From an uncultured Kiloniellales bacterium (GTDB lineage: Bacteria; Pseudomonadota; Alphaproteobacteria; Kiloniellales; JAKSDN01): a DNA stretch of 50,275 bases. The stretch covers positions 1-50,275 of the forward strand of contig CAMYKD010000077.1 in NCBI GenBank assembly GCA_947258885.1, given 5' to 3'. The position numbers and the translations under genes were made by a program. This document shows, piece after piece, positions 1 through 50,275 of the stretch. How positions within the stretch are numbered: the first letter of the stretch is position 1; every line of letters starts with the position of its first letter. The notes beneath the pieces were generated by a model, which was given only the letters and a program-made list of their open reading frames with translations, did no database searches and was not told where the DNA came from.

Positions 1-324
1 GAGCGCGAGGCGGCGGAGTTCCGGGCCCGGGGCTTCGAGCAGGCCCAGCGGGTCAAGGCGACCGCCGACCGCGAGGCGACGGTGATCCGGGCCGAGGCCA
101 AGCGCGAGGCCGAGATCCTGCGCGGTCAGGGCGAGGGGCGGCGCACCCAGATCCTCAACGACGCCTATGGCCAGGACCAGGACTTCTTCAACTTCTACCG
201 CTCCATGCAGGCCTACGAGGCCTCGCTGTCCGGCGACAGCACCTATATGGTTCTCTCGCCGGACAGCGAGTTCTTCGACTTCTTCGGCGCCGTCACCAGC
301 GGCGGGGGAGGCTCGGGCAATTGA
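1..324 (+). CDS. hflC: HflC, C-terminal part (FtsH-protease regulator, SPFH/band 7 family), cut by the window start
   Basis: Only the last 107 residues are present; the reading frame is open from base 1. The segment is an Ala/Glu/Arg-rich coiled coil (REAEILRGQGEG) followed by the typical HflC ending DFFNFYRSMQAYE and YMVLSPDSEFFDFF, then a Gly/Ser tail. HflC with HflK forms a membrane-anchored periplasmic complex that modulates the FtsH protease (family knowledge). It is followed by a DUF2065 gene and a Do-type protease, the usual alphaproteobacterial hflKC–DUF2065–degP order, which supports the assignment. The N-terminal anchor and SPFH domain lie outside the window. Confidence 0.92.
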   Translation, partial: EREAAEFRARGFEQAQRVKATADREATVIRAEAKREAEILRGQGEGRRTQILNDAYGQDQDFFNFYRSMQAYEASLSGDSTYMVLSPDSEFFDFFGAVTSGGGGSGN

Positions 325-383
325 TAGCCGGTGCGCCACGGCCCGGCGGTTCCCGGGCGATGCCGGGCTAGGCGCGGGGCGGT

Positions 384-569
384 ATGACCGACCTGCTGAC
401 CGGTCTTGCCCTGGTATTCGTGATCGAGGGGCTGATCCTCGCGATCTTTCCGGACCGTCTGCGCTGGCTGCTCGAGCGCATGGCGGAGGTGCCGCCCGAG
501 GCCCTGCGCGTCGCCGGCTTGGTCTCGGCGGCGGGCGGCGTCTTTGTCGTCTGGCTGCTGCGCGGCTGA
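384..569 (+). CDS. DUF2065 family small membrane protein
   Basis: A 61-residue protein with two hydrophobic segments (about residues 4–20 and 43–59) separated by an amphipathic, charged stretch (FPDRLRWLLERM). The pattern EGLILAIFPDRLR matches the DUF2065/YjeT-like family, commonly encoded between hflC and a degP-type protease. It lies 59 bases after hflC on the same strand, so probably the same transcript. It has no enzymatic motif. A role with the HflKC/FtsH quality-control complex is inferred from context only. Confidence 0.85.
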   Translation: MTDLLTGLALVFVIEGLILAIFPDRLRWLLERMAEVPPEALRVAGLVSAAGGVFVVWLLRG

Positions 570-621
570 CGCCGAATGCCCCCGGCCCGCTTCGCCCGGG
601 CCCGGATACGTGTTAGTCTTG

Positions 622-651
622 CTTGAAAGTTGATGGTGCGGCCTCCACATT
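622..651 (+). promoter_or_regulatory. RpoH (sigma-32)-like heat-shock promoter for the degP-type gene
   Basis: CTTGAAA (622–628), a 16-base spacer, then CCACATT (645–651). This resembles the sigma-32 consensus CTTGAAA-N11-16-CCCCATnT. It lies about 90 bases before the GTG start of the periplasmic protease, a gene class commonly under heat-shock or envelope-stress control. Recognised by eye; no start site is known. Confidence 0.5.
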
Positions 652-737
652 GGAGCACACGAAACATAGTTCGAAACATTTTTTGGATCGGCCGCCTGCC
701 CCCACGGCGCGGCGATCCAGAGTTCGGAGATCATGAC

Positions 738-2210
738 GTGACGCAGGTGACGATCCCCCTTCACCGGACCCCGCCGGTGATTCGTTTTCTCATTGCCGCC
801 CCGCTCTTGCTCGCCGTCCTGGCGCTGTCCTCCGTGGCGCAGGCGCGCGGGGCCCCGGACAGCTTCGCCGATCTGGTCGACAAACTGCTGCCCACCGTGG
901 TCAACATCTCGACCACACAGACGGTCGAACAAGGCCGCGGGACAGAGGAATTCGAGGAATTCTTCCGCGAGTTCTTCGAGCGTCGTGGCGGCGGTGGCGG
1001 CGGCGAGCCGGCGCCGCGCCGCCGGCAGAATTCGCTCGGCTCCGGCTTCATCATCGACCGGACCGGCTATATCGTCACCAACCATCACGTGATCGCCGGC
1101 GCCGACGAGATCTCGGTGCGCCTGGCCGACGATACGACGCTCGAGGCGACCATCGTCGGCAGCGACGAGAAGACCGACCTGGCCCTGCTCAAGGTCGAAA
1201 GTCCCACGCCGCTGCCCGCCGCCAGGTGGGGCAAATCCGAGGACACGCGGATCGGCGATTGGGTGATCGCCATCGGCAATCCCCTGGGTCTGGGCGGGAC
1301 GGTCACCGCGGGCATCGTCTCGGCGCTCCAGCGCGACATCAACGCCGGACCCTACGACGATTTCATTCAGACCGACGCGGCGATCAACAAAGGTAATTCG
1401 GGCGGCCCGATGTTCAACATCAAGGGCCAGGTTATCGGCATTAATTCGGCGATCTTCTCGCCCTCGGGCGGGTCGATCGGTATCGGCTTCGCGATTCCCT
1501 CGGCCCTTGCCGAGAACATCGTCCTGCAGCTGCGCGACCATGGCGCGGTGCGCCGCGGCTGGCTCGGCGTGCGCATTCAGCACGTGACCGACGAGCTGGC
1601 CGAGGGCCTGCGGCTGGACAATGCGCGCGGCGCGCTGGTCGCCTCCGTCAGCCCGGGCGGCCCGGCCGAGGCCGCCGGCGTCAAGCAGGGCGACGTCATC
1701 CTCGAATTCAACGGCCGGCCCGTGCCCAAGTACCGAAACCTGTCGCGCATGGTGGCCGAAACGTCGGTCGGCGGGGACGTCGCGGTCGTGGTTTGGCGCA
1801 AGGGCAAGGAGGTCAAGCTCAAGGTCAAGCTGGGCGAGCTGAAGGACGAAGCGGCGGTTGCCGCCTTGCCCGAGGACAGTCCCACCAGTACCGAGAGCGG
1901 CGACGTCGAAGCCCTCGGCCTGAAGCTCGCCACGATCACTCCCGAGCTACGCCAGCGCTTCGAGTTGGACGAGAAGACCGACGGCGTCGTCATCACGGAC
2001 GTAATGCCCGGCGGCAACGCGGCCGAAAAGAACCTGAAGCCCGGCGACGTGATCGTCGAGATCGACCTGGAAGAAGTCCGAAGCCCCGACGACGTGACCG
2101 ACAAGGTGGAGAAGGCCAAGGACGAGGGCTATCGCGTCGTCACGCTCCTCGTATTCCGCCAGGGCAAGAGCGATTTCGAGTGGGTCGCCGTACGCCTCGA
2201 CAACAGCTGA
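738..2210 (+). CDS. degP: Do-family periplasmic serine endoprotease (DegP/HtrA/MucD-like)
   Basis: A 490-residue protein starting at GTG 738, with GGAG at 726–729 seven bases upstream; the frame is open further upstream but without a ribosome site. A Sec signal peptide (IRFLIAAPLLLAVLALSS…AQA) leads to a trypsin-like domain with the triad H117 (TNHHVI), D147 (TDLALL) and S221 (GNSGGP). Two PDZ domains begin near residues 272 and 390. An acidic/Gly-rich linker (FEEFFREFFERR, then a Gly run) precedes the catalytic core, as in Do proteases. It degrades or refolds misfolded envelope proteins. A sigma-32-like promoter lies upstream and a terminator just after the stop. The mature architecture is complete. 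Confidence 0.93.
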   Translation: MTQVTIPLHRTPPVIRFLIAAPLLLAVLALSSVAQARGAPDSFADLVDKLLPTVVNISTTQTVEQGRGTEEFEEFFREFFERRGGGGGGEPAPRRRQNSLGSGFIIDRTGYIVTNHHVIAGADEISVRLADDTTLEATIVGSDEKTDLALLKVESPTPLPAARWGKSEDTRIGDWVIAIGNPLGLGGTVTAGIVSALQRDINAGPYDDFIQTDAAINKGNSGGPMFNIKGQVIGINSAIFSPSGGSIGIGFAIPSALAENIVLQLRDHGAVRRGWLGVRIQHVTDELAEGLRLDNARGALVASVSPGGPAEAAGVKQGDVILEFNGRPVPKYRNLSRMVAETSVGGDVAVVVWRKGKEVKLKVKLGELKDEAAVAALPEDSPTSTESGDVEALGLKLATITPELRQRFELDEKTDGVVITDVMPGGNAAEKNLKPGDVIVEIDLEEVRSPDDVTDKVEKAKDEGYRVVTLLVFRQGKSDFEWVAVRLDNS

Positions 2211-2234
2211 GATAAAGCCGGGTCGGCGACATGG

Positions 2235-2260
2235 ACGGCGGCCCTTGCGGCCGCCGTTTT
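2235..2260 (+). terminator. Rho-independent terminator of the degP-type gene
   Basis: A 9-bp stem (ACGGCGGCC / GGCCGCCGT) with the 5-base loop CTTGC, followed by TTTT. It lies in the short gap between the convergent degP-type gene and serB. Confidence 0.75.
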
Positions 2261-2265
2261 CGTCT

Positions 2266-3159
2266 TCAGTCGACGAACTCCTCGCGCCGGTAGCCCTGCA
2301 AATAGAGCAGCGCCGTAAGGTCGCCGTGGTCGACCAAGGCGTGCGCCGCGGCCCTGGCCGCGGACTTGCCGCGATAGGCGACACCGAGGCCCGCGGCGGC
2401 CAGCATGGCCGCGTCGTTGGCGCCGTCGCCGACGGCGCAGGCCGCGTCTATCGTGACACCGCGTTCGGCGGCGAGGCGCTCGAGCGTGGCGAGCTTGGCG
2501 TCGCGGTCGACCAGCGGTTCGGCCACCCGGCCGGTCAGCCGCCCGTCCTCGACCAGCAGACGATTGGCCACCACCGTTTCGAAGCCGCAGGCCGCCGCAA
2601 TGGGCTCGGCGAAACACGTAAAGCCGCCCGAGACCAACGCCGTCGCGGCCCCCGCCGCGCGCAGGGTACGCACCAGGGTACGGGCCCCGGGGTTGAGCGT
2701 CATGCGCCGGCCGGCCTCGTCGAGGGCGCCGGCCGGCAGTCCCTTCAGAAGTCCGAGCCGGGCGTCGAGCGCCGCGGCGAAATCCAGCTCGCCGGCCATG
2801 GCCCGGGCGGTGATCCCGGCGACCCGATCGCGCAGGCCGACCGCCTCGGCCAGCTCGTCCAGCATCTCCTGGCCGATGATGGTCGATTCCAGGTCGGCTA
2901 CCAGAAGCGCCTTGCGCCGCCCTTCGGCCGGCTGGACCGCGGCGTCGAGCGGAAGATGGCTCAGCTGCAGCGCGAGCAGAGCCCCGAGGTCCTCGCGGTC
3001 GGGTGCCTCGAAGGGGATATCGCAGGCCAAGCCCGGGGCGAGCCACCCGGTCGGACCGACCTCGGCGCCGCCCGCAAGCAGCGACGCGGCGGCCACGGCG
3101 GCCAGCTCCGGCGTCAGAACGTCCGGCCTGCCGGCGATCAAGGTGAGGACAAAACGCAT
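2266..3159 (-). CDS. serB: Phosphoserine phosphatase SerB (HAD family)
   Basis: A 297-residue protein converting O-phosphoserine to serine. The start at 3159 gives the usual MRFVLTLIAG opening; an upstream ATG at 3186 would add nine unusual residues. The N-terminal ~80 residues form the regulatory part. The HAD phosphatase core follows with motif I at D89-L-E91-S-T, motif II S177 (LVSGGF), motif III K222 (DRDAKL) and motif IV GDGAND (D245, D249). Oddity: motif I is normally DxDxT, and here the second Asp, the general acid/base, is Glu. All other catalytic residues are present, so it is probably active. It is transcribed divergently from miaA with only 47 bases between the starts. Confidence 0.92.
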   Translation of the reverse strand: MRFVLTLIAGRPDVLTPELAAVAAASLLAGGAEVGPTGWLAPGLACDIPFEAPDREDLGALLALQLSHLPLDAAVQPAEGRRKALLVADLESTIIGQEMLDELAEAVGLRDRVAGITARAMAGELDFAAALDARLGLLKGLPAGALDEAGRRMTLNPGARTLVRTLRAAGAATALVSGGFTCFAEPIAAACGFETVVANRLLVEDGRLTGRVAEPLVDRDAKLATLERLAAERGVTIDAACAVGDGANDAAMLAAAGLGVAYRGKSAARAAAHALVDHGDLTALLYLQGYRREEFVD

Positions 3160-3206
3160 GGACCGCCATATAGAAGGGACGAGCATGGCGGCACAAGCGG
3201 TATGAC

Positions 3207-4205
3207 GTGACCAAAGACCAGACCCGATCGGACGGACAGGCCGACACCCGGCCGCCGGTCGTCGTCGTGACCGGGCCGACGGCCAGCGGCAAGTCGGGTC
3301 TGGCGCTCGCGCTCGCCCACGCCTTCGACGGCGTGATCGTCAACAGCGACGCCATGCAGGTCTATCGCGAGCTCTCGGTCCTGACCGCCCGGCCGACGGC
3401 CGGGGACCTGGAACTGGCACCGCACCGGCTCTACGGCGTGCTGCCGGGCGCCGCCGCCTGTTCGGCCGGGCGCTGGCGGGGCCTGGCGCTGGCCGAGATC
3501 GCGGCGGCGCAGGAGGCCGGCCGCCTGCCGCTCGTGGTCGGCGGCACCGGGCTCTACCTGCGGGCGCTCGCCCGCGGACTGACCGAGTTGCCGGCGATCC
3601 CGGCGGGGTTGCGCCAGGCCGCGCGCGAACGCCACCAGGCGCTCGGCGGCCCTGCCATGCGCGCCGAGCTCGCCCTGCGCGACCCGGCCACGGCCGCGCG
3701 CCTGCGGCCGGGCGACACGCAGCGCTTGATCCGCGCCTGGGAGGTGCTCGAGGCGACCGGCCGCCCGCTCGCCGAATGGCAGGCCGAGGACGGCGGGGAG
3801 CCGGCCCCCTACCGCTTTCTCTGTATCGCCCTGATGCCGCCGCGCAAGGCGCTCCACGCCGCCTGCGACGGCCGATTTCTCCGTATGCTCGAGGCCGGCG
3901 CCCTGGACGAGGTGCGCGCGCTCCTGGCTCTCGGCCTCGACCCCGAACTGCCGGTCATGAAGGCGCTCGGCGTGCCGGAGCTGGCCGCCCACCTCCATGG
4001 TGCACTGCGGTTGGAAACCGCGGTCGCGCAGGCCCAACAGGCGACTCGGCGCTACGCCAAACGCCAGACGACCTGGCTCAGGACCCAGATGCCCCGCGAC
4101 TTTACGAGTAATCAAGTATCTCCAGTCGTGGTTGAAAAGCAATATTCAGAAAGCTTGAAGGGCGAAATCTTTACAATTATTCGCAATTTTGTGTTGACCG
4201 CCTAA
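3207..4205 (+). CDS. miaA: tRNA dimethylallyltransferase MiaA
   Basis: A 332-residue protein starting at GTG 3207. It transfers a dimethylallyl group to A37 of tRNAs reading UNN codons. The P-loop GPTASGKS is at residues 23–30, followed by the substrate-binding NSDAMQVYREL, the VVGGTGLYLRAL motif, DTQRLIRAWEV, and the C-terminal RRYAKRQTTWLR. Length and order are normal for the family. The last ~35 codons (4100–4205) are clearly more AT-rich than the rest, but the tail keeps family features (ESLKGEIF…IRNFVLTA), so it is not a fusion. Sits between serB (divergent) and the ilv operon. Confidence 0.95.
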   Translation: MTKDQTRSDGQADTRPPVVVVTGPTASGKSGLALALAHAFDGVIVNSDAMQVYRELSVLTARPTAGDLELAPHRLYGVLPGAAACSAGRWRGLALAEIAAAQEAGRLPLVVGGTGLYLRALARGLTELPAIPAGLRQAARERHQALGGPAMRAELALRDPATAARLRPGDTQRLIRAWEVLEATGRPLAEWQAEDGGEPAPYRFLCIALMPPRKALHAACDGRFLRMLEAGALDEVRALLALGLDPELPVMKALGVPELAAHLHGALRLETAVAQAQQATRRYAKRQTTWLRTQMPRDFTSNQVSPVVVEKQYSESLKGEIFTIIRNFVLTA

Positions 4206-4232
4206 ATTCGAGTGCGTAGGGTGCCCGCACCG

Positions 4233-4255
4233 CGTGCCCGGCGAGGCCGGGCGCG
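4233..4255 (+). other. Strong hairpin downstream of miaA, upstream of ilvB
   Basis: A 10-bp stem (CGTGCCCGGC / GCCGGGCGCG, with one G·U) and a 3-base GAG loop. No T-tract follows (AAAGTTATT), so it may be a factor-dependent end of miaA transcripts or a stabilising structure rather than an intrinsic terminator. Confidence 0.5.
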
Positions 4256-4278
4256 AAAGTTATTGTGCACTGCGTGAC

Positions 4279-4336
4279 AGACGGCCCGTGCGTGCTAAAC
4301 TGCCGGGACACCGGCGGCTAGGGTGCCGGCGCCTTT
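4279..4336 (+). promoter_or_regulatory. Putative ilvB promoter and GC-hairpin/T-run leader
   Basis: Before ilvB there is a GTGACA…TAAACT pair with about 16 bases between (roughly 4274–4302). Then come two overlapping, mutually exclusive short hairpins (GCCGG-GACA-CCGGC, and CCGGC…GCCGG) and the run CGCCTTTTTT. This looks like a weak terminator in the ilvBNC leader, as expected for attenuation. No leader peptide rich in Ile, Leu or Val codons is visible, so attenuation is speculative. Confidence 0.3.
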
Positions 4337-4374
4337 TTTGCGCGGGGCATGTCGTTCGAGGGGATGCGAGGGAA

Positions 4375-6135
<1,761 letters not shown>

Positions 6136-6154
6136 GGTCGGAAGCCCGCCCGCA

Positions 6155-6228
6155 CCTCGTCCTTCGACAGGCTCGGGACGAGGTGCTCGAACGCAGCCGA
6201 GGTCCTCGTGGTGAGCCTGTCGAACCAT
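6155..6228 (+). repeat. Palindromic repetitive element (TTCGACAGGCTC / GAGCCTGTCGAA) between ilvB and ilvN
   Basis: Inverted arms TTCGACAGGCTC (6163–6174) and GAGCCTGTCGAA (6213–6224), with a second nested hairpin CCTCGTCC (6155–6162) / GGGACGAGG (6175–6183). Its spurious translations (MVRQAHHE, RPEPVEGR) are the signature of a dispersed intergenic repeat common in alphaproteobacterial genomes. It fills most of the ilvB–ilvN gap, and one ATG (6227) upstream of ilvN falls inside it. Confidence 0.8.
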
Positions 6229-6262
6229 GAGAAACGGCCGAGCCAGGAAAGCGAAGTCCCCC

Positions 6263-7856
<1,594 letters not shown>

Positions 7857-7928
7857 GCGTTCGATTCCAATAGCTTAAGCTGGGACGCCCCCCGACTCCG
7901 GCACCCCTCGGCGCCGGTCCCGGCGAGC

Positions 7929-7954
7929 CCGCCGGCGAAGCGCCCTGCCGGCGG
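7929..7954 (+). other. Hairpin downstream of ilvC
   Basis: An 8-bp stem (CCGCCGGC / GCCGGCGG) with a 10-base loop, in the 220-base gap after ilvC. It is not followed by a T-run, so a role as transcript end is only possible. The rest of this gap shows no gene. Confidence 0.35.
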
Positions 7955-8076
7955 AAACGAAACGTTAGGGACTTTCGCGGCAACATCGCCGAAGGCACAC
8001 CTTCTGGGCGAGGCCTCGCACGAGCGCCCCGGCCATGGGAGCCTGCCGGTATCGGAGCTCGAGGGAGTCTCGAGGC

Positions 8077-9180
8077 GTGAGCCAGACGTGGCGCTACCAC
8101 AACCCGGTCGACATCACCTTCGGCCCCGGCGCGTTCGGCCGGATCGGCGAGGCGCTGGACGGCCGGTCCTACGCGCTGGTCACCTATGGCGATGCGCCCT
8201 TCGAGGACCACCGGGCACGCCTGGCCGAGCTGGCGGGCGCGCCGACCGTCGCCGTCGACGACGTCGCGTCCAACCCGAACTTCGGAACCTTGAGCCACCA
8301 CTGCGCCCGTTTCGCCGCCATCGACCCGCCGCCCGAGGTGATCGTGGCGCTGGGCGGCGGCTCGGTGATCGACACCGCCAAGGTGCTGGCCGCCGCGCGC
8401 GGCGATTTCGCCCAGGTGCGGCACTATCTGGAGACCGGCCGGGGCGGCGACACCCTGGGCGCGATCCCGATCATTGCCGTGCCGACCACGGCCGGGACCG
8501 GCAGCGAGGTGACCAACTGGGCGACCGTCTGGGACCTCGACGGCGGCAGGAAGTACTCGCTCGCCCGGCCGAGCGTCTATCCGCAGTGCGCCCTGGTGGA
8601 CCCGGAGCTGATGCTGGGGCTGCCCCGCTCGGTCACGGTCAGCTCCGGCCTCGACGCGCTGTCCCACGCGCTGGAGAGCCTGTGGAACCGCAACGCCAAC
8701 CCGATGTCGACCGAGTTCGCGGTCCCGGCCGCGCGCGAGCTGCTGATGACGCTGCCGCTGCTGGCCGAGGACCTGGAAAACCTCGCGCTTCGCGGCCGGG
8801 TCTCCAAGGCGGCGCTGACCGCCGGGCTCGCCTCCTCGAACACCAGGACGGCGCTCGCCCACGAGCTGTCCTACCCGATCACGCTGCACCACGGCGTGCC
8901 GCACGGCATCGCCTGCTCGTTCAGCCTGCCGCTGGTGCTGCGCGCGGTGGCCGGCGAGAGCCGGACCTGCGATACCGCGCTCAAGCGGGTGTTCGGGGCC
9001 AACCTCGAGGCCGGCGCCGAGCAGCTCGAGGCGTTCCTGACCGGGCTCGAGGTCTCGGTCGATGCGGCCGACCACGGCGTCGACGAGAAGGCCTGGTTCG
9101 AGCTGGCCGAGGGCGCCTTCGACGGCGAACGGGGCCGCAACTTCGTCGGCCGCCGCGAAAAGGTCCTGTCCTACTTCTGA
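8077..9180 (+). CDS. Iron-containing (group III) alcohol dehydrogenase
   Basis: A 367-residue protein; GTG 8077 is preferred because GAGGGAG (8061–8067) sits nine bases upstream. The nucleotide-binding GGGSVID is at residues 93–99, followed by PTTAGTGSEVT. The four metal ligands are D193, H197 (GLDALSHALES), H262 (ALAHELSYP) and H276 (HHGVPHG), at almost the family's standard positions. It is an NAD(P)-dependent oxidoreductase acting on an alcohol/aldehyde pair. The C-terminal half (SYPITLHHGVPHGIA) looks closest to the phosphonoacetaldehyde-reductase-like branch, but the substrate cannot be told. It stands alone between ilvC and a convergent metF-family gene. Confidence 0.88.
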   Translation: MSQTWRYHNPVDITFGPGAFGRIGEALDGRSYALVTYGDAPFEDHRARLAELAGAPTVAVDDVASNPNFGTLSHHCARFAAIDPPPEVIVALGGGSVIDTAKVLAAARGDFAQVRHYLETGRGGDTLGAIPIIAVPTTAGTGSEVTNWATVWDLDGGRKYSLARPSVYPQCALVDPELMLGLPRSVTVSSGLDALSHALESLWNRNANPMSTEFAVPAARELLMTLPLLAEDLENLALRGRVSKAALTAGLASSNTRTALAHELSYPITLHHGVPHGIACSFSLPLVLRAVAGESRTCDTALKRVFGANLEAGAEQLEAFLTGLEVSVDAADHGVDEKAWFELAEGAFDGERGRNFVGRREKVLSYF

Positions 9181-9204
9181 GCCGGAGAGTACCGGCGTCG
9201 GCGG

Positions 9205-10134
9205 TCAGCCGGCCGTCGAAGGACGGTCTTTCAAGACCCCAGAGTCCTCGATCACCCGGGCGATGACCTCGGCTTTCTGCTGCGGGGCCATGAGGTGGAC
9301 GCCGGCCGCGCCGGGCAGCTCGCGCAGCCCCTGGATCAGCTCGATGCAGAGCTTGCGGCCTTCGCCGGCCGGGTCGGCGGCGCGCTCCAGGCGTTCGATC
9401 ACGCTCTCGGGCACGCTGACCCCGTGCAGGTTCTCGTTCATCCAGCGCCCCTGGCGGGCCGAGGCCAGCGGCCCGGCGCCGAGGATGATCGACAGGCGCT
9501 CGGTCAGTCCGGCCTCGGCCAGGCGCGCGAGATAGCGCCCGGCCACCGCGAGGTCGAAGCAGAACTGGGTCTGCACGAAATCCGCGCCGGCATCGGCCTT
9601 GGCCAGGAGCGCCGTCGGCTGCCAGCCGGCCGGCGGGTCGAAGGGGGTGTCGGCGCCGCCGATGAACAGGTGGGGCGGCGGCTCGACCGCTCGGCCCGAG
9701 GGCAGGGTGCCGTCCTCGCGCAGCCGCCGGGCGAGGGCCATGACGCCGCGCGAGTCGAGGTCGTAGACGGGCTTGGCGTCCGGCAGGTCGCCGCCCTCCG
9801 GGTCGTCGCCGTGCAGCGCCAGGATGTTGGTGACGCCGAGCGCGGCCGCGCCGATCAGGTCGGCGGCCAGCGCGATCCTGTTGCGGTCCCTGCAGGCCAC
9901 CTGCAGCACCGGCTCGATCCCCGCGCGGACCAGGATGGCGGCCGCGGCCAGGCTCGACATGGTCGCCCGGGCCCCGGCCCCGTCGGTCACGTTGACGGCA
10001 TCCGCCTTGCCCTTCAACGGCGCCGCCCGGGCGAGCAGCGTTGCCGCGTCGGCCGAGAGCGGCGGCGTCACCTCGGCGGTGACGACGAAGCGGCCGGCGG
10101 CAAGCAGGCTTTCCAGCCCCCCGGGCTGCGTCAT
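9205..10134 (-). CDS. Methylenetetrahydrofolate reductase family protein (MetF-like)
   Basis: A 309-residue TIM-barrel flavoprotein; AGGGAGA precedes the ATG at 10134. It shows the N-terminal TAEVTPP with the catalytic-type Glu, VNVTDGAGARATMSS, NILALHGDDPEGGD and FVQTQFCFD, which match MTHFR-like proteins reducing 5,10-methylene-THF to 5-methyl-THF. It resembles the compact branch often found with C1 or corrinoid pathways rather than enteric MetF; no methyltransferase is adjacent here. A 142-residue unknown protein is encoded 55 bases upstream on the same strand, suggesting a two-gene operon. Confidence 0.85.
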   Translation of the reverse strand: MTQPGGLESLLAAGRFVVTAEVTPPLSADAATLLARAAPLKGKADAVNVTDGAGARATMSSLAAAAILVRAGIEPVLQVACRDRNRIALAADLIGAAALGVTNILALHGDDPEGGDLPDAKPVYDLDSRGVMALARRLREDGTLPSGRAVEPPPHLFIGGADTPFDPPAGWQPTALLAKADAGADFVQTQFCFDLAVAGRYLARLAEAGLTERLSIILGAGPLASARQGRWMNENLHGVSVPESVIERLERAADPAGEGRKLCIELIQGLRELPGAAGVHLMAPQQKAEVIARVIEDSGVLKDRPSTAG

Positions 10135-10189
10135 CGTGGTCTCCCTGGTGATTTCGCGATGAATCGGCCGGGCGGACTGGACCGAGGCC

Positions 10190-10618
10190 TCAACCGCTTT
10201 CGGCCTTGGGCTCGGCCGCGCCGCGGGCGAGCGCCTTCAGCTTGGCCTCGACCGAGCCGGGCTCGAGCGAGTCGAGATAGAGGTCGGGGTTGGCCAGCAT
10301 GTCCTCGATCCGGGTCAGGAAGCCCTGTGCCACGGTCGAGTTGAAGTCGATTTCGTGCATGATCCGCCGGAGCGCCGAGCTGCCGGCCATGAAGCGCTGC
10401 ATCTGCGCGACGGTGTCGCGCGCCAGGCCCTCGCCGGTCCGCCAGTCGTCGCTGTAGACGCCGCTGTCGGCCGGGACGTCCCAGTAGTGCCAATGGCCGT
10501 CGTCGTCGAGGCTGATGGTCGGGAACTTCAGCCACTCCTGGTGCCACCACTCGGTATTCGCCTCGGCCTCCTGGACCGCCGCGCTCTGCAGCTCGGACGT
10601 GCTCGTTGGGTCAGCCAT
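10190..10618 (-). CDS. Conserved-looking hypothetical protein upstream of the MTHFR gene
   Basis: A 142-residue soluble acidic protein. The start at 10618 (MADPTSTSEL) has a strong AGGAGAG seven to ten bases upstream. The N-terminal third is rich in Trp, His and Asp (NTEWWHQEW, DDGHWHYWDVP); the rest is predicted helical (ARDTVAQMQRFM, ALRRIMHEIDF). I do not recognise the family. Its position suggests a function tied to the downstream MTHFR-like enzyme. There is no signal peptide or membrane segment. Confidence 0.75.
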   Translation of the reverse strand: MADPTSTSELQSAAVQEAEANTEWWHQEWLKFPTISLDDDGHWHYWDVPADSGVYSDDWRTGEGLARDTVAQMQRFMAGSSALRRIMHEIDFNSTVAQGFLTRIEDMLANPDLYLDSLEPGSVEAKLKALARGAAEPKAESG

Positions 10619-10676
10619 GGTCGCGTCTCTCCTGGATCCGGAGTCGCTTTCGGGATTGCGACAGGGCGCTCGATAC

Positions 10677-10707
10677 ATCATAGCATGGCACCGGCCGCGC
10701 CGGACAA
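10677..10707 (-). promoter_or_regulatory. Possible promoter of the hypothetical–metF operon
   Basis: On the minus strand, TTGTCC (10707–10702) and TATGAT (10682–10677) are separated by 19 bases, about 60 bases before the start codon at 10618. The –10 is good, but the spacing is longer than ideal. Confidence 0.3.
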
Positions 10708-10785
10708 GGGCCTCCACGCCCCGGGACGCTAACGCGGCCCCGGCACGACGTAAGAGAACACGAGATACTGCGCCGCGTCATAGTT

Positions 10786-10816
10786 GGCATAATTAGGGTC
10801 TGACCCTAATTATGCC
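10786..10816 (+). repeat. REP palindrome (GGGTC-T-GACCC family), upstream copy flanking the RAYT gene
   Basis: A perfect 31-base palindrome: 15-bp arms beginning GGCATAATTAGGGTC around a central T. It lies 72 bases before the transposase ATG. The core is identical to those at 11581–11635, 33767–33846 and 42115–42195. Confidence 0.85.
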
Positions 10817-10888
10817 GCACATATCCGATCGCCGGGTGTTAGTGTAGCCTGACACGATCGAGAGGCCCTTTGGCCGAGGACGCCGAAT

Positions 10889-11584
10889 ATGGCACGACTG
10901 CCCCGCTACCTCGTACCCGGTCAGCCCCAGCATGTCATTCACCGCGGAAACAATCGCCAGGCGGTCTTCGGCGGCGAGCAGGATTACCGCTTTTACCTGA
11001 AATGCTTGACGGAAGCTTGCCTGCGCCATGCCCTGGCGGTCCACGCCTATGTGCTGATGACCAACCATGTCCACCTGCTCGCCACGCCCGGATCCGAGCT
11101 CGGCCTGTCCAAGGCGATGCAGTCCGTGGCCGGGCGCTATGCCCAGTACTTCAATGCGGCAAACGGACGCAGCGGAGGTCTGTGGGAGGGCCGCTACAGG
11201 GCGACGCCGATCGACAGCGAACGCTACTTTCTCGCCTGCTCGCGCTACATCGAACTGAATCCGGTGCGCGCGGGGATCGTTTCCACGCCCGGTGCCTTCC
11301 CCTGGTCGAGCTACGCTTGCCATGCCGACGGCAGGGTGGACCCGCTCGTGAGCGGGCATGCGATCTACACCGACCTGGGCGCCACCGTGGAGGCGCGGCG
11401 GGCCGCCTATCGCAGCCTCTTCGACGACGAGCTTTCGGAGGCGATGGTCGGCGAGATCCGCGAGGCGACCCAAAAGGGCTGGGCGTTGGGCGGCGAGCGG
11501 TTCCGCAACCAGGTCCAGACACTGAGCGGACGCCGCGCCCGCCCGGCGCGGCGGGGCAGGCCGCCAAGGAACATCGCGCATTAA
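10889..11584 (+). CDS. REP-associated tyrosine transposase (RAYT, Y1 HUH superfamily)
   Basis: A 231-residue protein; GAGG lies upstream of ATG 10889. The N-terminus ARLPRYLVPGQPQHVIHRGNN is typical. The HUH metal motif is H60-V-H62 (MTNHVHLL), and the catalytic Tyr is Y120 in RYIELNPVRAG. A basic C-terminus ([14 protein letters not shown]) may bind DNA. RAYTs are single-copy, domesticated IS200/IS605 relatives thought to mobilise REP palindromes. Here the gene is bracketed by such palindromes at 10786–10816 and 11581–11635, and the stop codon lies inside the downstream palindrome. All catalytic residues are intact. Confidence 0.93.
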   Translation: MARLPRYLVPGQPQHVIHRGNNRQAVFGGEQDYRFYLKCLTEACLRHALAVHAYVLMTNHVHLLATPGSELGLSKAMQSVAGRYAQYFNAANGRSGGLWEGRYRATPIDSERYFLACSRYIELNPVRAGIVSTPGAFPWSSYACHADGRVDPLVSGHAIYTDLGATVEARRAAYRSLFDDELSEAMVGEIREATQKGWALGGERFRNQVQTLSGRRARPARRGRPPRNIAH

Positions 11585-11635
11585 TTAGGGTCAGACCCCA
11601 ATTAAGGCCCGTAATTGGGGTCTGACCCTAATTAA
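11581..11635 (+). repeat. Inverted pair of REP palindromes downstream of the RAYT gene
   Basis: Two 24-base units, 11581–11604 and 11612–11635, are exact reverse complements of each other with a 7-base spacer (AGGCCCG). Each unit is itself a near-palindrome around GGGTC-N-GACCC, as in the 5' copy. The TAA stop of the transposase (11582–11584) is part of the first unit. The second unit ends just before the decarboxylase gene. Confidence 0.88.
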
Positions 11636-11685
11636 GGTTGCGCACGCCTTGGGACGACTTGCGGTACGACTGGAGGGGACACGAG

Positions 11686-12858
11686 ATGTTGCGCGAGTTC
11701 GCCGACGCCGAGGAGATGGTTGCAAAGCTCAGGCCGGAGGTGCCGGTCTACTGCCTGCGGCCGGCGCTGTTCCGGCGGGCCACCAGGCGCTTCCTGGAGC
11801 GCTTTCCGGGGCGGGTGCTCTATGCCGTCAAGGCCAACCCGCAGGGCGAGGTGCTCGACCTGCTCTACGCCGCCGGCATTCGTCACTTCGACACCGCGTC
11901 GCTCGGCGAGATCGCGCTCGTCTCCGGGCGCTTTCCCGAGGCGACGTGCTATTTCATGCATCCGGTCAAGGGCGAGGCGGCAGTCCGCGACGCCTACCGG
12001 GCCCACGGCCTGCGGCACTTCGCGGTCGATCACGCCGACGAGCTCGACAAGATCGTCCGGGTGCTGGGCGGCGCGCCGCCGGACCTGGCCGTCATGGTCC
12101 GCCTGGCCACGCCGGGCGAGGGCGCGCTCTTCGACCTTTCCGGCAAGTTCGGGGCCGGGCCGGGACAGGCCGCGGCGCTCCTCAGGGCGGCGGCGGCGGC
12201 GGGCTGCCAGGCCGGGCTCTGCTTCCATGTCGGCTCCCAGTGCATCCAGCCGGCGGCCTATCGCCAGGCGCTCGAGCTATCCGGCGAGGTGGCCGCGTCG
12301 GCCGGCGTCCCGCTCGCCTGGCTGGACGTGGGCGGCGGCTTCCCCTCGGCCTACGAGGCCCCCGTGCCGGCGCTCGAGAGCTTCATGCGGGCGATCGACG
12401 AGGGCCTCCGGCATCTGGGTCCGCCCGGCGACTGCGTGGTCATGTGCGAGCCGGGCCGCGCCCTGGTCGCCGAGGCCGTGTCGGTGGTGGCGCAGGTGCA
12501 GCACCGCCGGGATCAGGCGCTCTACCTCAACGACGGGATCTACGGCAGCCTGTCGGGCACCAAGATCGGCACGGTCTATCCGGTGCGCTTGCTGCGCCCG
12601 TCGGGTCCCGCCGCGGCCGAGACCGCGGCGTTCACGATCTACGGGCCGACCTGCGACGGCCTCGACGTGCTCGGTTATCCCTTCGTCCTGCCACGCGACG
12701 CCCGCCCGGGCGACTGGATCGAGGTCGGCATGCTGGGCGCCTACGCCTTCGGGCTCAGGACGGATTTCAACGGCTTCCGGCCCGAGCGCTGTGTCGCGGT
12801 GGCGGACGCCGGCCCCGCCGCGCCGGCGGTCGAGGCTGGGCTCGAAGTCCCCGCCTGA
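11686..12858 (+). CDS. PLP-dependent group III (alanine-racemase fold) decarboxylase, ornithine decarboxylase-like
   Basis: A 390-residue protein; ATG 11686 has GGAGGGG seven bases upstream, so earlier non-ATG starts next to the REP are rejected. The N-terminal TIM barrel carries the PLP Lys K49 (YAVKANP), then FDTASLGEI, CFHVGSQC, DVGGGFP and CEPGRALVAEA. The C-terminal domain has the catalytic Cys C323 in GPTCDGLDVL and the dimer-face motif GAYAFGLRTDFNGF. These match eukaryotic-type ornithine/lysine/arginine decarboxylases of alphaproteobacteria, giving putrescine or cadaverine. The length fits ODC rather than the longer biosynthetic arginine decarboxylase. Exact substrate not proven. Confidence 0.9.
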   Translation: MLREFADAEEMVAKLRPEVPVYCLRPALFRRATRRFLERFPGRVLYAVKANPQGEVLDLLYAAGIRHFDTASLGEIALVSGRFPEATCYFMHPVKGEAAVRDAYRAHGLRHFAVDHADELDKIVRVLGGAPPDLAVMVRLATPGEGALFDLSGKFGAGPGQAAALLRAAAAAGCQAGLCFHVGSQCIQPAAYRQALELSGEVAASAGVPLAWLDVGGGFPSAYEAPVPALESFMRAIDEGLRHLGPPGDCVVMCEPGRALVAEAVSVVAQVQHRRDQALYLNDGIYGSLSGTKIGTVYPVRLLRPSGPAAAETAAFTIYGPTCDGLDVLGYPFVLPRDARPGDWIEVGMLGAYAFGLRTDFNGFRPERCVAVADAGPAAPAVEAGLEVPA

Positions 12859-12880
12859 GCGCCCGCGCCCCCGAGCCTCG

Positions 12881-12897
12881 GCCCCCCGCCGCGGGGC
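12881..12897 (+). terminator. Possible terminator hairpin after the decarboxylase
   Basis: GCCCC-(CCGCCGC)-GGGGC stem-loop just after the decarboxylase stop, followed by only TTG, so a weak intrinsic terminator at best. Confidence 0.35.
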
Positions 12898-12927
12898 TTG
12901 TATGGCCGGGCCGGGCACGCCAAATTA
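12897..12927 (+). promoter_or_regulatory. RpoH-like promoter for hspQ
   Basis: CTTGTAT (12897–12903), 16 bases, CCAAATTA (12920–12927). It has the same CTTG-N-CC layout and 16-base spacer as the candidate before the degP-type gene, and lies about 60 bases before hspQ. HspQ is a heat-shock protein in E. coli, which fits sigma-32 control. Confidence 0.4.
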
Positions 12928-12984
12928 GGACCAACGGGCCCGACCGCTCTTGCAAGGCCGAAGCAAACAACAGACCGAGAGCCG

Positions 12985-13314
12985 ATGACCATCAGAACCG
13001 CCAAGTTCCATATCGGCGAGATCGTACGCCACCGGGTCTTCTCGTTCCGGGGCGTGATCTTCGACGTCGATCCGGTCTTCTCCAACACCGAGGAATGGTG
13101 GCTGGCGATTCCCGAGGACATTCGCCCGGCCAAGGACCAACCCTATTATCACCTGCTGGCCGAGAACGACGAGACCACCTATATCGCCTACGTCTCGGAG
13201 CAGAACCTGCTGCCCGACGAGACCGGCAAGCCGGTCTCGCACCCGCAGGTCTCCGACATCTTCTCCGGCATCGAGGACGGGCGCTACGTCAAGCGCGAGA
13301 CGCGGGCCAATTGA
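12985..13314 (+). CDS. hspQ: Heat-shock protein HspQ (hemimethylated-DNA-binding YccV-like domain)
   Basis: A 109-residue protein made of a single YccV-like domain: AKFHIGEIVRHRVFSFRGVI, FDVDPVF, EEWWLAIP, PYYHLLAEN and YVSEQNLLPD are all hallmarks. In E. coli HspQ binds mutant DnaA, stimulates DNA repair functions and acts as a Lon specificity enhancer. It is followed 15 bases later by a convergent transporter gene. A CTTG-N-CC promoter-like pair upstream agrees with heat-shock control. Confidence 0.92.
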   Translation: MTIRTAKFHIGEIVRHRVFSFRGVIFDVDPVFSNTEEWWLAIPEDIRPAKDQPYYHLLAENDETTYIAYVSEQNLLPDETGKPVSHPQVSDIFSGIEDGRYVKRETRAN

Positions 13315-13329
13315 AATCGGCCGCAGGGT

Positions 13330-14199
13330 TCAGCGCGACAGGATGATCACGACGATGCCGGCGGCCAGCACGAGCGACCAGGCGAAGCGGGCCGGGATCC
13401 CGATCTCCTTGAGCAGCAGGCCGCCCAGCAGGACCGAGATCGGGATCGAGGCCTGGCGCACCGAGGTCACCGCCGCGACGTTGCCGCCGAGCTGGTAGGC
13501 GGTCAGCAGCAGCAGGTAGGAGGCATAGGCGAGCAGGCCGACCGCCAGGTGGCGCCAGGGCCGCGTCGCCCAACCAGTCACGAAGCGTGCGAAGGCGCTG
13601 TCGTCGCGCCTTCGGTGGATCAGCCACAGGAAGGCGGCGAAGACCGGCAGGGCCAGCGCCCCCGACCAGAAGAACATGAACATCGGCTCGACCAGCTGCA
13701 CGCCGCGGGCGTCCGAGATCGAGTAGGTGCCGCTGCCCGCCATGCCCAGCACCGCGAGGCCCAGGGTCACCGGATCGTGCAGCAACCGCGCGCCGCGCCG
13801 GTATTGCAGCAGGAACGCGCCGCCCAGCACCAGGGCGATGCCGAGCAGCAGGCTGGCCGAATAGCGCTCGCCGAGCAGGAAATAGCCGACCAGGACGATG
13901 AAGAGCGGCGAGGAGCGGATGATCGGGTAGTAGACCGACAGGTCGCCGCGCCGCAGGGTCAGCACCAGGGCGATGCCGTAAAGCGAGAGCCCGGCCGCCG
14001 AGATCAGGGGAAACGGCCAGGCGCGGCCGATCGACAGGTCCTCGCCGACCGCGAGCGCGTGGCCGCCCCCAAACGCGGTGGTCAGCAGGAGCAGGGAGAA
14101 GAACATCCACTCGGGATCCCCGTCGCGTTTGGCCAGCGCGTTCCAGATCGGATGCATCGTCGCCGAGACGAGCACCAGGACGGCGACGGTGGGCTCCAT
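13330..14199 (-). CDS. DMT-superfamily (EamA) drug/metabolite transporter
   Basis: A 289-residue integral membrane protein with about ten hydrophobic segments arranged as two EamA halves. The first carries TMHPIWNALAKRDGDPEW and YYPIIRSSPLFIVLVGYFLLGE, the second TSVRQASIPISVLLGGLLLKE, the typical paired EamA signatures. Probably an exporter of a small metabolite; substrate unknown. It stands alone, convergent to hspQ and divergent from the response-regulator gene. Confidence 0.88.
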   Translation of the reverse strand: MEPTVAVLVLVSATMHPIWNALAKRDGDPEWMFFSLLLLTTAFGGGHALAVGEDLSIGRAWPFPLISAAGLSLYGIALVLTLRRGDLSVYYPIIRSSPLFIVLVGYFLLGERYSASLLLGIALVLGGAFLLQYRRGARLLHDPVTLGLAVLGMAGSGTYSISDARGVQLVEPMFMFFWSGALALPVFAAFLWLIHRRRDDSAFARFVTGWATRPWRHLAVGLLAYASYLLLLTAYQLGGNVAAVTSVRQASIPISVLLGGLLLKEIGIPARFAWSLVLAAGIVVIILSR

Positions 14200-14368
14200 G
14201 GAGGACGGCTCTCCCTTGCGGCCCGCCCTGCTTGCCCCACGGCGGGGGCCGCCGTCCAGCGTTTAATCCGGAGTTCCCGCCGGAGGCCGGGCCTTGTCGG
14301 TTTGTTTACACATGGGTGCGAGCTTCGCCCCGGGCGGGCAAGGCGCCATAGGCCCGCGGGAACGGCCG

Positions 14369-15031
14369 ATGAACGTGCTTCTGATCGAGGACGACGAAGA
14401 GACCGCCAGGGGCATAGAGCTGATGCTCCTCGCGCTTGGCCACCAGCACAACTGGGTGTCGCGCGGCGAAGCCGGCGCGGCCTTGGCCCTGCGCGGGATC
14501 TACGACGTGATCCTGCTCGACGTCATGCTGCCAGGCATCGACGGCTACGAGGTGCTCCAGCAGATCCGCGCGGCCGGGCTGGAAACGCCGGTCATCCTGC
14601 AATCGGGACTGGTCGAGCGGGACGAGGCCGTCAAGGGCCTCAGCCTGGGCGTCGTCGACTACCTGATCAAGCCCTACGGCAAGAAGGAGTTGGCCGCCCG
14701 CATCGACGCGGCGCTCGCGCGCGCCCGTCCGGCCACGGCGCCGCCCGCCGACCCGCCACGAGAGGAGACACCGCCCGTCCCGCAGGTGCCCGAGCGCCGG
14801 CACGGGGCCCGGGGCAGCGTCATCAAGGCCGGCCGGATCGTCTACCGGGCGGCGACCTGTACCATGGACTGCGTCGTCCTCAACCTGTCCGACCAAGGCG
14901 CCGCGCTGCAGCCCGAGGACGCGCTGCGCTGTCCGGACGTCTTCACCCTGCAGATCCAGCACGGCCCGAGCTACCGCTGCCACGTCTGCTGGCGCTACCG
15001 CAGCAAGCTGGGCGTCAGGTTCCTTGATTGA
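14369..15031 (+). CDS. Response regulator receiver fused to a PilZ domain (CheY–PilZ)
   Basis: A 220-residue protein starting at ATG 14369 (MNVLLIEDDEETARG). Residues 1–120 are a receiver domain with the acidic pocket (EDD), phospho-acceptor D51 (ILLDVMLPGIDG) and conserved K101 (YLIKPYGK). A Pro-rich linker (about 122–140) leads to a PilZ-like domain (ERRHGARGSVIKAGR; NLSDQGAAL; GVRFLD). PilZ domains bind cyclic di-GMP through RxxxR and (D/N)xSxxG, both roughly present. It probably links a two-component signal to c-di-GMP output (motility, surface growth). No cognate kinase is nearby. Confidence 0.82.
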   Translation: MNVLLIEDDEETARGIELMLLALGHQHNWVSRGEAGAALALRGIYDVILLDVMLPGIDGYEVLQQIRAAGLETPVILQSGLVERDEAVKGLSLGVVDYLIKPYGKKELAARIDAALARARPATAPPADPPREETPPVPQVPERRHGARGSVIKAGRIVYRAATCTMDCVVLNLSDQGAALQPEDALRCPDVFTLQIQHGPSYRCHVCWRYRSKLGVRFLD

Positions 15032-15193
15032 GGCGGCCGAGCACCAGAGTGCGTGCCAGTCAAGCTATGGGGGACATTGCTATTCGATCCCTATGCAAGA
15101 CACGCAGTTCGCCTTGATCACCTTCTCGTGTCGAGCGGTTCCGATCGCGAATCAACTGCGCCACGCTGACTGTCCGGACGTTACTATGGCAGA

Positions 15194-16255
15194 GTGTTGG
15201 AATCGAAACTGAACTCGATCAGACGCGGCCACGGGCCCTTGGTCCGCTGGATACTTCCGACGATTGGCGCTGCGGTCGCGGTCGTCGCGCTGTTTTGGCT
15301 TTACCAGGACCTCGACCTTGAGCGGTTCCTGTCCGCCATCGCCGCCGCCGAGCTGGTTTGGCTTCTTGTCTTGGCCGGCACCATCCTTCTCGAACAGTTG
15401 ACCCGCGGCTGGAAATGGCGACAGATTCTGTTCGATCTGAAACCGATTTCGAGTGTCAGGCTCTTTGGCGCGATCCTCGCGGGCTACGGCGTTGCGATCC
15501 TCGTTCCCTTGGGCATCAGCCCACTTGTGCGCTCATGGCTGATTGCGCGGTTGGAAGGTTTGCGTTGGGCCTCGGTTCTGACGACATCGGCCATCGAGCG
15601 CTTTCTCGACGGGGTCGTATTTGCGCTGTTTGCCGCGCTCGTCGCGATGCTTGGCCAAATTCCGGATGTCGAGGGCGATGTGAGGACCGGCCTCGCGGCC
15701 GCCGGCGGTTTGAACCTGGTTTTGTTTTCCCTACTGCTTTACCTGCTGTTCGTCGGCCGCTCGCCCTTGGGTCGCGAGGATGCACGTTTAAGCCGGTGGA
15801 TCGACCGGCTGGCCGCCAGGGGTGGCGGACGCCTCGAAGGGCTGAGACAGGCGATCCGGGAGGGCATCGTTTGGCCGCGCAGGCGCCGCCGCCAAATTGG
15901 CGCGGTGCTGGCAAGCGTCCTGATGAAGGTCATTGCGGCCACGCATTTCCTGTGGGCGGGTCTGGCGGTCGGTATCGTCCTGACGACCTTCGACTACCTG
16001 TTTCTCATGGTCTTTGCGGGATTTTCGTTGGTGCTCGCCCGTTTTGTCCGCGTGCCCGGGGGCTTCGTCATTGGATCCGGCTTCGCGCTGAAACTGCTTG
16101 GTGTCCCCGACGAACAGGCGCTGGCGATGGTCCTGTTCAACCATATTCTTACCATCGTTCTGATGGTGGGGCCCGGCCTGCTGTTCTTGTGGAAAAGCGG
16201 CTTCGATATTCGGGAAGCGCGTGCCGCGGCGGCGAAAGCCGATGCCCCTGCCTGA
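15194..16255 (+). CDS. Flippase-like integral membrane protein (UPF0104 / lysylphosphatidylglycerol synthase TM family)
   Basis: A 353-residue protein starting at GTG 15194 (or the adjacent TTG) without a clear ribosome site. Eight or so transmembrane segments include WLLVLAGTILLEQLTRGWKW, the LFGAILAGYGVAILVPLGIS motif and SAIERFLDGVVFALF, matching the flippase-like LPG_synthase_TM family involved in lipid or glycolipid handling. Its codons are visibly less GC-biased at third positions than neighbouring genes, as is the 160-base leader, so it may have been acquired. No glycosyltransferase is next to it; the substrate is unknown. Confidence 0.8.
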   Translation: MLESKLNSIRRGHGPLVRWILPTIGAAVAVVALFWLYQDLDLERFLSAIAAAELVWLLVLAGTILLEQLTRGWKWRQILFDLKPISSVRLFGAILAGYGVAILVPLGISPLVRSWLIARLEGLRWASVLTTSAIERFLDGVVFALFAALVAMLGQIPDVEGDVRTGLAAAGGLNLVLFSLLLYLLFVGRSPLGREDARLSRWIDRLAARGGGRLEGLRQAIREGIVWPRRRRRQIGAVLASVLMKVIAATHFLWAGLAVGIVLTTFDYLFLMVFAGFSLVLARFVRVPGGFVIGSGFALKLLGVPDEQALAMVLFNHILTIVLMVGPGLLFLWKSGFDIREARAAAAKADAPA

Positions 16256-16362
16256 CGCCCGGCCCGAGGCCGCGCGGGACTCCAAAGACAAGGCGGCCGG
16301 GCCCTGACGGGTAAACTCGGCCCTGGATTGCGCAAAGATCTCGTTTCGCCGGTCGGCTGCCG

Positions 16363-17214
16363 CTACGCGTCGATCGGCCGGTTCTCCGTCCAGTCGTAGA
16401 GGCCGCTATCCCTCTCGTCGACTGCCTTTTTCCAGCCAAGGGTCTCGGCACGGGTCTTGAAAGCGATGCCTTCCGGGGAATGGCGGGCGATTCCGTCCAG
16501 CAGCGTGGCAAGGCGTTGGGTGTCGGCCAGGCCCATCGCCTCTATGGCCTGGTTGATCACCATCTTCTGCATCATGAGCTGGTTCACGGGAACCGACGCC
16601 ATGCGCGCGGCCAGCGCCTCGACCTCGGCGTCCAGCGCTTCGGCTGGAACCGCCTTCAGCACCAGCCCGAGGCGTTCGGCCTCGACGCCGTCGATCTTGT
16701 CGCCGGTAAGGAGCATGCGCTTGGCCTTTTCCGGCCCGAGCCGGTAGACCCACATCGCCGTGGTCGGACAGCCCCAGACCCGCGCGGGCATGTAGCCGAT
16801 CTTCGCATCCTCGGCCATGACGATCATGTCGGCGCAGAGCGCGATATCCGAGCCGCCGGCGACCGCATGGCCCTGCACCTTGCAGATCACCGGCTTGTGC
16901 GAGCGCCACAGCGACATGAAATGATCGGTGTTGCGGGACATGAACGCGAAGTCCTTCATCGGATCCCAGGGCATGTCCTGGGTCGCCCGGCCGCTCCCTT
17001 CGCCACCGGCATAGTACGTCAGATCGTAACCCGCGCAGAAGGCGGGCCCCTTGCCGGAGAGGACGATCACACGAATGCCGGGGTCCCTGTTGGCGGCGGC
17101 GACCGCGTCCGACAGAAGCGCCGGAACCTCGTCGTCGATCGCGTTCAGGACCTCCGGCCGGTTGAGGGTGATTCGGCCAATCCGCCCCGTCTTTTCGAAG
17201 AGCACTTTCGACAT
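16363..17214 (-). CDS. Enoyl-CoA hydratase/isomerase (crotonase) family protein
   Basis: A 283-residue crotonase-fold protein. The N-terminus (ITLNRPEVLNAIDDEV) and oxyanion-hole segments GPAFCAGYDL and GHAVAGGSDIALCADM are clear. The positions of the two catalytic Glu residues of classical hydratases are occupied by Asp (GGSDIA) and by a non-acidic residue (GYMPARVWG), so it is probably not a standard short-chain hydratase; an isomerase, hydrolase or CoA-ester lyase role is possible. A Trp/Tyr-rich insert (YYAGGEGSGR…MPWDPMKDF) is unusual. No acyl-CoA pathway partner is adjacent. Confidence 0.85.
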   Translation of the reverse strand: MSKVLFEKTGRIGRITLNRPEVLNAIDDEVPALLSDAVAAANRDPGIRVIVLSGKGPAFCAGYDLTYYAGGEGSGRATQDMPWDPMKDFAFMSRNTDHFMSLWRSHKPVICKVQGHAVAGGSDIALCADMIVMAEDAKIGYMPARVWGCPTTAMWVYRLGPEKAKRMLLTGDKIDGVEAERLGLVLKAVPAEALDAEVEALAARMASVPVNQLMMQKMVINQAIEAMGLADTQRLATLLDGIARHSPEGIAFKTRAETLGWKKAVDERDSGLYDWTENRPIDA

Positions 17215-17313
17215 TCCGGATATCTCCTTGGGTTCATGGCTGGAGCGGCCCGCGCCCCGAGCGTTCGCCAGGCGCTTCGTGGCGGCGAAGCGCGGGACGT
17301 CCAGCTGCTCCCC

Positions 17314-17559
17314 CTAATGCTGGGGGGCGCGGACGATGATCGCGGTGATCGTCTCCTCGCCGAGCGCCTTGCAGGCTTCCAGGCGGTGCACGCCGTTGAC
17401 CAGGACGAAGCGCTCGCCGTCGCGGCGGACGCTGATGGGCGTCTGCAGGCCGACCTCGAGGATGTTCTCGGCCAGCGTCTCGACGGCCGCCGGGTCCAGG
17501 TCGCGCCGGTGCTTGGCCGGGACGTAGACCTCGTCGATCCTGATCTTGACGTCATCCAT
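17314..17559 (-). CDS. Small stand-alone ParB N-terminal-like (ParB/Srx) domain protein
   Basis: An 81-residue protein. The start at 17559 (MDDVKIRIDEVYVP) has GGAGGGGG about six bases upstream; an upstream ATG would add 20 residues. It shows HRRDLDPAAVETLAENI, GLQTPISVRRDGERFVLVNG and VHRLEACKALGEETI, the ParB/sulfiredoxin-like core in which the usual GxHR box reads NGVHRLEA. No helix-turn-helix domain follows, so it is not a chromosome-partition ParB. Stand-alone members may bind nucleotides. Encoded just upstream of the crotonase on the same strand, 99 bases apart. Confidence 0.75.
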   Translation of the reverse strand: MDDVKIRIDEVYVPAKHRRDLDPAAVETLAENILEVGLQTPISVRRDGERFVLVNGVHRLEACKALGEETITAIIVRAPQH

Positions 17560-17689
17560 CGGGACCCCCTCCGCGGCAGGCTCAAGTCTAGCAAGGCCGG
17601 CAGGCGCGCGGAACGGCAAAGCGCCCGGTCTGCGGCATTTGGTCTTGAAGCGCCTTCACCGGGCGGTCCCGGGCCGGTTAGAGTGGCCC

Positions 17690-18379
17690 ATGCCGGTCGC
17701 CGATCCCTGGTTCTATCTTGCCGCCGTGCCGGCCGTGCTGCTGGCGGGGATCTCCAAGGGCGGGTTCGGCGGCGGGCTGGGGGTCATGGCGGTGCCGCTC
17801 ATGGCGCTCTTCGTGTCGCCGGTCCAGGCCGCGGCGATCATGCTGCCGATCCTCTGCGTGATGGACATCTTCGGGCTGCGCGCCTACCGCAACACCTGGG
17901 ACCGGCGCAACATCGCGATCATGGTGCCCGGCGCGCTGGTTGGAATCCTGGTCGGCACCCTGACCTTCCGCTACCTCGACGACGGCATGATACGCCTGCT
18001 GATCGGCACGATCGCCATCGGCTTCACCCTCCACCATTTCGGCTTTACCAGCTTCGTCGCGCACGCGGGCGGCCCGCCGGTGCAGTTCTTCCTGCTGCCG
18101 CAGCGCCTGGACAAGACGCTCTATGTCGGGACCACGGTCGTGTTCTTCTTCGCGATCAACTACGTCAAGCTGGTACCCTATGGCTGGCTCGGTCAGTTCT
18201 CGCCCGACAACCTGCTGACGGCGCTCGTTCTGGCGCCTCTGGCGCCGCTCGGCATCTGGCTCGGCGTGCGGCTGCACGGGCCCGTCGGTCGCGAACTGTT
18301 CTATCGCCTCTGCTACGGCATGCTGCTCGTGACCGGGGTCAAGCTGCTGTGGGACGGCCTCTGGCCCCTGCTCACCTAG
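17690..18379 (+). CDS. TSUP/TauE-SafE family sulfite/sulfoacetate-type permease with an internal deletion
   Basis: A 229-residue membrane protein. The first TSUP repeat (LLAGISKGGFGGGLGVMAVPLMAL) and second-repeat signature (FTSFVAHAGGPPVQFFLLPQRLDK) are both clear. The family normally has about 25–30 residues between the central helix and FTSFVAHAGGPP; here FTLHH joins almost directly to FGFTSF. The join lies between two short direct repeats, GGCTTCACC (18020–18028) and GGCTTTACC (18041–18049), suggesting a slippage deletion. Loss of a central loop or helix could impair function. The stop codon TAG lies in the end of the adjacent palindromic element. Confidence 0.85.
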   Translation: MPVADPWFYLAAVPAVLLAGISKGGFGGGLGVMAVPLMALFVSPVQAAAIMLPILCVMDIFGLRAYRNTWDRRNIAIMVPGALVGILVGTLTFRYLDDGMIRLLIGTIAIGFTLHHFGFTSFVAHAGGPPVQFFLLPQRLDKTLYVGTTVVFFFAINYVKLVPYGWLGQFSPDNLLTALVLAPLAPLGIWLGVRLHGPVGRELFYRLCYGMLLVTGVKLLWDGLWPLLT

Positions 18380-18645
18380 TACCCACTTTCAGGATTGAGT
18401 ACATCGTCTGATTCCCGAGGCGCTTGTCCGGCTAGGAATGGGGGGCGAAAGCGATGCCGGGCATCGGTGAGCGCCGCTGACGACGTCCGGGCGGGCGCCT
18501 CGGCAACCCTGCGGGCGAGTTCTCAAGACCTTCGGATGTCGTCGCGCGGCCCTTGTGATGACCAACATCACGGCGGACCACGCTCCTAACCGAAGGTCTT
18601 GAGAACTCGTCATACGATGCACTCAATCCTGAAAGTGGGTACTAG
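18376..18645 (+). repeat. 270-bp nested palindromic element (MITE-like) between convergent genes
   Basis: Terminal inverted repeats of 36 bases (18376–18411 and 18610–18645, 34 of 36 matching) begin and end with CTAG. Inside is a perfect 20-base inverted repeat (18516–18535 / 18590–18609, core GAGTTCTCAAGACC) and, at the centre, a small hairpin GTGATG-ACCAA-CATCAC (18555–18571). No open reading frame of substance lies inside. The terminal CTAG supplies the TAG stop of both the TSUP gene and the MscS gene. The symmetry suggests a non-autonomous mobile element or a large bidirectional terminator. Confidence 0.8.
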
Positions 18646-20921
18646 GCCGTGGTGGAGCCCGCCGCGACGGCCGCCGCCGCCCCGGCCTGCGCAGGCTCGT
18701 TCGCCGGGGTGCTCGGCGCCGCGTGGACCTCGACCTTGCGGCGCGCGAACTCGATGCCGTTGGCCTCGAAGGCGGCTTTGATGCGCTTGTAGGCCTCGCG
18801 GCGCAGGACGAACTGCTCGCGCGGCAGGCACATGAACTTGACGCGGATGATCATGGCCGAATCGTCGATCTCGGTGACGCCCTGGGACTTCAGCGGCTCG
18901 ATCAGCTTGGGCCCCAGGTCCGGGTCCGCCATCATCTCGCGGCCGACCTGCTTCATCAGCTTCTTGACCTTGTCGATCTCGGTGTCGAAGGGCACCCGGA
19001 AGGACATCTTGTAGATCACCCAGTCGCGGTTGTGGTTGGTGATCGAGCGCAGCTCGCCGAAGGGGATGGTGTGCACCGGGCCGCGGTGGTGGCGCAGGCG
19101 CAGCGAGCGCAGCGAGATCGCCTCGACCTCGCCGCGCAGCTCGCCCATCTCGACGTACTCGCCGACCCTGAACGCGTCCTCGATCAGAAAGAAGATGCCC
19201 GACATGACGTCGCGCACCAGGGTCTGGGCGCCGAAGCCGATGGCGATGCCGACCACCCCGGCGCCGGCCAGCAGCGGGCCGATGTTCACGCCCAGCGCCG
19301 AGAGCAGCAGCATCACGGTCATCACCACCAGCACGACGACGAAGAACTTGCGGGCGAGCGGCAGCAGGGTCTTCATGCGGGCGTTCGGCTCGACCAGCAC
19401 GCCGTTCACCTCGCGCGGCACCAGCCTCCGGTCGATCCCGACCTTGATCAGCTGCCAGCCGACGTACGCGAGCAGCAGGGCGACGGCGGCGTCGAAGCTG
19501 GCCTCGACCAGCGCGTCCTGCGCCTGGGCGCCCATCTCGCCGGACAGGTTGACGCCCCAAAGCTGCAGCACGATGGCGCCGAGGCCGAGCGCCAGTACGA
19601 CGCGCAAGCCGCGCCGCATCACGCCGGCGGTGTTCGGCCCCGTCGCTCCGGCCTCTGCTCCGGCCTCTGCCCTGCCGCCGCCCATCATGTCCTGGAGGAT
19701 GTGGCAGAACCCGCGGTCGAGGATCGGGAACAGCAGGATGACGCCGACCGAGGCGGTGGCCGCCCAGATCGTCGAGGGGCCCCGCGCCAGCATGCTCATC
19801 GCCCAAAGCAGCCAGATCACGGCGACATAGAGGATGGCGAAGACGTGCCATGTGACCGCGAACTGAACGCGCAGCGGCGTCGGTTCGTCCGAATCGCCGG
19901 TTTCGGCCGGCGCCGCTTCGCCTCGGACCACCGCGGACCCGGCGCCGAGAATTGCCGCGGCGACAGCCCCGCGGGCCTGCAGGATCATGACGATCAGCAG
20001 GACGGCCATGATCGCGCCGGTGATCAAAACGATCATCAGATGCGCCTCGAGGGCCATGCCGGTCAGGATCAGGAGGCCGGCGGTCAGCCACGAGAAGACC
20101 GCCACGCCGGCCATCGGCACCGACCAGCGGAAGAGGAAGCGCGCTGCCCCGTCGCCCAGCGGCGCCAAGCGCAGGGCGGGCGTGTAGGGCGCCAGCAGGA
20201 AGCGCGACACAAGCGCCGCGCCGTGGGTGATCAGCGCGCCGGTCAAATAGGTGATCACGAATGTGCGGTCGGGACCTTCGTGGTCGAACAGCAGGACCGC
20301 CAGCCCGAAGGCGACGACGGCGAAGGCGGCGATCGCCAGCAGGTCGAAGACGCTGCGGAAGGCCGCGCCGCAGAGGCGGTCGAACAGGCTCTCGCCGGCC
20401 TGGGCCTCGATGCGCCCGCGCACCGGCGCGGCGAGGCGGCGCACGCCCCAGTAGGCCGCCGTGCCGAGCGCCAGGAGGCCGAGCAGCATGGCGGTCTGCA
20501 GCAGGAATCCGGCAAGGCCCCTGCCGCCCGAGATCCGGTCGATGCCGGTCGCAAGCGCGCCGGGCACGAGGGAGAGGCCCATGGCGACCTGGGCGCCGCG
20601 CCGGCGCAGGGTGTCCGCCATGCGCTCCAGGCCGAGGCGGATCCGCAGCAGGAGCACCCCCAGTCCGCCGTTGCCGCTCTGCTCGCCCGCGGCCTGGCGC
20701 TCGGCGCGCCCGCGCAGCTCGCCGGACAAGAGCTGGCGCACCTGGGCGTCGGTCAGGCCGGCCAGGATGCCGTCGACCTGCTCGGGCGTCAGCGTCTCGG
20801 GAAGCTCCAGCAGCGCGGCGGCGGAATCGCTCTCGGCGGCGCGCACGCCCGGCGGCGCGCCCAGGCAGAGCGCGAGCAGCCCGATACAGGCCATCCGCTG
20901 CCAGAAGCCGCTCATTGTCAT
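18642..20921 (-). CDS. Large MscS-family mechanosensitive ion channel
   Basis: A 759-residue membrane protein with a signal peptide (CIGLLALCLGAPPGVRAAE) and a periplasmic N-terminal helical region of about 100 residues. About ten hydrophobic segments follow, ending in the MscS pore module from about residue 550 (GAGVVGIAIGFGAQTLVRDV, FFLIEDAFRVGEYVE). The C-terminal cytoplasmic beta and alpha/beta vestibule domains follow (TIPFGELRSITNHNRDWV). The length and extra N-terminal helices resemble the YbiO/MscM-like group that opens on hypo-osmotic shock. The C-terminus ends in a low-complexity Ala-rich tail whose stop codon falls in the neighbouring palindromic element. Confidence 0.9.
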   Translation of the reverse strand: MTMSGFWQRMACIGLLALCLGAPPGVRAAESDSAAALLELPETLTPEQVDGILAGLTDAQVRQLLSGELRGRAERQAAGEQSGNGGLGVLLLRIRLGLERMADTLRRRGAQVAMGLSLVPGALATGIDRISGGRGLAGFLLQTAMLLGLLALGTAAYWGVRRLAAPVRGRIEAQAGESLFDRLCGAAFRSVFDLLAIAAFAVVAFGLAVLLFDHEGPDRTFVITYLTGALITHGAALVSRFLLAPYTPALRLAPLGDGAARFLFRWSVPMAGVAVFSWLTAGLLILTGMALEAHLMIVLITGAIMAVLLIVMILQARGAVAAAILGAGSAVVRGEAAPAETGDSDEPTPLRVQFAVTWHVFAILYVAVIWLLWAMSMLARGPSTIWAATASVGVILLFPILDRGFCHILQDMMGGGRAEAGAEAGATGPNTAGVMRRGLRVVLALGLGAIVLQLWGVNLSGEMGAQAQDALVEASFDAAVALLLAYVGWQLIKVGIDRRLVPREVNGVLVEPNARMKTLLPLARKFFVVVLVVMTVMLLLSALGVNIGPLLAGAGVVGIAIGFGAQTLVRDVMSGIFFLIEDAFRVGEYVEMGELRGEVEAISLRSLRLRHHRGPVHTIPFGELRSITNHNRDWVIYKMSFRVPFDTEIDKVKKLMKQVGREMMADPDLGPKLIEPLKSQGVTEIDDSAMIIRVKFMCLPREQFVLRREAYKRIKAAFEANGIEFARRKVEVHAAPSTPANEPAQAGAAAAVAAGSTTA

Positions 20922-21026
20922 GAGAGTCCCCGCTTCGCCTCTTCGCCAAGGCCCACTGTCGGGAGATGTTAGACGAAAGCGAAGGGTCCCGCACCACCGT
21001 CCTTGGCCTCGGGCCGCCGGCCGCCT

Positions 21027-21212
21027 TCAAATTCGGCGTTTCAGGTCGTGCGTGGTGCCGTCGACGCCACCGCTGCGCCAAGTGCGGGTCAGCTTGCATT
21101 TCGGGCAGATGCGGTTGTGCGGCCCCTCGGACCTGAAGGTCTCGCGGCACATCAGGCACCTGCGCGGTTCGGTCCTGCGGCCTCTCGGGCCAGGTTTGGG
21201 ATCGTCCTGCAT
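21027..21212 (-). CDS. Small zinc-ribbon protein, conserved alphaproteobacterial type
   Basis: A 61-residue basic protein starting at 21212 with GGAGG seven bases upstream. The core CLMCRETF…NRICPKCK provides two CxxC pairs, as in a treble-clef or zinc-ribbon fold, and SEGPHNRIC is a pattern I associate with a small conserved alphaproteobacterial family. Likely DNA/RNA- or protein-binding; function unknown. It lies between the MscS gene and a flavin reductase gene on the same strand. Confidence 0.78.
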   Translation of the reverse strand: MQDDPKPGPRGRRTEPRRCLMCRETFRSEGPHNRICPKCKLTRTWRSGGVDGTTHDLKRRI

Positions 21213-21295
21213 ATTTCGGCCTCCGCCTCCCAGAGACCCCGGAAACGCGACCAAACCATGGCGGGATAGGGGTGTTATGGTGTCGGGTGCGGGCG

Positions 21296-21781
21296 TCAGT
21301 CCGCGCCGGCCAGCCTGCGGTACCTGCCGCGGAAGAACGCCAGCGGCGCGCCGTCCCCGTCGGACGCGATCCCCAGCACCTCGCCGACCAGGATCACGTG
21401 GTCGCCGGCTTCGTGACGGGCGTGGACCCGGCACTCGAAGGCGGCCAAGGCGTCCTTCAGGATCGGGCAGCCGGTCCGCCAGGTCTCGGCGTCGAGTCCC
21501 TGCCAGCTGCCGCCCTCGATCCGGGCGAAGTCGTCGGCCAGCCGCGCCTGGCCCTCGCGCAGCACGTTGACCGCGAAATGCCCGGCCGCCTGGAAGGCCT
21601 CGAACCAGACCGAGGCGCGGTCCAGGCAGAAGGAGACCAGCGGCGGCGCCAGCGAGACCGAGGTGAAGGAGCTGGCCGTCATGGCGAGCCTCGCGCCGTC
21701 CGTCCCCAGCGCGGTCACGACGGCGACGCCGGTCGGGTAGCAGCCCAGGGCCCGGCGGAACTCGTCCGAGTCGAAAGACAT
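21296..21781 (-). CDS. Flavin reductase-like domain protein (FMN-dependent, split-barrel)
   Basis: A 161-residue protein. The pattern FRRALGCYPTGVAVVTA, MTASSFTSVSLAPPLVSFCL, HFAVNVLREGQ and FECRVHARHEAGDHVILVGEV is the standard flavin-reductase-like domain (the small component of two-component monooxygenases, HpaC type). It supplies reduced flavin to a partner oxygenase. No oxygenase is in the window, so the partner is unknown. It is divergent from the TTT transporter operon. Confidence 0.88.
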   Translation of the reverse strand: MSFDSDEFRRALGCYPTGVAVVTALGTDGARLAMTASSFTSVSLAPPLVSFCLDRASVWFEAFQAAGHFAVNVLREGQARLADDFARIEGGSWQGLDAETWRTGCPILKDALAAFECRVHARHEAGDHVILVGEVLGIASDGDGAPLAFFRGRYRRLAGAD

Positions 21782-21987
21782 TTGAAGGCCCCTTCGCAGT
21801 ACGTCCGATGGCCGGACCCGGCCCGGCGTGGCTAAATAGACTCGCCCCCGCAACCGGGTTAGAATTGCCGGCAATACCTCCCGCCAGGGGCGAGTCTACC
21901 CGTGGAGGCGGGGTGGGGCCAGGCACGGCCGGAGCCCCTATAACACGGCGTCAACGACAACGGTATTCAGACGAGGAGGAGGAACAG

Positions 21988-22965
21988 GTGACAAATCGTA
22001 CTATCGTAAGATCCTGCATCGCGGCCGCGATGCTGGCCGTCCTGCCGGTTTCGGCCGGCGCGGCGGTCGACCTGCCCTGCCAGGCGGTCAAGCTGATCGT
22101 GCCCTGGAAGCCGGGCGGCGGCACGGACATCATCTTCCGCGAGGTGGCGCTCGAGGCCCAGAAGCACCTGGGCAAGGACATCGTCATCCAGAACATCGCG
22201 GGGCAGAGCGGCTCCAAGGGCGCCAAGGTGGCCAAGGACGCCCGGCCCGACGGCTGCACGATCTTCGCCGGCCACGATTCCCTGCAGACGACCTACGTGA
22301 CCGGCAAGACCGACTTCAACTATTTCGCCTACGAGCCCATCGTGCTGCTCACCTTTACCCCCGCCATCGTCGGCGCCAGCGGCAAGGTCGATTGGAACGA
22401 CATGGCCGAGATGGTCGCCTACGCCAAAGCGCACCCGGGCGAGGTGCTGATCGGGGCGACGCTCAACTCGACCAGCCACTTCCTGGCGGCTGCGGTCGAG
22501 GACGCCGCCGGCATCAAGCTGAAGATCGTCAGCTACGAAGGCACCGCCGAGCGCAAGACCGCCATGATGGGCGGCCACGTCCAGCTCGGCGAGCTCAACA
22601 TCACGGCGGCCCAGAAGCTGTTCAAGACGGGCGATCTCAAGGGCCTCGGCATCGCCACGGAACAGCGCGATCCCCGTCTGCCGGACCTGCCGACCCTGAG
22701 GGAGCAGGGCTACGACATCGTCACCGGGATCAGCCGCGGCGTCTTCGCGCCCAAGGGCACGCCAAAGGAGATCCTCGACATGTACGAGGCGGCCTTCGCC
22801 AAGTCCATGCAGAGCCCCGAGCTCACGAAGAGCCTGGAGGGGAAGGGTACGGTGCCGACCTTCAAGAGCCGCGCCGACTTCGTGCCCTTCCTGACGAAGA
22901 GCGCCGAGGAGATCGAGGGCCTGGCCAAGAAGATCGGCATCTTCAAGGGCAAGAAGGCCTCTTAA
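21988..22965 (+). CDS. tctC: TTT (tripartite tricarboxylate transporter) periplasmic substrate-binding protein
   Basis: A 325-residue protein starting at GTG 21988 behind a strong GAGGAGGAGG. A signal peptide (IAAAMLAVLPVSAGA) is followed by the Bug-family signatures IVPWKPGGGTDIIFR, VIQNIAGQSGSKGA, the G-A-T-L-N-S-T-S loop and FAPKGTPKEILDMYEAA. It captures a carboxylate in the periplasm and hands it to TctA/TctB. First gene of tctC-tctB-tctA, then an aspartate dehydrogenase-like gene, so the cargo may be a dicarboxylate or amino acid (inference). Confidence 0.92.
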   Translation: MTNRTIVRSCIAAAMLAVLPVSAGAAVDLPCQAVKLIVPWKPGGGTDIIFREVALEAQKHLGKDIVIQNIAGQSGSKGAKVAKDARPDGCTIFAGHDSLQTTYVTGKTDFNYFAYEPIVLLTFTPAIVGASGKVDWNDMAEMVAYAKAHPGEVLIGATLNSTSHFLAAAVEDAAGIKLKIVSYEGTAERKTAMMGGHVQLGELNITAAQKLFKTGDLKGLGIATEQRDPRLPDLPTLREQGYDIVTGISRGVFAPKGTPKEILDMYEAAFAKSMQSPELTKSLEGKGTVPTFKSRADFVPFLTKSAEEIEGLAKKIGIFKGKKAS

Positions 22966-22986
22966 GGTCTAAGAGGCAATCGAAAT

Positions 22987-23020
22987 CGGGCGCGCGGGGA
23001 AAGGGCTCTCCGCGCGCCCG
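22987..23020 (+). other. Intercistronic stem-loop between tctC and tctB
   Basis: A 14-bp stem (CGGGCGCGCGGGGA / TCTCCGCGCGCCCG, one G·U) with a 6-base loop. It has no T-run. Such structures after the binding-protein gene often stabilise or partly terminate the transcript, so the receptor is made in excess. Confidence 0.6.
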
Positions 23021-23039
23021 TCAAGCGGCGAGGTCCGGC

Positions 23040-23534
23040 ATGCGCATGCGTTCCGATACCGGGATCGGACTGGTCCTGCTCATGTTCTGCGGGATCATGT
23101 TCCTGCAGACCCGGGAGATACCCGAGCCCCTGTTCGGGTCGGCGGGCGCGGCGTTCTTTCCGACCGTCCTTCTGGTGCTTCTGACGCCGCTCTCCGCGGC
23201 GCTCTTCCTGCACGGCCTGATCGGCGACCTGCGCGCGCGGGGGGCGCCGACCGTCGCTCCGGCCCGGCGGAGTTTCGGCGCGTGGTTCGCCGACTACCGG
23301 AACGTGATCGTCTCGTTCCTGCTGTTCTTTCTGTTCGTGGCCCTGCTGGAGCCGATCGGATACATGCTCTCCGGCTTTCTGTTCCTCTTCGCCATGCAGG
23401 CGTTCCTGGGGCCCCGGAGCTGGCGGAAGATGATCCAGCACGCCCTGGTCTCGGCCGGCGTCGTCCTCTTTCTCTGGGTGATGTTCCGCTGGGTCCTGGT
23501 CGTCCTTTTGCCGGAAGGCGACATCTTCTATTGA
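23040..23534 (+). CDS. tctB: TTT transporter small membrane subunit
   Basis: A 164-residue protein; ATG 23040 with GAGG at 23030–23033. It has four hydrophobic segments in the TctB pattern: an N-terminal pair around FPTVLLVLLTPLSAALFLHG and a C-terminal pair (FLLFFLFVALLEPIGYMLSG, ALVSAGVVLFLWVMFRWVLV). It is the poorly conserved small subunit that pairs with TctA in the inner membrane. It lies between tctC and tctA, 36 bases before tctA. Confidence 0.9.
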   Translation: MRMRSDTGIGLVLLMFCGIMFLQTREIPEPLFGSAGAAFFPTVLLVLLTPLSAALFLHGLIGDLRARGAPTVAPARRSFGAWFADYRNVIVSFLLFFLFVALLEPIGYMLSGFLFLFAMQAFLGPRSWRKMIQHALVSAGVVLFLWVMFRWVLVVLLPEGDIFY

Positions 23535-23570
23535 GTGGGCGTTAGGCGGCGGCGGGGGGAGCGGCACACG

Positions 23571-25247
23571 ATGTTGGAAAGCATTCTCGAGGCCTTCTTT
23601 CAGGTCTTCCAGTTCAAGCTTCTCGCCTTGATCACGGTCGGCACGCTGGCCGGCATCGTGGCCGGGGCCATTCCCGGCTTCACGATCACCATGGCGATCG
23701 TGCTGACCCTGCCGTTTACCTTCGGCATGAGCCCCGTCGAGGGGCTTTCGACCATGCTGGGGGTCTTCGTCGGCGGCTTCTCGGGCGGGCTCATTTCGGG
23801 CACGCTCTTGGGCATTCCCGGCACGCCCTCGTCGGTCGCGACCACCTTCGACGGCTTTCCGCTGGCGCGGCGGGGCCATCCAGGACTCGCGCTCGGCGTC
23901 GGGGTCTGGTCGTCGTTCTTCGGCGGTCTGATCGGGGCGATGCTGCTCATGAGCTTCGCGCCGCCGCTTGCCCTGATCGGGCTGTGGTTCGGGCCCTGGG
24001 AGTATTTCGCGCTGATCGTCTTCGCGCTCACCATCATCGCCAGCCTGTCGGGCGAATCCCTGCTCAAGGGCGGCATCGCCGGGGTGCTAGGCCTGCTGCT
24101 GGCGATGGTCGGCGAGGACGCGATCACCGCCACCTCGCGCTTCTCCTTCGGCATCGACGACCTCAACCAGGGCTTCTCGATCCTGCCGGTGCTGATCGGG
24201 CTGTTCGCCTTCAGCCAGCTGTTGAGCGACGTGGAGCGTAAGGAGGCGGCGCAGAGCGCGCTCATCCAGGCCGAGGCCGAGACCATCAAGATCGAGCACT
24301 GGAAAGCGATCCGGACGATCTTCCGCCAGCCGCTCAACCTGATCCGCTCGTCGCTGATCGGGGTCTTCATCGGCGCCCTGCCGGCCGCCGGCGGCACGAT
24401 CTCCAACGTGCTCAGCTACGACCAGTCCAAGAAGGCCTCGAAGCATCCCGAGAAGTACGGCACCGGCATCCCCGACGGCGTCATCGCCTCGGAGGCGGCC
24501 AACAACGGCACGGCGGGCGGCGCGCTGATCACCATGATGGCGCTCGGCATTCCCGGCGACATCGTGACCGCGATCATGCTGGGCGCGCTCTTGATCCACA
24601 ACGTGGTGCCGGGCCCGACCTTCATCACCGAGGAGCCGCTGCTCGCCTACGGCATCTTCATGGCCTTCTTCGTCGCCCATTTCGTCATGATCGCGCTGCA
24701 GGCGGTGGGCCTCAGGGTGTTCCTGAAGATCACGAAAATTCCCAAGTACGTGCTGGCCTCGACCATCCTGTTCTTCTGCGCGATCGGCGTCTTTGCGCTC
24801 AACAACATCGTGTTCGACATCTGGGTGCTGTTCGGTTTCGGCCTGCTGGGCTATGTGATGAAGAAGTTCGGCTTCCCGCTGGCGCCCATGATCATCGGCG
24901 TGGTGCTGGGCACGATCGCCGAGCTGAACCTGAACCGGGCCTATATGAGCGACCCGGACCCCTGGGTCTTCTTCACCCGGCCGATCTCGCTGTTCTTCCT
25001 GATCCTGGCCGCGATCTCGCTTGTCTTCCCGTTCAGCCAGCGCCACCGGGCCGCCCCCTGGGTGCGCTTCTTCCTGCCCGTCAGCCTGGTCGCCGTCTCG
25101 GCGCCCTTCTGGATCACCCTGGGCTGGCCGATGGCGGGCGGCGCGGTCTTCGTCGCCGCGGGCCTCTTCGTCTTCTGGCGCCGCCTGCGCGCCGAGGGTG
25201 CCGGGCTGGGCGAGGTGACGCGGACCATGATCGGGAACGGGGAATAG
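23571..25247 (+). CDS. tctA: TTT transporter large permease subunit
   Basis: A 558-residue protein with about twelve transmembrane segments. The family signatures GAIPGFTITMAIVLTLPFTF, LGIPGTPSSVATTFDG, GALPAAGGTISNVLSYDQSK and MALGIPGDIVTAIMLGALL correspond to the conserved Gly/Pro loops of the two TctA halves. It forms the ion-coupled carboxylate channel with TctB. The downstream aspartate dehydrogenase-like gene begins only six bases after its stop, so they are probably co-translated. Confidence 0.95.
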   Translation: MLESILEAFFQVFQFKLLALITVGTLAGIVAGAIPGFTITMAIVLTLPFTFGMSPVEGLSTMLGVFVGGFSGGLISGTLLGIPGTPSSVATTFDGFPLARRGHPGLALGVGVWSSFFGGLIGAMLLMSFAPPLALIGLWFGPWEYFALIVFALTIIASLSGESLLKGGIAGVLGLLLAMVGEDAITATSRFSFGIDDLNQGFSILPVLIGLFAFSQLLSDVERKEAAQSALIQAEAETIKIEHWKAIRTIFRQPLNLIRSSLIGVFIGALPAAGGTISNVLSYDQSKKASKHPEKYGTGIPDGVIASEAANNGTAGGALITMMALGIPGDIVTAIMLGALLIHNVVPGPTFITEEPLLAYGIFMAFFVAHFVMIALQAVGLRVFLKITKIPKYVLASTILFFCAIGVFALNNIVFDIWVLFGFGLLGYVMKKFGFPLAPMIIGVVLGTIAELNLNRAYMSDPDPWVFFTRPISLFFLILAAISLVFPFSQRHRAAPWVRFFLPVSLVAVSAPFWITLGWPMAGGAVFVAAGLFVFWRRLRAEGAGLGEVTRTMIGNGE

Positions 25248-25253
25248 CCCTCC

Positions 25254-26075
25254 GTGACCCGCGCGAGGGAGGCCTTGTCCGTCGCCGTCGGCGGCCTGGG
25301 TGCCATCGGCCTGCCGGTGGCACGGCGTCTGGACGCGGGCATCGACGGCCTGCGGCTGGTCGCCGTGGCGGCCCGGGACCGCGACAAGGCGCGTGCCAAG
25401 ATGGCGGGCTTCGCGACGCCGGTGCCGGTCGTCGGGCTCGTGGACCTGGCCGAACGCGCCGAGGTCGTCGTCGAATGCGCGCCCGCCGCCGTCTTCGTCA
25501 CCCTGGCCGAGAGCGCGGTCGAAAAGGGCCGCGTCTTCGTGCCGGTCAGTGTCGGCGCCCTGCTGCCGCGCCTGGACTTGGTCGAGCGGGCGAAGGAGAC
25601 CGGCGCGCGCATCGTCGTACCGAGCGGCGCCTTGCTCGGGCTGGACGCCGTGCGCGCCGCGGCGGAAGGGACGATCGAAGGCGTTACGCTGGTCACCCGC
25701 AAGCCGCCGGGGGGCCTCGCGGGCGCGCCCTATCTGGTGGAGCACGGCATCGCGCTCGATGGCCTCTCGGAACCGCTCAAGGTCTTCGACGGCACCGCCC
25801 GCGAGGGCGCCCGGGGCTTCCCGGCCAACGTCAACGTGGCCGCGGCGCTCAGCCTCGCCGGCATCGGCCCCGACGAGACGCGCCTGGAGATCTGGGCCGA
25901 TCCGACCGTGACCCGCAACACCCACACGATCGAGGTCGAGGCCGACAGCGCCCGCTTTCGAATGACCATCGAGAACGTGCCCTCGGAGGAGAACCCGCGC
26001 ACCGGCCGGATCACGCCCCTGAGCGTGATCGCGACACTCCGGCGCCTGACCGCGCCGCTCGTGGCCGGAACATAG
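25254..26075 (+). CDS. L-aspartate dehydrogenase family protein
   Basis: A 273-residue protein starting at GTG 25254, six bases after tctA. The Rossmann motif VGGLGAIGLPVARRL is followed by VVVECAPAAVFV, VVPSGALLGLDAV, PANVNVAAALSLAGIG, the TRNTHTIEVEAD segment with the catalytic-type His, and the diagnostic ENPRTGRITPLSV. Such enzymes interconvert aspartate and oxaloacetate or iminosuccinate with NAD(P)H. Its place at the end of a carboxylate transporter operon rather than beside nadA/nadC argues for a catabolic role: imported aspartate or a related compound feeding central metabolism (inference). Confidence 0.85.
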   Translation: MTRAREALSVAVGGLGAIGLPVARRLDAGIDGLRLVAVAARDRDKARAKMAGFATPVPVVGLVDLAERAEVVVECAPAAVFVTLAESAVEKGRVFVPVSVGALLPRLDLVERAKETGARIVVPSGALLGLDAVRAAAEGTIEGVTLVTRKPPGGLAGAPYLVEHGIALDGLSEPLKVFDGTAREGARGFPANVNVAAALSLAGIGPDETRLEIWADPTVTRNTHTIEVEADSARFRMTIENVPSEENPRTGRITPLSVIATLRRLTAPLVAGT

Positions 26076-26109
26076 CTGCACCCAGCAGGGAGCGGGGGGC
26101 AGCCCGGGG

Positions 26110-26475
26110 CTAGGCGGCTTTTCCGCAGACCCCGGCTATGAACCTGACGTGCTGCTCGGTTTGGCCGAAGTCCATCGCGGTCCTGCGCCGGAAGACGACC
26201 CGCACCTTGTCCGTCTCCGCCTGCGCCACCGTGATCTCGTGGTCTGCGATGGCTGAGTAGGGCGGCGGCGAGACGATCAGATCGGCCGTTCTGGCCTCGT
26301 CGTCGTAGAGCGTACGCAGGGTCGCTCTTTGCGGCGTGCCGCGCTCCACGCAGGCGGCAAAGGCCTTGTATTGCCCGCGATACTCGCCGACCCAGTAGGG
26401 CTCGGCCCGACCCGCCTTCTGCGCGCCCGCGCAGCCGGCCAACGTGGTCGCCAGAACTGCCGCCAATATCCTCAT
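26110..26475 (-). CDS. Small lipoprotein of unknown function
   Basis: A 121-residue protein with a short lipoprotein signal ending in the lipobox LAGC (Cys15), so probably anchored to the inner or outer membrane. The mature part has two further Cys residues, one near the C-terminus (FIAGVCGKAA) and one in FAACVERGTPQ, that could form a disulfide. I do not recognise the family. It is convergent with the TTT operon, 34 bases from its end. Confidence 0.7.
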   Translation of the reverse strand: MRILAAVLATTLAGCAGAQKAGRAEPYWVGEYRGQYKAFAACVERGTPQRATLRTLYDDEARTADLIVSPPPYSAIADHEITVAQAETDKVRVVFRRRTAMDFGQTEQHVRFIAGVCGKAA

Positions 26476-26489
26476 GTCCGCGAGGTTCG

Positions 26490-26699
26490 CACATCTTCGC
26501 GCGTGAGTAAATGGCTAATGCCTGTCAAGTTCTTTTCAAGCCGTCATTTCGACAATACTGTAATACCGTCATTGACCGAGATCTTTGACCGAATCCATAA
26601 GATATTTTGGGATTTTATCATCGAGCGGGATGTGCTAATCGATCTTGACGTGTATGGGGTAGTGATGTTTACAACAAGGATGGAAGAGGAGAAGGAAGG
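26490..26699 (+). other. AT-rich intergenic segment with a possible 61-codon ORF coupled to the next gene
   Basis: Base composition drops sharply between the lipoprotein and the secreted-protein gene. ATG 26521 opens a 61-codon frame (starting MPVKFFSSRHFDN, ending MEEEKEG) whose TGA overlaps the ATG of the next gene as ATGA (26700–26703). There is no ribosome site before it, so it may simply be a promoter region. The GAGGAGAAGGAAGG at its end serves the downstream gene. Confidence 0.3.
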
Positions 26700-27224
26700 A
26701 TGAGACGATTGATTCTGGCTTTGGCCTGTTGTGCCCTCTCGACGGGGGCGTGGGCGCAGACTCAGACCAGCGTGCCCAAGGAGATCACCGGCTACAAGAC
26801 GATCCTGGTGAGCTTCTCCGAGGGCGCGAAGAAGTGCAACCTGGAGGACCCGGCGGCCTATTCGGCGCGCCTGGGCGAGAAGCTCGCCGCGATCGGCGTG
26901 CCGCAGAACGACGAAAGTCTCCTGGTTGCCACCCTGGGCGTCTCCGGCAAGAAGTTCGGCGCAATCGGCGGGCACTGCGTATCCATGGTCGAGCTGAGGT
27001 TCAACGCCGCCCTGGGCAAGGAGAATATCGTCACCGACAACCAGACCGTCCGTCAGGCGGTCGACAAGCTGGGCGTGTTCCCGATCACCCTCTACTCGAA
27101 CGGCATGTTCGGGGTCCAGCCGCAGGCCGAGCCGGCGGCGGGAGGAGAGAGCATCGAGTCCAGGAAAGCCGTCCTCGGGATGATCGACGACCTGGTGGAG
27201 AACTTCAAGAAGAAGCGCCAGTGA
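26700..27224 (+). CDS. Secreted/periplasmic protein of unknown function
   Basis: A 174-residue protein with a clear signal peptide (MRRLILALACCALSTGAWA, cleavage before QTQ) and a strong GGAGAAGGAAGG upstream. The mature domain (VPKEITGYKTILVSFSEGAK, VTDNQTVRQAVDKLGVFPIT) has two Cys residues (KKCNLED, GGHCVSM) that may form a disulfide. The alternating beta/helix pattern and a charged helical C-terminus (MIDDLVENFKKKRQ) are visible, but no family is recognised. The gene follows an AT-rich promoter-like stretch. Confidence 0.75.
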   Translation: MRRLILALACCALSTGAWAQTQTSVPKEITGYKTILVSFSEGAKKCNLEDPAAYSARLGEKLAAIGVPQNDESLLVATLGVSGKKFGAIGGHCVSMVELRFNAALGKENIVTDNQTVRQAVDKLGVFPITLYSNGMFGVQPQAEPAAGGESIESRKAVLGMIDDLVENFKKKRQ

Positions 27225-27279
27225 CGGCTTGAACGCTGCGGCACTGGAGACTTGCCGGCGGCCGCGGTTTGATGGCGAG

Positions 27280-27316
27280 CTCCAGGTTCGTCCCGGGTGA
27301 CCGGGCGAACCTGGAG
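27280..27316 (+). other. Long hairpin after the secreted-protein gene
   Basis: CTCCAGGTTCG-T-CCCGG pairs with CCGGGCGAACCTGGAG around a GTGA loop, with one bulged T: 16 paired bases. No T-run follows. It lies between convergent genes and could act as a transcript end on either strand. Confidence 0.5.
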
Positions 27317-27413
27317 ACGGCCGTGTCCTGGCCGCAGACGGGGCAGGGGGCCGTTCCGATGATCGAACGAAGGGGACGTCGCGACCCAACCGCCGATCCC
27401 GGCGGCCCGCCTG

Positions 27414-27770
27414 TCAGTCGCCCTTGAGCCACGCCCAGGCTTCGGGCTCTTCGTCGGGCTCGTAGAAGCGTACCTCGCACTCCATGATCTCGTCGGCTTT
27501 TCTCGCCTCATTTTGCATTTGGGGGGTGCCGATGATCGCCACGCGCTCGAAATCGCTGCGGTGCTGGATGCGGGCGTGCAGGACATGGGACTCGACCTCC
27601 GGCGCCCAGCCCTCGATGCCCCGCCAATCGAGCAGGAGGCGGCCCGGCTTGACCCGGGCGAGGGCTTCCTCCGCCTCCGGCATGTGCGTCTCGAAGACCG
27701 CGGGCGTGATCGTCCCGGTGTATTTCAGGCAGAGGATGCGATCGCCATCCTCGAAATGCATCTCGAACAT
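27414..27770 (-). CDS. SpoIIAA-like (STAS-fold) protein
   Basis: A 118-residue protein. The core RLLLDWRGIEGWAPEV, HRSDFERVAIIG and the C-terminal EVRFYEPDEEPEAWAWLKG match the SpoIIAA-like family (STAS-related fold). Members are small cytosolic proteins, possibly binding lipids or nucleotides, without a known enzymatic role. Stands alone between the secreted-protein gene and the MFS gene. Confidence 0.85.
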   Translation of the reverse strand: MFEMHFEDGDRILCLKYTGTITPAVFETHMPEAEEALARVKPGRLLLDWRGIEGWAPEVESHVLHARIQHRSDFERVAIIGTPQMQNEARKADEIMECEVRFYEPDEEPEAWAWLKGD

Positions 27771-27927
27771 CGCCGCCCATCGCCCCCTTTTTTGTTTGCT
27801 TCCGCCGCCATTCTTGGTCCCACGGTCGAGTCTCGAGTTTCCGTAGTATAAGCCATGGCGGGCGGCCGAACAGCGGCAAGTGGCAAGGAAATCCCCATTG
27901 CCGCGGATTCCCGGCGAGAGGCCCGGT

Positions 27928-29148
27928 CTAATCGTCGGTCTCCAGCGTGTAGACCGAAGGCGTGGTCTTGGGCACGGGCACGAACTCGACGCGCTCGCCG
28001 GCGGCGGCGATGGGCCGCACCAACATGCGCGCCAGCAGGAACAGCGCGAGCAGACCCAGGATCACCGCCATGGCGAGGAACAGGCCGCCGGGCCCGAAAC
28101 GCTCCATCGCCGGGCCGATCACGAGCGGCCCGATTACCGCCCCGGCGGCGTAGACCAGCAACAGGCCGCTCGAGGTCTCGACCAGGCGCTCGTTCGGGGC
28201 GTAGTCGTTGGCGTGCGCCAGGCAGAGCGCGTAGAGCGGCACCATGAAGGCGCCGTGCAAGCCGGCCAGGCCGAAGGCGAGCGCCGTGCTGTCGAGCGCC
28301 GGGAAGGCCAGCGCCAGGCCGGTACCGACCGTGCCCAGCGAGCAGCCGGCCATGACCCAGCGCCGGTCGACGTGGTCCGAAAGGCGGCCGAGCGGCCACT
28401 GCGAGACCGTGCCGCCGGCGACGAAGGCGCCCATGAACAGCGTGATCTCGGCGACCGGCAGGGCGCGACCCTGGGCGAAGACCGGCCCGAGGGTCCAGAA
28501 GGCGCCCTCGACCATGCCGACCGCCAGGCAGCCGATGAAGCCGGCGGGCGAATAGCGGTAGAGCCGGGCGATCCTGAGCTGCGCGGTGGCGATCGGCTTG
28601 GGCGCGGCCGTGTCGGTCAGCGACAGCGGCACCAGCGACAGGGCGACCAGCATGGCCACCAGCGAGAACAACGGCCAGCCCATCGGGTCGTCGAGGTTGA
28701 CCATGAGCTGGCCGCCCAGGGTCACCACGTTGGTGACGATGATGTAGACCGACAGCACGCCGCCACGCACCTCGTTGCTCGACTGGTCGTTCAGCCAGGA
28801 CTCGACCACCATGTAGAGCACGGCCAGGCACAGCCCGGTGAAGCCGCGCAGGATCGACCAGGCGAGCGGATCGACGGCCAGCGGATAGACCAGCGTGGCC
28901 GCCGCCGCGAGCGCGGCGAAGCCGGCGAAACAACGGATATGGCCGACCCGCTTGACCGCCGGCGGGCCGACCAGGCAGCCGACGGCGAAGCCGGCGAAGT
29001 AGACCGCGCCCATCAGGCCGATGGTGCTGGCCGAGAAGGCCTCGAGCTGCGCGCGGATCGGCAGCAGCGTCTGCAGCAGGCCGTTGCCGAGGAACAGCGC
29101 CCCGGTGCCGATCAGAAGCGTGGCGATCGAGCGCGCTGCCGACGACAC
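27928..29148 (-). CDS. MFS transporter (YcaD-like)
   Basis: A 406-residue protein with twelve hydrophobic segments. The first half carries GNGLLQTLLPIRAQLE and GFAVGCLVGPPAVKRVGHIR (motif A type) and RGFTGLCLAVLYMVVESWLN. The second half has WPLGRLSDHVDRRWVMAG. The layout resembles YcaD/Bcr-type exporters or nutrient permeases of unknown substrate. No regulatory gene is adjacent. Confidence 0.88.
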   Translation of the reverse strand: MSSAARSIATLLIGTGALFLGNGLLQTLLPIRAQLEAFSASTIGLMGAVYFAGFAVGCLVGPPAVKRVGHIRCFAGFAALAAAATLVYPLAVDPLAWSILRGFTGLCLAVLYMVVESWLNDQSSNEVRGGVLSVYIIVTNVVTLGGQLMVNLDDPMGWPLFSLVAMLVALSLVPLSLTDTAAPKPIATAQLRIARLYRYSPAGFIGCLAVGMVEGAFWTLGPVFAQGRALPVAEITLFMGAFVAGGTVSQWPLGRLSDHVDRRWVMAGCSLGTVGTGLALAFPALDSTALAFGLAGLHGAFMVPLYALCLAHANDYAPNERLVETSSGLLLVYAAGAVIGPLVIGPAMERFGPGGLFLAMAVILGLLALFLLARMLVRPIAAAGERVEFVPVPKTTPSVYTLETDD

Positions 29149-29281
29149 CTTGGTCCCCCCTTGAACGAACGCGCGGGCGCTCGACGACGCCCCCTCGGCC
29201 GTCCAGCTATCATCTCGGCCGGGCGCGCGCCGCCGAAGTCCCTACGACGGCGCGGGCCCGGGCCGGGTTCTCCGGTTCACA

Positions 29282-30127
29282 CTACTCCGGCAGGGTACTG
29301 ATCACGTAGAGCGCCTGCAGAAGGCCGGTCGGCTTCGCCTCCTTGCCGAACGAGCTTCTGAACAGCGTCTCGATCGCGCCCGAACGGTAGACACGGCTCA
29401 GCGTGCGGTCGACGGCCAGCCGGAAGCCGCTGTCGCCGAGCGGCAAAGCCAAGGCGTAGGGCTCGAAGGTGAAGTGCTGCTCGGAAATGCGAAGGATGTC
29501 CCTGGACTTGCTTCCTGCCGCGAGGAAGATGAGGATCGCGCGATCTCCGAAGTATGCCGAGACCTCGCCTTTCTCCAGCTGCGCCAGACCGTCCTGGTGG
29601 TCGGCGACGGTCACCACTTCGGCGTCGACCGACAGCTTGGTCAGCGTGTTGCGCAGCGCCTCCTCGGTGGTCGTGCCGCCGCGCACGCCGACCTTGTGAC
29701 CGCTCAGCGCCTTCATGCCATCGGGGCCATCAGCGCGCAGTAGAACACTCGCGCCGCTGATGAAGGTCGGCAACGAGAAGTCGACCAGCTCGCGCCGCGA
29801 GAGCGTCGCCGTGGTGGCGCCGCAGAGGATGTCGATACGGCCGTCCTTGATGGCCTTGAAGCGGCCCTCGGTCGTAACCGGGACATAGTCGACCGAAAGC
29901 TTCGCGAGACCCAGGTCCGCTTTCAGCCTGGTCGCGATCGTCCGGCATAGATCGACCGAGTACCCGACGGCCTCGCCGATCTCCGACTTGTAGGAAAACG
30001 GGGCCGCGTCTTCCCTATAGCCCACTTTCAGCACGCCGGTCTGGCGCAGCTTGTCCAACTTGCCCGCCGCGGCCGCGGGGGCTTGTAACACCATCAAAGC
30101 CATAAGGCTGTACAATAGAAACCGCAT
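29282..30127 (-). CDS. Periplasmic amino-acid-type substrate-binding protein (ABC, family 3), orphan
   Basis: A 281-residue protein with a signal peptide (LYSLMALMVLQAPAAAAG) and the family 3 solute-binding signatures GVLKVGYREDAAPFSY, GYSVDLCRTIA, RFKAIKDGRIDILCGATTAT, RRELVDFSLPTF and VGVRGGTTTEEAL. It resembles glutamate/aspartate (GltI-like) receptors. No ABC permease or ATPase is nearby, so it either uses components elsewhere or has a sensory role. Confidence 0.88.
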   Translation of the reverse strand: MRFLLYSLMALMVLQAPAAAAGKLDKLRQTGVLKVGYREDAAPFSYKSEIGEAVGYSVDLCRTIATRLKADLGLAKLSVDYVPVTTEGRFKAIKDGRIDILCGATTATLSRRELVDFSLPTFISGASVLLRADGPDGMKALSGHKVGVRGGTTTEEALRNTLTKLSVDAEVVTVADHQDGLAQLEKGEVSAYFGDRAILIFLAAGSKSRDILRISEQHFTFEPYALALPLGDSGFRLAVDRTLSRVYRSGAIETLFRSSFGKEAKPTGLLQALYVISTLPE

Positions 30128-30438
30128 GAAGTCCTCCCTTCCTGCTCGGTGCTAGGAGCCGGTGAACCTGTAGACGCGATCGGCGACGTGCCGCAGTCCA
30201 AGGCTCCAGTATGACATTTCTAGAGCCCGGTGGGTGGTGTTGAAACGACTTTCTCTCTTCGCCCGCCGGGACACTACGCCAGCGGCAGGGGCATGCGGCC
30301 GGTCGGCCCTGGGAGACCGGCGCCATGCCTGGGACACGGCGGATGTGGCGCCGTCGCCGTGACGCTCCGGGTCCGGCGGGCTATGCTTGCGGCGCCCGGA
30401 GCGGGACTCCGGGCGTTGCGCTGGAGGGGGAGAGAACC
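30128..30438. other. Divergent intergenic region between the binding-protein gene and ogt
   Basis: About 310 bases hold the promoters of the two divergent genes. I see ribosome sites at both ends (GGAGGGGGAGAG before ogt) and several GC-rich short inverted repeats (such as GCCGGTC…GACCGGC near 30297–30330), but no gene, RNA or named operator. Confidence 0.4.
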
Positions 30439-30957
30439 ATGCACTATACCTATCTGGATAGTCCGGTCGGACGCTTGCTCCTGGCCGGCGACGAGGCGGG
30501 AGTGCGGCTGATTTGCTTTCCGAGCGAGAAGAGGAAGCGGACACCGGAGCCTGCCTGGCGGCACGACGACGCGCCCTTGGCCGAGGCCGTGCGGCAGCTC
30601 GAAGCCTATTTCGCCGGCGAGCTCGTCGACTTCGACCTGGCCCTGGCGCCCGAGGGCACGGCGTTCCAGCTTTCGGTCTGGCGGGCGCTGCGGCGGATCC
30701 CCTATGGCGAGACCGTCTCCTACGGCGAGGTGGCCAGGGCGATCGGCCGGCCGACCGCCAGCCGCGCGGTCGGCGCGGCCAACGGCAGCAACCCGCTGCC
30801 GATCGTCATCCCCTGCCACCGGGTGATCGGCAGCACGGGCAAGCTGACCGGCTTCGGCGGCGGCCTCGACACCAAGGCCGATCTGCTGGCGCTGGAGCGG
30901 CGGGGCCGGGCCGGCGTCGCGGAGCAGACCGCCTTCTCATTCGTCCGGCAGGGGTAA
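30439..30957 (+). CDS. ogt: Methylated-DNA–[protein]-cysteine S-methyltransferase (Ogt type)
   Basis: A 172-residue protein; GGAGGGGGAGAG precedes ATG 30439. The N-terminal ribonuclease-like domain (MHYTYLDSPVGRLLLAGDE) is followed by the alkyltransferase domain: FQLSVWRALRRIPYGETVSY, GRPTASRAVGAANGSNPLPI, and the active-site box IPCHRVIG with acceptor Cys C126. It repairs O6-alkylguanine and O4-alkylthymine in a single-turnover reaction. No ada regulator is adjacent. Confidence 0.95.
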   Translation: MHYTYLDSPVGRLLLAGDEAGVRLICFPSEKRKRTPEPAWRHDDAPLAEAVRQLEAYFAGELVDFDLALAPEGTAFQLSVWRALRRIPYGETVSYGEVARAIGRPTASRAVGAANGSNPLPIVIPCHRVIGSTGKLTGFGGGLDTKADLLALERRGRAGVAEQTAFSFVRQG

Positions 30958-31161
30958 CGGCCCCGCGCCGCGTACGCATCCGCCCGTGCTTGATCGGTTT
31001 GGTGGGGATGGACGACATGTCGACGCAGACCCTCAGATGGTGCGGTCGCTCTCTGGGTCAGCACCGTGGTCCGGCCGGCGGGCTTAACACTTGCTTATGA
31101 AATTGTGCGCTACGCGTTTGCCGATCCGATGGTCCTGGGCCATACAGGTACGGAGTTTCCG

Positions 31162-32538
31162 TTGACGCGTGGTCAGTTGGTAATTGCGGCTATCGTCATT
31201 GCGGCCGTGATCATCCTGTCGCGGCTGTTCTTGGACCGGGACACCGCACAATTGCGCGGTGATCCGGCGCTCGCCGGTTTCTTTGAATCGGTAGCCCCCT
31301 ATATCGACCCGGAACAGCCCGCCACCAGAGTGATGGACTTCGAACGGCTATTCGCTGCCGTCTATGCCCGCGTAGTGCGGGACTATGTTGACGAGCCGGA
31401 CGAGTCGGTCCTGATCGATGGCGCGATCTCCGGAGTTATGGACCTGAGCCCGATCCCAGAGGGGGAGCCTGCCGAACGTCTCGCCCTGGCCGCCATCGAT
31501 GGGATGTTTTCGACCCTCGATCCTCACTCGACCCTGTACTCCGCCGAAGCATTTGGCGAAATCAAGGTGCAGTCCAAGGGGCGTTTCGGCGGTCTGGGCT
31601 TGGAGGTCACGATGGACAGGGGCCTCGTCAAGGTCGTGTCGCCCATTGACGACACACCCGCCGAGAAAGCCGGGATCCGGGCAGGAGACGTGATCACCCA
31701 CGTCGATGGTGAGTCGCTGAGGGGTCTGGCGCTTTCCGAAGCCATCAGGCGTATGCGCGGCAAGATCGGCACGAAGGTCGCCATCTCTCTGCGCCGCCGG
31801 AACGGAGATACCTGGGACCTGACGCTCAGCCGTGAGATGATCCGATTGCGGCCGGTTCGCTCTCGTGTCGAGGAGGGTGTCGGTTACGTTCGGATTTCGG
31901 CTTTCAACGAACATGTTGCCGACCGGCTCCGCGGAGCCATCGCGGACTTCAGGGGGCAGCTCGCAGGGAAGCGGCTCGACGTGGTGCTCGATCTGCGCAG
32001 CAATCCGGGCGGTCTGCTAAGCCAGGCGGTCTCTGTTGCCGACACCTTCCTGGCCGAGGGGCCGATCGTGTCCGCGCTGGGTCGAATCGAAGAACGCAAC
32101 CAGCGCTTCGAAGCCAAGCCGGGCGATATCGCCGAAAGCGCTGCCTTGGTCGTACTTATCGATGCCGGTTCCGCCAGCGCCTCGGAGGTCGTCGCCTCGG
32201 CCCTGCAGTATCATGGCCGCGCTGTCGTCATGGGATCCCGCTCGTTCGGCAAGGGCACGGTGCAGACGATCGTTCCGCTGCGGAACGGCATGGCAGTTCG
32301 TCTGTCGACCCACCGATATCATACACCGTCGGGGGCCACTTTCGACGGAACGGGTGTCCGGCCCGACGTCACGATCGTACCCGCGGGCGAGGAGCACAAG
32401 GCAGGTTGGTCCGAACACGCGCTCGACGCCGTGGATTGTCCTCCGGCCGGAGACAAGGGGGATCGGGTCTTGGGCTGTGCGGTTGCGCTGCTTCGGGCCG
32501 GCAACCTCGAGAGCTTCCTGGCCGGAATGAGGCGCTGA
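31162..32538 (+). CDS. C-terminal processing peptidase (S41 family, CtpA-like)
   Basis: About 458 residues from TTG 31162, preferred because GGAG lies six bases upstream; ATG 31129 and GTG 31066 are alternatives without ribosome sites. One N-terminal membrane anchor (IAAIVIAAVIILSRLFLD) precedes a helical domain, a PDZ domain (GLGLEVTMDRGLVKVVSP; AGIRAGDVITHVDG) and the S41 protease core. The Ser/Lys dyad, 25 residues apart, is S339 (GSASASEV) and K364 (SFGKGTVQ). It is an anchored periplasmic protease of the tail-specific type. Third-position GC is lower than in neighbouring genes. Confidence 0.9.
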   Translation: MTRGQLVIAAIVIAAVIILSRLFLDRDTAQLRGDPALAGFFESVAPYIDPEQPATRVMDFERLFAAVYARVVRDYVDEPDESVLIDGAISGVMDLSPIPEGEPAERLALAAIDGMFSTLDPHSTLYSAEAFGEIKVQSKGRFGGLGLEVTMDRGLVKVVSPIDDTPAEKAGIRAGDVITHVDGESLRGLALSEAIRRMRGKIGTKVAISLRRRNGDTWDLTLSREMIRLRPVRSRVEEGVGYVRISAFNEHVADRLRGAIADFRGQLAGKRLDVVLDLRSNPGGLLSQAVSVADTFLAEGPIVSALGRIEERNQRFEAKPGDIAESAALVVLIDAGSASASEVVASALQYHGRAVVMGSRSFGKGTVQTIVPLRNGMAVRLSTHRYHTPSGATFDGTGVRPDVTIVPAGEEHKAGWSEHALDAVDCPPAGDKGDRVLGCAVALLRAGNLESFLAGMRR

Positions 32539-32542
32539 ACGG

Positions 32543-33760
32543 CTATCCTTGATCCTGTGCCGCGACGGCCCCGGCCTCGATCAGCGCCGCGATCTCCTTG
32601 GTCGAATAGCCGGCCTCGGCCAGGACCTCGCGGGTGTGTTCGCCGTAGAGCGGCGCGCCCTGGGCGACCTTGCCCGGCGTCTCGGAGAAGGTGATCGGCA
32701 GGCCGAGGGTGTCGACCGGGCCCAGGCGGCTGTGCTCGACCCGCGTCACCACCCCGCGCGCGAGAGCCTGGGGATCCTCGTGCATCTCGCCCACGGTGAG
32801 CACCGGGCCGGCCGGCACGCCGGCGGTCTCCAGGCGGTCCAGCCACTCCGCCGTCGTGTGTGTCCCGAAATAGGGCGTCAGCGTCTCGACCAGCGCTGGA
32901 AGATTGGCCATGCGCGCCGCGTTGGCGGCGAAGCGCGGATCCTCCGCCAATCGGGCGGCCTCGAGCACGTCGAGCAGGCGCAGCCAGTTGGCCTGGTTGG
33001 CGGCGCCGACGTTGATCCAGCCGTCGGCCGTCTCGAAGGTCTGATAGGGCGCGTTCAGCGGGTGGGCCGAGCCCATGGGCCCGGGCGACTGCCCCGTGGC
33101 AAACGCGATCGCAGATTGCCAGTAGGTGTGCACGATGCCGGCCTCGAACAGCGAGGTGTCGACCCGCTGGCCCCGGCCGGTCTCGAGGCGCTTCACGTAG
33201 GCGGCGACGATACCGAGCGCCCCCAGAATTCCAGCCGTGATGTCGGTGACCGGAGCGCCGACCTTGACCGGCGGCCGGCCCGCGCCCTCGCCGGTGATGC
33301 TCATCAGCCCGCTCATGCCCTGGGCGATCAGGTCGAAGCCGCCGCGCTCGGCGTAGGGGCCGGTGCGCCCGAAGCCGGAGATCTCGCAGTAGATCAGGCC
33401 GGGATTGTCGGTCCTGAGCGTGTCGTAGCCGAGGCCGAGGCGCTCCATGGTGCCTTTCCTGTAGTTCTCGACGACCGCGTCGGCCGTAGCCAGCAGTCGG
33501 CGCAGCACCGCCTTGCCGTCCGCGTGCTTCAGGTCGATGGCGATGCCGCGCTTGTTGCGGTTCATCATCATGAAGGCGGCCGGCTCGCCTTCGATCTCGG
33601 GCGGCAGGAAGCGCCGGGAGTCGTCGCCGCCGGGCAGCTTCTCGACCTTGATCACCTCGGCGCCGAGGTCGGCCAGCATGAGCCCGCAGACCGGCCCGGC
33701 CATGATGTGGGCCAGCTCGACGACCTTGAGGCCGGTGAGCGGTCCCGGGCGCCCGGTCAT
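32543..33760 (-). CDS. Family III CoA-transferase (CaiB/BaiF)
   Basis: A 405-residue protein. It shows GLKVVELAHIMAGPVCGLML, LGAEVIKVEKLPGGDDSR, NRNKRGIAIDLK, ENYRKGTMERLGLGYD, the catalytic Asp in RGGFDLIAQGMSG, and PLNAPYQTFETADGW near the middle. Such enzymes move CoA from a donor acyl-CoA to a carboxylate such as a hydroxy or branched dicarboxylic acid. Last gene of the minus-strand cluster with an enoyl-CoA hydratase and a TRAP transporter, separated from the hydratase by a REP pair. Confidence 0.92.
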   Translation of the reverse strand: MTGRPGPLTGLKVVELAHIMAGPVCGLMLADLGAEVIKVEKLPGGDDSRRFLPPEIEGEPAAFMMMNRNKRGIAIDLKHADGKAVLRRLLATADAVVENYRKGTMERLGLGYDTLRTDNPGLIYCEISGFGRTGPYAERGGFDLIAQGMSGLMSITGEGAGRPPVKVGAPVTDITAGILGALGIVAAYVKRLETGRGQRVDTSLFEAGIVHTYWQSAIAFATGQSPGPMGSAHPLNAPYQTFETADGWINVGAANQANWLRLLDVLEAARLAEDPRFAANAARMANLPALVETLTPYFGTHTTAEWLDRLETAGVPAGPVLTVGEMHEDPQALARGVVTRVEHSRLGPVDTLGLPITFSETPGKVAQGAPLYGEHTREVLAEAGYSTKEIAALIEAGAVAAQDQG

Positions 33761-33764
33761 CCCG

Positions 33765-33848
33765 AAAAAATGGGGTCAGACCCCATTTTCTCTCTGTAAT
33801 CCATTGAATTCATTGTTACTCCGATAAATAGGGTCTGACCCTATTTTT
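33765..33848 (-). repeat. Pair of REP palindromes, RAYT family (GGGTC-N-GACCC)
   Basis: The first palindrome, 33767–33789, has 11-bp arms AAAATGGGGTC / GACCCCATTTT around A. The second, 33826–33846, has 10-bp arms AAATAGGGTC / GACCCTATTT around T. They are 36 bases apart and face each other in inverted central orientation, like the pair at the RAYT gene. Both lie between the CoA-transferase start and the hydratase stop. Confidence 0.85.
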
Positions 33849-33863
33849 GTTCCCTCTCCTGCC

Positions 33864-34643
33864 TTACCGTCCCTTGAACTCCGGCTTCTTCTTGTCCAGG
33901 AACGAGCGGTAGCCGATCTGGAAGTCCTCGGTGGCGTAGCAGAGGTAGCCCTCGTCCGATTCCGCCTCGCTGAGCGGCCTCGGATCCTCGAGGCGCTCCA
34001 GGAAGGCCTTGTGCCAACGGGCGACCAGCGGCGCGCCCTCGGCGATCCGCTTCGCCGACGCAGTGGCCTCGGCCTCGACCTCGCCGTCGGGCACCACCCG
34101 GTTGACCAGGCCCTTGGCCAGGGCCTCCTCGGCGTCGAAGATACGGCCTTCCAGGAGGATCTCCAGCGTCGTCGCGCGCCCCACGAGGCGCCTCAGCCCG
34201 TCGATCTCCGGATAGGCCATGACCAGGCCCAGGCGCTTGATCGGCACGCCGAAACGGCTCGACAGCCCGCAGATCCTGATGTCGCAGAGCGCCGCGATCT
34301 CGAGCCCGCCGCCGACGCAGATGCCCTCGATCAGGGCCACGGTCGGATGGCGGCAGGTCTTGAGCGCGGTCAGCGAGCGATGCAGGATCTCGCCGTAGGC
34401 CTTGGCCTGCTCGGGGTTAGAGCGGTCGGTCTCGAACTCGGAGATGTCGTTGCCCGGCGAAAAGGCCCGGCCGCCGGCCCCGCGCAGCACCACGCAGCGC
34501 AGCGCGTCCTCGGCCGAGAGCTCCTCCATGACCGCGCCGAGCCGGGTCCACATGGGCTTGGTCAGCGCGTTCAGCTTGTCGGGCCGGTTGAGCGTCACGG
34601 TGGCGACCGGGCCGTCGCGCTGGACCAGGATCAGGTCGGACAT
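33864..34643 (-). CDS. Enoyl-CoA hydratase/isomerase family protein
   Basis: A 259-residue crotonase. The start at 34643 (MSDLILVQRDG) has AGGAGAG upstream; a further ATG at 34673 would extend into a REP element and is rejected. TLNRPDKLNALTKPMW, the oxyanion segments GRAFSPGNDISEF and GICVGGGLEIAALCDI (with a Glu at the first catalytic position) and GRIFDAEEALAKGLVNRVVP are clear. It probably acts on a CoA ester formed by the neighbouring CoA-transferase. It is flanked on both sides by REP pairs of different families. Confidence 0.9.
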   Translation of the reverse strand: MSDLILVQRDGPVATVTLNRPDKLNALTKPMWTRLGAVMEELSAEDALRCVVLRGAGGRAFSPGNDISEFETDRSNPEQAKAYGEILHRSLTALKTCRHPTVALIEGICVGGGLEIAALCDIRICGLSSRFGVPIKRLGLVMAYPEIDGLRRLVGRATTLEILLEGRIFDAEEALAKGLVNRVVPDGEVEAEATASAKRIAEGAPLVARWHKAFLERLEDPRPLSEAESDEGYLCYATEDFQIGYRSFLDKKKPEFKGR

Positions 34644-34659
34644 GGTATCTCTCTCCTTG

Positions 34660-34745
34660 AAAAAAGGGGACATTCATATTTTTCCGGGCGTGGCAAAGGA
34701 GGCTCTGGAGACGCGGCGAGAAAAATAAGAATGTCCCCTTTTTCC
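34660..34745 (-). repeat. Inverted pair of a second REP family (GGGGACATTC core)
   Basis: AAAAAAGGGGACATTCATAT (from 34660) and, inverted, ATAAGAATGTCCCCTTTTT (34725–34743) form arms of about 24 bases with two mismatches, around a 36-base GC-rich centre. The core differs from the GGGTC-N-GACCC family; it is a pattern I associate with another RAYT group. The pair separates dctM from the enoyl-CoA hydratase gene. Confidence 0.8.
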
Positions 34746-34747
34746 AC

Positions 34748-36010
34748 TCAGCGGTAGAAGAACTCGACCAGGCTCATCGGAATCGCCGGCAGATAGGTCA
34801 CCATCATGAGAATCGCGAAGAGCACCGAGATGAAATAGATGTTCACCTTGGACACCTCCCAGATGTTCGCCTTGGCGATCGAGCAGGCGGTGATCAGCAC
34901 GCTGGCCACAGGCGGCGTCTGCTGGCCGATGCCGAGGTTCAGCGTCACGACAAGGCCGAAGTGCACCGGGTCGATGCCGACCGCGGTGACCAGCGGCATG
35001 ACGACCGGCACGACCAGTATGATTGCCGCCGCCGAATGCAGGAAGAGGCCGATCAGCAGGAAGAAGACGTTGAGCAGCGCCAGCACGGCATAGCGGTTGT
35101 CGGTCCACTGCAGGATCGCGATGGCCAGCTTCTGCGGCACCCCGACCAGGGCCGAGGCCGCGACCAGCAGCATGACGACCGCGGTCTGCAGCCCGCCCTC
35201 TATGATCGCCTGCTTGAGAAAGGGCCAGTCGAGCTCGCGATAGACCACGCCGCCGATGAACAGCGCCGCGGCGACGGCCAGGCCCGCCCCCTCGGTGGCG
35301 GTCACCAGGCCGCCGAAGATACCGCCCAGGATGATCACCGGCAGGACGAGCGCCCAGGAGGCCTGCTTGAAGGTGGTCCACAGCTTCGACAGCGCGAAGA
35401 TCTCCTCGACCGGCCAGTTCTGGCGCCGCGCCATCCAATAGGAAAGGCTCATCATGCCGAGCCCGCCCAAGACCCCGGGGATGATGCCGGCGACGAAGAG
35501 CTGGACGATCGAGCTGTCCGACATGACGCCGTAGAGGATCATCGGGATCGACGGCGGGATAATCACCGCGATGGTCGCCGAGGAGGAGGTTACCGCCGCG
35601 GCGAAGGCCTTGGGATAGCCGCGGCGCTTCATGGCCGGGATCAGGATCGAGCCGGTCGCCGCCACGTCGGCCACGGCCGAGCCCGAGATCTCGGCGAAGA
35701 ACATCGAGACGCCGATGTTGACGATCGCCAGGCCGCCGCGCACGAAGCCGAGCAGGGCCGAGGCGAAGGCGATCAGCCGGCGCGAGATGCCCGAGGCGTT
35801 CATGATCGCGCCGGCCAGGATGAACATGGGAATGGCCAGCAGCGGAAACTTGGTGGCGCCGTCGTACATGACCAGGGCCACGTTGGGCAGGATGTCCGCG
35901 CCCTGGGTCAGCAGCATGGCGGTGACCGCCACCACGCCGAGCGCGACGGCGATCGGCACGTCGATCAGGATCAGCGCGAAGAGGCCCGCGATCATCAGCA
36001 GGAGAGTCAC
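34748..36010 (-). CDS. dctM: TRAP transporter large permease DctM
   Basis: A 420-residue protein with about twelve transmembrane segments. The signatures PLLAIPMFILAGAIMNASGI, EISGSAVADVAATGSILIPA, TIAVIIPPSIPMILYGVMSD and GIGQQTPPVASVLI are those of DctM. It overlaps dctQ by four bases (ATGA type). With DctQ and DctP it imports a carboxylate with sodium symport. Its 3' end abuts a REP pair. Confidence 0.95.
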   Translation of the reverse strand: MTLLLMIAGLFALILIDVPIAVALGVVAVTAMLLTQGADILPNVALVMYDGATKFPLLAIPMFILAGAIMNASGISRRLIAFASALLGFVRGGLAIVNIGVSMFFAEISGSAVADVAATGSILIPAMKRRGYPKAFAAAVTSSSATIAVIIPPSIPMILYGVMSDSSIVQLFVAGIIPGVLGGLGMMSLSYWMARRQNWPVEEIFALSKLWTTFKQASWALVLPVIILGGIFGGLVTATEGAGLAVAAALFIGGVVYRELDWPFLKQAIIEGGLQTAVVMLLVAASALVGVPQKLAIAILQWTDNRYAVLALLNVFFLLIGLFLHSAAAIILVVPVVMPLVTAVGIDPVHFGLVVTLNLGIGQQTPPVASVLITACSIAKANIWEVSKVNIYFISVLFAILMMVTYLPAIPMSLVEFFYR

Positions 36011-36540
36011 TGCTCGGTCTCTCCGCTCTCAGGATCGACCGGTGGCAGCTCGTGGGAGATGCCGGCTTGCAGCCTGCGCCAATGGTCCGGCAGGCTGAGC
36101 GTCTCGCAGACCAGAAACAGCAGCGCGCCGATCGGGATGACCGACTGGGTGATCTGCACCGAGACCCCGGGCAGGCTGACCAGGGAGTCGCCCTCCAGCA
36201 CGTCGAGCACCACCAATCCGGTCCAGGCGAGCATGAGGAAGAAGGCGTAGACGCAGACCTCGGCGATGACGGCCGCAACAAGACGCCAGCGCAAGGGCAG
36301 GGCCAGGATCAGGCCGTCGAAGCCGATGTGCCCGCGCTTGAGCGCGGCCAGCGCGGCCCCGTAGTAGGTGATCCAGGCCAGCATGACCGACGCGACCTCG
36401 TCGTACCACGCCAGCGAGGCCCCGGCCTTGCGATAGACGACCGCGACCACGACGACGATCGTCAGTGCGATCATCAGAAAGATCAGAATCGCTTCCAGAA
36501 GGCGCTCAAAGGCCCCCTGCGCGCGGGCTAGCCACTGCAC
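36007..36540 (-). CDS. dctQ: TRAP transporter small permease DctQ
   Basis: A 177-residue protein with four hydrophobic segments; the signature ASLAWYDEVASVMLAWITYYGA (fragment WYDEVASVMLAWITYYG) and KRGHIGFDGLILALP are typical of DctQ. It forms the inner-membrane complex with DctM, whose start codon overlaps its stop by four bases. Upstream is a strong stem-loop separating it from dctP. Confidence 0.92.
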   Translation of the reverse strand: MQWLARAQGAFERLLEAILIFLMIALTIVVVVAVVYRKAGASLAWYDEVASVMLAWITYYGAALAALKRGHIGFDGLILALPLRWRLVAAVIAEVCVYAFFLMLAWTGLVVLDVLEGDSLVSLPGVSVQITQSVIPIGALLFLVCETLSLPDHWRRLQAGISHELPPVDPESGETEQ

Positions 36541-36584
36541 GTCCGCCCTCGCTCCTCTCCATCCGGGATCAGCTGCTGGAAGAT

Positions 36585-36613
36585 GGCCCGCCCCGATGAC
36601 GCCGGGGCGGGCC
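36585..36613 (-). other. Intercistronic stem-loop between dctP and dctQ
   Basis: A perfect 11-bp stem (GGCCCGCCCCG / CGGGGCGGGCC) with a 7-base loop, just after dctP. It has no T-run. Like the tctC–tctB hairpin, it probably raises receptor levels relative to membrane subunits. Confidence 0.6.
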
Positions 36614-36621
36614 GAACGATA

Positions 36622-37605
36622 TCAGGAACCTCCGGCCAGGCTCATGGCCTTGTCGACCAGTTCGCCACCGCCTGAAACGCTGGCCGAGAACTCGTCATAG
36701 ATCCCCTTGCTGGCCTTCACGAAGGCGGCCTTGTCCGGCTCGTTGACCGAGATGCCGCCGGCCTTGAGCTTGTCCAGCAGGTCGATCTCCATCTTCGCCG
36801 CCGTCTCGTAGACGTAGGCCTGGGTCTCCTTGGCCGTTTCCTCGAGGACCTGGCGCACGTCGGCGGGCAGCTTCGCCCAGGCGTCCTTGCCGACGGTAAC
36901 ATAGGCCGGCGTGTAGACGTGGCCCGACAGCGAGAGGTACTTCTGCACCTCCTGGAACTTGGCGCTGTAGATCTGCGCGAAGGGGTTCTCCTGGCCGTCG
37001 ATCACGCCGGTCTGGAGCGCGGTGAAGACCTCGGAGAAGGACATCGGCGTCGGGTTCGCGCCATAGGACTTGAACATCTTGACCCGCCAGGCGCCCTTGG
37101 GCGTGCGCAGCTTGATGCCCTGGAGGTCCGCGGGCTTGTCGATCGGCCGCAGGTTGTTGGTGATGTGGCGGAAGCCGTTCTCCCAAACCGCCAGGATCTT
37201 ATAGCCCTTGGCCTCGGCCGCCGGTTCGATCTTGGTCCAGAAGATCTCGTTCTCGATGCGGCCCATGTGCCCGCGGTCCTTGACCAGATAGGGCATCTCG
37301 AACAGGCCGAACTCGTCGGCCACCGTGGACATGACCGTCGACGGCAGGGAGAAATTGACCGTGCCCAGCTTGAGCTTCTGCAAGAGCTCCTTGTCCTTGC
37401 CGAGCTGGCTGGCGCCGAAGGTGACGACCTTGGCCTTGCCGGCCAGCTTTTCGTTGGCGCGCTTGGCGAACTCGTTGACCGAGGCCTCGAACAGCGACCC
37501 GGGGGCGCCGACGTGGCCGAACTTGAGCTCCAGTTCGGCAGCCAGGGCCTGGCCCGCGACGGCGGTCCCGAGCAGTGCCGGGACCAGGAATTTAAAGATC
37601 TTCAT
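36622..37605 (-). CDS. dctP: TRAP transporter substrate-binding protein DctP
   Basis: A 327-residue protein. The start at 37605 has GGGAGGA upstream and gives a proper signal peptide (FLVPALLGTAVAGQALAAE). Signatures: LKFGHVGAPGSLFEASVNEF, ASQLGKDKELLQKLKLGTV, KLRTPKGAWRVKMFKSYGAN (with the carboxylate-binding Arg), and GQENPFAQIY. It binds a carboxylate in the periplasm. Context (glyoxylate-type aminotransferase, 2-hydroxyacid dehydrogenase, CoA-transferase) points to a hydroxy- or keto-acid (inference). Confidence 0.94.
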   Translation of the reverse strand: MKIFKFLVPALLGTAVAGQALAAELELKFGHVGAPGSLFEASVNEFAKRANEKLAGKAKVVTFGASQLGKDKELLQKLKLGTVNFSLPSTVMSTVADEFGLFEMPYLVKDRGHMGRIENEIFWTKIEPAAEAKGYKILAVWENGFRHITNNLRPIDKPADLQGIKLRTPKGAWRVKMFKSYGANPTPMSFSEVFTALQTGVIDGQENPFAQIYSAKFQEVQKYLSLSGHVYTPAYVTVGKDAWAKLPADVRQVLEETAKETQAYVYETAAKMEIDLLDKLKAGGISVNEPDKAAFVKASKGIYDEFSASVSGGGELVDKAMSLAGGS

Positions 37606-37684
37606 GACAGTCCTCCCTCTTGGATTTGACGTTAAAGTTGCCGATTGGTGCGAAGTTACCATTCCACCAGTCTACAACACTTGG

Positions 37685-38899
37685 TTATAATGCCAAACTA
37701 TCCTGCAACTCCGTATCGCGTTGGTTCCTGCCGCCCTGGCCGGACAGGAAGTCCAGCGCCGCTTGCACGCCGCCGGTCTCGTGCGGCACTCCCGCGGCCG
37801 TCAGGCCCATCTCGACCCCGGCCAGGGTGCCGGCCAGCATAAGCTCGTTGAAGTCGCCCAGGTGGCCGATCCGGAACACCTTGCCGGCGACCTTGCCGAG
37901 GCCGTTGCCGAGCGACATGTCGTAGGCCTCCAGAGTGGCCTTGCGAAAGGCGTCCGCGTCGTGGCCGGCGGGCATGAGCACGGCGGTCAGGGAATTGCTG
38001 TACTCCCGCTCGTCGATGCAGAGCAGCTCGAGCCCCCAGGCCCTGACCGCGCGCCGCGTCGCTTCGGCGAGGCGCGCATGGCGGGCGAAGACATTGTCCA
38101 GTCCCTCCTCGGTCAGCATGGCGATGGACTCGCCGAGGCCGTAGAGCAGGTTGGTGGCGGGCGTGTAGGGAAAGAAGCCCTTGGCGTTGGCCGTCAGCAT
38201 CTCCTGCCAGCCCCAGTAGCTCCTCGGCAGGCGCGCCGTCTCGGCGGCCGCCTGCGCCTTGGCGCTGACCGCGTTGAAGCTGAGTCCCGGCGGCAGCATC
38301 AGGCCCTTCTGCGAGCCGGCCACGGTGACGTCGACGCCCCACTCGTCGTGCCGGTAGTCGATCGAGGCGAGCGAGGAGATCGTGTCGACAAAGAACAGCG
38401 CCGGGTGGCTGGTCCGGTCGATCGCCTGGCGCAGCTCGGCAATGCGCGTGGTCACGCCGGTCGAGGTCTCGTTGTGCACGGCGCAGACCGCCTTGATCGT
38501 ATGGTCGCGATCCTCGGCGAGCCTGGCCTCGAGCGCTCCGGGGTCGACGCCGCGCCGCCAATCGCCGGGCACGAACTCGACCTCGAGGCCGAGCCGCTCG
38601 GCGAGCTGCCGCCACAGCGTGGCGAAGTGCCCGGTCTCGAACATCAGGACCCGGTCGCCCGGCGACATCGTATTGACCAGCGCGGCCTCCCAGGCGCCGG
38701 TGCCCGAGGCCGGATAGATCACCACCGGGCCGTCGGTCCGGAAGATGCCCTTGAGGCCGTGCAGCACCTCGCGCGCCATGGCGCCGAAGGCCGGGCCGCG
38801 GTGGTCGATCGTCGGGAAATCCATGGCCCTCAGGATGCGCTCGGGCACGTTGGTCGGCCCCGGAATCTGCAGGAAGTGGCGTCCGCTGCGGTGGGTCAT
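37685..38899 (-). CDS. Class V aminotransferase, serine/alanine/aspartate–glyoxylate type
   Basis: A 404-residue PLP enzyme. PGPTNVPERILRAM, TIDHRGPAF, PASGTGAWEAALVN, HNETSTGV and the Schiff-base Lys K198 in GSQKGLMLPPGLSF are those of serine–glyoxylate and related aspartate–glyoxylate aminotransferases. It would turn glyoxylate into glycine using an amino donor. Together with the divergent FAD/Fe-S dehydrogenase, which could make glyoxylate or another 2-oxo acid, it forms a plausible catabolic pair. First gene of the minus-strand cluster, 79 bases before dctP. Confidence 0.9.
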   Translation of the reverse strand: MTHRSGRHFLQIPGPTNVPERILRAMDFPTIDHRGPAFGAMAREVLHGLKGIFRTDGPVVIYPASGTGAWEAALVNTMSPGDRVLMFETGHFATLWRQLAERLGLEVEFVPGDWRRGVDPGALEARLAEDRDHTIKAVCAVHNETSTGVTTRIAELRQAIDRTSHPALFFVDTISSLASIDYRHDEWGVDVTVAGSQKGLMLPPGLSFNAVSAKAQAAAETARLPRSYWGWQEMLTANAKGFFPYTPATNLLYGLGESIAMLTEEGLDNVFARHARLAEATRRAVRAWGLELLCIDEREYSNSLTAVLMPAGHDADAFRKATLEAYDMSLGNGLGKVAGKVFRIGHLGDFNELMLAGTLAGVEMGLTAAGVPHETGGVQAALDFLSGQGGRNQRDTELQDSLAL

Positions 38900-39132
38900 G
38901 GCCGGCCTTTTCGAATGCCTGCGGGCGTGGTTAACAAGAGGTTAAACACGTATTGGGAATTATGCATACAATTTCGTGCTGATCAACGGGTGTATGGTTT
39001 CAAGATTGTGAAAATTTGGTATTTAAATCAAATTATTGGAAAATCTGGCGGAACCGGCTACCCGGCGCTTTTTGTTTTGCATGCAAAATGCTAGGCTCGG
39101 CGGGAATCAGCCATTAACCACAACGGTTGGCC
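38900..39132. promoter_or_regulatory. AT-rich divergent promoter region with candidate GntR operators
   Basis: A strongly AT-rich gap between the divergent aminotransferase and FAD-dehydrogenase genes. It contains the perfect 14-base palindrome TTTTGCATGCAAAA (39075–39088) and a related imperfect site with the same TATGCATA/TGCAT centre (38958–38973). FadR-type GntR regulators bind short palindromes of this kind. The cluster's own GntR gene makes these the likely operators controlling both directions. Confidence 0.55.
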
Positions 39133-42100
39133 ATGACCCCAGCGGCGACCGCCCGCCCCACCGCCCGTCCCACCGGCCGTCCCACCGGCCGTCCCTCGAC
39201 CGGTTCGCGCATCGGCGACTCCGCGCTCGCCGCCCGTCTGCGGCGCGAGCTCGAGGGCGAGGTGTTGTTCGACGCCTTCAGCCGCGGCCGTTACAGCACC
39301 GACGCCTCGGTCTACCAGATCGAGCCGCTCGGCGTCGTGGTGCCGCGCTCGGATCAGGACGTGGTCCGCACCATCCAGATCGCGGCCGAGGAGCAGGTGC
39401 CCGTGCTGCCGCGCGGCGGCGGCACCTCGCAGTGCGGCCAGACCGTGGCCGAGGCGATCGTGGTCGACGTCTCCAAGCATCTGGACGCGGTCACGGCCTT
39501 CGACCCCGGCGCCCGGCGCGTCACGGTCCAGCCGGGGCTGGTGCTCGACCGCCTGAACGCCGTCCTGCAGCCGCACGGCCTGATGTTCCCGGTCGACGTC
39601 TCGACCGCGAGCCGGGCGACGATCGGCGGTATGGCCGGCAACAACTCCTGCGGCGCCCGCTCGCTCGCCTACGGCACGATGCGCGACAACGTGGCCGCGA
39701 TCGACGCCGTGCTGGCCGACGGCCAGGCCCTGCGCTTCGGCGCGCTCGCCGAGGGCAACGGCGCCGAACTGCCGGCGCGGCAACGCCAACTGACCGAAGC
39801 GCTGCTGGCGCTCGGCCACCGCGAGGCGGGCGAGATCGCGGCGCGCTTCCCGAAGGTGATGCGCCGGGTCGGCGGCTACAACATCGACGCACTGGCGGGC
39901 AACGCGCCGCCCAACCTGGGCCACCTGCTGGTCGGCTCCGAGGGCACGCTGGCCTTCTCGACCGCCATCGAGCTGGAGCTCAAGCCGATCCCGGCGCACA
40001 AGGTGCTGGGCGTTTGCCACTTCCCGAGCTTCTACCAGGCCATGGACTCGACGCGGCATATCGTCGAGCTCAATCCGACGGCGGTCGAACTGGTCGACCG
40101 CACCATGATCGAGCTGTCGCGCGGTATCCCGCTCTACCGCCGCACGGTCGAGGCCTTCGTCGAGGGCGAGCCCGAGGCGCTGCTCCTGGTCGAGTTTGCA
40201 GGCGAAGACCGCGGCGCGCAGCTCGCCGGGCTGAAGCGTCTCGGCGAGCTGATGGGCGAGCTGGGCCTTCCCGGGGCCGTGGTCGAGGCGGTCGATCCCG
40301 CCTTTCAGAAGGCGATCTGGGAGGTGCGCAAGGCCGGCCTCAACATCATGATGTCCATGAAGGGCGACGGCAAACCGGTCTCTTTCATCGAGGACTGCGC
40401 CGTGGCGCTGGAGGACCTGGCCGACTACACGGACCGCCTGACGCGCGTCTTCGAAAAGCACGGCACGACGGGCACCTGGTACGCGCATGCCTCGGTCGGC
40501 TGCCTGCACGTGCGGCCTGTCCTCAACCTCAAGCTCGAGGCCGACGCCAAGAAGATGCGCGCGATCGCCGAGGAGGCCTTCGCCATGGTGCGCGCGTACA
40601 AGGGCTCGCACTCGGGCGAGCACGGCGACGGCCTGGTCCGCTCCGAGTTCCACGAGGCCATGTTCGGCCCGCGCATGGTCGAGACCTTCGAGGCGGTCAA
40701 GGACAGCTTCGACCCCGAGGGCCTGTTCAACCCGGGCAAGATCGTCCGACCGTCCAAGATGGACGACCGCTCGCTGTTCCGCTTCAAGCCGGGCTACCGG
40801 AGCGAGGCGCCGGAGACCGCGCTCGACTGGTCGAACTGGGGCGGTTTCGCCGCTGCCGTCGAGATGTGCAACAACAACGGCGCCTGCCGGAAGTTCGATG
40901 CCAACGTCATGTGCCCCTCCTACCGGGTGACCCGCGACGAGCAGCACTTGACGCGCGGGCGGGCGAACGCGCTCCGGCTCGCGCTCTCGGGGCAGCTCGG
41001 CACCGAGGCGCTGACCTCCGGGGCCATGGCCGAGACCATGAAGCTCTGCGTCGGCTGCAAGGGCTGCAAGCGCGAGTGCCCGACCGGCGTCGACATGGCG
41101 CGCATGAAGACCGAGTTCCTCTATCACTATGGCAAGCGCCACGGCCTTTCGGCGCGCGACCGCCTGGTCGCCTATCTGCCGCGCTATGCCCCCAGGGCCG
41201 CGCGACTGGCCCCGCTGCTCAACCTGCGCGACCGCCTGCCGGGGCTGGCCTGGCTGGGCGAGAAGGCCCTGGGCATCAGCGCGAAGCGCAGCTTGCCGGC
41301 CTGGCGGCGCGACACCTTCCGGGCGCCGGTGGCGGTGGGGCCGGAGGGCGGCCGCGAGGTCGTCCTGCTGGCCGACACCTTCAACACCACTTTCGAGCCC
41401 GAGACCCTCGAGGCGGCGCTCACCGTGCTGGACGCCGGCGGCTACCGGGCGCACCTGCCGCGGCCCGCGGACGGCGGCCGGCCGCTGTGCTGCGGGCGGA
41501 CCTTCCTGGCCGCCGGCCTGGTCGACGAGGCGCGGGCCGAGGCCCGGCGCACGCTGGAGGCGCTGCGGCCCTTCGTCGCGCGCGGCCTGCCGGTGCTCGG
41601 GCTGGAGCCGTCCTGCCTGCTGACCCTGCGCGACGAATTCCTGGCGATGCTGCCGGGCGCGGGAGCCGAGGCGCTGGCCGCCTCCGCGGTCCTGCTCGAG
41701 GAGTTCCTGGCCGCCCAGGCCGAGATCGGGCGTCTCGACCTGCCGCTGCGGCCGCTCGGCCGGGCGCGCGCCCTGCTGCACGGCCATTGCCACCAGAAGG
41801 CCTTCGGCGTCATGGGCAGCGTGGAAAAGGTGCTGGGCCTAGTGCCGGGGCTGGCGGTCGAGACCGTGCCCTCGTCCTGCTGCGGCATGGCCGGCGCCTT
41901 CGGCTACGGCGCCGAGACCTACGACATCTCGATGAGGATGGGCGAGGAGTCGCTTCTGCCGGCCGTGCGCGCGGCGGGCGAGGACGTGCTCGTGGTGGCC
42001 GACGGCACGAGCTGCCGCCAGCAGATCCTGGACGGCGCCGGCCGCAAGGCCGTCCATGTCGCCCGCGTGCTCGCCGCCGCGCTCGCCGCCACGCCCGCCG

Positions 42101-42147
42101 GGGACCCTGAAATTGGGGTCGGACCCCTTTTCGCCGGTCGTGACTGA
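39133..42147 (+). CDS. Large FAD- and Fe-S-containing 2-hydroxyacid dehydrogenase (D-lactate/D-2-hydroxyglutarate/YdiJ-like)
   Basis: A 1004-residue protein. The N-terminal FAD-binding domain (VVPRSDQDVVRTIQIAAEE, PRGGGTSQCGQTV, GGMAGNNSCGARSLAYGTM, VGSEGTLAFSTAIEL) and the FAD-oxidase C domain (YAHASVGCLHVRP, SHSGEHGDGLVRSEF, FDPEGLFNPGKIV) come first. Then comes a ferredoxin-like region with CNNNGAC…CPS and the 4Fe-4S motif C639xxC642xxC645xxxC649P. Cys-rich CCG domains (LCCGRTFL, SSCCGMAGAFGYG) close the protein. It oxidises a D-2-hydroxy acid to a 2-oxo acid with electrons to quinone or a carrier. A 12-bp tandem repeat codes the first ARPT/GRPT residues, and a REP palindrome encodes part of the C-terminus. 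Confidence 0.92.
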   Translation: MTPAATARPTARPTGRPTGRPSTGSRIGDSALAARLRRELEGEVLFDAFSRGRYSTDASVYQIEPLGVVVPRSDQDVVRTIQIAAEEQVPVLPRGGGTSQCGQTVAEAIVVDVSKHLDAVTAFDPGARRVTVQPGLVLDRLNAVLQPHGLMFPVDVSTASRATIGGMAGNNSCGARSLAYGTMRDNVAAIDAVLADGQALRFGALAEGNGAELPARQRQLTEALLALGHREAGEIAARFPKVMRRVGGYNIDALAGNAPPNLGHLLVGSEGTLAFSTAIELELKPIPAHKVLGVCHFPSFYQAMDSTRHIVELNPTAVELVDRTMIELSRGIPLYRRTVEAFVEGEPEALLLVEFAGEDRGAQLAGLKRLGELMGELGLPGAVVEAVDPAFQKAIWEVRKAGLNIMMSMKGDGKPVSFIEDCAVALEDLADYTDRLTRVFEKHGTTGTWYAHASVGCLHVRPVLNLKLEADAKKMRAIAEEAFAMVRAYKGSHSGEHGDGLVRSEFHEAMFGPRMVETFEAVKDSFDPEGLFNPGKIVRPSKMDDRSLFRFKPGYRSEAPETALDWSNWGGFAAAVEMCNNNGACRKFDANVMCPSYRVTRDEQHLTRGRANALRLALSGQLGTEALTSGAMAETMKLCVGCKGCKRECPTGVDMARMKTEFLYHYGKRHGLSARDRLVAYLPRYAPRAARLAPLLNLRDRLPGLAWLGEKALGISAKRSLPAWRRDTFRAPVAVGPEGGREVVLLADTFNTTFEPETLEAALTVLDAGGYRAHLPRPADGGRPLCCGRTFLAAGLVDEARAEARRTLEALRPFVARGLPVLGLEPSCLLTLRDEFLAMLPGAGAEALAASAVLLEEFLAAQAEIGRLDLPLRPLGRARALLHGHCHQKAFGVMGSVEKVLGLVPGLAVETVPSSCCGMAGAFGYGAETYDISMRMGEESLLPAVRAAGEDVLVVADGTSCRQQILDGAGRKAVHVARVLAAALAATPAGDPEIGVGPLFAGRD
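39151..39198 (+). repeat. Four 12-bp tandem repeats in the 5' end of the FAD-dehydrogenase gene
   Basis: Units GCCCGCCCCACC, GCCCGTCCCACC, GGCCGTCCCACC and GGCCGTCCCTCG encode (A/G)RPT repeats in an apparently disordered N-terminus. Being a multiple of three, unit gain or loss keeps the frame. Confidence 0.85.
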
Positions 42148-42195
42148 GGAGGACGCCATGGACACCGATTCCGCAAAAAATGGGGGTCTGACCCC
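42115..42195 (+). repeat. Two RAYT-family REP palindromes inside coding sequence at the FAD-dehydrogenase/GntR junction
   Basis: GGGGTCGGACCCC (42115–42127) encodes part of the dehydrogenase C-terminus (EIGVGPLFAGRD). GGGGTCTGACCCC (42183–42195) encodes part of the GntR N-terminus (NGGLTPFSEP). They share the core with the copies at the RAYT gene and at 33.8 kb and keep AT-rich borders (AATT, AAAAAAT). Confidence 0.8.
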
Positions 42196-42886
42196 TTTCT
42201 CCGAGCCGGTCGCGCGGGGCGCGCTGCACGATAGGCTGGTCGCCCGGCTGCGCGACCTGATCATCGAGGGCGAGCTTTCGCCCGGCACCCGGGTGCCCGA
42301 GCGTGAGCTGTGCCAGCGCTTCCAGGTCTCGCGCACGCCGCTCAGGGAGGCGCTCAAGGTGCTGGCCGCCGACGGCCTGGTGCAGCTCGCCCCCAACCGC
42401 GGCGCCCGGGTCGCGGCGCTCACGGTGGCCGACGTCGAGGAGATGTTCCCGGTCATGGGCGCGCTCGAGGCCCTGGCCGGCGAGCTGGCGGCCAGCCGCA
42501 TCACCGAGGAGGGCCTGGCGGAGGTCCGGGCGCTGCACTACCAGATGGTGCTGCATCACAAGCGGGGCGAGCTGGCGGCCTATTTCCGGCTCAACCAGCA
42601 GATCCACGAGAAGATCCTCGCGGCCGCCGGCAACCCGACCCTGGCCGCGCTCTACCAGGGCCTGGCCGGGCGCATCCGTCGTGCGCGCTATCTGGCCAAC
42701 ATGTCGGGCCGGCGCTGGGCCCGGGCGGTCGAGGAGCACGAGGCGATCCTCGCCGCGCTCGAGGCGCGCGCCGGCGCGCGCCTGGGTGCGATCCTGAAAG
42801 ACCACCTGAAGAACAAGTGCGAGACCGTCAAGGAGGGACTGCTGGCGGAGGAGGATGAGGCCGCGCAGGCCGCAAGCAACACGTAG
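42158..42886 (+). CDS. GntR-family transcriptional regulator (FadR subfamily, FCD domain)
   Basis: A 242-residue protein; GAGGAGG (42146–42152) precedes ATG 42158. A winged helix (LVARLRDLIIEGELSPGTRV, ERELCQRFQVSRTPLREALK, LAADGLVQLAPNRGARV) is followed by the all-helical FCD ligand domain (EALAGELAASRI, LNQQIHEKILAAAGNPTL, EEHEAILAALEAR) with the His residues that usually bind a metal and carboxylate. It probably senses a carboxylate of the pathway and represses the divergent promoters. The first residues are REP-derived. Confidence 0.92.
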   Translation: MDTDSAKNGGLTPFSEPVARGALHDRLVARLRDLIIEGELSPGTRVPERELCQRFQVSRTPLREALKVLAADGLVQLAPNRGARVAALTVADVEEMFPVMGALEALAGELAASRITEEGLAEVRALHYQMVLHHKRGELAAYFRLNQQIHEKILAAAGNPTLAALYQGLAGRIRRARYLANMSGRRWARAVEEHEAILAALEARAGARLGAILKDHLKNKCETVKEGLLAEEDEAAQAASNT

Positions 42887-42892
42887 AGATCG

Positions 42893-43166
42893 CCACGGAG
42901 CCACAGAGGCACAGAGAACCAACTTAATTTCACCACGACCTCCCTTCGCCCGCCGAAGCGCACGCCTCGCTGTCGCTCCGGTGACGCGGGGGATTCGCGA
43001 AGGCGGGAGGCACAAAGACACTAAGGTTTTGGTTTGCGCGCGGCCTGCCTGCGCCGAAGCGAAGCTCCGGCTTCGCGCAGGCAGGCGCGCGAAACGACCT
43101 ACTTTGTGCCGTCGTGTCTTGGTGGTGAGGAACCGTTGGTTTCTCTGTGCTCTCTGTGGCTCCGTG
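42893..43166 (+). repeat. 274-bp inverted-repeat element (MITE-like), CCACGGAGCCACAGAG type
   Basis: Terminal arms 42893–42923 and 43134–43166 match in inverted orientation except for two single-step indels (both begin CCACGGAGCCACAGAG). Nested inside are a second inverted pair around CACAAAGACAC / GTGTC…TTTGTG and a strong hairpin with an 11-bp stem CCTGCCTGCGC / GCGCAGGCAGG (about 43043–43085). It fills almost the whole 334-base gap between the GntR and aldo/keto reductase genes and contains no gene. The sequence type is one I know as a widely dispersed intergenic repeat. Confidence 0.8.
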
Positions 43167-43220
43167 GTGTACTCATCTTGTTTCTGGCGCGGCACGGTCC
43201 AAGACAGGAAGGGGACGACA

Positions 43221-44225
43221 ATGGAATACCGCAATCTCGGAGCGAGCGGCCTCAAGGTCTCGCCGCTCTGCCTCGGCACCATGATGTTCGCGGCCAGGAC
43301 CGAGGAGGGCGAGGCGGCGCGCATCGTCGACCTGGCGCGCGAGGCCGGTGTCAACTTCATCGACACCGCCGACGTCTATTCCAAGGGCGCCTGCGAGGAG
43401 ATGGTCGGCCGCCTGATCAAGGCCGACCGCGAGGCCTGGGTGCTGGCCTCCAAGGCCGGCAACGCCATGGGCCCGGGGCCGAACCGGGGCGGGCTCGGCC
43501 GCAAGTGGCTGATGACCGCGATCGACGACAGCCTGCGGCGCCTCGGCACCGACTACCTCGACATCTACTACCTGCACAGGGACGACGCCGAGACGCCGCT
43601 CGAGGAGACGCTCTCGGCCATCGGTGACATCGTCGCCGCCGGCAAGGCGCGCTTCTTCGGGGTCTCGAACTACCGCGGCTGGCGCATCGCCGAGATCGTC
43701 CACCTGGCGAGCGCGCTCGGCATTGCCGGACCGGTGGTCTGCCAGCCGTACTACAACGCCATGAACCGCCAGCCCGAGGTCGAGGTCCTGCCGGCCTGCG
43801 GCCACCACGGCCTCGGCGTCGCGCCCTACAGCCCGCTGGCGCGCGGGGTGCTGACCGGCAAGTACGCCCCCGGCGCCGCGCCGCCGGACGGAACCCGCGC
43901 GGGACGCAACGATGAGCGCATGATGGAGACCGAGTTCCGGCCCGAGTCGCTGGAGATCGCCCGGAAGGTCAAGGAGCGGGCCGAGGCGCGCGGCATGACC
44001 CCGGGCCAGTGGGCGCTGGGCTGGGTGCTCGCCAACCCGCTGATCACCGCCCCCATCGCCGGCCCGCGCACGCCCGAGCAATGGGCCGAGAACCTGGGCG
44101 CCCTCGCGCACGAGTGGAACGAAGAGGACGAGGCCTTCCTCGACGCCCTGGTGCCCCCCGGCCACCCCTCGACGCCGGGCTACTCGGACCCGAAGTACCC
44201 GATTACGGGGCGGCCGGCGGAGTAG
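43221..44225 (+). CDS. Aldo/keto reductase
   Basis: A 334-residue protein; AGGAAGGGG precedes ATG 43221. The TIM-barrel AKR tetrad is visible: Asp in FIDTADVYS, Tyr in the same motif, Lys in VLASKAGN, and His in YYLHRDDAE. The SNYRGWRIAEI and YSPLARGVLTGKY segments are typical of the YajO/AKR12-like group. NADPH-dependent, it would reduce an aldehyde or ketone. It may belong to the GntR-controlled plus-strand cluster, although a 274-bp repeat element separates them. Confidence 0.92.
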   Translation: MEYRNLGASGLKVSPLCLGTMMFAARTEEGEAARIVDLAREAGVNFIDTADVYSKGACEEMVGRLIKADREAWVLASKAGNAMGPGPNRGGLGRKWLMTAIDDSLRRLGTDYLDIYYLHRDDAETPLEETLSAIGDIVAAGKARFFGVSNYRGWRIAEIVHLASALGIAGPVVCQPYYNAMNRQPEVEVLPACGHHGLGVAPYSPLARGVLTGKYAPGAAPPDGTRAGRNDERMMETEFRPESLEIARKVKERAEARGMTPGQWALGWVLANPLITAPIAGPRTPEQWAENLGALAHEWNEEDEAFLDALVPPGHPSTPGYSDPKYPITGRPAE

Positions 44226-44240
44226 GGCCAGCCGCTCCGG

Positions 44241-44672
44241 TCAGCCGCCGGGTTCCGGCGCCACCTTGATCCACGCGGCCCTGTCTTTGCGCGCCGCGTC
44301 CTCGTACTTGACTTCGGCCCGCCGGCCTCGGCGGAGGTCCGCGAAGCGGCCTGGGACGTTGGCCTGGCGCAGGGCGCTGCGGTCCAGCCAGATGCGGGTG
44401 CGCGGGGTTACCGCGACGCTGTGCCCGCCCAGGGTGATGCGGCGCGCCGCGGTGTCGACCGCCTCGATCTGGCCGATGTCGGTCTGCGTCGAGGACAGGC
44501 CCGGCGACTGTCCGATCGGGATGAACTGCTCGGTCATCATCTGACCCTCGACCGCGGCCGGCCCCCACAGCAGGGCGGCGGCGGTCGCGAGGGCGACCAG
44601 GCCGCTACGCAGGGCGGCGCTTCTTTCCTTGCCCGCGGTCCGGCCGCGGCCGGGGTTATTCGACCAGCTCAT
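44241..44672 (-). CDS. Exported protein of unknown function, partner of the di-haem cytochrome
   Basis: A 143-residue protein with a long N-terminal signal (LRSGLVALATAAALLWGPAAVEG) and AGGAGAAGG upstream. The mature part (GQIEAVDTAARRITLGGHSV, TRIWLDRSALRQANVPG, RRAEVKYED) looks like a small beta-barrel/OB-like domain of the DUF5666 kind. Its start overlaps the upstream peroxidase-like gene by 17 bases, so it is translationally coupled and probably acts with it in the periplasm. Confidence 0.75.
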   Translation of the reverse strand: MSWSNNPGRGRTAGKERSAALRSGLVALATAAALLWGPAAVEGQMMTEQFIPIGQSPGLSSTQTDIGQIEAVDTAARRITLGGHSVAVTPRTRIWLDRSALRQANVPGRFADLRRGRRAEVKYEDAARKDRAAWIKVAPEPGG

Positions 44673-46032
44673 CGCGTGCCTTCTCCTGTTCTTCGATGGC
44701 CTGCCGGGTCAGGCGGCCGCGTTGGAAGAAGCTGCGCGCCGCCTTGCGGGCGAGACGCCTGGCCTCCTCCAGATGGATCGCCGCCGCCGGGTGCAGGCCG
44801 CCGCCCGCCAGCACCTGGATCGCGTCCTCGGTCTCGAAGACCGCCAGCCTGAGCGACTCGCGCGCGGCGCCGCGCTTCTCGTCCCGGCTCTGCTCCAGGA
44901 GCGCGATGGCGGCGCGGATGTTCTCCAGCGCGTTGATGACCCGCAGGAAGGCGGCCACGGCCACCACCTGGGTGCCGTCCAGGTTGATGCCGCTGCCGGT
45001 CGCGCCGACCAGCAGCTGGCCGGCCGGCGAGCTGTTGAAGGCGTCGCCGTTGTAGAAGGCGACCGCGCCCTCGATGGTCTCGACCGAGTTGTTGTGGAAG
45101 AACGGCCCGGTGTCGGCGGCCTCGACCAGGGTCGGCGTGTTGAAGGTGCCGTCGCCCGGCGTGCCGAAGCCGTCGTCCGGCGGCACCGGCTCGCCGGTCA
45201 GGTCGGCCGGCTGGTCGGGCAGGGCCTCGACGCCGGTGTCGAAGTTGAGGTTGCCGGCCCCGGGGCCGAAGATGTTCGGGTCGCCGTTGGCCCCGGCGTT
45301 GAAGTGGCAGGCGTTGCACTTGCCCAGCGTGTTGTCGAGGAAGATCTCCTGGCCGCGTGCCGCGACCACGCCCTCGAGCGCCAGCGGCAGCGCCAGCTCC
45401 TCTTGGCGGCCGAGCGAGAGCTGGAAGGCCTCGAGGGCGTCCAGCTCCTCGTCGCTCGGCAGGCGGAAGTCGACGCCGGGGATCCGGTTCGTGGTCAGGG
45501 GAAAGTGCTGGATCACCGCGCCGGTGGCAAACGCGCGCAGCGAGCCGTCGCCCGGCGCGCCGTCGCCCGACCAGCCGGTGCGCGGGCCGGCTGCGCTGGC
45601 GACCGAGGTGGGGAGCGCCAGGGTGTGGGGTACGCCGCGCATGTTGAAGTTGTTGGCCAGGTCGTCGAAGCCGTCCTGGTTCTCGAGGATCAGCGCGAAG
45701 GCGCGCATCAGGCGCGGGTTCTCGAAGTTCTGGGCCAGGTTGGGATTGCTCTCGGCGACGAACAGCGGGTCGTCGGGCGGCAGGGTGGCGATGAAGGCCG
45801 GCGTGAGGCCGAAGTTGTCCTCGGCCCGGTGGCAGGTGCCGCAGGTCCGGCCGTTGCCGGCGAAGGTCTCGTTGAAGAAGATCTCGCGCCCCTCGGCGAT
45901 CTGCGCCGCCGCGGGATCGAGCGGCGGCCGGCTCTCGCAGGCGGCAAGCGCCAGGAGCAAGAGCGCCAAGACCAACAGCGGCGCCGCCGCCAGAAGCCGT
46001 GAGCCGGGCCGTTGCCGGACATTCGGTACCAT
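44656..46032 (-). CDS. Di-haem cytochrome c peroxidase-like lipoprotein (CCP/MauG superfamily)
   Basis: A 458-residue protein starting at 46032 with GAGGGAG upstream. The N-terminal signal ends in a lipobox (LALAAC, Cys32). Two haem motifs are present: C64GTC67H68 and C239NAC242H243, in the usual CCP spacing. GVPHTLALPTS and FNTPTLVEAADTGPFFHNNS are superfamily motifs. A C-terminal extension of about 100 residues, predicted all-helical (LENIRAAIALLEQSRDE…ARRLARKAARSFF), is not part of standard CCPs. It may reduce peroxide or act as a MauG/MbnH-like oxidase. It overlaps its partner gene by 17 bases. Confidence 0.88.
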   Translation of the reverse strand: MVPNVRQRPGSRLLAAAPLLVLALLLLALAACESRPPLDPAAAQIAEGREIFFNETFAGNGRTCGTCHRAEDNFGLTPAFIATLPPDDPLFVAESNPNLAQNFENPRLMRAFALILENQDGFDDLANNFNMRGVPHTLALPTSVASAAGPRTGWSGDGAPGDGSLRAFATGAVIQHFPLTTNRIPGVDFRLPSDEELDALEAFQLSLGRQEELALPLALEGVVAARGQEIFLDNTLGKCNACHFNAGANGDPNIFGPGAGNLNFDTGVEALPDQPADLTGEPVPPDDGFGTPGDGTFNTPTLVEAADTGPFFHNNSVETIEGAVAFYNGDAFNSSPAGQLLVGATGSGINLDGTQVVAVAAFLRVINALENIRAAIALLEQSRDEKRGAARESLRLAVFETEDAIQVLAGGGLHPAAAIHLEEARRLARKAARSFFQRGRLTRQAIEEQEKARDELVE

Positions 46033-46506
46033 CCTCGCTCCCTCGCATCCTGCCGGTCCTCTGCGGGACCTATGGGGTTCGCCGGCGCTGCTCTTGCCCT
46101 TGGAGACAAGGTAGTAATGGTAGTAATACGCATCAAGACACAATACCAAGTTGTCACACCATTGTCACAGCTGACTGCAAATCGAAGCAAACTGCAGAAT
46201 TACTTAGAGAACCGGGAGAGCAGTGGCTCCGCGCCACGCGGCGCCACAGCGGGATGGCGGTGCGTTGTGGTTGGCCGTTCGTCCCGGCCGATCCGCGTCC
46301 CATATGGAAAGGGTTGCGCCGTTGAACGGAAACCAGGGTCCGGACCGCCTGCGACATGACGATCGAGCTACCTCGGAGCGAACCCGTCCCCCTCGCCGAC
46401 GCCGCGTCGAGCTGGCCAGGCGGCGGTAACGGCGGGGAGTTGTCGAAACTGAAGCGCCGAATCATGTCGCCAGGTTTCCGATTTTGCCCTTCCCCGGCGC
46501 TGGCCG
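46033..46506. other. 474-base intergenic region with Pho-box-like direct repeats
   Basis: I see no convincing gene. The region carries the near-duplicate GTAGTAATG/GTAGTAATAC (about 46112–46130). It also has two direct repeats TTGTCAC-ACCA-TTGTCAC (46151–46168), 11 bases apart, the layout of a PhoB box. A minus-strand –10-like TATTAC (46129–46124) lies between these and the cytochrome gene. The remainder (46175–46500) is ordinary GC with no structure I can name. Confidence 0.35.
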
Positions 46507-47466
46507 TCACGCGCCGGCCCAGATCAGGATCACGGCGATCGGAAGCGTGGTGATGATGAAGCGCCACATAGGATAGTAAAGCCTCGCGCGCGGACTTTCC
46601 TTGCTCGCCAGGCGTTCTTTGAATTTCTTTTTCTCGTCGATGAATCCGCGCAGCATCAAGAAGGCAAACACATAGATCAAGAAAAAAACCAAACTTGCGG
46701 TACTGCCGCCAAGGATGATATCGCCCAGGGCAAGCGTCCAATCGGGCGGATCGCCTGCGGAGAGCAGCGTCGCGATAGGCAGCCCGATAAGGGAGATGTG
46801 AGTCAGCACCCCAAACACCATCACTTGAACGAGATCGCCTGGCGAGAGCGCCACCTGTTCCCGTAAGATTCGTTTCATGTCGTCATAGTTGACACTGCCA
46901 TAGTCCTCTGGCGACATTCGGAGCCCCGGATGGTCCGGGCTGTCGACCAGCTCGTCGAATATGGAAATGCCGCGCAAATCCCGGTCGTACCAATTGTCGA
47001 TGGAGAGGTGAAAGATTTTGGTCCAGATCGTCAGTGCGAGATCGTAGGCGCGGTCCACGTCCTGTTCGCAATCGATCAGGAGGACATCCCAGGGCGCGCC
47101 GTTCGAGTCCTGGCCCTCCATTCGATGGCGTAATCCGGTTTCCTCGCAGTAGGTTTTCAGTTGCGGCCAATATGCCGCCGCCCCGTCGGCCCTGGGAAAG
47201 CACAGCTCGAGCCCATAATCCGCTTTTTCGCGAATGTACTTGCGGAATCTGAGAGACCGATCCGGTTTCTCATGGCTGAAATGCATATGGCCGCCCTGAT
47301 AGCCTTTGCGTAGCAGGGCGGCGAGCCAGGGCTTTACCTCGGAGAAATCATTGCTACGCCACGGATCCGGTTTCCGTCTCTTCGTGACGAATGTCTTGGC
47401 GAGGTCCAGCAATTGATAGGCCAGCACCGCCCAGAGATATCCAACCATGACATCGGAGATCGACAT
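46507..47466 (-). CDS. Membrane protein of unknown function
   Basis: A 319-residue protein with an N-terminal hydrophobic segment (MVGYLWAVLAYQLLDLAKTF), a large soluble middle (residues ~30–200, rich in Trp/Tyr and acidic groups: FSHEKPDRSLRFRKYIREK, IFHLSIDNWYDRDLRGIS) and three C-terminal membrane segments (VMVFGVLTHISLIGLPIATL, SLVFFLIYVFAFLMLRGFI, WRFIITTLPIAVILIWAGA). I do not recognise the family. Codon usage is less GC-rich than in the core genes, suggesting an accessory origin. Confidence 0.7.
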   Translation of the reverse strand: MSISDVMVGYLWAVLAYQLLDLAKTFVTKRRKPDPWRSNDFSEVKPWLAALLRKGYQGGHMHFSHEKPDRSLRFRKYIREKADYGLELCFPRADGAAAYWPQLKTYCEETGLRHRMEGQDSNGAPWDVLLIDCEQDVDRAYDLALTIWTKIFHLSIDNWYDRDLRGISIFDELVDSPDHPGLRMSPEDYGSVNYDDMKRILREQVALSPGDLVQVMVFGVLTHISLIGLPIATLLSAGDPPDWTLALGDIILGGSTASLVFFLIYVFAFLMLRGFIDEKKKFKERLASKESPRARLYYPMWRFIITTLPIAVILIWAGA

Positions 47467-47549
47467 CGCCCGAACCCGACTCGTGATGAATCCGTCGCGC
47501 CGCCGGCAGGGAGCCTGCGGTTCCGCGACGCGCCGATGCTAGCAAGCGA

Positions 47550-47705
47550 ATGTTAACAACCTTGATCGTCGTCGCGGTCACCATGGATACGGTCGGCGAG
47601 ATCCACTCCCATCTGCTGGTGGTCAAATACGAGGGCCTGGTCGAGAAGGCCAAGCTGAAGGACCGGCGGAAAGACGAAGCGGACGAGGACGGGGAGGGGC
47701 CGTAA
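47550..47705 (+). CDS. Small membrane-anchored protein, hypothetical
   Basis: A 51-residue ORF from ATG 47550 (alternatives TTG 47562, ATG 47583): one short hydrophobic segment (LTTLIVVAVTM), then DTVGEIHSHLLVVKYEGLV and a strongly charged tail (EKAKLKDRRKDEADEDGEG). The codon pattern is that of a real high-GC gene, which is why I keep it despite the size. No ribosome site is obvious. Could be a small holin- or scaffold-like protein; function unknown. Divergent from the 319-residue membrane protein. Confidence 0.5.
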   Translation: MLTTLIVVAVTMDTVGEIHSHLLVVKYEGLVEKAKLKDRRKDEADEDGEGP

Positions 47706-47877
47706 GAACGAGCGTGTTGCCCCATGGAACGGGCGAAACCCTGTGATCGAATGCCCACCTCACCATCGGAACTTCCCATCGAGCGAGACAGTTGCACCAT
47801 CCCTGGGAATCTCGGCGAGGTGGCCAAAAGCGCAACAACGCATGACCGACCCCGTTTCCAAATTGCGAACAGTGTCC

Positions 47878-48153
47878 TTATCGATCGTATGATTTTTCGG
47901 GCCGAATCTGTCGCCACGCGAGATCGACCGTGAGCCAGAACACCTGCGGCACGCCATAGATGACGGCGGCGCCGACGAGCATCGGTGGGCTGCCGTCGGT
48001 AAATCCGACAGCCGCGACCGTGGCGCAAACAACCCAACTCGCGCCGTTTGCGGCGAGCGGCTGCCAGACCGGCCGCGAAAGCCGTCTGAACGCCAGCAGG
48101 AAGAGGAACCGCACCAGGAACGTCGGCACCAGCGCGCCGATCATCGTGTGCAT
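47878..48153 (-). CDS. Small integral membrane protein, hypothetical
   Basis: A 91-residue protein with two or three hydrophobic segments (LVPTFLVRFLFLLAF; WVVCATVAAVGF; PPMLVGAAVIYGVPQVFWLTV) and a basic C-terminus. Start uncertain (ATG 48153 or 48144; neither has a clear ribosome site). Family not recognised. It lies in the accessory stretch beside a REP pair. Confidence 0.5.
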   Translation of the reverse strand: MHTMIGALVPTFLVRFLFLLAFRRLSRPVWQPLAANGASWVVCATVAAVGFTDGSPPMLVGAAVIYGVPQVFWLTVDLAWRQIRPEKSYDR

Positions 48154-48217
48154 GAGCTTAGAGCCGTTGCCATCTCGCCACCACGCGTGAGCTCGGGGGA
48201 CAGGAGTTACCGGGACA

Positions 48218-48343
48218 GGGACTTCCCCGACAGTATACTTTTCTCGCCGAACTGGAAATCTCAGGCGGGTGAAGATAGATACACCATCGCAGGAATTCTA
48301 CTATTCGGAATTCGAGAGATAAATACACTGTTCCCTGGAATTC
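48218..48343 (-). repeat. Third palindromic repeat pair (AT-rich, GACAGTATACTT / AAATACACTGTTC)
   Basis: The arm GACTTCCCCGACAGTATACT (about 48220–48240, continuing TTTCTCG) is an imperfect inverted match of CGAGAGATAAATACACTGTT (from 48313, continuing CCCTGGAATTC). A further GGAATTC copy lies between them. The type recalls the dispersed (A)TACACTGTCCCCGGAATTC repeats. It interrupts the end of a gene remnant on the minus strand. Confidence 0.55.
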
Positions 48344-48586
48344 GGAGAGGTCGGCGACGATCGCGATGGGTTCGCCGACCTCGTCGGTGAACACGGCCGC
48401 CCTGCCGGGCCTGGCCCCGAACGCGGCCAGAAAGCGCTGGAGGTACTGCTCTTCGGTCAGGCCTGCGGGCAGCAGGCGGAAGGCTGCCCGCCGCCGCGGC
48501 GCCGGCATGGCGGCCGCGGACGCCTCGCCCGTGAAAGGCGCCGGCAGCGGCTCCAACCTGGGTGGCGCGGTATGCGTATTGCACAC
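48344..48586 (-). pseudogene. Remnant of a gene, possibly phage head-morphogenesis-like, ended by a repeat insertion
   Basis: The minus-strand frame has a coding-like GC pattern and reads PAGLTEEQYLQRFLAAFGAR, then GRAAVFTDEVGEPIAIVADL, before it runs into the AT-rich repeat and loses meaning. The FTDxxGEPxxI segment resembles the C-terminal part of Mu gpF-like/head morphogenesis proteins with a nuclease-like domain. Only about 80 codons survive. The family assignment is tentative; that it is a fragment is better supported. Confidence 0.4.
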
Positions 48587-48623
48587 TCAAAGCCGCCTGC
48601 GCGTGAGGAGCCTAGATGAGAAC

Positions 48624-49157
48624 TCAAACTGCCGTGCGGCAAAGCAGGCCGCCACCAAAAGCGAACGCCATCGAGATTAGACCAGTCAGAAGCGCCAACA
48701 TCGCACCGCTCGCGCGCCGGCCTACTTCGTCGGCGGTCGGCTTACGGCCCTCAATCTCAATCGGACGGGTCCAGTCCACTGCCAACTTGAGCCCGAGCCA
48801 TCCAAGCATCGCAATTGGCATAACTGGAACCTCTGCTGAGCTCGTGAGACCGATGGCAAGAGTGAAGACAAGACGCTCGACAAGACCGGTCAGCCAACTC
48901 GGGATTCCCCGGTACTTCGATTTTGGTGGGTAATTGATCCACCAACGCATAAATTCATAAAGGCCGGTGGTGACCAACGTCCCAAGCACAAGCGAGAAGG
49001 CAAGACCGACAAGCCACCGCTCGGGCAGCAGGGCATAATGCCATAGGAACACCAGTCCCCCGATCACCAGCGCTATGATCAGAACGAAGAGTATGGGCTC
49101 TATGAGAACGCGGCGGAGCCATACCGAAGCGCGGCGGAGTCGTTCTAATATGCTCAT
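48624..49157 (-). CDS. Membrane protein of unknown function
   Basis: A 177-residue protein starting at ATG 49157 (GAGG eleven bases upstream). About four hydrophobic segments (PILFVLIIALVIGGLVFLWH; WLVGLAFSLVLGTLVTTGLY; LVFTLAIGLTSS…MPIAMLGWLGLKL; ASGAMLALLTGLISMAFAFG) alternate with short polar loops. I do not recognise the family. Codons are less GC-biased than in the housekeeping genes. It is divergent from the pentapeptide-repeat gene. Confidence 0.65.
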   Translation of the reverse strand: MSILERLRRASVWLRRVLIEPILFVLIIALVIGGLVFLWHYALLPERWLVGLAFSLVLGTLVTTGLYEFMRWWINYPPKSKYRGIPSWLTGLVERLVFTLAIGLTSSAEVPVMPIAMLGWLGLKLAVDWTRPIEIEGRKPTADEVGRRASGAMLALLTGLISMAFAFGGGLLCRTAV

Positions 49158-49387
49158 CGAGTGGCACAACCTCGCCCGCTATCGCTATAGCCGAGCATCG
49201 ACCTCTTCTAGCGGCTTGAACGCTCGTTGAACAGCCTTGGGGCTGGCACCGCGTCGACCTCCAGCAAGTCGCGCTACCTGCAACCACTAACGTCCCAGCA
49301 CCCAGCAACCCTGGCAATCCGCCCGGTTTGCTGTAACCTGAGGTAGGAACGGCTGCTGCCGCATGCCCGCGAGGTCGGCGCACGAGC

Positions 49388-50275
49388 ATGAACGATCAAC
49401 CCGACAAGGCCGAAGACCAAGCCAGCCCCGAGGACCAGCCGCCGCCCGAAGCGAAAGGCGCGGAAGCCGAGCCCCCTCCGTTGCGCAAGATTTCCAAGGA
49501 TGAGCTGAAGACCATCGTTGAGGGCCATCGAGCATGGGTCGAGTCCAAGGGCCAAGAGGGGGTTCAGGCCGCGCTTCAGGGTGCCAACCTCCGGGGGGCC
49601 AATCTGATGAGCGCCAACCTCAAGGAAGCCAACCTGGTGAGCACCAACCTTGAGGGGGCCAACCTAGTGGGCGCCAACCTCACGGGGGCTTGGCTCACGA
49701 CGGCCAACCTTAAAGGGGCTGACCTAAAAGGGGCGGACCTCATAGCGGCTAACCTCATAGGGGCGCGCCTCCAGCGGGCCGAGCTCCATCAAGCCGAGCT
49801 CCAACGTGCCGAGCTCCAACGGGCTGAACTCGACGAAGCAGTGCTCTGGAACGCCAAACTCCATGAGGTCAAGCTCTGGGACGCGAGCCTCCAGAGGGCT
49901 GAGCTCATGGGCGCGGATCTCCGGGGAGCCGAGCTCATACGGGCCAATCTTCAGGGGGCCAACCTCAGGAGTGCAACCCTGGAGGCAGACGCGTTCAAGA
50001 ACGATGGTGAGACGGGCCCAGACTGGCCCGCCGCAAATCTTACGGGGGCTAACCTGCGAAATGCCAATCTGAGTGATGCAAAACTTTCCAACGTGATCGG
50101 GTTGCTCTCGGAGAATCTTGCAGGCGCCAACGTTTCAAATTGCAGAACCCCAGAAGACATCGCCAAATTCGAAGGCCTCGCCCATGTCGCGGAGACCTCC
50201 CAGAATGCCCGCAAAATCTTCTTTGGCATGCTCCTGGGTTGCGTCTACGCCTGGCTGACCATCGCCACGACCACA
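49388..50275 (+). CDS. Pentapeptide-repeat protein with C-terminal membrane domain, cut by the window end
   Basis: 296 codons are visible from ATG 49388 without a stop. Residues 1–40 are acidic/Pro-rich and disordered. A short helical segment (ISKDELKTIVEGHRAWVESK) precedes about 35 pentapeptide repeats of the A(N/D)LxxA type (GANLRGANLMSANLKEANLV and onward), expected to fold into a right-handed beta helix. Then KFEGLAHVAETSQNARKIFF leads into the first membrane segment (GMLLGCVYAWLTIATTT). This layout matches a known group of pentapeptide proteins with several C-terminal helices; function unknown. The repeats also create weak nucleotide periodicity. Confidence 0.88.
   Translation, partial: MNDQPDKAEDQASPEDQPPPEAKGAEAEPPPLRKISKDELKTIVEGHRAWVESKGQEGVQAALQGANLRGANLMSANLKEANLVSTNLEGANLVGANLTGAWLTTANLKGADLKGADLIAANLIGARLQRAELHQAELQRAELQRAELDEAVLWNAKLHEVKLWDASLQRAELMGADLRGAELIRANLQGANLRSATLEADAFKNDGETGPDWPAANLTGANLRNANLSDAKLSNVIGLLSENLAGANVSNCRTPEDIAKFEGLAHVAETSQNARKIFFGMLLGCVYAWLTIATTT

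Follow-up and report, generated by a model that had tools for sequence, protein, structure and literature searches.

DDE transposases of the IS630/Tc1-mariner-like and the IS5-family IS427-like kinds duplicate a TA dinucleotide, and IS711/IS6501 of Brucella belongs to the IS5 family. RIME, a palindromic repeat of Rhizobium, is shorter than the 264-bp element described here. According to the excerpted text of PMC2229807, RUP of Streptococcus pneumoniae is a bacterial MITE thought to be moved by IS630-Spn1, to which it has been tied partly by its TA targets, and CIR of Caulobacter has two arms, which arise from a pair of long inverted repeats and are connected by a linker. Bru-RS of Brucella is, in the excerpts of PMC2266754, a preferred site of IS711, which has a YTAR target and duplicates its TA. 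CGTC REPs are described, in the part of Di Nocera et al. 2013 (PMC3733652) considered here, as mostly alphaproteobacterial hairpins tagged with CGTC/GACG, with a stem of about 8 bp; they form inverted dimers, some of them within longer palindromes, and no dedicated transposase is given for them in that part. The same excerpts report that the ends of GTAG REPs often supply TAG stop codons.

The window analysed here is a stretch of 50,275 nucleotides from an uncultured Kiloniellales bacterium, in which a palindrome lies between convergent TauE/SafE (TSUP) permease and MscS-type mechanosensitive channel genes. The element is like RUP, as excerpted from PMC2229807, in being small, non-coding and dispersed, with terminal inverted repeats and TA ends and without a transposase of its own, and unlike it in its 264 bp with two conserved, covarying arms and in that no partner IS was found; the likeness is one of description. 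As an alphaproteobacterial palindromic repeat it also resembles CIR, RIME and Bru-RS, and these are possible relatives, although CIR (about 110 long) and Bru-RS (103-106) are given in the excerpted descriptions, by which alone they were compared, as shorter. IS711/IS6501 shares the YTAR/TA signature but is an autonomous IS, so that it can be likened to the element by its target alone (excerpts of PMC2266754). No name for such elements was found in the open-licence literature, and neither that literature nor Rfam offered a family where the first-pass annotation had been unable to assign one. The element belongs to a widespread alphaproteobacterial group of structured repeats that is apparently unnamed.

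Structure of the element

Folded as single-stranded DNA, positions 18370-18650 have a predicted energy of -98.9 kcal/mol, against -49.9 +/- 3.9 kcal/mol for shuffled sequences (z -12.7; none of 200 shuffles equalled the native value). The 270-bp palindrome noticed in the first-pass annotation is present where it had been placed, with both of its inverted repeats: the outer one (18375-18411/18610-18646) spans 37 nt and is 95% complementary, and the inner one (18516-18535/18590-18609) spans 20 nt and is 100% complementary. The palindrome had been described as triple-nested, and the left arm (18412-18506, 80% complementary) does not figure in that account. The predicted layout differs from that description, as an outer stem of 33-36 bp is followed by two side-by-side hairpin arms with a 9-base palindrome, CCCTGCGGG, between them, which gives a T-shaped single strand.

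The element proper (264 bp, G...C), a MITE-like insertion, was placed at 18379..18642 from two congeners, in which one TTAG links the flanks, and from the ends common to dispersed copies. On either side lies one copy of the duplicated TA, at 18377..18378 (with C at 18376, in a Y-TA-R target) and at 18643..18644 (with G at 18645), both read from the congener site and the table of copies. The left terminal inverted repeat (18379..18411, + strand) starts with GTACCCACTTTCAGGATTGAGTACATCGTC... and its outermost part is conserved in dispersed copies; the right one (18610..18642, - strand) was likewise delimited by the inverted repeat and the dispersed copies. Hairpin arm A (18412..18506, +) contains a match to R1, a covariance model of the arm, at 18421-18496 (+, 64.9 bits), with the core YAGGA...GACG at 18433-18482. 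It is separated by the mini palindrome (18507..18515), base-paired in the predicted folds, from arm B (18516..18609, -), which is inverted with respect to arm A and has its R1 match at 18526-18600 (-, 78.7 bits) and its core at 18540-18588. Reading frames inside the element do not exceed 77 aa in the mechanical ORF list, and Rfam gave no match at E up to 1 within 18000-19000.

Insertion between two overlapping genes

Both flanking genes stop with TAG at the ends of the element, as had been pointed out. The stop of the permease gene (17546..18379, +, with the start of the mechanical ORF) lies at 18377-18379 and consists of the duplicated TA and the first G of the element, while that of the MscS gene (18642..20921, -) lies at 18644-18642 and consists of the duplicated TA and the element's last base. 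Two genomes of the same genus, G002 (contig C249) and G001 (C327), have both flanking genes and lack the element, with no BLAST match there. Their flanks are 93-97% identical to the window and run unbroken through a single TTAG, and their MscS proteins are 94% and 92% identical to that of the window. The TTAG of the congeners is a tail-to-tail overlap in which one gene ends with TAG and the other with TAA on the opposite strand; the corresponding site in the window reads CTA-element-TAG. The comparison of protein ends that had been proposed as a check gave no differences, the final residues of the permease and the MscS protein being identical in the window and the two congeners. From these alignments the palindrome is to be read as an insertion and not as a fixed terminator. 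In the ancestor, the permease and MscS genes probably shared their last four bases, and the element then separated them with their proteins unaltered. An insertion next to a terminal G/C with TA duplicated rebuilds TAG on both sides, so that both stop codons survive automatically; the odd gene arrangement thus has a simple explanation, in which insertion into overlapping stop codons is harmless. The alignments also differ at about 18040, within the permease gene, where both congeners carry about 69 extra bases (23 codons, in frame), owing to either a deletion in the window genome or an insertion in the congeners.

In 15 of 34 tabulated copies, a stop codon at a junction ends a reading frame that is long and GC3-rich, and in 3 copies this holds for both ends. 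Of 50 background CTAG sites, taken from the window and the same loci outside the elements, 15 act as stops (Fisher p 0.25); an earlier background count, drawn partly from other loci and including the elements' own ends, gave 11/57. Selection for stop codons was rejected on this comparison, the frequency not being clearly above background. The coincidence follows from the whereabouts of CTAG and the TA duplication, and special targeting of stops is needless.

These data also bear on the bidirectional terminator that the first-pass annotation had offered as an alternative. In the form considered here, selection would have shaped a fixed transcription terminator or an insulator for the two convergent genes. 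Its exact position between the two genes and its very stable structure would suit such a role. However, no terminator-like site (a GC hairpin with a T-run) was found on either strand of 18200-18800, both congeners do without the element at the same locus, copies are dispersed among unlike flanks, and the stop-codon coincidence is at background level. A single copy conserved at the locus, by which a fixed terminator was to have been recognised, is the opposite of what was found. A terminator is therefore a highly improbable account of the locus, and as the origin of the element it is largely refuted.

Target site and explanation

At the borders of the 34 tabulated copies, an intact TA is found on the left in 27, with C or T before it in 24, and on the right in 23, with G or A after it in 22. 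The TA is not intact at 7 left and 11 right ends, which we counted against a TA-duplicating MITE; the damage is due either to mutation or to an element boundary less strict than stated. Both TAs are intact in 18 copies; 9 of these read CTAG on the left and on the right, and in the other 9 the 4-mers are unequal (4 TTAG...CTAG, 3 CTAG...CTAA, 1 GTAG...CTAG and 1 ATAG...CTAG). Since half of the intact copies have unequal 4-mers, the duplication would be of TA, mostly within Y-TA-R, rather than of CTAG. The first-pass annotation had proposed an element that targets or duplicates CTAG: insertion at CTAG-like Y-TA-R sites holds, while the duplicated unit is better read as TA. The 34 copies are partly non-independent, as L155/L159 and G050/G057 share sites and L143/L162 may do so, and the table leaves aside the window genome's own copy on C75, other contig-end fragments, one copy of G004 with one end (C11), L200 and genome-contig loci repeating counted genomes.

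Empty sites of copies from another genus were sought in relatives. For G044_506, CTAG stands in the one relative that was read, and for G054_55 the seven relatives read CTAG (3, one with 12 extra bases), CTAA (2), TTAG (1) and ATAG (1). Two sites fit poorly and were counted against the insertion: at G044_328 one relative has CTAA and is one base shorter while two have CTAT, and at G054_304 none of four relatives has YTAR. Empty sites with a single CTAG, for which a search had been suggested, exist in the relative of G044_506 and in three relatives of G054_55, while the empty site at the window locus is TTAG.

The element shows terminal inverted repeats, dispersed copies with unlike flanks, and target duplication with empty sites (the two poor fits apart), all of them features of a MITE, and it shares its YTAR target with TA duplication with IS5/IS427-type (IS711-like) elements. 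Judging from sequence, we put at roughly 0.85 the probability that the element is a MITE moved in trans by a putative, probably TA-duplicating transposase, and that it carries a REP-like double hairpin. The non-autonomous mobile element at CTAG that had been suggested is in keeping with the dispersed copies, the empty orthologous sites in two congeners and the empty sites of other copies. The terminal repeats would be bound in trans by a DDE transposase, either IS630/Tc1-mariner-like or of the IS427-like kind within the IS5 family. This enzyme would excise or copy the element, which would have inserted at the four bases common to both stop codons. With TA duplicated beside the terminal G/C, TAG would be restored on both sides and both proteins left unchanged, and selection is not needed to explain the "supplied" stop codons. 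The arms may then act as folded RNA or ssDNA: because they are inverted, transcription from either gene would reach a "sense" arm first, and each mRNA would gain a stable 3' hairpin in either orientation.

Dispersed copies

Searching the genome and its relatives for the terminal repeat, as had been recommended, brought out dispersed copies, the flanks of which differ from one another. The window genome has 3 family members; the two others have slightly different ends, and one of them is cut by a contig end while the other is single-armed (188 bp). Of 98 relatives (window genome included), 16 match the element at E up to 0.001, with copy numbers that are lower bounds, as seven candidates were scored per genome. 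G004 has at least 7 matches spanning the element from end to end; with a further copy, on C28, in which both ends are present, it has at least 8 full-length copies; G007 and G021 also hold copies, and further families of the order are represented. In 61 genomes of the order, a search for the end with up to 2 mismatches gave matches in 8.

Plasmid records contained one partial match (S. fredii) and none for the element of another family. A match of 40 bases inside a resolvase gene, in two records of one Gordonia phage, was taken as chance. No stretch with the exact end was found in viral contigs, in which 7 stretches matched a loosened end. In genome contigs no stretch had the strict end and 84 matched the loosened one, of which 80 were taken as loci: 39 (alphaproteobacterial or unassigned) were analysed, 7 further ones scanned with R1 gave no match, and 34, mostly from Bacteroidota and Bacillota, were taken as chance. 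Among the 39, ends are paired within about 390 bases; some more distant pairs, e.g. in L160 and L130, are weak, with up to 6 mismatches.

Some copies are modified. In L046 (1225-1600; G021, C612), a different CTAG-ended palindrome is inserted in one arm, at the arm's CTAG, so that CTAG-targeting palindromes nest in each other, and in L160 (700-880) a degenerate copy directly adjoins a short CTAG...CTAG palindrome. Longer copies are found in L200, the arms of which are enlarged by additional GC-rich palindromes, and in L155 and L163 (about 390 bp).

Conservation of the hairpin arms

We aligned 32 arms, selected by a pattern containing AGGA and GACG, from elements whose ends are of several kinds. 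One side always reads AGGA and the opposite side always GACG (internal loop), and the tip is GATG...CATC. Pair cells of the alignment are standard in 92.9%, against 69.7% after shuffling and 36-47% in slid controls. Compensatory change occurs in 16 of the 21 base pairs, where shuffles average 13.8 and 9 of 500 are as high; as the aligned arms are related, shuffles overstate significance, a fault that the slid controls do not share, although they favour the chosen structure. Under stricter filters, R1 has matches in 27 of 240 alphaproteobacterial genomes, including the window genome. There are 31 matches in the latter (partly checked by eye), 31 in G164, 30 in G118 and 19 in G254, and there is one in an S. 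fredii plasmid. Of 61 non-redundant R1 matches, at least 60 retain each of five bases, namely A, G and G in AGGA and A and C in GACG.

Keeping their pairing through compensatory change, the arms would work in a folded, single-stranded form, either RNA or ssDNA. An excess of G.T over A.C cells gives a hint of the folding of one strand: it is 22:2 in the inner stem of 19 filtered related arms, and 110:10 in model-aligned arms, a figure biased by the model, with 29:8 for the anchored stems of the same set. It drops to 26:16 (p 0.16) unfiltered, and an outer-stem control gives 35:35.

The tag of CGTC REPs, GACG on the other strand, is present in 32 of 32 arms, which were picked for it, and its A and C are kept in 60 of the 61 R1 matches. 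However, the core of ~50 nt has an 8-pair stem, an internal loop and a second stem, where the excerpted text of PMC3733652 gives CGTC REPs a stem of 8-9 bp with a loop of 4-5 nt; the first stem pair is G-C in 26 of 32 arms, where that text has A-T in the first two pairs; the unpaired CCA tail is not matched, the arms reading TCCTR on that strand; and the tags face inwards (TT in its terms), while CGTC REP dimers are mainly HH in the same excerpts. Tag, stem length and clade are thus like those of CGTC REPs, but loop, first pair and tail are not, and the arms are not classed with them.

Search for a mobilising enzyme

The arms raise the possibility of a REP-type element, i.e. a dimer of GTAG/CGTC repeats, which a RAYT tyrosine transposase would move by recognising a single-strand hairpin, with the outer repeat as a coincidental palindrome. 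The GACG-tagged inverted dimers would fit, as would the predominance of CGTC REPs in alphaproteobacteria and the dimers inside palindromes reported in the excerpts of PMC3733652, and the 22:2 ratio of G.T to A.C hints at a folded single strand. Yet RAYT genes (PF01797) occur in only 5 of 9 tested genomes with arms or their TIR family, none being found in G004, G254, G164 and G118, and no R1 arm is significant in 6 RAYT-gene loci (best E 0.98), so that a RAYT was rejected as partner. The TA borders and long terminal repeats are a misfit as well, and the G.T excess weakens without filtering. We consider this origin highly improbable. The window contains a gene for a Y1 (RAYT/TIRYT-like) transposase at 10889-11584 (+). 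Palindromes of the TAATTAGGGTCTGACCCTAATTA type flank this gene (10790-10812, 11582-11604 and 11612-11634), and no arm like those of the element was found near it.

For the MITE moved in trans, a partner with the same ends was looked for. In the window genome (97% complete), the 18-base end with up to 3 mismatches gave 5 matches only, all from the three known copies, and no autonomous partner with these ends was found in the 61 genomes of the order (<=2 mismatches) or the 39 loosened-end loci; the genomes are drafts in which many copies run off contigs. An IS630 partner was tried and rejected: in 12 DDE_3 loci from 5 of 8 genomes the ends are absent (best match 14/20). In one of five such loci that were checked, inverted repeats of 14 bases lie at a distance of 500-2600 bases from each other. 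A second terminal-repeat type of the window genome has 28+31 end matches. Around matches that for the most part looked unpaired, 16 regions were taken, and 10 ORFs from 6 of these regions match ordinary host families, with no transposase among them.

Unlike terminal repeats around similar arms

Thirty-two two-arm units, hand-picked from part of 169 R1 matches, have terminal repeats starting with TAGTACCCAC..., TAATACYAAAGG..., TTAGGAGTCTATC..., TAGTGTGGTGCG..., TAGAGCGGGTCAGG..., CTAGCCCGCATTT... and further sequences. Judged by eye there are about ten types, of which the window genome has at least 3. All except L226, which aligned poorly, have clear outer inverted repeats, and most borders show TA or a trace of it, although the local alignment overran a few. 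The length is 260-274 in 26 of the 32, with a typical geometry of ~266 bp.

This similarity could indicate that the two arms form a structured RNA/DNA module of their own, useful to the host, for which the TA-ended terminal repeats are changing vehicles. Similar arms within about ten unlike types, of similar length and with at least three types in one genome, speak for it; against it, a bare arm, with no clear frame of terminal repeats, came to notice incidentally at a single locus (S. fredii L220), the distribution is patchy (27/240), and the host function is a proposal only. We regard the module as possible but rather unlikely. Slightly less doubtful, and put forward tentatively, is a class-wide alphaproteobacterial superfamily of ~266-bp T-shaped elements in which selection would keep the inverted pair of 50-nt AGGA/GACG hairpins while the terminal repeats turn over, i.e. 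an orientation-independent RNA/ssDNA device carried by any TA-duplicating transposase that fits the current ends. As the arms covary while the ends differ, the function of REP-like hairpins becomes testable in alphaproteobacteria. The window genome also contains 33-base palindromes of the ATACCAAAGGTCA...TGACCTTTGGTAT type (e.g. L366 441-473, L369 4920-4952 and L374 4902-4934), which consist only of the terminal repeats of a second family and are perhaps deletion remnants.
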